Below are positions 1-64,000 of a stretch of 64,000 nucleotides of DNA, in pieces. How positions within the stretch are numbered: position 1 is the first letter of the stretch; each line of letters begins with the position of its first letter. The notes below the pieces were generated by a model. The model searched no databases, was not told the DNA's origin, and was given only the letters and a program-made list of their open reading frames with translations. The stretch covers positions 9,374,501 to 9,438,500 of the forward strand of contig OU015655.1 in the NCBI GenBank assembly GCA_907165275.2, given 5' to 3'. A program made the translations under genes and the position numbers. The DNA is from Zygaena filipendulae (Eukaryota > Arthropoda > Insecta > Lepidoptera > Zygaenidae).

Positions 1-751
1 AATCACGAAACTTCGTTTGGTGTATTGTTGGGAACCGTATGCGACAAAAGGTAAATAATTTGTAGCCACGTGGGACGACCGCTGACGTCATTTTAAGAAA
101 CGGAGTCCATGCCAAAGCATATTATGCTAGGAGGCCTATAGTGAATGAAACTTAAGCATTCAGTTAACATTAAATAACTGTTTATAATACGTAGTCGGCA
201 AATGTTAGTGTGTGCGCTAATTTGACCTGTGACTATGGCGTCATACCTTAGAATATTTAACCGAAAGGAGACGCTATTGTCGGACAACCCCTTTCCTTCT
301 CTGGCTCTGGCTCTGTATTGACATATTTTTGTATTCTTTGTATGCGTGTTTTCTTAGTTTTGTCAAATGTACCTCACCGCAGCTAGTAAAACGTCATCTC
401 AGCGACGGCATTGTGGATAACATAGCACTGAAGAATGAGACAATGGTTTATAAAATTGTTATATTGCATTGTTATTGTAATGTGTACCTAGTACCTCCCT
501 ATAACACAAGTTATCTAACATGTTACATAGTCTGTAAGCACCCTAAAGTGACAGAAGTTTTCGTTCACCACATTGTGTATGTGACGATGATATGACGTCA
601 CCATATTCAAACACTCAAAACTGACCACGCTTCAATATGTAGAGATAGAACTTAAAAAAATGAAGCACACTTTTAAATTTTTTAACTGAATTAAAGTCAA
701 ACTAAACTCAACAATCTCTTCCATAGTTATTGATCATATACATACTTACCT
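1..751. other. AT-rich non-coding stretch
   Basis: No gene or repeat structure recognised. Two perfect CRE-like octamers TGACGTCA lie at 83-90 and 593-600. Open frames here are short and have no recognisable domain. Confidence 0.5.
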
Positions 752-950
752 ATCCTACTAGTACCTACTAGAAATGTGAAAGTTTGGATTTTTGTTAATC
801 ACGCGTAAACGGATTCACGGATTTAGATGAAATTTGGCACACAAATAGCCATTTTCTGAATTAATAGAGGATATAATTTGTATCCGGAACTCAGAATTCC
901 CGAGCGTATCTCGAAATGTACATAGGTGGAATCGCCGGTAACAGCTAGTA
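752..950 (-). mobile_element. SINE-like element, divergent copy
   Basis: Read on the minus strand it begins TACTAGCTGTTACCGGCG and ends in the typical tail CACATTTCTAGTAGGTAC. The internal block that reads GATGAAATTTGGCACACAA on the plus strand is shared with the better-preserved copy at 43,732. The head lacks the CCCCGCGG core, so this is an old or different subfamily member of the commonest repeat in the window. Confidence 0.6.
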
Positions 951-1707
951 AAAACATAATTCATAAGCACCTAGAAACACCTATTTAAAAGTTATCGGGA
1001 ATAAATATTCTTTTTGTATATACAGGAGAATTCTTTATAAATAAATGACTTTTATTTGTTACATTAGTCGCTAATTTTTGTATGTGACTTATAATAAATT
1101 TAAATGATACAATTTAATAACTATGCAATAGTAAACAGGACCAGCAACATGAAGGTAATCTACTTGGTCGCCCTTCTCTTTTGCTCCCGTAAAAAGATGT
1201 ATTTTTATCTCCTTCCAACGTGCGTACAGCTTCGCCTCAATACAGTTTCCGAGAACTCTCCAAGCTGCCCAGGTAGATGATATCAACATCACAGTGTTGT
1301 TCACGGTGTAAACGAATGTTTTAATAACTTTTAAATTTAAGTAAAAACTTGTTTTCATACGCGACCAAATAAGGCATTGCGAAATGAGATCTCGATTTTT
1401 TCCACATCGAATCCGTATCAAGTATAATTTTGATTCATATAGATTTAATAGGTATATATGAGAAGAACTGTAAAAATCTCGCAATACCTCAAACGCTAGC
1501 AAAACTCCGAAAACCGGTGTTGTTTATCACAGTAACTATACACAAATAAATAAATATATAAATAAACTATTCGTCCGGAAATGGTCTTAACACGAAACTT
1601 TTTCGCAGTGCTGGCAGGATCTTGTGATCAATCTACAATAATACCGTATTGTATAATAAAACGCGACGCTAAATTTGACACAAATATGAAATAGCAATAG
1701 TACATTG
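951..1707. other. Non-coding, with one ambiguous coding-like patch
   Basis: Mostly AT-rich. The patch 1,140-1,290 is clearly richer in GC. On the plus strand it opens with a start codon at 1,149 and a hydrophobic peptide MKVIYLVALLFCS, closing at 1,280 after 43 codons. On the minus strand the same DNA is inside a 137-codon open frame (1,089-1,502). Neither translation is recognised, so no gene is called. Confidence 0.3.
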
Positions 1708-1819
1708 TTATCCTAGGGGTGAAAGTAACTTACTTAGCCCCGAGACGGGGTTTGGCGCCCGAGCGTAGCGAGGGCGCCAATATATCGAGGGACTAAATAA
1801 GTCTTTCTCCCGAGGATAA
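1708..1819. mobile_element. Foldback element with GC-rich core
   Basis: A 112-bp imperfect palindrome. The outer arms read TTATCCTAGGGGTGAAAG on the left and CTTTCTCCCGAGGATAA on the right. Inside them come CTTACTTAGCCCC against GGGACTAAATAAG, and the centre is a perfect GGCGCCC (1,754-1,760) / GGGCGCC (1,772-1,778) stem around an 11-bp loop. The core is strikingly GC-rich against AT-rich flanks. It could be a tiny MITE or a structured RNA-forming sequence; family unknown. Confidence 0.55.
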
Positions 1820-3840
1820 TAAAAAACTTGAGTTTCTGCAGTATCCAGCTGTCAGTTGAAAGCGATTCTCCCTAGGGCTGCAAAGGGTTACTTTCAACCT
1901 GCTTCTCAGGCAACTTCAGACCTACTTTTCGAGTATGAGTAATGAAAAATAATTGCTAGACTTACAGTGCAGGTGGCAGGTACTGCTATCCTAATCGGTA
2001 TCGGTATCCTTAACAATATTAAAAAAAAAATTAAGATACGTAGTTATCTAAGGCTCTCACAGGGAAATCAAACTAGCGTCACACGCTATAAAATTATAAT
2101 AATTTGTTTAACCTTTATTAAGAGATGACGTTGTAAAAAAAATCTTTTCAGTATAAATTTTAACCAGATTTTTCCGGAACACCTATAATATAGAAATAGA
2201 TGAACATAAAAAGCAAAACTTAATCTAAATACAAAATTTGATTCAAATCATTAGAGCCGTTTGGGAGATAGGGAGGTACACGAGGTATATTATATACCTA
2301 CTTACCTAAAAAAGTATATATTCGAAATAACTCGTTTAAAAATTTAAGGCTGGCGAATTTGATATACGCTAGAATTATTATTAGTGTAGATATTGTATAA
2401 TAATGTTCCTTATTTTATTATTAAAAATAAAGTTATAAATCGTATTTTTAATGAGTTAATTAATTTAATTTATGTACGATCTATACGCGTGTTTTGATTT
2501 TAATATACATATTAGTTTAGTTTCCAAATATAGTGAAAGACACCTGCAAGGCGTCGTGTTTACCTATTCTGAATTTCCAGTTTCAACTATAGTTTTAGAT
2601 AAAAACAGGACATTATAATAAATACGTTAAGCTAATAAATACGTTAAGCTAGTTTGTGTAGCATATGCAAGTCAAATGTGTCGGTATTTCATTTGAAATG
2701 GGACTAAAACTACCTAGAAACTACCTATAAAAAAACTTCAAATAGATTATACATACACCGAAATGATTAAGTTTTAATTTTATTCATATGTTAAAATATT
2801 ATTATATTTAACTGTAGCTCAACTGTCATTTGAGAGTTTGTACGTTGAAGATATCTTAAAATCCCTTCAAATTTTATCTAAAGAATAAAGAATAAGTTAA
2901 TAAATAAGAAGTTGCCTTTAACGCCTTATTTTAGAATACAGATGTTACAATTATTATCTATTATTATGATAGTACCTAATAACGGGAAAATAAGAAAAAA
3001 TCAGATGTAAGAAAAAACCTAAATAAAAAGTTATATAGTAATTGATTCAATATGATTGAAACAACATTGATTCTTATTTTTTTTAATGGTTTTTATTTTT
3101 TAATTACTTTCTAATACACCCATACCTACTTATGGTTAACTCAAGTGAGTTTACCCGTATCACGCTAACATTTTATGTAATGACCTAGAATGTAATTTAA
3201 ACTATATTTGTACATCGGACTAGCAAGATAATGATAGCTAGGCTAGGATTACAAAAGTGCGTTGACACCGATAGCAAAGTGTACCAACTGATAAGTGCAC
3301 ATCTCAACAACACTCCAAGAACGATTAACAAATTGTAAGTACCACAAGTGTGATTGTGACACCACCTTAAGTACTGCTAATGTTATTATAGAGATTTCAA
3401 GATGTGGAATCTGGATGTAAGCCAGCTTCTGTTCAATTGCTATACGGTGATAATAAAAATAAGATAAATAAAAGAGTCATAGATACTTTGATAATAGTTA
3501 TCAGTTTGCAGCAAAGACATATCATTGGTTTGCAGTATTTGTTGCTCACTGTTACTGCATCTTTAGAGTACCTATATGTTATTTCTCTGAAGATTTGTTT
3601 TTGGTTTGTAATGAATAAACTCAAAACTACTGAACCGATTTCAGTGATAGAAATTTTTTTTTGGAAACTTTGATGTTTCGAATTTATGATTAAATACAAT
3701 ATATAAATAAAACTTTAATAGGTAAAAATACGTGTATGTGTTGTCATGGTCCTTCAAAAATGTAATCCTTAAATCAGTTCGCGAAAAAAAATTTTTTTCC
3801 AAGTGTTCCGACGCCAAAAAATATTTAAATATCTATATAA
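1820..3840. other. AT-rich non-coding stretch
   Basis: No gene recognised. A 17-bp direct duplication built on AATAAATACGTTAAGCT lies near 2,619-2,653. The rest is low-complexity A/T sequence. Confidence 0.5.
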
Positions 3841-3916
3841 AATATTATATTAAAATTTGAATATTATATTAAAATTTAAATATTATATTAAAATTTAAAT
3901 ATTATATTAAAATTTG
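3841..3916. repeat. Tandem repeat, 19-bp unit x4
   Basis: Four back-to-back copies of AATATTATATTAAAATTTR (R = A or G at the last position). Units begin at 3,841, 3,860, 3,879 and 3,898 and are otherwise identical, implying recent slippage or expansion. Confidence 0.9.
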
Positions 3917-4673
3917 TTTTAACTGTTATAGTTGCGTGTAGCAAATTAGTTGATCTCAACTTAAAAATTCAATGTGATATAGGTACCTAATATATTAAAC
4001 TCTCTTTTATAATAATATGAAAATAAAGTCTGCCCCTTGTGAGGATGGTTGTGACTTGTGACCATTTAAACATAAGGGGGAAATATGAACAAGTGAGGGA
4101 TACTCCGATTGCGAAATAAATAGTCTCGGGAAATAAGCTGTGTCATAAGAAAATGTATATTGTCGACTGTGATTACGATTTTGAATTTGTTTCTTCCTGA
4201 TAATTAAATGAGGAAACGCAAATTATAGAGAGAAAGAACTTTTTACAGAGAGATTGATAGAAAGTTTAGCCGTTCAGTGACAAATACACGTTACGTACAG
4301 AAAAGCTATACTTTTAAAGATAGGGTAAAAACATATTTTTGATAACAATTCTGCAGAAGCTACTTATTAAAAGTTCTTAATTTTTTTTTATATTACTGTT
4401 GAAACTGGGTGCCGGCTCTATTCAAACTTTGACTTAGAACTTTTTGCTGTTTTTTAATAATATTTTTACGTTTTGTGCTTGTGACACACAATACATTTAA
4501 TTTTTTTTTAAGAATTGATACTCAAACTTTATTCATAAATCGATCAGTCTAGATTTACGTATAGCCTCAGGTAGTAGCTTACAGTATCACGAGTGTGCTC
4601 CATGCATCGGCGTACAAACTTTTTCAGGATGGCTCCATGCGATATGAATTCTAAAATTTTTCTCAGGACATAC
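3917..4673. other. AT-rich non-coding stretch
   Basis: No gene or repeat structure recognised. Confidence 0.45.
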
Positions 4674-4913
4674 GGACATAGATAAGCAATAGGGTGTTAA
4701 CCCACACTGGAGAAATTTTGAGTAAATCGTGTTTTAAACGCAATTGTGCCATTTTCTGTCAACATTTTTTTATGTTCAACAATTTGATAGTATTCAAAAA
4801 ATGTAATGAGGTAAAAACATAATTAAAAAACGTTCCGTATATAACTCTCAATAAAGCTTTTTGTACCAATAACTTAATGATGTGGGTTAACATGTTATTG
4901 CTTATCGGTATCC
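4674..4913 (+). mobile_element. GATAAGCAATA MITE, copy A
   Basis: About 240 bp with terminal inverted repeats built on GGAyryAGATAAGCAATA followed by TGTTAACCCACA. The left end is at 4,674-4,707 and the right end is its reverse complement, ending at 4,913. The internal sequence ATAATTAAAAAACGTTCC is shared with copy C at 50.7 kb. Short direct repeats CATAC (4,669-4,673 and 4,913-4,917) flank it, overlapping the right end by one base. There is no coding capacity, so it is a non-autonomous DNA transposon. Confidence 0.85.
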
Positions 4914-4930
4914 ATACATAGTTTACCTAT

Positions 4931-5167
4931 GGACGCAGATAAGCAATAACATGTTAACCCACAATATTAAGTTATTGATTCAAAACGCTTTATTGACAGT
5001 TATAGTGCGTTTTTTTAATTATGTGTTCACCTTATTACATTGTTTAAATACCAAAAAACATTTAAACATAAAAAAATGCTGAAACAAAATGACAATATGA
5101 TTTTAAAACACGATTTATTCGAAATTTCTCCAATGTGGGTTAACACACTATTGCTTATCTATGTTCC
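4931..5167 (-). mobile_element. GATAAGCAATA MITE, copy B (inverted)
   Basis: Second copy, in opposite orientation to copy A and only 17 bp away. Its left end GATAAGCAATAACATGTTAA starts at 4,938 and its right end CACACTATTGCTTATC stops at 5,159; the outer GGA/TCC bases extend it to 4,931-5,167. CCTAT flanks both sides (4,926-4,930 and 5,166-5,170). Together, A and B form a ~490-bp palindrome able to fold back on itself. Confidence 0.85.
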
Positions 5168-5972
5168 TATAAGGTACTTACCTACTAGGTATATTCTCGG
5201 AATTCGATCGGTGATTTTTTACAACTAAATTAGTGTAAAAAGTTTAAAAGCCTGAATTTAATGACGTCACCCAAGGGTTTTTCTGAAGATCCATTTTAAT
5301 AAGATTTTGGTAATATTCTGTAGATTCATTAGCATGAATATATTTAGCTGAGTAAGTTTGACATACATTATATATAAGTTTGACATGTATTATATTATTT
5401 TTATGGTATTTTGATAAGGCTTCATATTTTACTGCCGTATCGCTTGAAGTGGTGGTTGATTAAGCAGATATTTGCTAATATACTATTTACCTTATAACAT
5501 ACAAGTAGGCACCTCCGGGTAACGTTCAAGATATCGGTCTAAAATAGTTGCTATAAAGTTCGAGCAAAGAACGCGGGAGCAGTGTTCAAACATTGATAAA
5601 TGATAAGAGATCGACAAATTCGGCTTTTTGTCAACAAATTTATATCGATCACCAAGTTTTATCATGAAAATAATATTTTATACTTTGAACATATACGAAT
5701 TATACTCAGGTACATACAAATGTCGGACAACAAATCTCGCTAAGGCTTGTTAACCACTTAATTTTATTTTGGTGAATTATTATTTATTATGTAGGTATGT
5801 ATCCTTTGATCTTATTATTTTTACACTAAAGAAGATATTCGTCAACTTCTCTTTTGTAAGGTCTTCCTTATTTAGTGTAGGTAACCGTACTTAACATCCC
5901 CAAGCGTCAAGTTCCAACACTTTGTTTAAAAGAAAAAAGAAAGAGAATCTAGCGATTTTTAGAATACTATTG
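5168..5972. other. AT-rich non-coding stretch
   Basis: No gene recognised. A TGACGTCA octamer lies at 5,262-5,269. Confidence 0.45.
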
Positions 5973-6165
5973 ATAAGATAAGATAAGATAAACTTTATTC
6001 AGCAAGAACAAACACATACACCACGCAACAAACACTTTACAATATCAAGGTAAATAAAAGTATGTGGTGCAGTGCCTTGCTAAAAGGAACTCCACTTAGC
6101 ATATGCTGCGACCGTAGTAGCCACAGCGCTGATTTTCAGTGGAGCCCCAGCGTTCTGCCTGTGAA
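5973..6165 (-). mobile_element. 3' end of a LINE (CR1-type tail)
   Basis: On the minus strand the segment ends GAATAAAGTTTATC followed by a short TTATC repeat (plus strand GATAA x4 from 5,973), which is a polyadenylation-like signal plus the pentamer tail of many insect LINEs. Upstream on that strand is the block GGGGCTCCACTGAAAATCAG, which I recall from lepidopteran LINE 3' UTRs. No reverse transcriptase sequence remains, so this is a 5'-truncated insertion. Confidence 0.55.
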
Positions 6166-7430
6166 ATTATCGGAATTATCAAAAGTCACAAAATTTATAT
6201 TGGAAACATTCGTATTCCAAAGTCTCTCGTCGACTCTTAGTCCAGAAACGAAGAAATAAGAAATAGGGACACTCACAACTCCCCGAGTTCAATTTAGTAT
6301 GTGTAAGACAGCTATAGTGTGGACACGGCCTATAGTGGCCTCGAGACTGCCTATTTGCATAGGCCGAACGGGCCCATCATGTTTATACAACGTAGAGTGT
6401 TCACGATAAAAAACCCGAAGACGTTTACGTAGAAGTATCAATTTACAAAAAAAAAGAAAACGATAGTTGTAGTTAGGTAATATAATTTTCTGTGCATGTA
6501 GCAGGTAAGTAAATATTTCTGCTAACAAATAATATCTCTTAATATTGTCCCTCGCGTTTTCACTCGCTTTTATTCAGGGATAAAAAGTATATAATATATA
6601 TGTATCCCTTTCCGCACCACCTCTGACAACGTCTTAAGGCGAGCGAATGGAAACAACCACTCTTGTTAAATGATCGTTTTTTAATACTGTCAACATACAC
6701 CACTTCAGGTTGAGTAGTTAAGTCATGAAAGCATACCAAACAAACAAACTCACAATTGCGTTTAAATTATTAGGATAACTATAGCCTAGTAGGTATAGCA
6801 TATGCTATACTATCAAATTTAAAAAAAAAGCCATAAACAAGTGTTATTGTTGTTATGTTATGTTATTGAACTGTTTTCTACCTTTGGCAAAATATGCTGT
6901 TAATTTCTTGATATTAAATTTAAAAATGCTTAAAGAATATAGTCACCAATGAGTTAGGTTATTAGTATCGTAATACTGGTTATGCCTTGAATTAAATATG
7001 TTTTTATGTACTAAGTACCTATTATAATACTAGCTATTTGTCGACTTCGGGCCACAGGAAGTTCACGGTCGGGCGAGCGTGTCAACGTCGCCATGGAAAC
7101 CCGTTGATATCTTTCTTAACACTTTCTTTCACCTAACATGTATATCGCAGCCAACTATATAATCAGTCGTTCAACTAATGGACTGTGTTTTGTATAATAT
7201 TATAGGTATTACCGAGAAAAGAAAACTCCGCTGTTTTGTATTTGCACGCACCCCCACACGCTAGGTTGCGTATGCACTGTGATCCTAACAAAGTTGAGCG
7301 GCACCATGGGACCTATATGTCTGTGAGTGGTAACTATGTATCTATTTATCTATCTATTATGTTTCAACGAGCAATTGTTGTATATAAATATATGTGTATG
7401 TAGGTATACTGTATATAAATATATATGTAT
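6166..7430. other. Non-coding stretch
   Basis: No gene recognised. Slightly GC-richer patches at about 7,030-7,110 and 7,240-7,320 have no supported open frame. Confidence 0.4.
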
Positions 7431-7618
7431 ACTAGCTGTCCCCCGCGGTTTCACCCACTGTAATTTCGGAGTTCCTGCGGGAATTCCGGGATAAAAAATA
7501 TCCTATCTTTTAAGTTGGACCATATTATAAATGGTTACAAAATTTTATCAAAATCCGTTCAGTAGTTTAGGAGTTCATCGCGGACAAACAACGTGACACG
7601 TGATTTATATATATTAAG
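7431..7618 (+). mobile_element. SINE-like element
   Basis: Starts ACTAGCTGTCCCCCGCGG, continues with the TTTCACCC and GGGAATTCCGGGATAAAA blocks, then AAATCCGTTCAGTAGTTTAG. It ends CAACGTGACACGTGATTTAT, an ending shared with the inverted copy at 14.9 kb. A second copy in opposite orientation follows 25 bp downstream. Confidence 0.8.
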
Positions 7619-7642
7619 ATAAGATAGAATAATAATCTGAAT

Positions 7643-7804
7643 CTCGGAAACAGCTCCAACGGTTTTTCATGAGTATGTAGGGGGGTTTCCATCATACAGT
7701 TTTGCATAAAAGTTGCCAGGATACAGAAAGAGACATACTTATACCCTAGAATTTCAGCGAGAATTCCGAAATTAACCCAGGTGAAACCGCAAGGAACAGC
7801 TAGT
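7643..7804 (-). mobile_element. SINE-like element, inverted partner
   Basis: Degraded minus-strand copy. It ends, on the plus strand, with GGTGAAACCGCAAGGAACAG then CTAGTTA, the reverse complement of the SINE head. The weakly conserved body contains ATAGTTTTGCATAAAA-like sequence typical of the subfamily. With the copy at 7,431 it forms an inverted pair. Confidence 0.65.
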
Positions 7805-8063
7805 TACATAGGTACCTACCTAAATACTGCAAAATCTATGCAAATACTAACCAAACACCATATTTTAGACTGGTTGCAATGGTCACAGTTTGGAGTGGTG
7901 CAAAAGAAAAAAGAGCATATCTAGAAGTGCTATTATTGCTGGTTGTTTCCCTTTCAAAAATCTTTCTCATCAAACCAAATAAATAAGTAAATAATTTCTA
8001 AGTAGGTACTTGGTAAATTATAATTTATAAAAAGAACAAAATGAAACATAGACGTCAGATAGT

Positions 8064-8215
8064 TGAGATAATGCGGTCGTGGCTGGGCGTGTGGCGGTTT
8101 GCGGTGTGGCCCGCTCGGCTCGCTGGGCCCGGTCGTGCGGCCCGCAGCTATCGGCCTCTCATCTCGCTCCTTGCCGCTCACGACTATACTCAGAGAAGAG
8201 CGTTTTCAGAACGTA
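8064..8215. other. GC-rich island
   Basis: About 150 bp of strongly GC-rich sequence (GGCGTGTGGCGGTTTGCGG, GGGCCCGGTCGTGCGGCCCG) in otherwise AT-rich surroundings. Both strands have a short open frame across it, with Arg/Ala/Pro-rich translations that are expected from composition alone. It may be a promoter or 5' untranslated exon, but no splice site or domain settles it. Confidence 0.35.
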
Positions 8216-8289
8216 GGCTGTTGTTGTAAACAATAGCCTGAAGGTTCTGTCTTTAAAGCTTTTCTATACCTACAGATTTTGTAAGACAG

Positions 8290-8446
8290 CGTTGAAATTG
8301 ATTGCCCATCTATATTGATAATATACATTTTTTATCACCCAAATTTAGAATAAACAAATGTTCAATATTATGTTTACTGTGACGCAGGGATTAAACCCGA
8401 GGCACCTGCAGGCATAGCACTAACCACTAGAGTCTAGACCAAGAGT
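8290..8446 (-). mobile_element. tRNA-derived SINE head
   Basis: On the minus strand there is a TAGTGGTTAGTG block (A-box-like) and, about 25 bases later, GGTTTAATCCC (close to the RNA polymerase III B box GGTTCGANTCC). The spacing suits a degenerate tRNA. The following body is AT-rich (ATTCTAAATTTGGGTGATAA). It does not fold as an intact tRNA, so a SINE fragment is more likely than a tRNA gene. Confidence 0.5.
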
Positions 8447-8906
8447 GCTGTAAAATGAACGTTATAGGTTTGTTGTGTAAGTACCAGGTATATACCTAGA
8501 TAAAAACTTATGCATAGCACCTGTGTTCGTTTCCCGTCTCATTACCGCCGCTGTTAGGACTCTCGCACTAAGAGGAGTCTTCGGCACGCAGCTTTGTTTC
8601 TCGTATGTATGAAATTCCACGTCATTTACGCGTGCGTGCCTACTTAGCGCACGGATTCTCGCAAGCCGCAAGTTTGGAGCCTTTGTCAACTCAATGTTGT
8701 ATTTTTCTTTTTTTGTCTTTCTTAGATTGTTATGTACAGCCAGTTTTATCTTTTTGATTGAGTTTCTGGCGGGAATCAGTCATTTGCGTTCATTTTTTGT
8801 GATTTATAAAATGAGTATTATTTTAAAGGCATTGAAATATATAATATAGGTATGTCTCGAATATCATAATGCGGTGTTGACAACTTTTGAACATCATAAT
8901 TCTAAC
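8447..8906. other. Non-coding stretch
   Basis: The patch 8,520-8,690 is moderately GC-rich and open on the minus strand, but the translation has no recognised motif. No gene called. Confidence 0.35.
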
Positions 8907-9193
8907 TAGTCTGTAATTTAGAAAATTAAAAATCATTAGACACGTATTTTTTTATTTTTCAAATATATGAAAATACACAGAGATAAAGCGCATTCAAATT
9001 TAGGGTGCGGGCTCGTGACGTCACTTACCGCTACAAGCCGCCATACAAACTGCACTAGTTAGTGATGTCACGCGAAATTTCAACTCAATGTATCACTGTT
9101 ATTATTTGATTACGTAAAAAAAGAAAAAATAAGTGTCCAATATTTTTTATTAATCTACAAGACGGACTAAAAAAAATAGTCAAATAGCCTATT
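8907..9193 (+). mobile_element. M1 MITE, copy 1
   Basis: Member of a seven-copy family in this window. The left side carries a diverged TAGTCTGTAATTTAGAAAAT, the middle CGCATTCAAATTTAGGGTG, and the right side TCTACAAGACGGACTAAAAA ending near ATAGCCTA. It contains a perfect TGACGTCA (9,016-9,023) and a one-base variant TGATGTCA near 9,064. Non-coding. Confidence 0.8.
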
Positions 9194-9649
9194 ACGCATA
9201 AAATGTATTCTGTAATTGAAGAAATGATGACGTTTCTTGAACACTACCATATAAATAACTTTTGAATACCATCCCCTTTGAAACTGTGAACTACAAGTAG
9301 TGATTTGATTCTTGTTTTATTATACGTATCGCTGGGATTGCAATGACCTGCAGGAGTCTGTGTTTCATCAAAGCCGTAATTTGGACCTCTTCAAGATTGG
9401 AGTGAATAGACCCATTAATTGGCAGGCATGCGGCGGTAGATATCGTTGCTTCAAATCGAGCGAGATTATAGACGAATGTCTGACCAATCGTTAAAAAAAA
9501 CAGGCTGACCAGCTAACCAACCAACTTAATCTCTTCAAACCTAGGCCAATTTTCATTATTAATCTAAGTTAACCTACTGTCTTTATCAGTGCCCAGAGTA
9601 TTTATGTATTATCTGTGGCCCAGATTTTAAAAAATATAGGGTATAGTAA

Positions 9650-9732
9650 GTAGGTACTTCCGAGATACGGAAGTCGGAATACCCGCTGGATCTCCAAAAC
9701 TAACGTGAGTAAAACCGCGGGATCAGCTAGTA
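9650..9732 (-). mobile_element. SINE-like fragment
   Basis: Ends GTAAAACCGCGGGATCAGCT, the reverse complement of the SINE head, with degraded sequence before it. Only the head region survives. The rest of 9,194-9,982 shows nothing else that can be supported. Confidence 0.6.
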
Positions 9733-9982
9733 TAAATATATTTGATTTTATTTGAAAGCAAAAAAGTACGTATTTCTGGGTTTTCGTTCTCAAGGGCGAA
9801 ACGATTGAAACGCGTCTGACACCACTGAAGAATAGCTAGTTTATACGTATTTTTTTACTATTCCAAACTAACCAATCTTCAGCGATTTTGAGTGTAGGTA
9901 GTGTGTAATTGGGTATTTATAAATTTTTTTTTACTTCATTTAGACTTTATTTGCTTAACTAATCTAAACATAAAATGCTTTG

Positions 9983-10159
9983 TCCTGAATGACTGATGGA
10001 TCAACGCACAGCCTAAACCGCTGATCATAGAGACCTGAAACTTAGAGGGTGTGTTCTTTGTATGACGTAGGCATCCGATAAGAAAGATTTTTTGAAAATT
10101 CAACCCCTAAGGGGATGAAAAGGGGTAGCAAAGTTTGAAACCGCGCAGGACAGCTAGTT
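9983..10159. mobile_element. Composite SINE-like repeat
   Basis: GGATCAACGCACAGCC, CATAGAGACCTGAAACTTAG and CCTAAGGGGATGAAAAGGGG are blocks I recognise from a dispersed arthropod repeat. It ends AAACCGCGCAGGACAGCTAG, the inverted head of the common SINE, suggesting a chimeric or nested copy. Confidence 0.5.
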
Positions 10160-13100
10160 ATTTTTAAAATATTTTGCGAAAGTTATAATATTACTCTTTT
10201 TGTCTTATCACACGTTTAAAGCATAAATTTAAGTTATGGGTTTATTTATCATTATAAGACATGCGCTATTGGATCATACCTAAAGGTATTAAATGAAATA
10301 CCCTTTTCCATTGGTATTGTCGCCGATGCACGATGTATAGAAAAATCATACGTATTTAAAACGTCACGATATTTTTTAAGTTTACTCTGTGAAAATTTTT
10401 GAGCATGAATTATCAAGACCTTAAACATATCTCCCGTTTAAAATGACATAGTGTAGTTGATAGATACCCTTGATAGATACACGATGCATTGCTTAGATTG
10501 GAGCTAATAAAAAGAATACAATATAATGATGGGTTAATATTACAATTTTTGCTTTCGTAATAACAACTCAAGAGTGTTGAGATGAATCCTTTTTTGTTGA
10601 AAATTACTGCCTTAACTCAATGTGAATTTTAATATGACCCATTTGCGTTCAACGTGTATATCGTGACCGCGGTACCATGTCTGCTAATTTGAAATTCCCC
10701 TACATTTTAAGGTTTAGGAGGATTACTTATTGTCTGAGATTTCACAGCCGCATTTAGGCCTTAAGTCTGGTGTAGGGTAGTTTCCCATACCCATCAATTT
10801 CCAGCTATAAATGTCTCCACGGTCTCCACCACTTTTATGGGATCCTGTTATACGCTATCCAGCCTTCCAAGCTTCAGTCCGCTTCAGTTGCCTACATCAA
10901 GATTAAATCTAGCCTAAGTTTTATCATCGACTACGACCTATCGAGTATCATACTGTAAAAAAAAAATAGTTTGAGTATTAATAACATTTTAGTAAGTACA
11001 ACAGTTTTATTATAAATTATAAGTATCCTCGATTCTGTGGATTTATTATGTGAACTATAAGTCCTTATAAATCTTACCATTTCAAGTTAGATATATACCC
11101 ACAGCACTATCAGTTAACTGAGGCAGTTTATTTTTATTTTTACGGACGCCGGCCGTCCGTACAAATTGGTATGAGATTTAAACACAGGCCGAACCTATGG
11201 TCCGAACTCACGGGCTCTTGTTCTTTTTTATTTTCTTTGACATTTTATATGAGGCTTGTGTGCCGTGTGAAGGTCGCTGTTGCTTTGAGTGATGGCCGTT
11301 TTAAGGCACACTCGTGTACCTAAATCAATCAATTCTAAGTCAGAGCATCTTAATTAGTGCCTACAGTTTTATTGTTCCACCCTTTTTATTGTTATCATCT
11401 ATATGTATGTCATAGGGGCGCGTCTGAAAAAACAAACTTCTTATAGTTGCATCGCCAATCGGTTAAAGCAAGAAAATAATATGACAATGTATATTTAAAT
11501 CATATAATATAGTCGTACTATTGCTGCGACAGCGGCGCCAGTGATTTGACCGGAATCATAGGCAGTTGTTAATATTTTGAGAACCGGATCGCGTAAAATT
11601 AAAAACCTCAACTTAATATTTATAATTTTTTTGAACTTTGCTTTTTTGAAAATGTCTTTTATAAAAAAAATAACATTACCTCTACAACCTTTCTTTATAT
11701 TCATACGTCAAAAAACCGTATAAATTATCATATTTGTGCTAGTCTGTCTGAACGCACACAACGGAGTAGATATTATATGTTAGAGAAAGTGAGGTAGGCA
11801 TGTACCAGTTGAGGATACTTATGATCGTCTTTTGTCACGACAATAACTTGTGTGGTCAACGAGTGACCAGAATGGATTGAACTCTCAAGTATAGTTATAC
11901 TAAATATCTTAGTTACACTGACATTCGTAAAAGGAGAGACACCAATCTTCTAGTCGACCGAGTTAAAGCTCTACAAGAGGCCAATATCAATAATATTATA
12001 TACATATATATAATATTGTTAGAAAATGTATTTTCCCCTTTCATTTGCTACGAAAAATTAACGACAGCAATTTTTTTTAAATATTGCACCAAATGAAGCG
12101 ACGCAAATAAAAAAAATATTACGAAAATTGCGTTGGTTTACAAAAGAAATTGAGAATGGATCAATGTTTTGTTATAATATTGAATAAACTTATTATTATT
12201 ATTATATGTTACGCTTTTGACTATAAATTACAGGTTAATATTTAAATTTATCTGCAAGGCGAATTTCCCGCCAATATGTCTTCGTGGAAAAATTGCACGC
12301 GCCATCTTGGAAATCTCGGACGAAGGAGTCGAGCGTAGGTATAATGTGCCCTCAACACATTAGTTTAGAAGAAATAAAACCTACGTGGCGTACGATAGAG
12401 CCGCGTACAAACTTATTTGATCGGTCGTTCAACCATATCGTTGTGGCATTCCTTTCTATCGTAGAGTGGCGTCTCCCTCACACATACCGTTAAGGTGGTA
12501 TGTCTGAGTTATGGCATTCCAAAGTTGCCACCTCCACCTCGGAGGCTGTGCACTGGCCTGCACGTAAAAGCGTATGTTCCATGCGGTGTCGCCTTCCTTA
12601 TTTCTCTGAATATGTTTCTTATTAGGTGTGAATGCCCTTTTTAGATCGAAAACATTTGAACAGCGACCTTTCTTTCAGTAAAGACGTGTGTCAAGGTCAG
12701 ACTTAATTTTGAACTTCATAAAATTGACCTTTTTTGTACTATTAAGCATACCTAATAAAATAACACATACCTACCTATTTTGAATTTCTTTATTACAGTG
12801 TTGTTATCATCTTTTTTTTATTTAAAATGATTTCGTTTTTCCTATTTATATTATTTAAATTCTATTTTTGTAACCAACGTTCAGGTACGTAAATCGCGAC
12901 TTAAAAGGCAAAGCGTTGCTTGAATGCTGATCATTCGATCCGTTCTCTCCGTTGACACATAGATCAATACCTTATTTAGTAAGAATAAACTTTGTTGTTT
13001 ACCATTTGACTATTTACAATCCTACAATCGAAATATGATTCTGAACAGTAAGGTGTTATAAAACATTACCCCTAAATAAAATCGATTAATCAGATTTATT

Positions 13101-13786
13101 AAGTAGATGTCGTTAGATGATCGAACTGCTTGGACATTTTTTCCAAAATTGTTAGACTACTGAGGTTAGATAGTTCATATACAGTTAGAAAACCATAATT
13201 TCTGGGATTCGACATACTACCAAGAAGACGCTAAACTTAGTCGATAAGATTCTTTTTATGATCTACAATTTGGTATCAAAAAGCTATCGCCATCTAGCGT
13301 AATATGATTTTAATCTATTATTGAATGAAGTGACATCTCTTGAGTGAATCACGCACTCTGAGAACTACAACTACGATACAAGCATCTTAAGTTCCAACGA
13401 ACACAGAAAGATGGCGCTTATTTTTGTAAGCCGATATCGGTGAGGAAGCTGCGATCGTACGATGTGTTTGGTATAGGTAAACATTGTTACCTAGATGGCG
13501 CTTTTGAAATTCACAAAAGAAAATGTGCTTGAAGAATCGATAAATTACGTACGTAAGAAACAAACATCCCGAAAATGGGCATTGGGCATGTCGTTAAATT
13601 AATAAACACGAAAAACATACCCTAAATATTATATTTTAGCTTTAATTAGATTACTAAATGCATAAAAACTAGGGGTTATTAATTTATATTCTACCTAAAT
13701 GCATAGATTTTAAATATTAATTTTATTAATCAGCATTCAGTAAAATTCTGAAGTAGCAATTAAAACAGTTGTTTGTTAGACACTTA
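10160..13786. other. Non-coding stretch with no supported gene
   Basis: Contains a near-perfect GC palindrome around ACGGACGCCGGCCGTCCGT at 11,142-11,160. There is also a TTA-repeat tail after TTGAATAAAC near 12,180-12,205 that looks like a LINE 3' end but has no body. A GC-richer patch at 12,270-12,600 has no recognised translation. The word CGCCATCTAG (about 13,289) recurs inverted as CTAGATGGCG (about 13,492). Confidence 0.4.
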
Positions 13787-14021
13787 CCGCCGCACTCAGA
13801 GTCGACTTTAATGATTACTTAATTAAGTATAAATTTTTAAAATAAAACTGCCGCAATCAGACAAGTTTAATAAATTAATGTTAATTGGCATTTAACTAAT
13901 TATGTTACATCTTATTAAATGCCAATTAACATTAATTTACTGAACGTCTCTGATTGCGGCAGTTTTGTTTTAAAAATCTATACTTAACTAAGTAATCATT
14001 AAAGTCGACTCTGAGTGCGGG
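13787..14021. mobile_element. Long hairpin (foldback) element
   Basis: Two arms of about 110 bp, by eye above 90% identical, meet around a short spacer (about 13,900-13,920). The outer ends read CCGCACTCAGAGTCGACTTT on the left and its complement, ending GAGTGCGG, on the right. Further in both arms carry ACTGCCGCAATCAGA and TTAATGTTAATTGGCATTTA. Element ends and target duplication are not clear. A diverged single arm sits at 29.65 kb. Non-coding; could be transcribed into a hairpin RNA. Confidence 0.85.
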
Positions 14022-14879
14022 GGTTAGCTATCTAGTAGGTGAATGAAATAGGTTTGTTTACTACAACCTTAGGCGTTTAGGCATTGATATACGTCTAGTA
14101 GTAAATCAATGCGTTTAGGAGCTTTTGAAGTGTAACAACTACAAAAAAATAGCTCTTAAAACTTATTATTTTTAAACGCCAGTGGATATCTATATTATTA
14201 CGTACTTATTAGTTAAAATTGATATATTGATAACTTTGTAACAACTAAACATCTCTGAAGATAAATAATTAAAGTATTGAAGAATAAAACGTTACATAGG
14301 TACGTTATAAATGTATCTACTATCCCGAATCAAAAAATAATAAAATAAAAAGGATAAAAAATACTGATTTGTGATGTTTTGCCACATAGTGCGGTTGAGA
14401 ATTGTGTTACCGGCACGCGTATTATTGACAGGGAATGTTGGTCATAGTGAATCAACTATCAAGGTCCTGAGAAAGGATGGAGAGGTTGTATCCCGAAGTT
14501 TGCCGCGAGCGACAGCTACTATCATATTATTATATATTTTAAATACTAACATATTTTACATTATGAGTGTAACATTTATTGGTATTCCACTCTTTCTGTG
14601 AACCGTTCTGTGAACTGTGAAAGCGAAGCAACTGTGCAAACTGTTTTCGCGTGAATCGCATGCAATGCAAACATATTATACCTAAACGGACTTTTAGTTT
14701 TGTTAGTGACTACTCATAGTAGGCACTTACCTACTCGTCATAATGTTATTTTTATTGAGACCTCCGCCATTATTTGTTCAATATTATCACTATTGCAAAA
14801 TTCTGCGAAAAGTATTAGGATCCGGATAGTAAGTAAGTAACTTAGGCATTTAGCATTAAGATAGGTAATAATCTAATAT
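14022..14879. other. AT-rich non-coding stretch
   Basis: No gene or repeat structure recognised. Confidence 0.4.
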
Positions 14880-15120
14880 AATATGTATATAAATCACGTG
14901 TCACGTTGTTTGTCCGCGATGGACTCCGAAACTACTGAACGGATTTTGATAAAATTTTGCAACCATTTATAATATGGGTCAACATAAAAGATGGGATCGT
15001 TTTTATCCCGGAATTCCCTCGGGAACTGAAGGACATAGAGTACTTTGTCCCGCAACCTCCGCGGGAACTCCGAAAATACCGCGGATGAAATCGCGGGGGA
15101 CAGCTATATTAGTATATTTT
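14880..15120 (-). mobile_element. SINE-like element
   Basis: Near full-length minus-strand copy. It starts AATCACGTGTCACGTTGTTT and ends ATCGCGGGGGACAGCTATAT. Shares its tail with the copy at 7,431. The GGAATTCC/GGGAACT block is present twice (near 15,010 and 15,060), suggesting a small internal duplication. Confidence 0.8.
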
Positions 15121-15571
15121 ATTACTCTGAGGTAATATACAAAAATTCAAATCTAGGATCTCGATCAATAGGCTAAGAAATTTATAATAATATTCTGTAC
15201 GTAGAAATTTCGGTTTTTCAGTTTACGCATGAGTGGTACCTACTTTGGCATGCTATCCTAAAAAATAAAATAACTAGACTAACCTAATCGTTTCAAGGTA
15301 TATTTCATATATTTATCTACTCGTATTCGAAAAGATTTATCCGTGACAAAAGCGTTATAACATTTTTTCATCTCATAAAGTTTTTTGTTACGTACGCTAG
15401 GGTAACACAAGAGCGTTCTGTAATCAAATATCTGTCAAGTGATGCATGAAATTGTGCGCCGCCGGCGGCGCCGCAGTCTTGAGGACGTTGCCCCATCGAT
15501 GTGGCTGCCGTACGGCGAGGATCTGACAAGCTGAATACATCATCACGTTTCTATCATAATGGAAAAAAGTT
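15121..15571. other. Non-coding stretch with a GC patch
   Basis: A short GC-rich run GCCGCCGGCGGCGCCGCAG lies near 15,459-15,477, followed by moderately GC-rich DNA to about 15,530. No open frame or splice pattern supports an exon. Confidence 0.35.
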
Positions 15572-15999
15572 TAAGGCCCGTATTCCAGAAGATGACTCAG
15601 ATCACGTTTTACTTGAGATTAGTTTTAAGCTCAGATCATAACTCAAGCGTACATCTTATTATTGAATGCGTTTTAAGTTCTAATTACTTGAAAGTAGTCT
15701 TAAGTTTTTTTCTGGGATTCTGAACTCTGATTGGTTCTAATCAGTTCAAACTAGTCTTGAGTAGAGATTTTGAGCTCTGATTGGTTGAGTGGTCTTGACA
15801 TGACAGACGTAAACAAAGATCAAATCTTTGCTTGAGTATAGATTAGTACTCAAGCATCATTCTAGAATAAGGAAATAACTCAGCTGATTGTTGATTGATG
15901 AATCTCGTTTCAAGTAAGGTTCTAAAATTAAAGCTTTACTTGAAATTAGTTTTAAAACTAGATTCATGACTTGAGTAACCTTTTGGAATACGGACCTTA
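15572..15999. mobile_element. MITE with CCGTATTCCA ends
   Basis: Terminal inverted repeats: TAAGGCCCGTATTCCA on the left, TGGAATACGGACCTTA on the right. Between them is about 400 bp with several TTGAGT/ACTCAA-type words repeated on both strands. A TA dinucleotide flanks AGG...CCT on both sides, fitting a TA target duplication, although a three-base target cannot be excluded. No coding capacity. Confidence 0.75.
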
Positions 16000-16177
16000 G
16001 TTTTCAAAGGCAAATTACAATTTACTTTGAGCTTTCGATAGAGCTTTTTAAATTAATTTGAAAATATCATTCAGACCGCAAGTCTGACCTGTCTACTAAC
16101 TCTATGTTAATATGTACCTATTTATAATACCATTCATGTTAGTCTACAAATCTGCAAAAGGGGAATTTTTATCAAAT

Positions 16178-16305
16178 ACTAGCTGTGCCCCGCGGTTTCA
16201 CCCGCGTGAGTTTTGGAACCTTTGCGGACGCAGGAAGAACAACCCGTCAAAGTTTCATCACAATCGAACCAATGGTTTCGAAACGCATAGAGGACAGATA
16301 TACAA
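16178..16305 (+). mobile_element. SINE-like element, shortened
   Basis: Begins ACTAGCTGTGCCCCGCGG then TTTCACCCGCGTGAG. The GGGATAAA block is missing and a later CAAAGTTTCATCACAATCGA block resumes the body, so it carries an internal deletion. Confidence 0.75.
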
Positions 16306-16871
16306 ACATTCATTTTTATTTATAAAGAAGATAAACTGAGGCATTTCAAAACATCTATATGTAAAAGTGTGTGTTGGGTGTTTACAGGCTTTTATCGGGT
16401 TGATTGTCCACCCATGTAAACCAAAATAGAAAAGACATGATATTGAATTTAAGAAAAGGAATGCGAAAATGCAATAAGAAAAATATAGCATATTTTAAAA
16501 ATAACGGCGTAATAAAAATGAGGCGGGATATCAATGAGTGGCATAACGCCGCTTCGTTACATAGTGTATTATTTTGCACTGAGGTTGCTAGTAAACAGCA
16601 ATAAATAGCCAAATCGTATAGTGCAGTAGCTATACATGACTTAGGTATAGTCGTGTATTGTGGGCGCTGGTGCGCGTGCTGTCCATTTGTACCCGTATAC
16701 TGGGTAGTTGTTCATTTAATTATTATGGCCCCTCAGTGTCAAGTTAACTAACGCTACTCGGAGGGCGAAATTGTCTTTTGATATTTATGTACCTACAGAG
16801 ACATAACTGAATATTTCTTAAGTAGAGTTGAACGCTTGCGGAATCAACCTCAGTAGTCAAGCAGCACATGG
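16306..16871. other. Non-coding stretch
   Basis: No gene recognised. Overlapping short open frames on both strands near 16,380-16,610 have no motifs and cancel each other as evidence. Confidence 0.4.
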
Positions 16872-16879
16872 GTTGGGAA

Positions 16880-17233
16880 AAGGGTTGCCACCCGTACTAT
16901 ATTATATAGTACCGTACTATATTTCAGTCGAATGTACTATATATTATAGAAAAAAATATAGTACTAAAAATACTATATTTTATCCCTAATTCAACTGTCA
17001 CTTTTCTATATTAATCTGGAATGCACCTGCAGTTTAGCATGGGGAATTTAAGAATGAAACGCATACGCGGCAACAATACGTCAACTGTCAAACTTGCAAT
17101 AATTTGTAAATAAATGCTGCCTGTTACGTAATAAAAATAAATAAGTATGTATATTATGTACTATTTTTTCCCTGCATTTACCAAAAGTACTATATTTTTG
17201 CATCTTTTTTCCAAAAAAACGGTGGCAACCCTT
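16880..17233. mobile_element. hAT-type MITE
   Basis: 354 bp bounded by 13-bp perfect inverted repeats AAGGGTTGCCACC / GGTGGCAACCCTT. A perfect 8-bp direct duplication GTTGGGAA lies immediately outside (16,872-16,879 and 17,234-17,241). Eight-base target duplications are diagnostic of the hAT superfamily. The interior is rich in AGTACTATAT words and non-coding. The intact duplication implies a fairly recent insertion. Confidence 0.92.
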
Positions 17234-17241
17234 GTTGGGAA

Positions 17242-20200
17242 TATAAAAACATTTTCGAATTGCAATAAGCTTTTGAAAGAAATGAAAGAGAGAAAAAATA
17301 TATACCGACTATCTACTTAAGAGAATCGGATTATTTAAAGAAAGACTTAAAAGTGTAATGATTCTATTTGTTTCCTTTCGAATATTATGTAAAGAACTGT
17401 GATGGAAAATCTTTTTAATATTAACTTATCATTTCATTATCCATACCAAATTGTTTTGATCAAGTACTTTCCCACAACACAAGTAAAGACGGCTGGCTTG
17501 TACGCAGTGTTGTGCATGTGCGCGTATCGTTGGGTTGACAACTCGACACCGAGCTGATAGTAACTGTCAGCTGTCAGTGAATAATTGTCACATGTACAAG
17601 TACATTGTATACAGGTGTCAAATTTTCCTTGGTCTTTACCGAGGTCAATTTCGCGGGGAATGAGGAGGCATGAAAATGGTGGGAGGTGGAGAGTGTCGCT
17701 CCTTTATCTCTACTTTTTTACTCTCTATTCTTTTATATTAGGTTTAACATTGATATATATGGGTTTACTATATAAATTTATGTTATAAAATTATAAGTGC
17801 ATAATATAATGAGCGCACCTTAGATTGCAAACACAAAAACAAACTAGGGAAAGGCGAAGGAGGGGGTCAGAGTTTCTAATTTCTTTGCTAGAAAGCTTAA
17901 CAATGTTTTAACCAAATATAATTATGTGTATGCGAGAACCGAGTATCACATTCTATATTCAATTGTAGAGGACTTTAAAACAAATATAAATAAAAGTAGA
18001 CAGATTTATGACTATGGTAACTTATATTTAGTTTTTAAAAATAAAAAGGATTTCTAGAAATACTTATTCAAAGATTAAAAATATATGATCTTTTGAGTCT
18101 ATCGCCCGCTGTTTGCCTTTTATACCTCTAGACTCTAGAGTAAGTAGACAATTCAATATTATTTAATAAATATATTATAACCTAAGCGATAAATTACGAA
18201 TGGAGAATTTGCAGCAGTTTATAGAATACTTGATGTGATTCTATTTTTGCTACCTATACTCCAATATTAGTGAATTCCAAGGATCAATGGACGGTAGGTG
18301 CGACCAGTTAATATTCTAAGCTCACCTCGTGGCTACCTTCAACACACGATCGGCATCGTATCGAAAACAATGCAATCTCTTGAATACCAGATTAGGTAAT
18401 TCTAAATCAAGTCCGAAGAACTTCAAGAAGATGTATTTAATACAAAATTCGCAATCTATCAAAAAAACTGAATTAACTGTATAAAAGAGCTATAGAATAT
18501 AAAAAAGATAAATTCTAGATAATAGGTATATGCTTGGTATACACCTACCTACTATGACGTTTGTAGTTTGATTTTTTATATAATAAAGAAACTTCGGCGT
18601 TAAATATGTATGTACGTAGATAATGAAGTTGGTTTTACAAGGAAGTTGGTGAAGAAATACGAGTACTTAAAGCCTAAAATGTGTTGTAGAATTTTTAATC
18701 ATATCATTCAAATGGTGCCTATTTACATTTAATTAGTTTTAAGGTGAAGACATTTTGAGGATAAAGAAACTTGATGGGTGCTCGAATAATTTGTTTAGGC
18801 GCGAAGTTTTAACCACAGGAGAAACATGACATTAAGTATTGCAAAAAAGCGCAGTAGTTCAATGCGTATAACACAGTTTTATTAAAATGCTCTCATGTTC
18901 ACATATGAACAAACTCCGCGTTGTTGTTCAAAATAAAGCAAAATAAAGATTTACATCTTATATCGGCTTGTTTTATTTACATAGAACCTGTTCGGAGCTT
19001 TGTGTGAGATAAAGAGAGATGGAACGATTTCGGTTGCTTGCTCCGTGACAAGGACAGTAGAATGTACATGCAACACAACATTCTTTTAAACGCAGTTCGT
19101 TTGTCTTATGTTTAGTGAAGAATTCAAGTTACAACTTTTTTTTATTATACATCGGAATAAAATTTAACGATGGTTCAAACTTTGAATTTATATTAAAATC
19201 TCATGTTACATGGTTTTTCTGTTTTTTTTTTATAGATTCATCTCACACGTATCTAAATTAAAATGTTATCATAGATATATGTAGGTACATGTGTCTTAAG
19301 AATTTCAGGATGTTGAAAGAAATTGCAAGAAAAAGTTCGGATATCCTTTTAAAAGTTTCTACTGTATGCAACATGTGTTTGCCGGGACCCGGGATGAATT
19401 TTTTTTAAGAACAAAGTTTTTTTATCTCTTACGAACATACAACATCTGTCCGGAATATTGGATGACCTGCGATCTCACGTGAGACGACAATATGAACCGC
19501 AATCAAAAGTTCTTGATACTTGCTATAGTATTAACACAATAATAATTAAATACAATAATATAATATATTATGTTTTAACTTTGTTGGTTTACTTTATTTT
19601 TGATAATGGTGGTTCTTTAATATTATAATTAGCTACATTACTTTTTCTAGAAGATATTTACTATTTACTTCTATTATGAATGTTTGTGAACGTGTTTGGA
19701 TGTTTATAACAATAAGTTTATATACAATATATGTTTAAAAAGTCATTAATTGTTTAACAGTTAATCTCGTTATGTGGTTTATAATTTAATTACGTTCAAG
19801 TTATGAAAGTTTACGACATCTATTTATTTGTTAGGTATTTTGTTTTTATTATTAAAAACTTATAACGCTTAGTTAGTGATGATAATTATAGTGATGATGA
19901 TGATGTAAAGATGATAAATTAAATATTATTGGTCGTGAATGCTTACGATATAGTATTAAAAATACATGTATGCTTACGCTAAGCAACAGAGACTGAACCG
20001 ATCTCTCTCGATGGTAGTAGTCGGCTTTTAAAGTTACCTGTAACAAAAATATTGTAATTAATTGCCATTTTATAATATTTTTTATAATACTGACAAATAA
20101 TATAATATACTGTAATAAATAAAAGACCTACAGTTAAAGATTTAAAATGAGTAATAATTACTTTAAATATCAACATGAATGTGTCGCGCTAGACAACTTG

Positions 20201-23167
20201 CAGTGGGCTCCGATTCACACACCCCACCCCTCAGTTTTTCTAACAGGTTCCGAGTACCAATGCATGCGTAAAATCGCTGCATTCATCATCCAAAGCTTCT
20301 TATAATATTAATAAGTAAATCTAATTTAAAAAAAGGAAAGATAAAACAAGAAATTGTTTAACATCACGACTGAAAGATCGGAGACGTTATGAGAAAAAAT
20401 ATCGTGCAACGAGCAAGTAATGCACCATACGAAATTTAACCGAGTGTTCTACAATAGAAAAAATATGTTCAATTCATTGACAGTTCGTCACGGACCAAAT
20501 ATGGAAGGTCGTCTACGAAGTTACTACGTTCGATACTACGGGTATCTCGTAGGCGTCAGTTTACGCACCTTGCGTGCATGCTGTGTGGGCGATATGTTGG
20601 CGATATTATGTGAACGAATTGCTGCGAAACCATAAAACGTACCATTTACTTTTGTCTTTCCTCTTAGCGTAATATTGCGTAAACTATTTGATTGTATAGC
20701 TATGAGTATAGCCTAAGTTACACTTGTTACACGTACCTTCTTGTGTACGTAATAGAGAGTAGGTAGGTGCGTTATCAACTAACAAAGTTAAAATTCAAAT
20801 AAATTAAAAATATAATATTGTGTTTAAAATTGAAAAGTTACGTGGTAGAAAAAAAAGTTATGTTATGCGATGCGTTATATGCACATTCAGAATTTTCGTG
20901 AGTTTTCTATTAAATTAATTAATTTCTTGAACCTGAGTTCGCATCAGTTTTCCTTAGGTGTACGTGTGGACAAGCTACATGCATTATTATGGAATTTTAA
21001 CCCGTATTTCTCTAGACAGAAATTAATGCGCACAAGTTTCGTGAAGAATAGTTGGTTTCGGAACTTGTTTTCCCCGTTCGCTATAAATATTTGAAAGTAT
21101 CTTCTTTCCGCAGTGTATCAGTTTTGTCAATGACGTATTCTAACAAGTGAGATATTATTCTTGGTTCAACTAATCGGCAAACGTTTGAAATTTTCTATTT
21201 ATAAGTAATATAATTTAAATAAATATTTGCTATAACAGCTCAAGGCTTTAAGTTTCACCTGTAGGTGTATTACACCTATATCACACGTATTTCCAATTCT
21301 GGGTATATTATGTCTATTTTATTATAACCCATAGATAATATAAAAATTCTTATCCACAATTTACAAAAAAAAAAATAAAAAAAATTAAAATAAAAAAAAA
21401 AAATAGTTCAAGTTACATTAAGTATGTACTTGATAAGCGGTATGTGCTTCAAAGAAAAGAAATAGGAGTTAAAAGGAGTGTCAACTTTACGTGCTTTTAA
21501 GCTCTTGTACACAGGGCTGTTATTATTGTTATATTATTATTATCCATTGGTCACAGCGATAACCTTGTAGCTCGAAGTGTGCGCTGACTGCAGACCAAAA
21601 CAAAGGGACTCGACGACAGTTTGGACTGAGTTATTTATTGTGTTATAGCAAAAATACGCGATGATTGATCACCATTGTTAGCGCGTAGCAAGATAGACGT
21701 ATCTATGAAACATACACGTTAAAGTGCAGTTGTTATTATCTAATTCCTACTGGCAAAGACATAATAAATGACAAATAATACGAACACCCCAGTCACTAAT
21801 GAGAGTTATAAACTGTACTTATAATAATCAATAAATAATGGACAATAAGGCTTGCAGATCTTCCTTCACACAGCGCCACTTGGTCCCAAAGTCCAAACTA
21901 AGCAGAGCTTCCAGGAAGCTGATATAAAGTATACATATTAACATTCAGACTCAGAGTAAACACCAGCCGGCTTACTCTTGATACAATCGAGTACCTAAGG
22001 GTCATGTACTCTTGAATTAATCGTCTTAGGATCAAATCGAACTCGAATCGAAATGAAATCGAAACGGAATCTTTTGCTTCTTCTAAAGCATTGCCATCGT
22101 GTCTCTACTCTCTATCGAATTTATCCGTCTTTCTCGAGTCAAATCAAAATCGAAATCAGCCTTAAATCATTTTCAAGAGTCCTTACTCCCCAGGTTCATT
22201 ACACATAATGTTTCCCTGATACGGGTGCTGTCGATGTCATATGAACCGCAGTCAGTAAGAAATGTCAACTGCTTGACACTGTTATTGTTGTAACATATTA
22301 TAACACTTCACATACTAACATACCCGATAACGAAGGATTATCGTAAAGGACTCTACATGTTAAAATGACTACGTAGGTATGTGAATATGTATGTATGGAG
22401 CCGGTGTCGTGTGATTAATAAACAACGCGCAAACACCTACATCATTTGATACCAACGACAGATTTTTAGCGAGCTCAGATTCGCATTTCTCAGCTCGTAG
22501 AAACAATAATAATGTTAATGAAAGTCGATCCTTGTGTGACTAGAATGACTTATCTTTTGACTATGAAGCACATACGAAGGTTGGAACACAAATATAATCC
22601 TATTAATATTATATAGTAATATTTTATAGTATATAATGTAATTTTTCAGTACCGGCTTGTTTTGAAGAAGAAATTTATCGAAGTTCATGGAACGTCAAGC
22701 ACAAGTTAAGTTTAATAATTACTTTATTTTTCTAAATATTGTACCTACCGTTGGATTCAGTTCATGATTAATTTTTTTATATACCTATAGATGCAGTAAA
22801 AAAAGTTAAATTTGTGAATAGAACTCTCATCAAAGCTTCAAAAGGGAAACGAACAGTAATAGTCCATTTTTTACACGCATTCTACTTTAGTAACGGTTGT
22901 GTGAGAGGGACAACGTTCGAGACGTGTGCGTGGGTGAGAGGGATGGACGTGGTTATGACATTTTTTGTGATAGCACTTTCAAAGACTGCGTGAGATGATA
23001 TTATAGAATGTAGAGATTCTGATGTGTTGAGATGAGGTGTTGCTTTAGGCCATAACTTCATTATCTGTTCGTTTGTCTCGCTGAAACTCGAGAATGGCTG
23101 GCCTAATTTGGCTAATTTTGATCTTGAAATATTTGTAGAAGTTCAGGGAAGGTTTAAAAAGTAATTA
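17242..23167. other. Quiet non-coding region
   Basis: Almost 6 kb without a recognisable gene or transposon. It contains an A-rich low-complexity run at about 21,362-21,405. GC-richer patches at 17,470-17,700 and 20,440-20,630 have short open frames but no recognised product. A region this free of repeats could hold host regulatory sequence, but that is inference only. Confidence 0.4.
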
Positions 23168-23395
23168 GGCTACTTTAAAAAAAAATTAATAGACACTTAT
23201 TTTTTGCTTTTTCAAATTATTGAGAAAATACTAAGATAAAAAGCATTAAAGTTTAGGAGTGGCAGCTCTTGACGTTATAATTGGCTATAAACTGTAACAC
23301 GGCGTGACGTCACGCGACATTTCGACCTAATGTATCTCCGTTTTTTTTTATGAATCCCGAAGACGGACTAAAAATCATTGAACTAATATAACTAG
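23168..23395 (+). mobile_element. M1 MITE, copy 2
   Basis: Begins after TA with GGCTACTTT, has the GACACTTATTTTTTGCTTTT block, then AAGCATTAAAGTTTAGGAGT, one perfect TGACGTCA (23,305-23,312) and one decayed TGACGTTA. It ends through AGACGGACTAAAAA. More diverged than copies near 41 kb. Confidence 0.75.
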
Positions 23396-24164
23396 CGTAA
23401 ATAGTAACTCAGTGCTAAAAACCAAAATTTGGTTGAATAGCTCATTACGTCATGGTTATGCGTATACCTACTATACTCTTTGGGTACAATCATTAAGGAA
23501 GCTGAAGGAAGCTCAGTTTATTATTACATGATTTCCTTGTGAAATAAATACATATATAGATATTTACCTGAAAGCTGAAAAAGTCTTTTATACTACGTAC
23601 AGGCATTTGTTAACGTTCCCGCCCCCGGAAAGATACAGTACCTGCCCATACTATAAAGAGACTACGTAAAACAAAATTTAGTGACATCGGAATATTGGAT
23701 TTTTAAACGGCGCTGGTTAGTTGGTAGCTAGCAATAGTTTCTTTGTGAATGTTGACACACTTATGACCGCGCACTTTGTTACAAGACTTGTAACAATGAA
23801 CGTGTGTTTTGAAAACCGATGTCTATCGATACATTATTTGCCCTTGTTTGGTATTCGTGTGTCGCACCGTGCAGCGCAGTTAGGAATCAACGACATCATC
23901 TACACCAATATTATGAAGAGGTAAAGTTTGTAACTTTGGATTTATGGGGTAACTCTATGTAACTCTTTGTAACCCACTACTGCACGCATTCTAAAAGTTC
24001 TTTCACTGATAGGAAGCTATACAGTGACATAGGAAATAATTCCAAGTCATTATTCCAAGATAAAGGTACTTTTTATATTGGAGTAATGAGTTCAGAATTT
24101 CTGTGAATGAAACCGTGTAGACAACAGCTTCAGTATGATTTAGGCATGTTACGACACGAGTAAT
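23396..24164. other. Non-coding stretch
   Basis: No gene recognised. An open frame near 23,721-23,924 has no motif. Confidence 0.4.
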
Positions 24165-24264
24165 TTAGTTTTTGGGATAGGATAGAGTGCACCTTTTGTC
24201 TTACTATTAATTTATTCCTGCGGAAAATCCGACACTCATAAGGGTGAAGGGAGACCAGCTAGTC
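24165..24264 (-). mobile_element. SINE-like fragment
   Basis: Degraded minus-strand copy ending GGGTGAAGGGAGACCAGCTA then GT, with TTTATTCCTGCGGAAAATCC before it. Confidence 0.5.
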
Positions 24265-26211
24265 ACTCGTGAATGATAAAAAACAAAATTCTTGTTTCAT
24301 AGCGTAGAGTGAATTTTTCAAAATTGGAGTGGATGGCTAAATCCAAAACTAGAAGGTCCCGAAACTCCTTGAGTATTCGTAGTTTGGGATTTACGTGTCT
24401 GTACTAGCTACCTATTGTCACGTGATATAGCCACATAAATCATTATACTGATACCTACTAGTATAGGTATCCTACCTACATTAATAATAATACAAAAGAA
24501 TATTGCGTAGGTACATATTCACTCAGCGTGCTAATTTTAAAGTTCATTCATCTTCAGGCGATAGTGTTAAAAGCAATCTTATGTCCATCATGAAAGTCGT
24601 CTTTCTGATAGTTAGATATCTTTGTACGTACATAACAGTATTAACAGTACACGTACATAGCGACATGCTATTAAATATAAATAAACCACTTTTTGCCGAT
24701 ACCAACATGGAATCGACCATCTTAATTTATTGCAATTACAAACTGACCAGAGGCTAGGTAACCGTTAGCCATCTGCAGGATAAAAAGATACGGCCTGAGG
24801 ACCTATTCCGCACACGCAAAATACCAAAAGGCACTGCTCATCTATATCTATTGTATCTATTCTATCTTATTTATCTTATCTGTATATATATCTATAATAT
24901 CCATTGCACCGGCTGATGGGCTTAATGCTAGTATGCCAGTATCGATATAATTATCTGGCGAGACCATAAGCCATCTCGAGGTGGGAGTTGCGGTGTTGTG
25001 TGAGTAGAATTGAGCTTTTCTTTGTAGCAGTTACATTGGCCTTATTTGAAGATTAAATGCTGTACCTTGACATTGACGAGCCACCACTACATTTGTGGCG
25101 ACAAATCGCACAGAACATTAAACTCGCGGTAAGTGTTTATCATAGATCTATCTACGTCTACCGTTGAGCTGAGGCTGGGGGCCAATTCTGTTCAAGCAAA
25201 ACACAAAAGTGTCACAAGTTCATGAACTGTATGAAGGAATGGTGTTAAAATACGTATTATTATTATTATACACCCGTTGCGACGCGGTCGATCGACTTAC
25301 TACAAGTATGCTAGTATCGATATTACTCGTAGGTGCGAATGATGCTGTTTTTTTGTTTTGCTTCAGCAAAATTGATCTCAGGTCACAACTCACACTGGAT
25401 CAACCGAAATTGTTGCGTAATGATTGTGGCACTGGGTATAAATATTTATTTAGTAATTCTTATTTAATTGGTCCATGGTAATACTAAGAAATATGTGTAG
25501 GTATGAGCCTTAGATAATTCTCTAAATAATATACGAAGTCCACGCGCGTTGTAAGTTAACAAGCTACCGAATGTTGTTCAATGAAAAGTTGTTCGCAGGT
25601 ACTACCTATCTATATTGTCAATTCTATTTTATATTTTTCTCTGTGCCTAATGCCGCGTGATTTGTTCGGTAGAGGCTGATGTCAGCGGCGGCTGCGGCGG
25701 CACCAACTTTCACTGACATAAGCTATAGTGATTACACAACACCAACTATTGTTTATAATAAATTTGTTGATGAATTCGCATTTTATGACCTGTTGCTTTT
25801 AGGGAAAATCCAAACGTATCAATTTATATAACGTATACAAGGAAATATATGCAAAAGTTACAACTTACAGATTCGTTAAAGTGAATTTAATAGTTTTCGT
25901 AAATCTCTGATTCTAAACGATCGATTAAAATATTCGTAGAAGGCGATAACTCGCTTGCCTTTCAATCGATTTAAAATACTGGAAAAAGCATAGCGAGAGC
26001 ATGTGAACTAAGGCGGTCCGTATGATAACGGCAAAGTATTTTACTCGTACCTATATTCAATGTGAAAACTAACTTCTCATATCTAACGTTAAATTCTAAT
26101 AAAACGTCGATTTCATCGAGTAAATTGAATGATACAAATAAACAAAATTAAGGTTAAAAAAAAATCCCCAACAGTGTTTTCAAGATATTGGGTACCTACT
26201 AAGAATTATAT
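24265..26211. other. Non-coding stretch
   Basis: No gene recognised. Includes a run of TATCTAT/TATCTTA words at 24,840-24,895 and a small GC patch GCGGCGGCTGCGGCGGCACC near 25,684-25,703. Confidence 0.4.
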
Positions 26212-26246
26212 TTAGTTAGACCTTTTAGATTAAAAGGTCTAACTAA
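26212..26246. repeat. Perfect 16-bp hairpin
   Basis: Left arm TTAGTTAGACCTTTTA, loop GAT, right arm TAAAAGGTCTAACTAA: a perfect 35-nt palindrome. Too short for a typical microRNA precursor, with no flanking transposon ends seen. Confidence 0.85.
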
Positions 26247-26550
26247 TTTGTTAGTCAATTCTGGTCGTCGAGTTTACAAAGTTTGCATCTTTAAAGCATT
26301 ACGCACTTCTTTTATGATAATTAACATAACCACTCGCTATTTTCCGAAGATATGTTCAATGTAATACAATAGAGGCATAATGTCGTGTGTTTATAAATAG
26401 CCACCTACTAGTGTTTTAATGCCCATGTATTTATATAGTTTCGCGGAAACACCGGTCTTGTAAAATCGTCCATTGTTTGCTAAATAAAGGTACATAAAAG
26501 TTAAGATAAGTATACTTACCTGAAGTTATTGTTATTATTGAACAGTCATT

Positions 26551-26625
26551 TTTAGGGTTCCGTACTCGAGGGGTCCGGCCCTATTACTGTCACTCGCGTG
26601 TCCGTCTGTCCGTCGTCTGATTTGG
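26551..26625 (+). mobile_element. GGGTTCCGTA arthropod repeat fragment
   Basis: TTTAGGGTTCCGTACTCGAG, then CCGGCCCTATTACTGTCACT, then CGTGTCCGTCTGTCCGTCGT. This word order is a widespread dispersed repeat in arthropod genomes in my recollection. Only the first ~75 bp are recognisable. Confidence 0.55.
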
Positions 26626-27990
26626 CTCTAATAAGCATAACAGTCTAAATGCAGATCAGAAAGGGCCTTTAACCCTATAATATCGTATTCTAAAAGCATT
26701 CCATACAAGCAATAGTGTGCGTGTGTGGAATGCCATACCAATTTCAGAGAACAACGCTTATATTAAATCCAATTTATAAATGCGGTTCTAATCAAAGCAA
26801 ACTACTAAGAAATAAGAGTCATTTTCAAATGTGAGAAGAAATCTTAACGAGGTGAATTTAACCAATGAGAAAGAAGGATAGAGAAATGTCGACCAATAGC
26901 AAAATACACATATATGACCATAGATGCAAGATTTCCACGATTTGTGTCTTTGGCATTTTAAGGCTTGCGATACTTTTGCAGATAGAGTAATGAGGTATTC
27001 AGTGTCTTCATTGCATTACAAATGTGTACATGTAACGACTTGATATCTTCAAACGACAGTAAGGGACACTAATTAATTACGTTCCGTTTTATGAATGAGA
27101 GATTAAATTATAATAAATCATAATATTTCATATCATTTAAATAGAGATATTAGGTACCTAAATATGTAGTCTACAAAACTAAGATACTTAAATGACGTCA
27201 AGATATTTAAAAGTACCTGTTGGTATTCTATTTATTTTTACGAATTCCCATAACTATTGCTACAGATAATAAAATATACTAAGGCACAGTAAATATCTAA
27301 GGTCTATTAATATCTTTTGCAATAGTCGCCCGTCGTTTCACATTTCACATCGAAAATAACAACATTTCATAATCGCCGAAATTATATGCACGAGTTTGTA
27401 AATCAAATCTACAGAGGATGTGGTCCTTTCACAAGAACGCAGAGCGGTGTCCGGACGCTAGCTAGTATCTATAGTGGACCGAACCGGACCGCTAAATGCC
27501 ATTCCAGTCCGGATGCATAAACCGGCTGAGAAAGTAGCTCAGTTTGGACAGACCCAACTCGTGTTATTGTAAGTGATGAGAAGATTATCAAATGGCGAGT
27601 GCGCTCCTAATTATACCATACGTCATCATTATACCTACAAGTTTTTTATATTCATTATTTAAAAAAAAAAATTAAGGAACTCTACAGCTCCATATAGTTA
27701 TAATTATATACCATAATTTTGTAAATTTTACGATTTGATAACGTTGCAAAATATATCCGGCATCCCTCCAACGCAAAGTTAAGATACGCAAAGTTGCCAT
27801 CATGGAAATTCTGGTAGAAGAGGAGATACACGTTACGGCGTCAATTAACCGCAGTGGCTCTCACTAAATTTCACTTTTACACAAAATATATAAAATGTAA
27901 ACGTTGAATGATAGAATTACAGTTATGATAAAATTATTTGTTTAAATTGTTAAAAAATACTTGTGGTCTCTACACTCTGTTTTTTATTTT
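26626..27990. other. Non-coding stretch
   Basis: No gene recognised. A TGACGTCA octamer lies at 27,193-27,200. A moderately GC-rich patch at 27,420-27,560 has no supported exon. Confidence 0.4.
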
Positions 27991-28422
27991 TTATTCGTTT
28001 GAAAGGACTATCAATGCCATTATGTGATGAAATATAACATCTTTCAAATGTCCGCCGTTGCTTGAGGGTGGTGTGCATCCGAAGTCAAGACGCAAAATTC
28101 GCCAAGTTGTCGTCAGCGAAAGGCTGAGTTCTTGTGAGCGACGCGAAATAAACTGCCTCGGATTCTCCTGCACACTCTCACGGACAGCGGCGATGTTTTC
28201 GGCAGTTCTTGCGTTTCGTCGACGTACGGGTATTGGTTGATTGTTTACTGAACTAGTGGGGTCAAATTTATCCACCACACTGCAAATAGTCCTCTCGGTA
28301 GGACGATTATGGCTAAGCGCACGGAACGTTGCCCGAACAGAACACCCATTTTGATAAAACAATTGCATCATTTGCACGTGTTGTTGAACGCTATTATACA
28401 TCCGCCTATGGTGATTTGGCAA
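27991..28422 (-). pseudogene. Internally deleted DDE transposase (DUF4817/Tc1-mariner-like)
   Basis: A 143-residue open frame. Residues ~13-55 form a helix-turn-helix segment (QLFYQNGCSVRATFRAL... TERTICSVVDKF) like the DUF4817 domain of insect IS630/mariner-type transposases. Residues ~70-113 continue the linker with the family-like run RTAENIAAVRESVQENPRQF and the second helix-turn-helix TTTWRILRLDFG. The frame then jumps straight to GGHLKDVIFHH, which resembles the protein's extreme C-terminus. The catalytic DDE/D domain of roughly 150-200 residues is missing, so the product cannot transpose. The frame stays open across the join, so a truncated DNA-binding protein could in principle be made. 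On the minus strand, sequence upstream begins near 28,527 with GGGTCTTCCAATAGGGACTT, a plausible transposon end; its inverted partner was not found on the other side. Confidence 0.8.
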
Positions 28423-28529
28423 CTAGACTAAATAGTGAATATATAACAGCCAAATTTTATAGACGTAGCTTCAACAAGATGGCCAATACCAACTGTCAAA
28501 GTTCGTAAGTCCCTATTGGAAGACCCTAT

Positions 28530-29639
28530 ACTTCAAACAAGGTCCCCAGAGAATTTCTATTTTTCAACACTTCCGTTTAGTCTTGGCTACCTTCCCTCGC
28601 GGTTGGTGACAGGACTATTTAAAAAGAAAGCTTTCTGAAAAAGAAAAAAAAAACACGGCGTAGGACGCTAATTGTCACATGGAGGGCTGCGTGCGCGCAA
28701 CAAGTCTCACAAGATTATAGTGCGTTGGCATTTGTACGAGACGTCTTCCTCAGGACGAATGAATGAAAGTGCAGCAGAAGCTGTCGGAGTGAATTCATTT
28801 AGAGAACGTGTTCATGCCAGTGATAGTATGCTCGGAAGTTGTTAAGAAATGTAGCCGATGAAACGGAAATCCTCAAAATCATAACAACGCCGATGAATCT
28901 TTGTACGTACTTATTCTGTTTGGGAATGCGATCGCCTTTTGTTTTGGATGTAATGTCGGGAGAGGTACCCAAGCCGACAAATACTTTAGCAGTATTGACA
29001 TTATTACTTTTTTATTTACTGACTGCTTAAAAGCAGGTTTCAAAAGTCGACAGACAGAATCAAAAAACAAAATAAATGTTGAATTACTTTATTACTAAAA
29101 CTTAATGCACCTTAAATTTACAGCTGTTAATATCTTTAAAGATAATTGGATTTTTAAATAACTGTTTTACACTTAAGTACCTACATAGGTACTTAAAACT
29201 ATCCCAACTTATACCTAGCACCTAATTTGGTGCAAATTGTCTTATAGGTGCGCATAGCTAGCTGTAAAGCGAAACCATTCAATCAAATATTTTAAGTAGA
29301 TAATAAAAGCTTTTATAAAGCATCGAATTTATTTCATTTGTCACAAATAATAATTTTAACAATCTACATTGCGTTACGTACCGTATGTACATACACGACA
29401 TGCGCATCTATTTTGAACAAAAACGCATCGTGTCACTGAAAACGGCTGAGCGGTCGGTGCGCGAGCGTTTCCCACGCATGCGTACTGGGAACACTTAGAA
29501 CTCGAACACATGTGCGGCCGGGCGCGCGGGAAAACCTTGCGCGCTATAGGTACCTTTTTTTTTACTAAAATTTTGTGTTAATGTACAAATAAACAATGTT
29601 TCTTGAATGTAAACTTACAACTTAATCCTCCAGCGACGC
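28530..29639. other. Non-coding stretch with two GC-rich patches
   Basis: GC-rich patches at about 28,675-28,800 and 29,430-29,550 (GGCCGGGCGCGCGGG) lack a supported open frame or splice pattern. Overlapping open frames at 28,839-29,098 lie on both strands and carry no motif. Confidence 0.35.
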
Positions 29640-29647
29640 GTTGGGTT

Positions 29648-29760
29648 AACCGCAACAATATTTAATGAACGTCTTTGATTACGGCAGTTTTGTTATAAAA
29701 ATCTTTACTTAAAATTAAGTAATCATTAAAACAAGTCGCCTCTGAGTGCGGTTGTTAGTC
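29648..29760. mobile_element. Single arm of the 13.8-kb hairpin element
   Basis: Carries AACGTCTTTGATTACGGCAG, TTTTGTTATAAAAATCTTTA, AAGTAATCATTAAAACAAGT and CTCTGAGTGCGG in the same order as the right arm of the element at 13,787-14,021. There is no second arm to its left, so it is a truncated copy. Confidence 0.75.
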
Positions 29761-30579
29761 TATCATGGTTTACTGAATACATCTTAGCATTTACATAGGT
29801 CACTCAAGGGCTCCCAAATGAAACCACAGCACATAAACAATAACTATGTCAAACAAATTATTATGACGAAAAGTTACATGAATAACATGCAATCATCTAT
29901 TTATGTTGTTGTTTTTACAAACGAGTCGAATAATAATTTGGAATACTTATCTGTAGAATTATCTCGAAAGCTGCACAAACAACTTGTTTTAGTTATAAAT
30001 AAAATTTATCAACGTTTTTGTTTTGTGAAATCGGATACTTGGAAAGCGTTAAATTATCTCTACTAACTGTCAATGTCATGCTGATAAAATTAAATATAAC
30101 CTTAGGCCCTTGCCTATAGGTCAAATCCATTCATAAACCTTATCTGGGGTAGGTATAGCAGATAATGCTGTGAGCTACGATCACAGAAATTAATTTTTTT
30201 ATATTAATTTTGAGTTAATTTTGAAATAATCAATTTAATTATTTCAAGTAATAAATACTTAGAACTTAGGTTTAGTAAAAACATGTATAGGTACTAGGTT
30301 GTAATATAATCATTCATATATCTATGAAAGTAAATATTAAAATGCGAAGTTATCTAAATTATGATTCGTGCTGAACAGATATACATTATTAAATAGGCAC
30401 TGTTAAGAATAACAAATATTTTATGGAGCTTACTTTTTATTAGGTAAAAGTCTGGAGCAATGGTTTCTTAAAATTTTAAGGTAACGGAACGCGACGAGAA
30501 AAAAACGTGTTATGACCAATATTATAGGAAAAGAAAGTTAATTTATAAAATTACAAAACAACAAGGATGAAACCGAATC
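29761..30579. other. AT-rich non-coding stretch
   Basis: No gene recognised. The open frame at 29,818-30,066 is Asn/Lys/Ile-rich as expected from base composition. Confidence 0.4.
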
Positions 30580-30620
30580 CGAACCGAATCACGCTGGTGA
30601 AACCACGGGGCACAGCTAGT
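30580..30620 (-). mobile_element. SINE-like head fragment
   Basis: CACGCTGGTGAAACCACGGG then GCACAGCTAGT, the reverse complement of the SINE head. The body to its left is too diverged to delimit. Confidence 0.65.
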
Positions 30621-30894
30621 CTTTGAATAAAACAGAATACTTTTTAATCTGTAGGTACTCCTGACAACGTATTATGCAAAATTTTATAATTAGATATGAA
30701 TGGAATAGTTAAGTTGTGACAGCTTAACAAAGAAATAAACTTGTCATCGTAAAAAAATCTGTGGTGCAATAAAGGATATTGTATTGTATTTATCTAGAAT
30801 TGTATTGTAATATCAGTTAGGTTAGAGTTATGGAATATATAAATAAATAATCCCGAATTTTCATTTTGTAGAACACTTATGGTTCCAAACCGAG

Positions 30895-31020
30895 CTTGTC
30901 CGTTGAAATATGCAAGCTATATTGCTTGAGGTCGAGCCTGCATCGGACATCGAACCGACGACACACCGTTACGTACATCCCGCACTAACCTGTTTTCGAT
31001 AATATAGTAATTAATCACTT
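30895..31020 (-). mobile_element. Possible tRNA-derived SINE
   Basis: On the minus strand GTCGTCGGTTCGATGTCC gives a good match to the RNA polymerase III B box, but the A box upstream is weak (GGTTAGTGCGGG). It does not look like an intact tRNA. Low confidence. Confidence 0.3.
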
Positions 31021-31922
31021 CTAAACGAGAAACCTACAAGAAAGCACGAAAACTATTAGAAATACTACACTTAATTTAACCAACTACAGCTGGAAATCCA
31101 GTATTGTCATTATTTTATCTGTGTTCTTGGGCTACAGAGCTTTATTATTATTATCATTATTGGTTTTTATTAATGGTTACAAAATTAAATAGTTTTCTAG
31201 CTTGTATGGAGATTCTGACTTTTGTTGACGTTACGATCGAGTGAAGGCGTTGCAAATAACAATTTATGATATCTACTATACATATTATTGGAGTGTGCCA
31301 TAAAAAGTACTTTTAAGAGGGATCCCACTCAAAGATCCACACGTCTAGAAAAAGTATATAACACGTGGTTACCCGCATGCGTTTCCACATATCGAGTTCC
31401 AAGACGCTCTTGGGCGGGCGTCAGTAATATTAACATTACCGTCAATCCCAACCATACCACGAAAAAACCATCTTTTCGAATCGGCCGGTTATCCTTTCCG
31501 TTGTTATTTGACTGGACGTCAGCCGAGATGCTGTGTATATATACGACCCATTAAAAGAGTCTCTCCGCACAGTCTTCCTAAGGAGGGTTGGTGCTTCTTA
31601 AATTAGTAATGTAACTCTTAGGGTCAGTCTCAATTGACCCTGTGCAGCTGCTGTCCCATACGATGTCTTTTCAATGACTTATTTAAATAAGAAATATATA
31701 TATTTATAATACGGAATTATAAATGATGAAAGATATATTTTTTTTTATAATACTGAATTATAAATGATAAAAGATATATTTTAATGTTGAATAGGCACCT
31801 ATTATGTTTAAAATTAGATAGATACGTTATGATCATATGCCTTAAACTATTTCATCATAAAACATGTTTGGAGGTGCCCGTATATCATTTTGAGGTTACG
31901 CTGGACTGAGCTGGTAAGTTGT
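31021..31922. other. Non-coding stretch with promoter-like elements
   Basis: TATATATA at 31,536-31,543 is followed ~35 bp later by GCACAGTC, an initiator-like site. An inverted repeat AGGGTCA / TGACCCT around 31,620-31,641 follows. No downstream exon could be supported, so this is only suggestive. Confidence 0.25.
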
Positions 31923-32419
31923 TCAGTACGCCTAGCACGAACATATAAAGTATTCGTAACGTAAACGTATCGAGTCTACTATTCGATCACGCAGTAAAAC
32001 GTTAGTAGGCAGCACGAAGCACTTTCGCCGTCGTATAGTAAGCTCGATAGGGCAACGAAGGTGACGTCATCCTAACGTAAATAGGGCCGTCCCCGCGAAT
32101 GAACTAATTCAGCGTAATGAACGAATGAAACGAATGAAACGTTTAGAAACGAGTTACAGAAGTCTTAAAAATTAAAATTAATACTATATATTATGATATT
32201 CGAGTGAAATTTTAGAGAAATTAACAAAAATATAAAACTTTGTACAATATCCTTACATTACGGTAAGAAAATATAAATATTGGTCCATAATTTTTTTTAA
32301 GATAATATTATTTTTTATATTGTGATTTCTGAACGGTCATACATTGTTGTTTAGAAGTTCCACCGGAGATTTAAAGTTCCACAAAGTTTTCGCTGTTACC
32401 ATAAAATTGTGTTTTAATT

Positions 32420-33055
32420 ATGAGGACAAGTCATTTGCAATATTTAACTATGATAGAGTTTATGGAAAGGTACGTAAAGTGAAATATCATGTTTTATTAA
32501 CAAGATTTCTGAAACTACAGTGGTGTTATTCGTGAGCCTGTACCTACTAGCATGCTCGTATTTTCGATATTGTTTATTTTGTAGAAATGGTGACCTATCT
32601 AAACCGTCTGGATATTATATTTATATTTATTTAGTTATGGAATTAGCAGATAAATTAAATAGTGACGGAACAGGCGACTCTCGATCGGAGGAGAAATGGC
32701 GCAAGGTATGCAATCTCAAGTGGTTTATTCTTTTAAGTGTTCGACCTTTATTTACATTTCATTTAAACCAATGCCACGTACTTATAATTTTTTTATCAGT
32801 TTTGGCTGCAATGTTTTGTATTTCGTCATTGTGAAGGTGTGGAGTGATTTAAAAAATAATACTAAGAGAAAGCGAGCAAAAATAAATAGAGCTGCAAGCG
32901 GCACTGGTGGTGGACCTGCACTTCATTTATCTTGGACTGACCTTAAAATGTCATGCATGGTCATGGTCATGCAAATAATTGGAGTGGAGGCAGCAGCTAC
33001 TGGCATGGGGGTGGTGGAAGCTGGGTTTCAGCAGGTTTTCATTTATGTATTTTAG
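32420..33055 (+). CDS. Myb/SANT (zeste-like) DNA-binding protein, three exons
   Basis: Exons: 32,420-32,469, 32,585-32,705 and 32,837-33,055. Introns of 115 and 131 bp have canonical boundaries (AAAG|GTACGTAAAG...TTTTGTAG|AAA and CAAG|GTATGC...TGTGAAG|GTG), and the joined frame is open for 129 residues. The start was chosen as the first in-frame ATG. Exon 1 encodes a short helix ending MIEFME; exon 2 runs NGDLSKPSG to KLNSDGTGDSRSEEKWRK; exon 3 starts VWSDLKNNTKRKRAKINRAA and then SGTGGGPA. The tryptophans W55 and W59, the basic KRKRAK helix and the TGGGPA motif are the signature of the insect Myb/SANT-like (regulatory protein zeste, Myb_DNA-bind_5) domain. Residues ~27-35 (YYIYIYLVM) are an odd AT-rich tract where family members usually have a polar segment, and the end after TGMGVVEAGFQQ is irregular: CAG|GTTTTC at 33,034/33,035 may be a further donor. 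An AATAAA lies at 33,269. It probably binds the transposon ends; no host role can be shown. Confidence 0.72.
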
Positions 33056-33399
33056 TGTCACTCTAGGTATCATTATATTGTTTTATAAACATATTAAAAA
33101 CTTGTGTAGTAAGATAAAATGCATCTAAATGCTATTTTCAATAACTATCATTTTGAATTCCCTAAATAATAATAATGTTTTAGTATTTTACACAAAATTT
33201 TTGTAAGAACACAGATTTATTTACTTCCGAATTTAGATAAAGTTATATTTACGACTTATTTCCCTGTAAATAAATAAAAAAAATTTTATTAAAAAAATAG
33301 GTATGTATCTAAAATAACTTTACAATAGTACTAATAGAAAAACTTAATAAAACTATAGTTATAATAATGCCTAGACAACTCCTTGTTTAAAGCACTTAC

Positions 33400-33500
33400 A
33401 CAGTTTCTCTTTGTTCATTATTATCGCTCTCAATCTCAATTAATCTCGCTGCAAGATAATAATATAATGCACTACGTTCAACCCTGGGTGCTCGTTGCAT
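33400..33500 (-). CDS. Orphan first exon, probable transposase gene remnant
   Basis: On the minus strand an ATG (33,500-33,498) opens a frame MQRAPRVERSALYYYLAARL... of 33 complete codons rich in Leu, Ala and acidic residues. It ends at a textbook donor ACTGT|GTAAGT at 33,400/33,399. It lies inside the same inverted-repeat element as the Myb-like gene and points toward it, as the transposase gene does in two-gene Harbinger elements. No following exon is visible in the ~345 bp before the Myb-like gene, so the remaining gene appears deleted. The product itself is not recognised; the transposase assignment is inference from position. Confidence 0.4.
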
Positions 33501-33874
33501 TTTTTTATAAATATAAGCACTTCGAAACACTAAACACACTGAAATATTAATAAAATCTTGTTTCCGAATTCACGACGCAAGTTTTTACACCGACAAATCT
33601 TCCGTGACAAAACATTCGTAAGTCTCGATAGCCAGCTATCGTCACTTACGATTCTATACGTCAAAAAACAATTCGTGCTCGCAAAGTATTGCAAAGTTAG
33701 TGTAAACATCATACGCTACGAATACCGCACGCTTACGTTACTATAGGAAAGGCTTCGTGCTACCAAATTTAGTTCGTTTTACGTCCGCTAGAGGCGCTGT
33801 TAATTTCTCATACAAATAGTTTACGTTAACGATACGAATACTTTTTCGCAAGTTGTTCGTGCTAGGGGTACTGA

Positions 33875-34436
33875 GCTCTTTAAAGTTTACGTATTAAGTT
33901 GTTGCCGAGTCTGTCGCACACAAGATATTATTTATACTGTAGTTGATTGTTAGACGAGCAGAGAGATTATTTTGATAAATTTTTCAATGCTCATATTTAA
34001 ACCAGCCATAATTATTATGACTGGTTTAAATCTCAACATTTCTAGAACATGTTCAATATTGTTTATCCGATTTCCTTTCTCAGAATTAATTTATTAGGCA
34101 GACATATTAAAACATATAGTTCTGATAAAAGTGTCTGTAGCTTGATAAGTTTTATTATGTGCAAAAACTACGTACCTAATTAAAATAAGCAATGTTTTAG
34201 TTGCAGCCAGACTAAGCTTGAGGCCAACCCGCGAGGAGCGCGCGAGCGCAAACGTTACGAAGCAATGCGTGAGGCCACCGCGAACTGCCATCGACCATCG
34301 ACTGGCAAATGTACATACGATAACAAAACTTATATCAATTACCATATTTTATGTATTATGGAAAAAAATATATTCAAAAACTGTACTTATAAGGAGAAAT
34401 GTAGGAAAACATTAGAATTTTTTTCTCGTACACATA
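33875..34436. other. Non-coding stretch, includes a small hairpin
   Basis: At 33,995-34,031 ATTTAAACCAGCCATAAT faces ATTATGACTGGTTTAAAT, a 37-nt near-perfect palindrome (17 of 18 pairs). A GC-richer patch GAGGAGCGCGCGAGCGC lies near 34,231. No gene recognised. Confidence 0.5.
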
Positions 34437-34600
34437 TTAGTAGCTGTTCCCCAAGGTTTCGCCCCGTTAATTTCGAAGTTCCTGCGGATATTCCGGGATA
34501 AAAGTTCCTTTGTCCTTCTTTGTACCTCAGCCAATATGTAAGCAAATTATCATGACGGTCGGTTGAGTACTTAAGAAAAAACCAATCAACTCACATTCGC
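34437..34600 (+). mobile_element. SINE-like element
   Basis: Begins TTAGTAGCTGTTCCCCAAGG, with TTCGAAGTTCCTGCGG and ATTCCGGGATAAAAGTTCC, then ATCATGACGGTCGGTTGAGT. Its tail abuts the MITE at 34,634. Confidence 0.75.
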
Positions 34601-34633
34601 TGTATACGCCTGAAGGTATGTAGGTACCTATCA

Positions 34634-35090
34634 GGAGATCGATTTTTGAATCGCTCGAATATCTTATGTGAAATCAATTCACATGTGAAATTCAATTCAC
34701 TGAATCCCATTTTGCCATATTTTTGAATCATTCGAATACGGTGTTGCCGTTTTCTGAAACTCCTTTAGATTTGTTTCATTTGACGCAGAATATTTAAGTA
34801 CCGGTAGGTAACTTTCATAGATTTTCATAAAACGGTACTTAATCGGACTTAAAACAAAACGTTCTTGATGTTGTCAAACTATCAATCATGTCAAATTATG
34901 AAAATGACATTATGCCACTAAACGTCAAACTTTCGATCGATAAATTCCGAGAGTGGTCCGACCCACTCGTTGCATAATTCACGTGCAATGAAATTTCAAA
35001 AATACAATTTCACGCATTCGCATGCGAATCTTGCGATTCCGTGTATGAATAGCAATTCGAGCAATTCGAGCGATTCAAAAATCGATCTCC
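34634..35090. mobile_element. MITE with 27-bp perfect ends
   Basis: 457 bp. The left end starts GGAGATCGATTTTTGAATCG (27 bp to 34,660) and the right end (35,064-35,090) is its exact reverse complement. The interior is non-coding with many ATTCGA/TCGAAT words. No clear target duplication (flanks TATCA and AAGTT). A 30-bp internal block GCATGCGAATCTTGCGATTC recurs at 56,174, showing a second degraded copy in the window. Confidence 0.85.
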
Positions 35091-35092
35091 AA

Positions 35093-35150
35093 GTTTTTTT
35101 CGCGGATTCGCCCGCGTGTTTTTCAGAATTCCCTTGAAAAATTAGTAGTG
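35093..35150 (+). mobile_element. SINE-like head fragment
   Basis: CGCGGATTCGCCCGCGTG then TTTTTCAGAATTCCCTTGAA resembles the SINE head region. Very diverged. Confidence 0.35.
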
Positions 35151-35609
35151 GCGATGGTTCATATAAACTATTGCTTCATAAAATAAATTTCTATGAATTT
35201 TGGAATTTTTTTGCCTCGAGTAGGTAGGTGTTTAAATTATACAATGAAAAGTCATTCAAATTCCAATCGAATCATCCAAATGTTCCCTCAGTACTCAGAC
35301 TCGTATTAATAAACGCTAAACCTTGTTCTGTCTTTGTTTACGGTTTTAATTTTCCATGCTTATCAAGTTTGTGTGCCATTCACAAATACAGGCCCTAATC
35401 TTCCTCGTTACTCTAACACTACAGCGTGATGAGAGTGGGGCTTATAGGTTTAGGTTTTATGAACAAGGGTCACATCGTGAAAATTTGAATTCTTAAACTC
35501 CTCGATCGCATCTTGCGATGATCATATGACAACTCTTAGAAGGAATATACCACCAGAGACAGGTAGTAAATAGGTACCTACGTTTTATACGCATTTTGCT
35601 GCTAAATTT
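35151..35609. other. Non-coding stretch
   Basis: No gene or repeat structure recognised. Confidence 0.4.
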
Positions 35610-35680
35610 GAATAGAATAGAATAGAATAGAAAAAAGTTTATTTGATACCAAAAAGATAAAATAAGTACAACCGTGAGTC
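35610..35680 (-). mobile_element. LINE-like 3' tail
   Basis: On the minus strand GATACCAAATAAACTTTTTT-type sequence (AAATAAAC signal) leads into TATTC repeated about four times (plus strand GAATA repeats from 35,610). This is the same tail architecture as at 5,973, but no body is recognisable. Confidence 0.45.
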
Positions 35681-36000
35681 TATCTTTTTTGCATATTATT
35701 TGAGTTGAGCTTAAATTCCACTTCCAGTCGTTCAATATGTTAGAAAAATAAACGCGTGTAAACATTTGTGATAATGATTGTACAGTCACTCGCGCATGTA
35801 GTTAGCAACAATGCCATACAATCTGTCAAATTAATTAACGCTTTTATGTGGTTCGAGTAAAAACTAAAATCGCCTTGCGCGTCTTTTGTTACGCCCAGGG
35901 TTCACTCGTATTAATTTAGCGAAGAGTACATACTAGTGTTCATTGTACGTATTTACCAGTTTACTCGTGGTCCACCGATTACTACTTTTATCCAGCTGAT
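35681..36000. other. Non-coding stretch
   Basis: No gene recognised. Confidence 0.4.
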
Positions 36001-36228
36001 TACTAATTGCTGCCCGCGGTTTCGCTCGTGTTTACTCCGAAGTACCCGCGGGAGTTCCGGGATAAAAAGTACCTACTTACCCAATGTCCTTTGTTGTCGG
36101 TTACAATATTTTTACCTATACAATGCATAATTTTATGATAATCAGATGAGTGGTTAACGCATGTAAGCGTAACAAACCAAATTCGCATTTACCAAATTCG
36201 CATTTATTTTATAATATTAAGTTAGGAT
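36001..36228 (+). mobile_element. SINE-like element, full length
   Basis: TACTAATTGCTGCCCGCGG, TTTCGCTCG, CCCGCGGGAGTTCCGGGATA, AAAAGTACCTA, then ATTTTATGATAATCAGATGA. The tail carries a 15-bp direct duplication ACCAAATTCGCATTT (near 36,176 and 36,191) before TTATAATATTAAGTTAGGA. Confidence 0.8.
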
Positions 36229-36539
36229 TTCTTAATGTTTCATAATAATTTTAAGTATTTGTCTTAGTAATGGGAGTAACTAAAAGAATGCAGTTTTTTG
36301 GGCAATAAACAAAATAGCACAGACCTATATGCTATACAGAACATTAGATCAGAGAATAATATTTCTTATATCGATATACAATCTAGACACAGGGCAGCGT
36401 GTCAAGCCAAGTTCAAGCAAAGGAACTGGCTAGCCAGCGCCGAGTGTAATATTACACGAACCACTTGGTGCCACTTTTGAACCTTCTATAACCCAAAACC
36501 TCTTTAACGTAAACACATAAAACTAAGTGTGTTTAATTA
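36229..36539. other. Non-coding stretch
   Basis: No gene recognised. Confidence 0.4.
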
Positions 36540-36850
36540 TATCCATAAGGACATTTAGAAGCCCAAATTTCATGAAGCTAGCTCAAACGGTTAAAAAGAT
36601 ATGAAGGTCAAAAAGTCGAAAATTTTAGCACTGACAGACTGATTGACATATAGTACCTAAATCTAACCTACTTCCAGATGATCTAGAAAGATGAAATTTG
36701 GAATCCAGCTCGGTAATTGTGTGTAAGCGTAGGGAAACTCTAAAAAAAAAAGGCAAAAAATAAGTGGTGTCCCCATAAAAAAAACCTGCAATACGCGCTA
36801 AAAAACCAGCCAACGGTGTGTCGTCCACGGCGTGCGGAACCACATAATTA
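36540..36850 (-). mobile_element. Dispersed arthropod repeat
   Basis: CTTCCAGATGATCTAGAAAG then ATGAAATTTGGAATC, and on the minus strand GTGGTTCCGCACGCCGTGG. I associate these blocks with the GGGTTCCGTA repeat family whose other end is seen at 26,551. Non-coding. Confidence 0.45.
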
Positions 36851-37059
36851 TACACAGAACAGAAGTAAATCTACATAAAAGCGCTCCAGAGCAACACATA
36901 AACATAGGCACTGCTTACGAATACCGATTTAGTTATCTATTGTTTTATTACATTTATTTTCATCCTGCTTCTTTCTCGACGATGAATTAAATGATTGTCA
37001 TACTATAACCACAATCTCAATATCTGCCTAGTTTTCTGTACAAAAAGTAATGATATCTC

Positions 37060-37414
37060 ACCAAAAACATAAATGTAAAAAAGGAGAGCCAAGTTCAATA
37101 CAAAAATTATGCTTGGCTGTGGGCTTCGCCGCAAAAAGAATGGAGATCTAAATGAGTACCAAGTTTTGCAGAATCGAAATATGTTCGTATATGTTATTTA
37201 TCTAAAGTAGGTTAAATTTGATTAATGATTAATCTAATGAAAACTGGCCAAGTCAAATCTAACTTACTTTAGATAAATACATAGGTAATATTTCGATTTT
37301 GCATATAGAACTTGATGCACATTTAGATCTCCATTCTTTTTGCGGCGAAGCCCACAGCCAAGCATAATTTTTGTATTGAACTTGGCTCTCCTTTTTTACA
37401 TTTATGTTTTTGGT
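37060..37414. mobile_element. Long hairpin element
   Basis: A 355-bp foldback. The left arm begins ACCAAAAACATAAATGTAAA at 37,060; the right arm ends TTTACATTTATGTTTTTGGT at 37,414. Each arm is ~155-160 bp, about 90% alike by eye, and includes GGCTGTGGGCTTCGCCGC. They are separated by ~35 bp. No coding frame. The arms are long enough that transcription through either strand would give a long double-stranded RNA. Confidence 0.88.
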
Positions 37415-37620
37415 AGGATTAGGTATTACACAGAAAAGGAAAAAAAATGCTGTATGAAGTATCAATTATCTAGGTACCTACCTACCTACCTACATTACTG
37501 AAAAATCTGATATTTCTTGTACCTATGCTGGTAATAAGTACGTACGAGAATAGGTAAAATAATTTGAACAAATGCTAGCTATTTCTTTTTTGTCTGAGCA
37601 AAAAAAAAATCATAAAATTT
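37415..37620. repeat. TACC-rich low-complexity patch
   Basis: TAGGTACCTACCTACCTACC lies near 37,470-37,495, a short tetranucleotide run of the TACC word that recurs throughout the window. Confidence 0.6.
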
Positions 37621-37635
37621 TTTTCTTCATGGTTG

Positions 37636-37735
37636 AGTGGCGTTGCTGCTGACGGCGCGGGGCCCCTCGTGCGCGGTTGAGATGCCCGTTGTCGCGTTTG
37701 AAGCGGGCCGCACACAACTGGCTGGTGAGAAAATT
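37636..37735 (+). other. GC-rich patch with a candidate first exon
   Basis: GCTGCTGACGGCGCGGGGCC and what follows are strongly GC-rich. A start codon at 37,681 opens MPVVAFEAGRTQLA, running into CTGGCTG|GTGAGAAAA, a good splice donor. Fourteen codons are far too few to identify a product, and no downstream exon was found. Confidence 0.25.
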
Positions 37736-40256
37736 AGTAGGTTTTGATGCCACTACTTTTTCAATAGCTTGTTTGAACACGCTTTCAAAGGCTTTATTGC
37801 GATACTGTCAATTGTCATACATTTACTTTACAGTTATTTACATTTACATTATGGTTGAGACAAACTCCGGTTCATCCCCTAAGGATTTTTTTTTTTAATA
37901 GTGCTTCTACCTATCCAAGGCCTGTGATGCCTTATTGAAAAAAAGAAGAAAAAGAGACACTTCAGCCCCCGAACGAAAAATTTTACTTTTATTTGAACGA
38001 TTTTTCGTGTGAGTCGTGTGACCGCGTGACATGATGATAAGTTCTTTAGTTTTTTATAGCGATTACGATTATAGTTTGTCAACTTGGCGAAGGGGGCGAT
38101 TTAACGTTTATCACATATATTGATGTTTCTTAAATAAAGTTTTTAGCTAAGTGCTGTTGCAAGTGATATTGAGCAAGCATCATGTACCTATTTGGATGCT
38201 GAGAATTTTATGTGTATCTATCTTTTTAGTACCTACCTACTACTTGATATCCAACATCTTTCAGTTGAATTATGAAATAATAACACAAAGTTGGTTGACA
38301 CACTTGTAAATTAAGAATAAATTAAAGAGATATTTTAGCTATTTGCTTTGAATTGTTGAAATAATTTCTGGATCATTGTTGATTCATAATATAAACACAA
38401 TAGGTAAACTGTTTAAACATACTGGGATTTACTTACTTTAGTTATACAGATAAGTGAAAATAAGAAATTACAAACGTATAGATATTTATGTACTTAATGC
38501 AGTCATTTAAATTTATCTTTATGTACTTGGACGGTTGAATAAGGTCGTATATAATATACATTCTTATAATGTTTAAAATAGGCGTTGGAAGGCATATTTT
38601 CGCGCCAATATCAATTTTTTTCAGCACGATCATTATGACCATATCATTATGGACAAGTTGCACGACCTTTATTCACTATGACCATTATCCTCCTTGCTAT
38701 TATGACCATAATACGCTGCACAAAGAGTGTTCGTCTGTGCCCAAAGAAGTTTCATTTCATAAACATATCTTACATGTTTTGGCATATTATGCGTATTGAA
38801 TGCTAATTTAATATTTTCTATCTAGAGCGTTTAGAATAGAATCTTATTAGAGGACCTCAAAGAAAATCTATCTGCATACACACAGTCAGTTAAGGATCAA
38901 AGTACCTATGTGTTTAAGATTCAAGAAGTTTCAGTTACGCCTCAAAAAGAATCTGCTTTCTATTTTTCAAATTTTCTATCTTTTCCAGTCTCGAGCTTGG
39001 TATTTACCAGCGTAGAAAATTTTCTTGAAAATTAAAATTACGTCGAACTATACGACCGATCACAATGACTTTTTGGCAACATAATTATGATTTTTTTTTA
39101 AGAAACTACGTATTAATTTTTAATCGAAAAGAAATTAATTATTCATTAAAAAAAAGTGAATAATTCTTATCGTTTACGTTTTCTAGATTGATTAATAGTG
39201 TTTGAATCTTTTAAAACACTATATTTTTGTGAGAATGTTGGTCATGGCAGTTGTAATCGTAACGGCGGCGACCTCAGTTTTTGCCGTTTAAAATCATTAA
39301 CCTCATTTGTGACACCAAGCTAATGTACGTCCGTCGGATGTTTAATTCAATTATAATATCAGTTGCGAGCCAGCGTTACTTATACCATTTAAATAATGAA
39401 ACAGCTGTTAATTACAATTCATTCATTTTTGGTAATTAATTAAAAAGACAATTCTTGACTTACACGATAGACACATGGATAGCGAGATACGCTTCAAAAT
39501 ATCTATGCTTTCCTCACCCAGAAATTCGTGCGTGGATAAATCATTTTCAAGAAATGTAGATTAGTTAGAATAAGGATTATCAGAGGCCATGGCATCATGC
39601 AGTATCGAATCTCATAAGTAGGAGACGCGTCACGCCTGGCTGGGGCTAGGCGTCACGGGCTGTCGAACTCCCCCCACCGCGCCTTCGGGAGTCCTCGGCA
39701 ATCTTCGGCAACATTCGACATTCCTCAACTCCTAGATCCCAATTTCTAAGGTGCGCGTGGGGACTCAACTATACGTAAGTAATTATTGAGATCTCGAGCA
39801 ACCTCAAGTGTAGTGATATCACTCACTTGTCATAGTTTTGTTGCAGTAATTGGTCGGCATTTATTGTATGATTAATCGTTTTAACGGCAAGGAGTTTCAG
39901 ATGTTGGCTTATAAATAACGATCGTTACTGTTAACGACCCCGGTGACACCACGTTAGGTATATGTGTTCGTGTCGTCATTATGCCTCTGCGCAAACAATC
40001 GACTGTTGTTTTTGTTAAAATATTTAATACAACTGACGTAATTCAAGATCAGCTAACTGTGTTTTTAATTATTGTAGCCAGAGAAATGATCGCCACAGCT
40101 GTGAATTTCACGGTGTTATTATTAATTACGAAATTGCACTTACACTGTTATTTTAAGGCTACATGCATAAAATAACTTTCCTGAAAGTAGGTATATCTAC
40201 TATATAAAAATTAACGGCTAGTTCGGATTTAAAAGAATGAGATACACTATGTTTTG
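37736..40256. other. Non-coding stretch
   Basis: No gene recognised. The patch 39,620-39,770 is GC-richer and ends in ACTATAC|GTAAGTAAT, a perfect donor-like site, so it could be an untranslated exon. Nothing else supports it. Confidence 0.35.
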
Positions 40257-40457
40257 AATCCTACTAATATTATAAATGCGAAAGTTTGTAAGAATGTATG
40301 GATGGATGGATGGATACAAAAACTACTGAATAGATTAAAATGAAACTTTACAATAATATAGCTTATACATCAGATTAACACATAGGGTACTTTTTATCCC
40401 GAAATTCCCGCGGGAACTGTGAAATTAACGCGGGTGAAAGCGCGGGGCACAACTAGT
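40257..40457 (-). mobile_element. SINE-like element, full length
   Basis: Starts AATCCTACTAATATTATAAA and TGCGAAAGTTTG, then a GGAT microsatellite (ATGGATGGATGGATGGAT). It ends AACGCGGGTGAAAGCGCGGG then GCACAACTAG. A well-preserved inverted copy of the family. Confidence 0.88.
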
Positions 40458-40493
40458 ATGGACATATATTACCTACCTATCATAATTGGCTTA

Positions 40494-40830
40494 GTTGGCT
40501 AATTTTTTTTTAGTTCATCATGTAGATTAATAAAAAAATATTGGACACGTATTATTACGTATTATTCCTTTTTTTTTACGTAATCAATAAATAACGGCGA
40601 TACCTTGAGTTGAAATTTCGTGTGTCATCACAACCCGGTGCAGTTTGTAGGTACGGGGCTTATAGGTACCGAAAAATGACGTCACGAGTCCCCTACCTTA
40701 AACTTTACTGCGCTTTATCCTTTATCTAGGTTTATTTTCATAAATTTGAAAAAAAAAAATGTCTATTATTTTTTTATTTTCTGACGGACTAATTAGAATT
40801 TTGATTTTCATACCCCGGATAAATACCCAA
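40494..40830 (-). mobile_element. M1 MITE, copy 3
   Basis: Reverse orientation. Runs from AATTGGCTTAGTTGGCTA through ATATTGGACACGTATTATTA, one perfect TGACGTCA (40,677-40,684) and the variant TGTCATCA (40,623), to CTGACGGACTAATTAGAATT and ATACCCAATT. The outer flanks match those of copy 4 in reverse, giving a full length of about 330 bp. Confidence 0.85.
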
Positions 40831-40842
40831 TTCTTAACGGGG

Positions 40843-40895
40843 TAAAAACTAGAGGGAATCCCGAATTTGAACGATTTCGCGGGGAAGCTAGTTTA
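40843..40895 (-). mobile_element. SINE-like head fragment
   Basis: GGGAATCCCGAATTTGAACG then ATTTCGCGGGGAAGCTAG: the reversed head of the common SINE lying directly beside M1 copy 3. Confidence 0.6.
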
Positions 40896-41101
40896 ATGTT
40901 GTTGACACTTTCTACTGAGGTTACGAACAGATGTTAGTAATTCAACTCATCACTGCACTGCCCAATTACTTTTAACAATTAGTTAACAACGTGTTAAAGT
41001 TAGTAGAAGTGACCCACTTCAGAAAACTATTGGGAGTCTCGATTACATAACACTTAGACAAAAACCAAATTTAATTTCAACAATACTTGCGGTTCTGCAT
41101 A

Positions 41102-41430
41102 ATTGGGTATTCTCCAAGGTATGAATATCAAAATTCTAATTAGTCCGTCAGTTAGAAAATAAAAAAATAATAGACACGTATTTTTTGCTTTTTCAATTTA
41201 ATGAAAATGAACATAGATAAAGCGCATTAAAGTTTAGGGTGGGGGGCTCGTGACGTCAATATTCATTATAAGCGCCATACAAACCGCACAGAATTGTGAC
41301 GTCACGCGAAATTTCAACTCAATGTATCTCTGTTATTTCTTGAGTACGTAAAAAAAGAAAAAATACGTGTCCAATATTTTTACTAATCTACAAGACGGAC
41401 TAAAAAAAAAATTTTTGTCAAGTAGCCAAT
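41102..41430 (+). mobile_element. M1 MITE, copy 4
   Basis: Best-preserved plus-orientation copy: ATTGGGTATTCTCC at the left, TTAGTCCGTCAGTTAGAAAA, TAGACACGTATTTTTTGC, GCGCATTAAAGTTTAGGG, two perfect TGACGTCA octamers (41,251-41,258 and 41,297-41,304), TCTACAAGACGGACTAAAAA and AAGTAGCCAATT. Its two octamers lie at mirror positions of the imperfect palindrome. Only ~270 bp from copy 3, in opposite orientation. Confidence 0.9.
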
Positions 41431-43731
41431 TGCAACTTGGGAGTTGGGGATAATAAGTAACCACTGAGTTTTCAATGCTAGTTTTTAGCTTCGAAAGCTC
41501 GAAAGTTTTTTACAGTTTGGCAACTCTACATTAAGTGAGTGATCGGACATAGTCTTTACAAAATCGGAATGCGGCACACCGGGCTATCGGACGAGTGTTA
41601 CAGCGATGACAATATTTAATTGATCTGACCATGGAACACAACACTAATGCTAGTCACCACGTAGATCGAGTGGTCATGTTACGTATAGACGCTACATATA
41701 AGTATAGTATACTCGATACTGAATGTAATGCATTGCATTGCCCCTGATTCGAACTTTATCAATCGTTCTTTATTGGAAAGCACCTGCTCAATCCCATACA
41801 TTTGAAAGTTTGTATTTTTGTTTGACATTCCTTGATCCGGTCTTCAAGTTGTTTTTTCGCAAAATTATAAAAATTATCTAATAATACGAACGATTCCTTT
41901 GTCTTGTGCGAGAGGTTACTAGAGTCTCCTCGTTTAAAAGTATAAAATATCTTCAGACGCTTTGGAGCGTTTATTGTGTTAATACAATCAAGTAAACCAA
42001 GTTATCACGTAAAAATATTGTAAAAAGTAAAGTTTTTTATTTGTATTATCTACATGTTCGCATTGTTCCAGTCTGTGATTCGATTATTGTTAGTTACTGC
42101 TAATATTCAAAATTGAGATTCGAAACTATATTGGAATCATTCATTAACTGGCGGACCTCTGTGATTTTTAATAAACCGTTTGATGGATATGTCAGAATGT
42201 TTTCTATTATTATTTAACATTTCCTTTATTACCTACTTATAATTAAAAATCAAAAATAGAATTTCACAAACTTTGGTACGATATGGTGATCTCTATATCC
42301 GTCCTTGTTCTGACGGCCCTATATACAGCATCTCTTTGTTTGTATCAATTTATAAACAGCAGAAAAGATTTTATCGGTCTTGGGAGAACTGCGCAAGAGT
42401 GTCTCGGAAACCTTCGCTGATTTATTGATGCCCTTGATGCAATTATACAATTATATTCCTAAGAATTTACTCTCAAGCATGTAAATAATACCTATTCAAA
42501 AGAATACATGTATTTAGCGTTATGTAATAATATTATACTAGCCTTTTTCGGAAGTCCATTTCATCAGTTTCTTCCGTTCCATTGCAGTTAAATTTTACTC
42601 AAAGAGTGGTTTTACTTCAAGATAGCTGTAGAAGAAAAGGATAATCACGTGGAAAAAGGCAAAAAATACGGCGTCAATGACTGTCATGGACAAGGTTATC
42701 TCTGTTACAGACCAGATACATATATAGGTATACCTTTATAAATGAATTGATACAACGACCACTGACGCATTTAAAAAGTGCTAGAGATAAAAAAACATTC
42801 GTGAAAGAGAAGGTACGTAACTACGTACCTACCTAAATTATTTAATACTATACTAATAAGTCTCCGTGGTTTGTTCGTTCTTTCCCGCACTCTAAGGAGG
42901 CGTATATCTACGGTATGGTATGGTCCTCAAGACCAGGAGTGGATCTAGGATTCGGTTCAGAATCTACTGGGTCAGAGGTTTTAATCCGCACCTGCTCCAG
43001 ACCAGCCCTCACATGTTTTGTGAAGTTTTCAGTTTGCGGCTACTGGGATTGATTTTTGAGACGGGTGAAAAATCGGTCACCACCAATATATGTACCATAT
43101 ATGTACCACCAATATCTACTACAAAATCAGATTGATAAAGGGATGGTGAAAAGATGAGTTAGGTATGAGTTTTTTTACCTAAAGCGTATACAGTGACGCC
43201 GGCGCACTTACAAACACCATGCGGTTTTTTTTTTAATTAATATCTACCGTACGAATGGCGTGACTGGACATTGGAAGTATTTTTATAATCAATAATATCT
43301 ACTAGGGTCTGTAGGCAATATTAGTTCGCGGGCCCTCAGCAGTGGTGCGGTGGACTTTCCAATAAGTTAATTGGATATTATTAAAATTTCGATTCCGGTT
43401 CCCGATCATATAGGTGCGGTAGCTTTAATTTTATTCAAAAAACATATTAAAGAAACGACATTAATAAAGCGAATTCCGTTTGTTTTTCGTGTATTTTATT
43501 GCAAACGGATGTTTATAACGACATTTGTAACGGAAACATAACTTAGAATACTTTACTATAATTTATGCATATATTATGTACCTATTATTCAGCAGGTACC
43601 TACTTTGATTATTGGTTTAATTTTTGTATTTTTTTCTGTGGGTAAAATACCAAATCACTTGTTTTCATTTTTTGTTATTTATAATTATGTATGAATTGCA
43701 TCAAACTTTTGTTTATTATATTCTAGCTGTG
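41431..43731. other. Non-coding stretch
   Basis: No gene or clear repeat recognised. Small GC-richer patch around 42,930-43,010 without a supported frame. Confidence 0.4.
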
Positions 43732-43919
43732 CCCCGCGGTTTCACCCGCGGTAATTTCAAAGTTCCCGCGGGAATTCCGGGATAAATGTAAATGTCCTTC
43801 TCTGTACCCCTGACAACGCGCATGCCAAATTTCATCCAAATCCGTTCAGCCGTTTTTGCGTGATTGAGTAACAAACATCCAAACATCCACACTTTCACAT
43901 TTATAATATTAGTAGGATT
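43732..43919 (+). mobile_element. SINE-like element, near-consensus
   Basis: TCTAGCTGTGCCCCGCGG, TTTCACCCGCGG, TTCCCGCGGGAATTCCGGG, CTCTGTACCCCTGACAACGC, CAAATTTCATCCAAATCCGT, CAGCCGTTTTTGCGTG, ending CATTTATAATATTAGTAGGA. The cleanest copy in the window and useful as the local reference. Confidence 0.9.
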
Positions 43920-44097
43920 ATGTAGATGTATAGGTGGAGCGCTGCTCGCTGCAGCAACCCAGTAGGCACAGGTACTACAGCCTACTACTGCCTACTACGT
44001 CGACCTTATTATCACTGATCTAACAATAAAACCAAAAATATTCATCGAACAAAAAATCCTTCATTTATAGAACGAACAGACACTCCGTTTACGTAAG

Positions 44098-44190
44098 AAA
44101 ACTTTTGTCTTTCGGATTAAATCGGTATTTTGTTGTTTTTAACTTTTTTCTGTAGTGCATTTTGTGTTTTTTGAAGTTGGTTTAATTATT
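44098..44190 (+). mobile_element. Fragment of the CCGACTTCC repeat
   Basis: CGGATTAAATCGGTATTTTG and GTGTTTTTTGAAGTTGG match the right arm of the inverted repeat at 60,676-60,799. Confidence 0.65.
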
Positions 44191-44544
44191 TTTGTTAATG
44201 TTTTATTTATTTTTCGCTTTTAAGTATGGACCAGTCCGGTCTATAAAATTTATCTGAGTGACAATAGCCTAACGTCAATAGCCCATAACCTAATAGAAAA
44301 AAAATGCAATGGCGTTAATTGTTGAAAGTTCTCCTGCTACTTCAGCATCAGCTCCACTTGACCATCGCATTGTGAGTTGTGACACATAAATTGCTTAGCA
44401 AGAATTTTAAAGTAATCGAATTGCAAACCATGAAATATATTTTTTATTCAGTAGCTCATCATCAATTCCACTGCATCCATTGGTGATTTTCAAAAGCAAA
44501 TGAACAATTTACTATAAAAAATACCCAAATCGTTATAGGTGTGC

Positions 44545-44757
44545 CTACTGCCTATAATATTTGAAGAGTGCCCTCAATTTTTCTAAGATCCCAGTATAAA
44601 ATCCTGAAAGCCCTTCAAACCCTTTCCAACAAAAGAAAAATTTTAAATCGGTCCAGCCGGTCCAGCCGTCTTTAGTAATCGCGTAATAAACATACAAAAA
44701 AGGCACATACCTACAGTCGAATTGAGAACCTACTCCTGTTTTGAAGTCGGTTAAAAA
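44545..44757 (-). mobile_element. CCGACTTC repeat, minus copy
   Basis: On the minus strand it starts TTTTTAACCGACTTCAAAAC and AGGAGTAGGTTCTCAATTC, continues GGCTGGACCGATTTAAAA and GATCTTAGAAAAATTGAGGG, the same order of blocks as at 59,560-59,800. A complete-looking 5' portion. Confidence 0.75.
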
Positions 44758-44827
44758 CACGTGATTTATATCTACATAATGAGAATGTATCATAGAGTAT
44801 TGATAATGTTTATTTGCACAATTGTGT

Positions 44828-44990
44828 AATTTTTAACCGACTTCCAAAAAGGAGGAGTTTTTACCCTGTGTCCTTCTCTGCACTCTTGATAATGCGTTTG
44901 CAAAATTTCACGATGATTGGTTGAGACGTGAAAGCGTAACAAACAAACAAACTAAATTTCGCATTTATAATAGTATCTAAGGATTTTGTC
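44828..44990 (+). mobile_element. Chimeric CCGACTTCC / SINE repeat
   Basis: Opens TTTTTAACCGACTTCCAAAA and GGAGGAGTTTTTACCCTG, then switches to the SINE body GTCCTTCTCTGCACTCTTGA and ends ACTAAATTTCGCATTTATAA. It lies 70 bp from the inverted copy at 44,757. Confidence 0.65.
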
Positions 44991-45984
44991 GATAGTATCA
45001 AAAGTATACCCACGTATTTATAAACAAAGTTGAATCGTTATTTACGATTACATAATTCATCATCACCAAATACGATTGTGGCACTTGTTATTTTTATAAA
45101 CGAAATTCTTTTTTGTTTACGTTTTCTTAACATAACATTTAGGTAGTTTACATTACACTTTGACAAACAAATCGGTTATACACAATTACCTACATTTTTA
45201 CTCAGAACCTTTATCTTTATTTATTGATACATTGGCTTTTCTCACTAATCACTTGCCTAGACTTCATGGCTAGCTAGATATAAAATAAATAGAAAGCTTC
45301 TTCAACTACGGTCGTATATCTGGTAGTAGTGGTAGTAGTTTTTTATTCTGATGACTCAGTTTTACCTATAAGCTTGCTTAGCTGTGTCTTCCATATTCAA
45401 TGACCTTCGAAAGTAGTCCTTGAAGATTAAGTATAATAAATTTATCCGAAGTCAAATATATTTAATTGCCCCAAAAGAAACATGTACCTACATGTCAAAC
45501 AAGAATAAAAGGACCAGAAGGAACCAAGTAGGCAAAGCTGACCTTGTTGCTAAAGGCTTGATAAGATGCTGCAGGAAAATTTCTGGTTAGCTTAGTTTAG
45601 TAGCAGAGTAACAATAGCTGAATAGCTATCTATTAAAAATATATAAAAAATTTAATTACATTAAACTATATTATATAAAATTATAATTATGCTGCTGGTC
45701 ATGCAAATAAATAAAAAAAAGGAATCTAATCTGAGAAGGACTAATAGAAGTTGTAACTATTATTTGCAATAATATTTATCGAATGATATTATTATGCTCG
45801 ACCCAATACATAATTAATAGATTTCTGACAAGAACTACTGCTTTAGATTAGTAATTTTCTTGCAGTAGACAAAAAAATATAGCTACATCACAATCACCAA
45901 AATAAATAAGTAATAGTGGCACACTTAAAAAAATTAAATAGTTTCCGCTAATTAGAAAGAGCACGTGTACTAGAATAGTCTATA
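44991..45984. other. AT-rich non-coding stretch
   Basis: No gene recognised. Confidence 0.4.
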
Positions 45985-46330
45985 CTAATATTATAAAGAG
46001 CAAAAGTTTGTGAGTTGGTGGGTTTGTGAGTTAGTGATATTGTAGGGTAATCTCTATATCTACTGAACCGATTTTGAAAATTCTTTCACTTATAGGTAGC
46101 TACCGTGATCCTGAGTGTCAAAGCGTACTTTTTATTCCGGATTTCCCGCGGCAACTTTGAATTTCCCGCGGAGGAACAGCCGTAAAACTACGGAGGAACA
46201 GCTATCTCTGTATCTACTGTACCGATTTTGCAAATTATTTCACTTATAGGAAGTTACAGTGATCTTGAGTAACATAGGGTACTTTTATCCCAGGATCCCC
46301 ACGGGATCTCCGGAGATTGTGAGTTTGTGA
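45985..46330 (-). mobile_element. Tandemly duplicated SINE-like segment
   Basis: Starts ATACTAATATTATAAAGAGC. Two successive copies of a block are present: ACCGATTTTGAAAATTCTTT / CACTTATAGGTAGCTACC near 46,065 and ACCGATTTTGCAAATTATTT / CACTTATAGGAAGTTACA near 46,222. Each is followed by the TTTTATCC head sequence. The word TGTGAGTTTGTGATATTGTA also brackets it. Confidence 0.65.
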
Positions 46331-46339
46331 TATTGTAGG

Positions 46340-46515
46340 GGGTAATTTAAGTAGCTTTACTTAGATTAAACTTAGGTTAAATGGTAGTCTATGTGCTTTT
46401 CCGTAATTTTGACAACGTGTATGCAAAATTTTATGATGTTCGGTTGAGTGGTTAAGGCGTGAAAGCGTTACAAGCAAACAAACGAATGAACTCACATTCA
46501 CCTTTAAGAAGGATT
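46340..46515 (+). mobile_element. SINE-like element, body and tail
   Basis: ATGGTAGTCTATGTGCTTTT, CCGTAATTTTGACAACGTG, ATTTTATGATGTTCGGTTGA, GGCGTGAAAGCGTTACAAGC. Its first part recurs inverted, nearly exact, at 47,071-47,100. Confidence 0.7.
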
Positions 46516-47037
46516 AAAACACACTAAAAAAACTGTTGATATTATTTTTATTATTACTTAATCAAAATACCTACTGATGTATGGAAAAATCTAAGTAAAG
46601 CTACAAAATATTATGTACATCACAAAATGTTTGAATACTCTTTATGATATATTTTTGGTAAATATGGAATGCTTGCAACATGCCCACTTTGCTATTGCAT
46701 TTCCCTATATTACATTCACTATGTGACCACCAACATTCCTTGCTCATAACGCGCGTGCCAGGAACACAATAACTACACTATCTAGATGACAAGAATTAGT
46801 ATTCTGTATGCTATAAGACACGTTGTCTATGTATTTTTTTTAAGTGAAACGTGAGGATTGTTATTTGGCCTTACTGTAATAATACCAAGATTCTTCGCGA
46901 ACTCAGTGTCGTGGGTTTAGCTATGTTTTATCAGAGATTAGCGCGTGAGGCGATAGTCATGGGTAAACCTAAGGTTGTAAAGAAATTATAAAGCATATCT
47001 TTACGTAATGACAGTAATCTAAAGCATAAAATCTTAT

Positions 47038-47066
47038 TAATTTATTTATTTATTTATTTATTTATA
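47038..47066. repeat. TTTA microsatellite
   Basis: About seven tandem TTTA units directly next to the inverted SINE fragment at 47,067. Confidence 0.85.
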
Positions 47067-47135
47067 GAAATTACGGAAAAGCACATAGACTACCATTTAA
47101 CTCCATAATTAACGCAAGTGAAACCGCGGGGACAA
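47067..47135 (-). mobile_element. SINE-like fragment, minus
   Basis: ATTACGGAAAAGCACATAGA then CTACCATTTAA is the reverse complement of 46,366-46,404. It continues TAACGCAAGTGAAACCGCGG then GGACA, the reversed head. With 46,340-46,515 it makes an inverted pair 550 bp apart. Confidence 0.7.
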
Positions 47136-47750
47136 TATAAACTCGACGAAGACTCTCGAACTGTTCACACGCTGCAAGCTACAATCACTACATTCTGATA
47201 AGAAAATATGTAGTGTTGTTATTGAGGTACCTACTTTATTAATGTACCTAATAAGTATTGCAGTGAAATCATCATTGCATCAACCAGTAGGTACCTATAA
47301 TCATCTTAGAAACAAAGAACCTGTTTTAGGACAGGTAAGATTATGTTTGCTTGTAACATCCGATTTGCACATTTTTAGTATCGTATCCCAAGATACTATT
47401 ACGACTAGATGTAAAATACACGCAAATTTTCTCGTAGCCCATATTTTAGTCTGATGTCGAACTAAATGGAGAATGGAGATTATAGTGATTAGTGGTAACG
47501 GTTTACTCCAGTACAGCAGTCATCTTGTACAGTCAACTTTATTCCAGTGCACTCCAAGATCGTTTTAACTAAAAACATACGTACATACAGCCGAACATAT
47601 GAAATCCTCCCTTTTTTTTGAAGTCAATTAAACTGGCTATACTTTATTCACTTACAATTTTGGCCAATATGCTTTAAAACAAGTCTAAAATACAATCAAA
47701 ATGACGAATTGGCAAAGTACATAATTATCAGAATGTATCAGTAAACCGTT
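47136..47750. other. Non-coding stretch
   Basis: No gene recognised. Confidence 0.4.
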
Positions 47751-48005
47751 ACCGCGGTTTTTACCCACGTTAGTTTCAGAGATCCCGCGAGAATTCCAGG
47801 GTAAGAGTAGGTAGGTATACCTTATTTCCTTTTCTGTACCCCTGAAAACGTATAGTATTCAAAATTGTATGCCGTTTCACCCGCGTAAAAAGTACCTACC
47901 CTGTGACCGTTTCTTGTACCCTTGACGACATGTATGCATAATTTCATGATAATCGAAACAGTAACAAACAAACAAATAAACTCATTTTACCATTTGTAGT
48001 AAGGA
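47751..48005 (+). mobile_element. SINE-like element(s), overlapping
   Basis: TACCGCGGTTTTTACCCACG, GAGATCCCGCGAGAATTCCA, TTCTGTACCCCTGAAAACGT, then a second start TGCCGTTTCACCCGCGTAAA and CTTGTACCCTTGACGACATG. It reads as one copy inserted in or recombined with another. Confidence 0.65.
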
Positions 48006-48774
48006 TGTACAATTTTGAATTTTGAAAGTGCAGTAGAAATTTTATATTAGTAATAATTATATAGAATGTCTTTGGTAATAAGTTATTTGGCAGCGTGCCA
48101 TACTTGACAATTAAAGGCCATACCTAACCGAGAGAAACGAGAACACTATCAGATTCAGGCAGTGCCCAAATTTTCAAGGACATCTGTAAGGAACATCGCT
48201 GACTGAGTGGCGTCAGAGTCGAGTCGGAGTCGCGTCTTGGTCGTGAGGTGGAAATGAAATGGAATTGAGACGCAAGCGGCTATTTCTTTACATTTCACAG
48301 AGTGGGTGTTAATAGAGAAAAAATGTAACGAATTCAAAACTAGAATATTTACAATGTGGTTAGTGTACAACCCAAAGGCGTAGTAAACGCGGGGGCACAA
48401 TGCGCGACTCCGTTGCAGCTTCAACTCGAGACGTCGTGACTTTTATAATAATTTACATACACCCTTCTTTACATATCTATCCATCGATTTCTTTTTAAAT
48501 AAAATATCTTAGAAGATTTGATTTTTAACGAGTGGCGCTGTGTAACGGGCGACGGGGAGCCCTTTAAGAATAGCTAGAGGAGGCGCGACGCTTCGTCGCG
48601 TCTGCCTCGATGGTGGTCGACGCAACTCTAGTTCCTGTGAGCGATACGCCTTAGCTGCTAATGTCAATAAACTCTCGCTTAGGAGCAAATATTATGATTC
48701 TTTGATATTAACCATGTGCAACAAAGCAAATTGTTTTTGTTCAAAAACATACTTGTTTATCAGGGAACTAAGGT
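48006..48774. other. Non-coding stretch with GC-rich patch
   Basis: 48,540-48,640 is GC-rich (GGGCGACGGGGAGCCC, GGCGCGACGCTTCGTCGCGT). The latter contains a small palindrome GCGACGCTTCGTCGC. No supported gene. Confidence 0.35.
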
Positions 48775-49003
48775 ATAAAAAACAAAATCTCTTGCAAATT
48801 AATGAAAAAATACTTAGATAAAGCGCATTAAAGTTTAGAAGTGGAGGCCTATAACGTCATAACTTCATATAAACTGGCCGTATATCAAATTAAGACATCA
48901 CGCATTTCGACTCAATGTATCGCCGTTACTTTTTGATTAAATAAAAAAAAGTGTCTAATGTTTTTTTATTATACGACGGACTAAAATGAAATCACCTATA
49001 GCA
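48775..49003 (+). mobile_element. M1 MITE, copy 5 (decayed)
   Basis: ATAAAGCGCATTAAAGTTTA, CGACTCAATGTATCGCCGTT, ATACGACGGACTAAAA. Both octamers are mutated here (AACGTCAT and ACATCACG), and the left end is lost. Confidence 0.7.
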
Positions 49004-49013
49004 TAGTACTTTA

Positions 49014-49140
49014 GATTAGCATTCCCTGCGGTTTTACCCGCGCGAAATTGTGATTTACGCGGGATCTGGGATGGAAATCCTTTCTTAGCTGACGTACCTT
49101 TATACTTTTTAAAACCTGCCTACATGCCTTTCAGCTTCAT
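49014..49140 (+). mobile_element. SINE-like fragment
   Basis: TTAGCATTCCCTGCGGTTTT, ACCCGCGCGAAATTGTG, ACGCGGGATCTGGGATGGAA. Head only; lies next to M1 copy 5. Confidence 0.6.
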
Positions 49141-50737
49141 CCGTCCATATCAAAGTATATTAACCACAAACATTAGATTCCTATCTCATGCTTTTAGGGT
49201 AGGTATGTATTTTTTTAAACATTTCATCAAACTATACCTACGCTTTATAAAGAACCCTCTCGTCCAATTTCAATGTACTAGACCTAGTGATTAGGGATGG
49301 TAGTTCATATATGCAGTCAGTTTCTTCTTTTTAGGTATTTTTTTCTTTTTATGTAAATATATATTATTTTTTACTACTTTAATTTAATTAAGAATTTTAG
49401 TAGTTCTAATTTGCATACTATTCAGTGAGAACTCTGATGCCAAAAAGACTCCGGTTACGTTCGGTATAACCGGATATCTTAAAAACGGAAGTAATATTCA
49501 TAGCTACCCTCATCCCCCACTTATGTTAGCAGCAGCTAAAGCATCGTATCCGCTGGTCGGAAAGGGAATCGAAGTTGGGACAAAAACCCGAACACTTGTG
49601 CACGTGGGGCGCCTAGATGATGCGCAATAAGGGTTTTTAAACGAGTCTGCACTCGTATTATTGTATTTTTTTATATTAAATCGTATGCTTTTGGTTTCCG
49701 TTTCATTGACGTGACGGATGTGGATTGAAGTGGAACGATATTTTGACGTCCCGGTCAAACCTAGCTAGGCTGTTGCGCGGGTGGCTAAAAGTAGCTGACA
49801 AAAAAAACACATCGCATCGCAACGCACAGCTAGTACACATTAAATAATAACGTTAATAAAAAATATGATCTATTTTTCACCTGCTATTTGGAAATTGGTA
49901 GAGTAATTGTGGAAAAACGTAATTTTTCGTTTAATAGATATTTTTTTTACCTAAGCAGCTATAAATACCGTTATGTGAGTATGTCAGTGAAGTATATCTT
50001 TTTCTAGATTTCTCCGTTTTCTCTCTGTAAGGAAAACTCGGCAAAAAGGTGGTTAAAGCTTAAACCTACTACGCGACGGTCTCTTTATGGAAAACAAGTA
50101 ATGTGCAAGTATTCGCAGGCTTTTCTTGTTGGTGATTTTAAATGTAAGAAAGACCTTTCTATAATTTTCTATAATACCAACATTAATTCATTCAACATTT
50201 TTATTTCCGACCGTGAAACCAATTAAAATAAACACTCCGTATAGAGGAGGCATTCTCATACTTGACTCTGTTACAAATGTGATAACCAAAACAAAGTACA
50301 TTATATTATGTGCATACCTATATGCATTAGAAAAACAAAGTCGAAACTACAATAACAATGAAAAAACACTTCCATCCTGCTCTTGCACCCATTAGAGTGA
50401 GTGAGAAGAGTACACAACGAGTGCTTAATCGAATGCCTTTTCCACACTAGAAACTTAGAAGAAACCGCATTGTAAATCATTGTGGTTAAATATTTATTTA
50501 AGGAATGTTTGAGGAACAATAATATGAGAGCACTTTTAAGTTAGGTATTATGAACTTATAAATTATTTTATTATCTATTCACTATGTTAATGTAACCAAA
50601 ACAAACTTAGTTTATGTCCTTTATAATATTACAATAGTAACTGAAATGTACCTAAGATCGGTAAATTTTTACGATTTGCATAATTAACACCGGAATTGAT
50701 GTTGTTTTTCCTGTACCTTTATGTATTATAGCCCTAT
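49141..50737. other. Non-coding stretch
   Basis: No gene recognised. The minus-strand open frame at 49,510-49,758 has no motif. Confidence 0.4.
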
Positions 50738-50738
50738 T

Positions 50739-50973
50739 GGACATAGATAAGCAATAGTGTGTTAACCCACACAGGAGAAATTTTGAGTAAATCGTATTTT
50801 AAAAGTAGGAGCGCCATTTGTGTCAACATTTTTTATGTTCAATATTTAGTTACATATTTAAGCAATTTAATAAAGTAAACACATAATTAAAAAACGTTCC
50901 CTAACTCTCAATAAATCGTTCTGAATCAATAACTTAATTTTGTGGGTTAACATGTTATTGCTTATCTGCATCC
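50739..50973 (+). mobile_element. GATAAGCAATA MITE, copy C
   Basis: Same ends and interior as copy A at 4,674: GATAAGCAATAGTGTGTTAA at the left, GTGGGTTAACATGTTATTGC then TTATC at the right, and ATAATTAAAAAACGTTCC inside. CCTATT occurs at both borders (50,733-50,738 and 50,972-50,977), overlapping the right end by two bases. Confidence 0.88.
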
Positions 50974-52126
50974 TATTAGGACTAGGTTAACTGATTGTGA
51001 CATTTTTCTAATTCACAGTCCCCGGGGTAGACAGGTAACCCCTAAATTGACAAGGGCAAACCTACGGAACACTTAAGTATGTAGGTAGATACTAGATATA
51101 CATAGTATATTTATTTTATTTGAGGAATAAAATGCCTACAAGACATGAATTTTAGTTACCTACATGCTTAGATAAGCAATTTGGATGGTACCAATTTATA
51201 TAGCGTGGGAAATTATTTGAACTACGATTGCTTTAATTACGTTTTGTGCTAGCTCAGCATTGATATCATCGGCATCGGCATACTTAATGCTTCATGACTA
51301 GGTACTTCAAAAGCAATTAGGTACAAGAAATACAATCTTTTCCTCTCTTTATGATTTAAAATTAATTAATTGAAGCTTCTTAGCTGAGTGGCACGGCCGA
51401 AAGACCAATAAGTAGGTATAAGATTTCAAATAGATGTTTTCTTTTTTATTTGCATCGGCACATCGGCATAAAAATCTTGCTCAAATTATAAAATAATATC
51501 TCAAAAGGGATTATACCTCTTATGTGATAAGTTACAACTATAATTATAAAAACACAGCAACGATAGAACGCTAAAACAATACTGGTATTAAAATTGTAAG
51601 CACTTTAACGACTTATAAGACCTCCAATGAACATCTTGTGAACAAAAAATAAACATTTCATGCTAAGTATAAAATATGTACGTACTATATGTAGGTATAC
51701 GAATCCGTACGTACTTAGCTACCTGTCTGTATAGAGACACATACTTGATTATTGTAGATAGGTTCTGTTATTTTTTGTAATGATGATTTTTTATTAATAT
51801 AAAATAATTAAAAGAAAAACATCGCTATGTTCACGTGTTAGTGCACCGCCAGCATATAACATAAAAATAGGTACAAAAACTCAAGGATACATTAATACAT
51901 AATAATTATTCAATTTATTCCACTACTATACATAGGTATAAATAAGTTATATATATTTTTTTAAATTGAAGACTGATTTTGTTTTCACTTTATAGTAAAC
52001 AATAAATTTAACTGACAGTAGGATGTCCAAGTTTCACGTTATTTGTATCAAATCATTATTATTTTAAAGTCTTCAAAAATGTACGGTATAAGAGTTGTTT
52101 GAAATAACTGAGATAAAGACTCCTAC
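50974..52126. other. Non-coding; possible intron 1 of the minus-strand gene
   Basis: No further exon was found. AGATAAGCAAT near 51,170 resembles a lone MITE end but has no partner. Confidence 0.35.
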
Positions 52127-52193
52127 CTCTCTCTTGGAGTTCAGCCTGGCATCCAAGCGCGGCCAGGAGAAGCAAACCCGTCACTTGCCACAT
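52127..52193 (-). CDS. First coding exon of a secreted or membrane protein (partial)
   Basis: On the minus strand ATG (52,193-52,191) follows the purine-containing context GACA. It encodes MWQVTGLLLLAALGCQ and then AELQER, 22 codons plus one base, ending at a strong donor GAGAGAG|GTAGGAGT (52,127/52,126). Residues 6-13 (GLLLLAAL) are a hydrophobic core and GCQA|E is a plausible signal-peptidase site, so this looks like a classic signal peptide exon. Codon third positions are GC-rich, unlike the AT-rich surroundings. The GC-rich DNA at 52,200-52,460 on its 5' side suits a promoter. The product cannot be named from a signal peptide; later exons were not found within the window and would lie at lower coordinates or beyond it. 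A chance open frame is possible but the combination is good. Confidence 0.5.
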
Positions 52194-52199
52194 TGTCCA

Positions 52200-52490
52200 C
52201 GGTCACACAATCACGCTGAAGAACATGCTAAGAAACGTGGTAATGTATATCAAACATCACATTTGACACGGACAGTTCACTTAACACCGCAATGCGAGGA
52301 GTACGCGTCTGGCTCTATCGGTAGCGCAAATTGAATGACGTTGCTTTGGAACCCGGCGCGTACGCACCGCGCGCGCGTCGCTCACGATACCAGTGCAAAG
52401 ACTTAACGCCCAACTCGCAGAGCAGAGGCGGCATGTCTTTGAGATAAATACGATCGTACAGGGTGGATCACTATCCACTGACGATTAACA
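52200..52490 (-). promoter_or_regulatory. Putative promoter and 5' UTR of the 52.1-kb exon
   Basis: Contrasts with its AT-rich flanks: CGCGCGTACGCACCGCGCGCG around 52,350-52,375 is unusually GC-rich. On the minus strand TCAGT (insect initiator core) occurs near 52,475-52,483 and TATTTAT near 52,445. No element is strong enough to fix the start of transcription. Confidence 0.3.
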
Positions 52491-52734
52491 GTGTGTCACT
52501 TGTGCCTATGCATATTTGATACTAGCTGGTGTCGAGTGCTTCGTTCCATTTAATGTAGATTTTTGAAGTGAAAATTTCTTTAGTCTATCGTTGAGTTTTT
52601 AAAATCAATGAAACAAAAAAGCGACACTTAAAAGAGACAACCACATATATCTATAGAATATAACGTACGCGTGGTATGAGTGTTAATAGTCATAACAATA
52701 TTAATACCTAAATATATAAAGGATTCACTTCTGC

Positions 52735-52905
52735 CGGGTGATTTTAATTATTTTTCTACCACATACTCATCACGTACAAAATACTTTTTTCTGGATGAAA
52801 GGTACCCACCCTATATCCTTTTCTGTACTCTATGACAACGTGTATAATATGTTCAGTTGACTAGTTAAGACGTGAAAACGTAACACACAAACAAACTCAT
52901 ACAAC
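52735..52905 (+). mobile_element. SINE-like remnant
   Basis: TATATCCTTTTCTGTACTCT, ATGACAACGTGTATAATATG, TTAAGACGTGAAAACGTAAC, then ACAAACAAACTCAT. Body and tail survive; the head is lost. Confidence 0.55.
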
Positions 52906-54480
52906 AACATACAACCCCGTAAAGATCCATAAAGATACAGCTGTGTATACTTTAAATTTATACTTTATCTTTCTTGCGTCTGTGTCAGTATGAGCAAAAG
53001 ATACTGTTTAGTGTAAGAAAAAAGCCTTACTGTTTAAATTAATTTAATAAAATCTGACTACAATATTTATGTTTGTACATCATTGTAATATTTTAAAAGG
53101 CACGTCAAGTCTACAAGTCAACTTAATCTTTGATTAGCGTACCATCGTTCAGAGAGGCTGTGTGAGTTGTTCACTGGGAGCGGCGCAGACGCAGGTAAAG
53201 CCTCCGGGGCACGCTGAATGCCGCTAGGGGTGAGGCGGTGGAGAGGGGGACGCGGAGAAGAGATTCTCAATGCACTTGCACCGTGGGGCTGGCATGAAAG
53301 GAGACATTCACGTGTTCCAAACCTTTTAAGCTTCAAGCTGTATAGAATTTATACAATGTTCAATGTTCACATATACCTAAGAAGAACATATTATTATTTT
53401 CAAAATAGGAATAATACAGATACCTCAAAAAAATTCGGTCAAGTGCAAAATTTTAGAAACTGCACCTTCGAAAGCCTTTTACAAAAACAGAGTTATAATT
53501 TAATAAATTAATTTGTGGTTTTATAAGAGAAGTATCGAGGAAAATGATTTTGCAATTAAGTACCTACATTGATTTCCGAGTAAAAACTGATAGAGCTCTG
53601 TGACAGATATAGTATATCAGATAAATACTAACGTACATACGAATGGTATCTGTGCTTATGACAATTGTATAATATAAATATAGAAACGTACGCAAAATAC
53701 TGGATATAAATATTTTAATATCCCAACAAATAAATTTTAATTTTAAACGGTATACGTAAGTAATACTGATGTCCACTAAATTTATAGTATAATTTATTGG
53801 TTTATTTTAAAGATACTTCTCACCGTTGTAACGACGGTCGCTTTCAAAGAAAAGTTTAAAATAAAAATTTATGCAAGGCAGTAAAGCAATAAGAGTTCAA
53901 CTCTATGACAGCTCTACCTTTACAATACAATCTTTAATACGCTGCGCTTATAAATAAAGTTCAACAATAATTGTCTTTGCGTATTCGAACTAATAATATA
54001 ATAACGCCACAAAGACGGAGCAAGAGGAGTTTCTCATTTCTAACTCCACACGGGAAGATAAACTGTGTTGTGGTGACTACAGAAATATGCACATATTTGC
54101 TCAGCTACGGTGAAACTGACAAGACAGGCGTATTTTGGTATGATAAAAACTGCTGTCAGGAACAAGGTTTTTTGTTTGAACGCCTTTTCATCACTTCCGA
54201 ATGTAATTTTAAAAGTTAGGGAAAAGTCACATTTAACAAGCATGGCGGGCAGCGCTTGACGAATATCCGAACTACGCCGAACAGAACCGAACTTCTCGAT
54301 TTGCATGGAGGGGGCATAACAGATTTCCTTTTTCCTTTCCTTTCTTGATGCGAGACGATTTCTACTTCGTTCCAAAAGTCGACAAATCTCGGACTCTCCA
54401 CCTTTATTTTCCTCCACGTTTACATAAGTATAACTGATATCAATTAAAAAAATACCATCCTGGTGGGAGGGATCAAAGAC
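52906..54480. other. Non-coding stretch
   Basis: Contains a GC-rich patch at 53,150-53,330 (GGAGAGGGGGACGCGGAG). A minus-strand 125-codon open frame lies at 54,040-54,417 and has no domain, with an Arg/Lys/Glu-rich start. No gene is called. Confidence 0.35.
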
Positions 54481-54544
54481 CTTAGCCGCCTTTTTGGTTT
54501 AATCTAAGCTCAGAAGACCGATGGAGTGAGAGAAGCCTGAACGC

Positions 54545-54700
54545 GACGCGGCCGCGCGGAAGGCCGCCGCGGCGCTGCGCTGGGCCGACGACATTGCGCA
54601 GGTGGCTGGACCCGCGTAGATGCGCCAAGCTACCGACAGAGAACACTGGAAGAGGTTGGAGGAGGCCTATGCCCGAAAATGGGTATCTCACCTAAATTAA
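54545..54700 (+). pseudogene. C-terminus of an RTE-like LINE reverse-transcriptase ORF, broken
   Basis: Translates as ...LRWADDIAQVAGPA*MRQ ATDREHWKRLEEAYARKW to a stop at 54,698-54,700. The RWADDI..VAG..WM..A.DR..W..LEEAY..KW pattern is the extreme C-terminus of non-LTR retrotransposon ORF2 proteins of the RTE/BovB-like type common in Lepidoptera. A TAG (54,617-54,619) stands where the family has the conserved Trp, so the copy is dead. Upstream sequence (54,480-54,545) is too diverged to read. The element's 3' tail is displaced by a nested SINE. Confidence 0.75.
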
Positions 54701-54708
54701 CTTATAAG

Positions 54709-54860
54709 CATACTAGCGACCCGACGTCAATGTCTCCCTTCTGAATCACTCTTATTGATAAAAACATTACTAAGATCCGTTGCGTTTCATAAGATTTCAA
54801 CGTACAGCAGAGGGACAGATGGCGGGAAGCGTCTTTCTTTTATACTTACTATGTAGAGAA
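54709..54860 (+). mobile_element. SINE of a second family, nested in the LINE
   Basis: CATACTAGCGACCCGACGTC, GATCCGTTGCGTTTCATAAG, GGGACAGATGGCGGGAAGCG, ending CTTTTATACTTACTATGTAG. These blocks belong to a different lepidopteran SINE with the ACTAGCGACCCG head. It sits immediately after the LINE stop codon and before the LINE tail. Confidence 0.6.
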
Positions 54861-54984
54861 AACAATATCAAGTACCTACTGGATTGAATAGAATCACTAA
54901 TAATAAATCAAATTTTATAAAGTACGTATAATTTTGTAATCGAATAAATATATATTTATAATGATAATCATATAATTGAATTAT

Positions 54985-55098
54985 AGTATTAAAGTGAAAA
55001 CGTGGTTAAAATAAGATAAATTAATTAAGTGATTTAATTATTTGCTTTGTAATGCATGTGTATTATTGTGAGACATAAAGGCTTTATTATTATTATTT
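54985..55098 (+). mobile_element. RTE-like LINE 3' UTR and tail
   Basis: ATGCATGTGTATTATTGTGA then GACATAAAGGCTTTATTATT, ending in TTA repeats, matches the usual RTE 3' end. It continues the LINE interrupted by the nested SINE. Confidence 0.6.
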
Positions 55099-56170
55099 GA
55101 TTACATACATGACTCCCATATACCTACTCGTGATCAATAGAAAACGAAAAGTTTCTTCGCATCCTCGTTTCTTTGGATGAGTTGAGGAAAAAATAGAACA
55201 AACGTTGATTCGAAATATTGTTCACTAAACTTTTCTGCGAATTGTCCATCAGCGTTACAAATGACGGGGAATCACTTTTAATTGATTTTGTATTTCATAC
55301 TTGAACAATAGTAGAACAAGTTTTATAACATACAACCAATTAAAGACGTCTAGGCATACATTGCTTTGTAATCGAAGTGATACATTGCAAGAATAGTGAC
55401 GTCATCGCCACCACCGCCTCGAAATCGGACTCTGCCTCATTGACTGTTTAATTGTACGGTATTGGTCTCCTGCTCACAAGGCGTTACATAGAGACACAGA
55501 TAATATAATACTATACATAGGCATATCCAATCTCTATAGTCTATACTATCGCTTTTCTATCAAAAGTCAATAAATAGTATAATTAAAAAATATTTTCTGG
55601 GTTAGGTACCTATCAAAATTTTAAATGATGAGTATATTCTAACAAATTAACTTTTTGATAGGGAAATTTTCGTCTTTATTGCCGTCAAAAAGAGCCACAT
55701 TATGGGCCAAATTTGAATAAAAGATTTGACTTTGACTTGACTTTCAAAAATTTGCGAGCTTGCGTCCGCAGTATGAAGTGCTCCATGTAGATATATAATT
55801 TTTTTAATTTTTTTTATCAGAACAAAAAGCAGATGCACCAAATAATAAGAATGTTGATACCCACCTACCCGATTTAGAGTAAAACTGTGTTGCAGAATAT
55901 TATGGCTCATATTAATTATACAAAGAATTATCTTATTCTTAAAATATTTACCTGAATGAATTTAAATATTATGTTTCTACACCAGGACAAGGCTGTACAA
56001 AAACAATAAAAAAAAAAATCTAATAAAATTTGTAATAATCCAAATATTTTCGGTGGTGTCAACACAAGGTTACCCACAGCCTATCTAAGCACTAAGTTGA
56101 TAATTATAACCATGTTATACATACTACGTATATACCTACGTATGCAAATGTACATATATTTTCTAAACAT
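55099..56170. other. Non-coding stretch
   Basis: No gene recognised. TGACGTCA at 55,397-55,404. Confidence 0.4.
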
Positions 56171-56203
56171 ATGCATGCGAATCTTGCAATTCCGTGTGTG
56201 AAC
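56171..56203. mobile_element. Fragment of the 34.6-kb MITE
   Basis: GCATGCGAATCTTGCAATTC then CGTGTGTGAA differs by about two bases from 35,018-35,050. The rest of the element is gone. Confidence 0.6.
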
Positions 56204-56296
56204 TTTTTGACTTTTTTCATGGCTTCAATCTGCATTTTCTCAGTCACCTTTTAATTCTATGGGTGTAAGACGTACATAAGTATTTACTAATCTATA

Positions 56297-56805
56297 CACA
56301 CCGGCAGAATTAGCGGAACATAAAAAGGCAGAGTATAGAAATAATTACGTATATATATTAAAACAAATTATTATCAGGCATGAAGTAATAAACTAATATA
56401 CATCTTTTAACATCGTCTTTAAGAAGTTTTTAGTTAAATTTTATTAAAAGTAATCAAAATTAAAAAAAAATAAAAAAGTCTCTAGTTTGTGAGAACTCAG
56501 ACAATGTTGCAAATAAAAGTTGAATCACGAAGGGGAAACACACGTTATTAATCGTTCATTTATTTAGTGTTAAAATCACAGTAATCTTTAATTTGCAACA
56601 TTATTTGTGTACCCACAAATTAGAGAAAAAGTGTTTTTTTTATTATTATTTTAAATAAAATTTAATAATTTAATTACAAACTTTTAAAGTGTTAAAAGAT
56701 GTATATTAATTTATTACTTCACGTCTAATTATTATTTGTTTTAATATATATACGTAACTATTTCTATACTCTGCCTTTTTATGTTCCGCTAATTCTGCCG
56801 GTGTG
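56297..56805. mobile_element. Foldback DNA transposon with TATA target duplication
   Basis: 509 bp. The ends start CACACCGGCAGAATTAGCGG and end in the exact complement (CCGCTAATTCTGCCGGTGTG). Inverted similarity continues through AACATAAAAAGGCAGAGTAT and, with indels, for over 200 bp to near the centre. TATA lies directly outside each end (56,293-56,296 and 56,806-56,809). CAC termini with a 4-bp duplication would fit a Chapaev-type (CMC) element; that assignment is tentative. Non-coding. Confidence 0.88.
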
Positions 56806-56809
56806 TATA

Positions 56810-58963
56810 TGTATTGAATACCTAGTGCTTACCTGTGCCTCCAGTACAGCCCCCTGTTACGATAATTATACGTTTACTTTATGTTTAGCCTACAGAAAAA
56901 TACCTGAATCCCGATCACCGCGTCATCTGGCGGTAAGTTTTAACAAGTTTATCTCTTGTGAGTTAACTATGACGGTGTTGCCGCGTTGATAGAAATACTA
57001 TTATAACTTCAAAAACATTGTACAAGATGTCGCTTTCTTGGGACTATCACTTTAAAATTGCAAAATATAAATGTATAAAAATAAGTACATGACATCATAC
57101 TTAATATAAATCTTATGTCATCGTAAATATACCCGTTTGTTTACAAACTAACTGTAGTATTGCAAAATGCTGAGAGCCAGATTTATAAAGTACCTACGTC
57201 ACACTAATTTCGTGATTTATAACCCCTAGTCACATTTGTTCACTTTTTTGAGACCCTTCCCTATTGTGACGTCACTTATTTTGCAATTATACATCCACAT
57301 ATTATACATAAATAAAACTGCAGTTCCGAAAAAAATATTAAAACCTTGGTTTGCCAACAAAACAACGGAAACCTTACCGCACCAGATAGAGTTGGAAATA
57401 ATATTATTAGGTTTTTCGTTAATAGTTCAAAGGTCATTTAAGAGTTAAATATATAAGATTATGAAATGTGATGGCTTGAAACTTACTAGGGGTCCCACCC
57501 CTTGTCACAGACCGTTTTAGTCGACCCCTTAACGTGCATGTGACGTAATTAAGGGTGGTCCCATAAAGGTAGAGGTTCATGTCGCGACAGAAACAAGCGA
57601 CCGCTGGAGACCGTCCGGTCTCTTCTGCATGTTGCGTTGTACCAAGTGCCTAGTTAAAAATTGTAGCGTCAGTAGGTATTGTTAGAGTGTACGCAAATAC
57701 ATACGTTTAAAATGTATCGGCTTTTATAATTTTACGGTGCATTTTACATAATTATATCAGTTGCGTAGTAGGTATATTTTTTCTCTATGCTATCTAACAG
57801 ACCACTTATTTGTATTTATATTTTGTTTTAATTTAAAAACGAATACAATTAACTAAGCCTACTAGATGTATAAAACTTGAATTTTCTCCTAAACCTAGCA
57901 TCTTTTACTACCTCAATCAAAATTTAAATAAAAACATCATATTTTAAGACTCTACATTTGTAACTCTTTCTATTTGAAGCTGTTTCAATATTGTTTAATG
58001 TTATTACTTACTTAATATTTTTTTTTGAAAAATATGTGTATAACAGGTATAAGATATACATGTCCTATGTGTTAGCCTCGAGACTTTTTAAGTGGCGTAC
58101 ACATACTAGTTGCCAGAAATACATATTTAGTGACGTAAGTACGATCATTACGTAAACAAACAAGTCAAAAAACATAATACAGATTCTTGGTAAAAAAAAA
58201 TTTCAGCGCCAATAAGTAGGTAATTATACTGGTGCAAGGTCACTACCTAGTACCTACTACATTACTAACCTACATAATGTAGGTAACTATTTATTCTTCT
58301 GCTTCGTCATTTAATGGCAATTTAGTTGCAAAGATCAAAGATAATAAATAGTTGAAAGACTTTTAAACTCGCTTGGTCAATTTTTGCATTCAATAGTTTT
58401 TGCATTCTGATTGTTCTTAGGTATTTAAAAATTGTTAGGATATCCATTTTATGCCATACTAACATTGTTTCAATCCATACTTCTATACCTAATTACTATG
58501 ATATCAGGGATAAATATGTAGTTGAACGGATTTTGATGTGATTCCTTAGATAGTTTGAACGCTTTGAACCACGTCTTGAACCGTATTCCGCAATTAAAGG
58601 GCGGCCGAATTAACAATCTAGATTTTATTACTTCTACTTTTGAAACAGCATTGCAGGAAAACGACAGGCTTAGAAAGTTGTCGTGCAGAATTTCTCATTT
58701 TTATGAGCGGACCGTCACTGTGTGATCTATGCAAGGCCGGCGGCGTTGCTTGCGAAATCCCGTTCGGATGTGGAGCGGGCTATAATTAGAAGGCGAAGTC
58801 TCGTGAGCTCGACGCCGATGTTTCTGTCGCGTTACTTGCCACTACCTGCCTACGGTTCAGTGGACCAACTGTCAAGAAGACTTAGTAACTATAGCGAATG
58901 TTTTGATTAAGAAAATACGAGGAAATTTTTGTTTATATTAAAATACGTTTTATTTTATTGTAT
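56810..58963. other. Non-coding stretch
   Basis: TGACGTCA at 57,267-57,274. Around 58,700-58,910 the DNA is GC-richer; a frame from 58,703 reads MSGPSLCDLCKAGGVACEIP before a stop at 58,787, and an overlapping frame from 58,722 is open for 62 codons. Neither is recognised. Confidence 0.35.
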
Positions 58964-59140
58964 ACTAGCTATCCCCCGCGGTTTCACGGTGGGAATTCCA
59001 GAATAAACTAAACACATAAACTTTCTTTTGAATCCACTCTATTTATTGCAAAAACCGCATGAAAATCCGTTCAGTAGTTTTTGAGTTTATCGCGAACATA
59101 CAGACGGGGCTGAGGATTTTTTTTTATAAATGTATAGTGA
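58964..59140 (+). mobile_element. SINE-like element
   Basis: TACTAGCTATCCCCCGCGG, TTTCACGGTGGGAATTCCAG, AAAATCCGTTCAGTAGTTTT, GAGTTTATCGCGAACATACA, same subfamily as the copy at 7,431. The middle of the head is deleted. Confidence 0.75.
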
Positions 59141-59557
59141 TGTAATACAGACAATGACTGGCGATTTAAAAAAAAAATCAGCTGTTAAAATATCGTGTTT
59201 AGTTTTTCAAGTTCTCAGAGGATTTAGCATATTATTATTAATTCATGGGTACCAAAAATCACACACAAATAGTTATAAGAAAATCTGAATAATTACGACA
59301 AATTAACCTAAAGTTAGAATCTCACAAGATAGACTAAATATAATAAGTAGTATTTTTGAAAAAAATCCGGTTGGAAAAGGTCCCGTTTTTTTATTGATAG
59401 GTACCTACTTATTCAATTCTGTGTATTTTTTTTATAATATTTAAAACTAAAGGCGACCTTAGAATGTGTCGAGAATGCATTGTATCAGAAATATCCATGT
59501 ATGTTATTAAAATACGTAATCTGATAATAATTCTGGTTTTAATAATATAATCATAAT

Positions 59558-60417
59558 CAGTTTTTAACCGACTTCCAAAAAGGAGGAGGTTATATGTTCG
59601 ATTGTATGTATGTTTTTTTTTTTTTTTTATGTATGTTCACCGATTACTCGAAGACGGTTGGACCGATTTGAAAAATTCTTTTTTTGTTTGAAAGGGTTTA
59701 CTCCCAATTAGGTCCCATTGCCACCAAGTCGGGATCTGATGATGGGATCTTGGAGAAATCGAGGGAACTCTTCAAAAATTATAGGCACACCTATAGCGAT
59801 TTGGGTATTTTTGATAGTAAATCGTTCATTTGCTTTCGGAAAGCAAAATTTGAAGAAGTGGAACTGATGATGAAGTCCACAGGTGGTCATCGGAACAACT
59901 CAATAATAATACGTATTTCACGGGTTCCGATTGAAGCGATTTAAAAAATTGTTTTTTTGTTTGAAAGGGGATACTCCCAAATTGATTCCATTGTCACCAA
60001 GTCGAGATCTGATGATGGAATCTTGGAGTAATCGAGGGAACTCTTCAAAAATTATAGGCACACCTATAACGATTTGGGTATTTTTGATAGTAAATCGTTC
60101 ATTTTCTTTCGGAAAGCAAAATTTGAAGAAGTGGAACTGATGATGAAGACCACAGATGGTCATCGGAACTACTCAATAACGGGTATTTCACGGGTTCCGA
60201 ATCGTTAACTTTAATATGGTTTCTAAACAATTTATGCCCGTCACAATGTATATGGTGAAGTGGAATTGATGATGATGTACCAGGAGAACTCCTCAACAAT
60301 TAACGTCCCTGCGTCAGGAATAGCAATATTTTGTAAAAGGTGATGAGCAGTTGACATTAGGCTATTGTAACTTAGAGAAATTACGAACTAAGTCACTTAA
60401 AAGCGAGAAATAAACAA
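59558..60417 (+). repeat. CCGACTTCC repeat block with tandem 270-bp units
   Basis: Opens TTTTTAACCGACTTCCAAAA and AGGAGGAGGTT, then a T-run, then two tandem units of ~270 bp starting at 59,664 and 59,937. Each contains GATCTGATGATGG, AACTCTTCAAAAATTATAGG, GATTTGGGTATTTTTGATAG, GAAGTGGAACTGATGATGAA and TTTCACGGGTTCCGA. A third partial unit follows to about 60,300. The units keep short open frames on both strands, a by-product of the sequence rather than a gene. A dispersed lepidopteran repeat by recollection; class unknown. Confidence 0.8.
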
Positions 60418-60799
60418 AACCGACTTCCAAAAACACAAAACTAAAAAACTAAAAATAAAAAGCTAAAAATAACAAAATACCGATTTAATCCAAAAGACAA
60501 AAACACACGTAATATTATTATTGGTTTGTGCTACCACTGATCAGTATGAAGTCGGTGACAAGCCAAATATGGAGGGGGAAGATGGGCTAAGTCGACTCCC
60601 GCCACCAGCTCTTCGTGAGCAGAACAACCCAAGTGGGCAGACACCAGCGGGCTTGTCACCGAATTCAAATCGATTAGTGGTAGCACAAACCAATAATAAT
60701 ATTACGTGTGTTTTTGTCTTTTGGATTAAATCGGTATTTTGTTATTTTTAGCTTTTTATTTTTAGTTTTTTAGTTTTGTGTTTTTGGAAGTCGGTTTTA
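60418..60799. repeat. Inverted repeat ending the CCGACTTCC block
   Basis: The left arm (60,418-60,543) reads AACCGACTTCCAAAAACACA ... TTGGTTTGTGCTACCACTGA. The right arm (about 60,676-60,799) is its near-exact complement, ending TGTGTTTTTGGAAGTCGGTT. The ~130-bp spacer is GC-rich (CCCGCCACCAGCTCTTCG) and open in one frame from 60,521, but the frame runs into the arm and has no motif. A foldback structure of ~380 bp. Confidence 0.85.
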
Positions 60800-61188
60800 A
60801 TTTTTTTGTTAATAATCTTATAATCAGATTCATCAGAGTCTTCAAAATTTAAAGGATATCTACTTGCCAATTTTTATTTTCGTCTTTTGTCATTCGCCAA
60901 TAATATCTAATTGTTTCTATTAATTATCCAATAAATAATGTGTTTAGTTAAGCAATCAAAAATGTAAGCTAAAAAATTAAACATTTACTTATAAAAAACA
61001 AGAGGGCCGCGCTAAAATGACTCATGTACTATAAACAAAAAAACTGAGTCACTTGTCGGCTGTTTCCTATCAAACATCGAGGTATGCTGGAAAATAATAT
61101 TCACTTTACAAAAAAATACTTAAAATAATTTAGTAGGCGTGACATTAATTTTATTATATTAAAAAACAACGTCTTTGCCGCAAATAAC
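60800..61188. other. AT-rich non-coding stretch
   Basis: No gene recognised. Confidence 0.4.
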
Positions 61189-61383
61189 ATCCCTACTAAT
61201 ATTATAAATGCGAAAGTAACTCTGTCTGTTATGCTTTCACGCCATAACCACTCAACCGATCATTATGAAATTTTTCATACACATTTTCAGTAGCACAGAG
61301 AAAGATATACGGTACTTTTTATCCCGAAATACCCGTAAAAACTCTGAAATTAACGCGGGTGAAACCGCGGAGACCAGCTAGTA
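61189..61383 (-). mobile_element. SINE-like element, full length
   Basis: ATCCCTACTAATATTATAAA, CACGCCATAACCACTCAACC, TTTTTATCCCGAAATACCCG, TTAACGCGGGTGAAACCGCG then GAGACCAGCTAG. First of three copies within 630 bp. Confidence 0.88.
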
Positions 61384-61484
61384 TGATATATTTTTATTTA
61401 TTCGCTTATAAGTATTATACCTGCATATGTATTTGAACAGGATATACAGGGTTGAACCTTTGATGTTATATAAAATTTTATTAC

Positions 61485-61594
61485 ACTAGCTGTGCCCCGC
61501 GGTTTCACCCGCGGTAATTTCGGAGTTCCCGCGGGAATTCCGGGATAAAAGTACCCTATGTCTTTCTCTGTACCCCTGACAACTTGTACTATGC
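61485..61594 (+). mobile_element. SINE-like element, 3'-truncated
   Basis: ACTAGCTGTGCCCCGCGG, TTTCACCCGCGGTAATTTCG, GAGTTCCCGCGGGAATTCCG, CTCTGTACCCCTGACAACTT. The body stops there and a new head begins 25 bp later. Confidence 0.85.
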
Positions 61595-61618
61595 TATACT
61601 ATACTACTATTAATTAAA

Positions 61619-61818
61619 TTTCACCCGCGTTAATTTCAGAGTTTCCGCAGGAATTCCGGGATAAAAAGTACCCTATGTGTTAATCTGATGTATAAGCTAT
61701 ATTATTGTAAAGTTTCATTTAAATCCATTGAGGAGTTTTTGTGTGAAAGAGTAATCCATCTCCATCCATCCATCCATACATACTTACAAACTTTCGCGTT
61801 TTTAATATTAGTAGGATT
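61619..61818 (+). mobile_element. SINE-like element
   Basis: TTTCACCCGCGTTAATTTCA, GAATTCCGGGATAAAAAGTA, TTATTGTAAAGTTTCATTTA, CATCCATCCATCCATACATA, ending TTTAATATTAGTAGGA. Belongs with the 40,257 subfamily, sharing the ATCC/GGAT microsatellite. Confidence 0.85.
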
Positions 61819-62554
61819 TATATCACCTATACTGAATCAAAACTTCTTTGGGCTCGATGGGAGTAGAATTTCAAGGTCGGATTTAAGTGAACGTATGTAA
61901 CTCTCAAGCGAATCTCTTTTTTATCTTTTTTCCTCCAAATTTTGATGACGAGTCTCTCGCAGAGTATACGTAATATTGAGATCTTGAGTCTTTTTGTGTG
62001 ACAAGATTCACGTTCTTTACGATGGAACTATTATTATCATTATTTCGAAGTAAAAATAATTTAAAAAGAAAACAATGTTCTAAAAAAATGTACTGAAAAT
62101 TTTGGTGTAAAATAAAATCATCAGTTATATTTTTCCAGCGTTTATTTGTTTCGACCGAACCGTTCCACATTTTACCTACTGGCTACTACTAAGGTGTAAC
62201 GGCATTCCACGCCATCGCCATCCGAAATAGAAGTGCGTAGGCGGCCCATTACCTCTCACACCATTTTTTACAAAACTGAAAATTAAAGCTTGGGTCTTTG
62301 AAACGGTATTGTCACACAATTAACATATTATGTAGTTTTATTATTTTTGTCTTTACTCAAAACACAAGAATCCGGTGAGTCAAATATCGTGTCAAATTGT
62401 ACGGCATTAGATTTAATATTTCTATTAATGTTATTTTTTCTACCGTATCCATACTATCAGTACTAAGGTACAGCAAGAAACCAAAATCACTATATAAAAC
62501 CTCATCCATACTAATTACTACATATAAAACTAAATATTATAAAAAAATAATATT
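61819..62554. other. Non-coding stretch
   Basis: No gene recognised. Confidence 0.4.
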
Positions 62555-62775
62555 ATAAAACTCCTCCGCCTCATCTGTCTGTCTGTCTATTTGCGATAAA
62601 CACAAAAACTACAAAACTAATTTTCATGCATTTTCACTCATAGATAAAGACTAATAGATCATTCATGAGGATGGTTTAAGGTCAAATTAATTAATTATTT
62701 ATCAAGCGGTCGTCCATTAATCACGTAATGTTTTTAGCAATTTTTAAACCCCTAACCCCTGATGATAATTATGTG
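62555..62775 (+). mobile_element. Two dispersed repeat fragments
   Basis: CTGTCTGTCTGTCTATTTGC then GATAAACACAAAAACTACAA and TTTTCATGCATTTTCACTCA form one repeat. GCGGTCGTCCATTAATCACG then TAATGTTTTTAGCAATTTTT and AAACCCCTAACCCC form another, from about 62,705. I have seen similar blocks in other arthropod sequence but cannot name them. Confidence 0.4.
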
Positions 62776-62979
62776 GGGAGCTTTTAGACTACCTCTCCTC
62801 TCTATACCCAAAATCACGTGTATTTTTTTAGTACAAAGTATGTATATTGAAATTTATAGAATAGTACTTTTAAATACAAACGGAATACAAATAGAGAGCA
62901 TTTTTGCAACATTTCTATTATGGTCAATTAGCCATCGTAAATATTGTTCAGAACCCGTAAGCAATTATAAAATTAAAAA

Positions 62980-63235
62980 TTTTATTCCGTCTTGTAGATT
63001 AAAAAAAAAGATTAAAATTTTTTACTCAATCAAAAAATAACGGCGATACATTGAGTTTAAATTCCGTGTGACGTCACACCTAGGTACACTTTAAGTCTTG
63101 TTATGACGTCACGACGCACTCCTGAACTTTAATGCGTTTTATCAGAATATTTTGAAAATAATTCGAAAAAGCAAAAAATACGGGTCTGTAATTTTTTACT
63201 ATCTAACACTAACTGATGGGCTAAATAGAATATTG
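62980..63235 (-). mobile_element. M1 MITE, copy 6
   Basis: TTTATTCCGTCTTGTAGATT, AATAACGGCGATACATTGAG, two perfect TGACGTCA octamers (63,069-63,076 and 63,104-63,111), GAACTTTAATGCGTTTTATC, AACTGATGGGCTAAATAGAA. Confidence 0.8.
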
Positions 63236-63279
63236 ACTTTTATCCGACCACCGCATGTCCGTCAGCACTTTATTAAACG

Positions 63280-63365
63280 GCTAGCAGCTCCTCACGGTTC
63301 ATCTGGGGTAATTTGGAGATCCCTTGTGAATTCCAGGATAAACTATACATATTATAAAGGTATCA
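63280..63365 (+). mobile_element. SINE-like fragment
   Basis: CTAGCAGCTCCTCACGGTTC, ATCTGGGGTAATTTGGAGAT, GAATTCCAGGATAAACTATA. A decayed head lying between M1 copies 6 and 7. Confidence 0.5.
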
Positions 63366-63435
63366 GACGTCTGTTATAATACTTATTTGTATAGTTTTTG
63401 TAAATACATGTTTATAATATCTACATACAGACCGT

Positions 63436-63530
63436 GGGCATACACAGGTTCTGGGCCAGGGGGGATGGAGCAAATCAGATTGGTTCTGGGTCAGGAGAGG
63501 GGGGGGGGGGGGGGCGTTGCAAATCAGATT
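63436..63530 (+). repeat. Duplicated segment with a 16-G run
   Basis: GGTTCTGGGCCAGGGGGGAT then GGAGCAAATCAGATT is repeated as GGTTCTGGGTCAGGAGAGGG then the G run (63,499-63,514) and GCAAATCAGATT. A tandem duplication of ~45 bp in which the G tract expanded. Long pure G runs are rare in such AT-rich DNA. Confidence 0.8.
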
Positions 63531-63660
63531 TTTTATAAACACCTAGTCAAATAAATAAACATAAATAGGTATTTTTTATATAAATTCTTTAATTACACAA
63601 AATAAATTTTGAAAGTAATAGGTACCCACAATAATTTATACCTGTATTGTATTGCAAATA

Positions 63661-63984
63661 GGCTAGTTTCCTAAATTTTCTTTTTTAGTCCGTTTTGTAG
63701 ATTATTAAAAAATATTGGACACGTATTTTTTTATTTTTTATGTAACCAAAAAATAACGGAGATATATCAAGTCGAAATTTCACATGACGTCACGCCTCGC
63801 TGCAGTTTGTTCGCACGTTATAGCGAGCTGTGACATCACGAGTCCCCCACCCTAAACTTTAATGCGCTTTATCTATGCATATTTTCATTATTTTAAAAAA
63901 GCAAAAAATACGTGTCTTTTATTTTTTTATTATCTAACTGACGGACTAAATAGAATTTTGATTTTTTTACCCAGGAAACTAGCC
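63661..63984 (-). mobile_element. M1 MITE, copy 7, with clear ends
   Basis: 324 bp bounded by GGCTAGTTTCC / GGAAACTAGCC with TA directly outside both ends, fitting a TA target duplication as in Tc1/mariner-like MITEs. Inside: TTTAGTCCGTTTTGTAGATT, TTGGACACGTATTTTTTTAT, a perfect TGACGTCA (63,785-63,792) plus the variant TGACATCA, CTTTAATGCGCTTTATCTAT, AACTGACGGACTAAATAGAA. This copy defines the family's ends. Confidence 0.9.
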
Positions 63985-64000
63985 TAACTTTTTTCGACAA

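What the first reader, a model, noticed from the sequence alone, without database searches (positions are those of the whole stretch)
32420..33055. A compact spliced Myb/SANT gene that open-frame scanning misses
Seen: three small pieces join through two canonical GT-AG introns into one open 129-residue frame with the W..L....K.KRAK and TGGGPA signature of insect zeste-like Myb domains. All splice sites and the frame are intact although the flanking element is non-autonomous. Inference: either a young copy, or a transposon-derived DNA-binding gene kept by selection. The AT-rich tract YYIYIYLVM in the middle argues for some decay.
Basis: partly seen in the sequence, partly recalled or inferred. 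Interest (0 to 1): 0.75.

Follow-up and report, generated by a model that had tools for sequence, protein, structure and literature searches.

The report
Broken helper gene in shortened transposon
This is the front part of a jumping gene's DNA-binding helper gene, left behind in a shortened, non-autonomous copy of a transposon in what looks like a moth or butterfly genome; the spliced frame is there on paper, but sister copies show it decaying rather than being kept as a new host gene.

Summary
The splice model is real: 32420-32469, 32585-32705 and 32837-33055 join through two GT-AG introns into an open 129-aa frame, with lepidopteran relatives (best E 3.1e-40). It is not a compact complete gene. 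The same genome holds three full-length ~4.5-kb copies and one lacking its left end. In L021 the Myb/SANT gene has five exons (281 aa), opposite a 378-aa DDE_Tnp_4 transposase. The window element (31927-33870, 1944 bp) is one of 14 internally deleted copies found, which lost Myb exons 4-5 and nearly all of the transposase. The final VFIYVF* is read-through into intron 3. All 14 short copies share a replaced stretch in exon 2 (38 nt by 26) inside the Myb domain. Of the 14, 8 carry stops or frameshifts, 3 more lack the ATG, and 3 stay open, the window included. Changes among them look near neutral, on small numbers (16 nonsynonymous, 5 synonymous, ratio 0.88). So the frame is a by-product of internal deletion in a PIF/Harbinger-like family with mostly CWG target triplets (NuwaI-like), presumably mobilised in trans. 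Ordinary.

The parts
31924..31926 (.). left target-site triplet CAG
   Evidence: CWG is the commonest kind of triplet at this place in the other copies
31927..33870 (+). internally deleted PIF/Harbinger-like transposon with CWG-type target, 1944 bp, non-autonomous
   Evidence: terminal inverted repeats; other copies end at the same points; a 150-bp flank on each side matches only the window's own place in the genome
32420..32469 (+). Myb gene exon 1
   Evidence: identical to L021 exon 1
32585..32705 (+). Myb gene exon 2
32613..32638 (+). 26-nt AT-rich stretch that stands in place of 38 nt of exon 2 (residues YYIYIYLVM), shared by 14 of 14 short copies
32837..33034 (+). Myb gene exon 3, with a 12-nt insertion seen only in this copy (1 of 19) and a 3-nt insertion shared by 14 of 14 short copies
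33035..33055 (+). start of intron 3, read as coding in the finding (VFIYVF and stop)
   Evidence: donor GT follows GFQQ in the five-exon model of L021; CAGCAG|GTTTTC is present in 19 of 19 rows, and the same read-through residues in the long copies
33243..33250 (.). approximate junction of the internal deletion (about 2.56 kb of the long element missing)
33250..33263 (-). 14-nt remnant of transposase exon 2
33400..33500 (-). remnant transposase exon 1 (97% identical to L021)
33871..33873 (.). right target-site triplet CTG

Best explanation
The window holds a non-autonomous deletion derivative of a two-gene PIF/Harbinger-type (PHIS) DNA transposon in what is, by its relatives, a lepidopteran genome. 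Long copies of about 4.5 kb carry a five-exon Myb/SANT gene and, on the other strand, a six-exon DDE transposase (shown by sequence). One ancestor lost about 2.56 kb (Myb exons 4-5 and nearly all of the transposase) and had 38 nt of Myb exon 2 replaced by 26 nt (shown as shared by all 14 short copies). Its descendants spread, presumably because proteins of long copies act on the shared ends (inferred from the open genes of long copies and from published work on rice and zebrafish elements). The Myb remnant is carried along as ballast and decays; in the window it happens still to be open.
For:: 14 short copies align with the window straight across the junction; 4 long copies (one, L020, without left end) match it in two blocks with about 2.56 kb between; 14 of 14 short copies carry the same exon-2 replacement; 5 of 5 others (4 long plus the 3'-truncated L022) have the conserved sequence; 8 of 14 short copies have stops or frameshifts, 3 of 14 only lack the ATG, 3 of 14 are open; short copies form one clade, support 100/100; 16 nonsynonymous (2 of them stops) and 5 synonymous distinct changes among short copies over 107 codons, ratio 0.88. 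Myb 281 aa in L021, open in L020, L023 (277 aa) and L024; transposase 378 aa, open in 4 of 4. DDE_Tnp_4, E 3e-37. CWG at both ends in 12 of 16 copies with both ends readable; neighbouring locus tags or the same contig size for Myb-like and HARBI1-like proteins in several Lepidoptera.
Against: The window and two other short copies keep open frames with ATG, and the four splice sites of introns 1-2 are GT/AG in 14 of 14 short copies. Each short copy against L021 gives pN/pS of 0.09-0.56, below 1, though on 3-6 synonymous and 2-6 nonsynonymous changes and including time before the deletion. The distinct-change count is against the majority codon, not polarised by the tree, and leaves out indels and the replaced stretch. 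Codon position 1 varies less (4 of 123) than introns (22 of 246) in short copies. Mobilisation in trans was not shown. No empty site was found for the window insertion, and only 8 of 16 copies have identical triplets at both ends.
Confidence: 0.94

Rival explanations
1. A domesticated Myb/SANT host gene derived from the transposon and kept by selection.
For: Open frame and intact splice sites in the window; co-domestication of a PIF transposase and its MADF gene in Lepidoptera is published (PMC9710019, sections 3 and 7 read).
Against: It sits inside an element with terminal inverted repeats and 13 sister copies; 8 of 14 are broken and 14 of 14 have part of the Myb domain replaced; changes near neutral on small numbers. 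The published lepidopteran domesticates lack inverted repeats and target duplications, and their transposases are single copy.
Confidence: 0.02
2. The shortened Myb protein is made and interferes with transposition, as truncated products of some deletion derivatives of other transposons do (recalled).
For: Three short copies remain open, and the basic stretch KNNTKRKRAKINRAA is the same in the window as in L021.
Against: The stretch around KWKEL of the Myb domain is replaced in 14 of 14 short copies, and 8 of 14 frames are broken. One helix substitution in the Myb-like domain of rice Ping ORF1 gave no detectable excision (PMC2836001, passages read), so a replaced stretch is unlikely to leave normal DNA binding.
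Confidence: 0.04

Closest known systems
NuwaI group of the PHIS (PIF/Harbinger, ISL2EU, Spy) superfamily (PMC4482050; passages and section 7 read)
   Same: Two genes (DDE transposase; Myb/SANT protein), CWG target triplets, autonomous length near 4.5 kb.
   Different: Ends begin TAC rather than the usual GGG; the paper lists NuwaI in 12 bony fish, a coleopteran, a crustacean, a mollusc and an anthozoan, not in Lepidoptera. The transposase tree was not made here.
PIF/Harbinger non-autonomous derivatives such as mPing (with Ping/Pong) in rice (PMC2836001, passages read)
   Same: Non-coding or partly deleted copies presumably moved by two proteins of a coding relative.
   Different: The window copy still carries three exons of the Myb gene and transposase exon 1, and is 1.9 kb rather than a few hundred bases (mPing length recalled).
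Lepidopteran protein models named 'uncharacterized protein', 'Regulatory protein zeste' or 'putative nuclease HARBI1'
   Same: Protein relatives of both genes: Trichoplusia ni 66% for the window's Myb frame; Ostrinia nubilalis 91% for the transposase of L021 (the window itself keeps only exon 1 of it).
   Different: The closest models (P0001, P0002, P0003) keep the SG(G/A)xRGRH stretch and the KW(K/Q)EL motif that the window has lost.

Membership tests
PIF/Harbinger (PHIS) superfamily | DDE_Tnp_4 transposase | tested here: met
   For the long copy L021: PF13359 E 3e-37 over profile 1-158 of 158. The window itself keeps only exon 1 and 14 nt of exon 2.
PIF/Harbinger (PHIS) superfamily | second gene with Myb/SANT-like domain | tested here: met
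   L021 Myb, PF13873 E 2.1e-7, best stretch profile 38-78 of 78; window frame E 1.7e-4, profile 43-78.
PIF/Harbinger (PHIS) superfamily | terminal inverted repeats | tested here: met
   Arms 31923-31943/33854-33874 (95%) and 31947-31969/33822-33844 (91%).
PIF/Harbinger group in the narrow sense | TWA target duplication | tested here: not met
   No TAA or TTA triplet at either end of the 16 copies with both ends readable; the right end of L018 is unclear.
NuwaI group | CWG target duplication | tested here: inconclusive
   CWG at both ends in 12 of 16 copies, but identical triplets at both ends in only 8 of 16 (one of them CCG/CCG), and 5 of 16 differ in the central base, the window included; no empty site found for the window insertion.
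NuwaI group | inverted repeats usually beginning GGG | tested here: not met
   Ends begin TAC. The paper says 'usually', so this is not strictly defining.
NuwaI group | transposase falls in the Nuwa clade | not tested
   No reference transposases were aligned.
domesticated PIF Myb/MADF gene | single copy, no inverted repeats, purifying selection | tested here: not met
   14 short copies with inverted repeats, 8 of 14 broken; ratio 0.88 among short copies.

The most novel reading that the evidence does not exclude
The truncated exon 1-3 product of the still-open short copies is translated and titrates the transposase or the full Myb protein, so that the deletion family damps its own parent element.
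Probability: 0.04. Interest if true: 0.55.

Novelty: new member of a known kind. Interest (0 to 1): 0.2.

Why it matters
It shows how an open spliced frame inside a transposon can look like a kept gene when it is a truncated remnant. It also points to a family, in what appears to be a lepidopteran, with near-identical long copies in which both genes are open and the target is mostly CWG, which would suit tests of two-protein transposition.

Tried and rejected
Domestication was tested by copies, frames and changes and rejected. A dN/dS test of the Myb gene of L021 against the related fragment L025 was uninformative: pN/pS 0.78 over 208 of 221 codons, but L025 is itself decayed, with a stop, indels and a poor alignment. 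Origin of the exon-2 filler as a copy of sequence about 340 bp upstream: 3 of 60 AT-rich control stretches from the window matched as well or better, so only suggestive. Solved structures by sequence: nothing convincing (2 hits at E<=10, best 0.15). Paralogous empty site for the window insertion: none, both flanks match only the window's own place. Structure prediction was not run; it would not settle whether a broken copy is used. Expression could not be tested. L026-L028, around weaker matches, were fetched but looked at only.

A genome-wide protein search for other Myb relatives did not complete, so selection on the intact gene within this genome was not measured. Copy counts come from searches that call themselves lower bounds. 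In one search the printed check of the third donor was taken two bases too far and shows TT; the donor GT at 33035-33036 is read.

Full report
Observation. The three pieces and two GT-AG introns are as described and give a 129-residue open frame. Relatives are strong: 35 hits at E<=10 among 49 candidates, best 3.1e-40; every hit that bears an organism name is from Lepidoptera. Pfam gives Myb_DNA-bind_5 at E 1.7e-4, but only over the second half of the profile. Many alternative GT/AG pairs also give open frames, so the support for this model comes from homology and not from openness.

Alignment with 17 of the 35 relatives showed trouble: the conserved stretch SGGPRGRHxxQxKWKEL of the closest ones is replaced by SGYYIYIYLVMEL, and exon 3 holds a four-residue and a one-residue insertion. 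P0023 (Bombyx mori) runs on after exon 3 into a long charged tail that the window frame lacks. P0009 reads through a stretch placed between KV and KVWSD, at the place of the window's intron 2, which fits a shared splice site; its DNA was not seen.

Copies in the same genome. The window lies in a 366-Mb assembly of 56 contigs. The 641-bp gene stretch has 24 matches, 19 of them near full length at 91-100% identity, the window included. I fetched 20 stretches: 16 hold the other 18 near-full copies, 4 lie around weaker matches. Against the window the 19 fall into 14 short elements (window included; L009 and L012 hold two each), four long ones (L020, L021, L023, L024; L020 lacks the left end) and one 3'-truncated copy, L022. 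A search with the right end finds 18 copies, 14 short and 4 long, plus two small partial matches. A search with the inner part of the long element finds the four long copies at 98-100%, one related fragment at 85%, and many hits to a repeat of about 200 bp inside it. The tool calls such counts lower bounds.

The intact genes. L021 carries a five-exon Myb gene of 281 aa with GT-AG introns and, on the opposite strand, a six-exon transposase of 378 aa, also with GT-AG introns and a full-length DDE_Tnp_4 domain. The joined exons of both genes are open in L020, L023 and L024 too; the L023 Myb is 277 aa. Transposase splice sites were checked in L021 only. The best transposase relative is an Ostrinia nubilalis protein at 91% (120 of 579 hits listed). 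In Operophtera brumata (OBRU01_23999, OBRU01_24000), Plutella xylostella (JYU34_015081, JYU34_015079) and Mythimna loreyi (PYW08_006136, PYW08_006138) the Myb-like and HARBI1-like proteins have close locus tags and the same contig size, and in Papilio machaon, Colias eurytheme and Chilo suppressalis the same contig size, as expected for a two-gene element. I did not look at those contigs.

What the window copy lacks. The short element misses about 2.56 kb. It keeps Myb exons 1-3, transposase exon 1 (33400-33500, minus strand) and 14 nt of transposase exon 2.

Decay. In 14 of 14 short copies 38 nt of exon 2 are replaced by the same 26 nt, so the YYIYIYLVM tract is inherited and not drift in this copy. 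Seven of 14 have TGG to TAG in exon 2 (L009a, L009b, L012a, L014, L015, L016, L019); L012a has a second stop; L016 has a one-base deletion; L018 and L019 share an eight-base deletion. L009a, L011, L012b and L017 have GTG for ATG. Together 8 of 14 are broken by stop or frameshift, 3 more only lack the ATG, and 3 (window, L010, L013) are open. Against the majority codon, distinct changes among short copies over 107 codons are 16 nonsynonymous, two of them stops, and 5 synonymous, a ratio of 0.88 after site correction; they are few, not polarised, and leave out indels. Comparison of each short copy with L021 gives ratios of 0.09-0.56 on very few changes; this includes evolution before the deletion and does not show present constraint, but it is not evidence for neutrality either. 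Variable sites in short copies: codon position 1, 4 of 123; position 2, 9 of 123; position 3, 8 of 124; introns, 22 of 246; other non-coding, 34 of 686.

Tree. The short copies form one side and the five others the other, support 100/100; nearest to the window is L010, 99.5% identical. The TAG state needs at least 3 changes on that tree, which fits spread from several sources, exchange between copies or poor resolution; 6 of 16 inner branches are drawn open.

Mechanism. Shown: shared ends, one shared deletion, one shared exon-2 replacement, long copies with two open genes. Inferred: the short elements moved with proteins of long copies. This rests on published work: in rice and reconstructed zebrafish elements both proteins are needed for transposition, and in the zebrafish case the Myb-like protein binds the element and is needed to bring the transposase to the nucleus (PMC9710019, section 3 read; PMC2836001, passages read). 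One change in the Myb-like helix of Ping ORF1 gave no detectable excision, so the replaced exon-2 stretch very probably disables the product here.

Classification. The superfamily features are met by the long copies. Ends were read in 18 of the 19 copies (L022 left out); 16 have both ends. The triplet is CWG at both ends in 12 of 16, like NuwaI (PMC4482050), and not TWA. But the ends do not begin GGG, identical triplets occur in only 8 of 16, and no transposase tree was made. I therefore call it NuwaI-like, not a proven NuwaI member. In the listings of my six paper searches I saw no title or abstract describing this family in Lepidoptera; papers on transposons or MITEs of Helicoverpa, silkworm and Heliconius were listed (PMC9033116, PMC2997013, PMC4016481) but not opened, and only open-licence papers are held, so this is a weak statement.

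Verdict. A real but ordinary transposon remnant: truncated, with part of its DNA-binding domain replaced, and still open in 3 of 14 short copies.

Noticed in passing
window 31924-31926 and 33871-33873; L010, L014, L019, L021: Five of 16 copies with both ends readable have CWG at both ends but a different central base (CAG on one side, CTG on the other), including L021, which is 99.8-100% identical to three other long copies in the aligned left part. Later mutation seems an unlikely cause; the central base of the target may not be simply duplicated.
   Followed up: partly
L021 about 4729-4940 (intron 4 of the Myb gene): A repeat of about 200 bp, abundant in the genome (the first look gave 4839 candidates, 40 scored), sits inside an intron of the long element.
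   Followed up: no
window 27991-28401, minus strand: A 136-aa ORF with a DUF4817 helix-turn-helix domain (E 1.4e-8), perhaps part of another mobile element.
   Followed up: no
L009 3273-7020: Two short copies lie with their left ends facing, 8 bp apart; about 120 bp of the left end of one is missing at the junction.
   Followed up: no
P0001 (public protein, Trichoplusia ni, 123 aa): This model ends GFIQV just where exon 3 ends in L021, which would fit a model that stops by reading into intron 3, as the window frame does; its DNA was not looked at.
   Followed up: no
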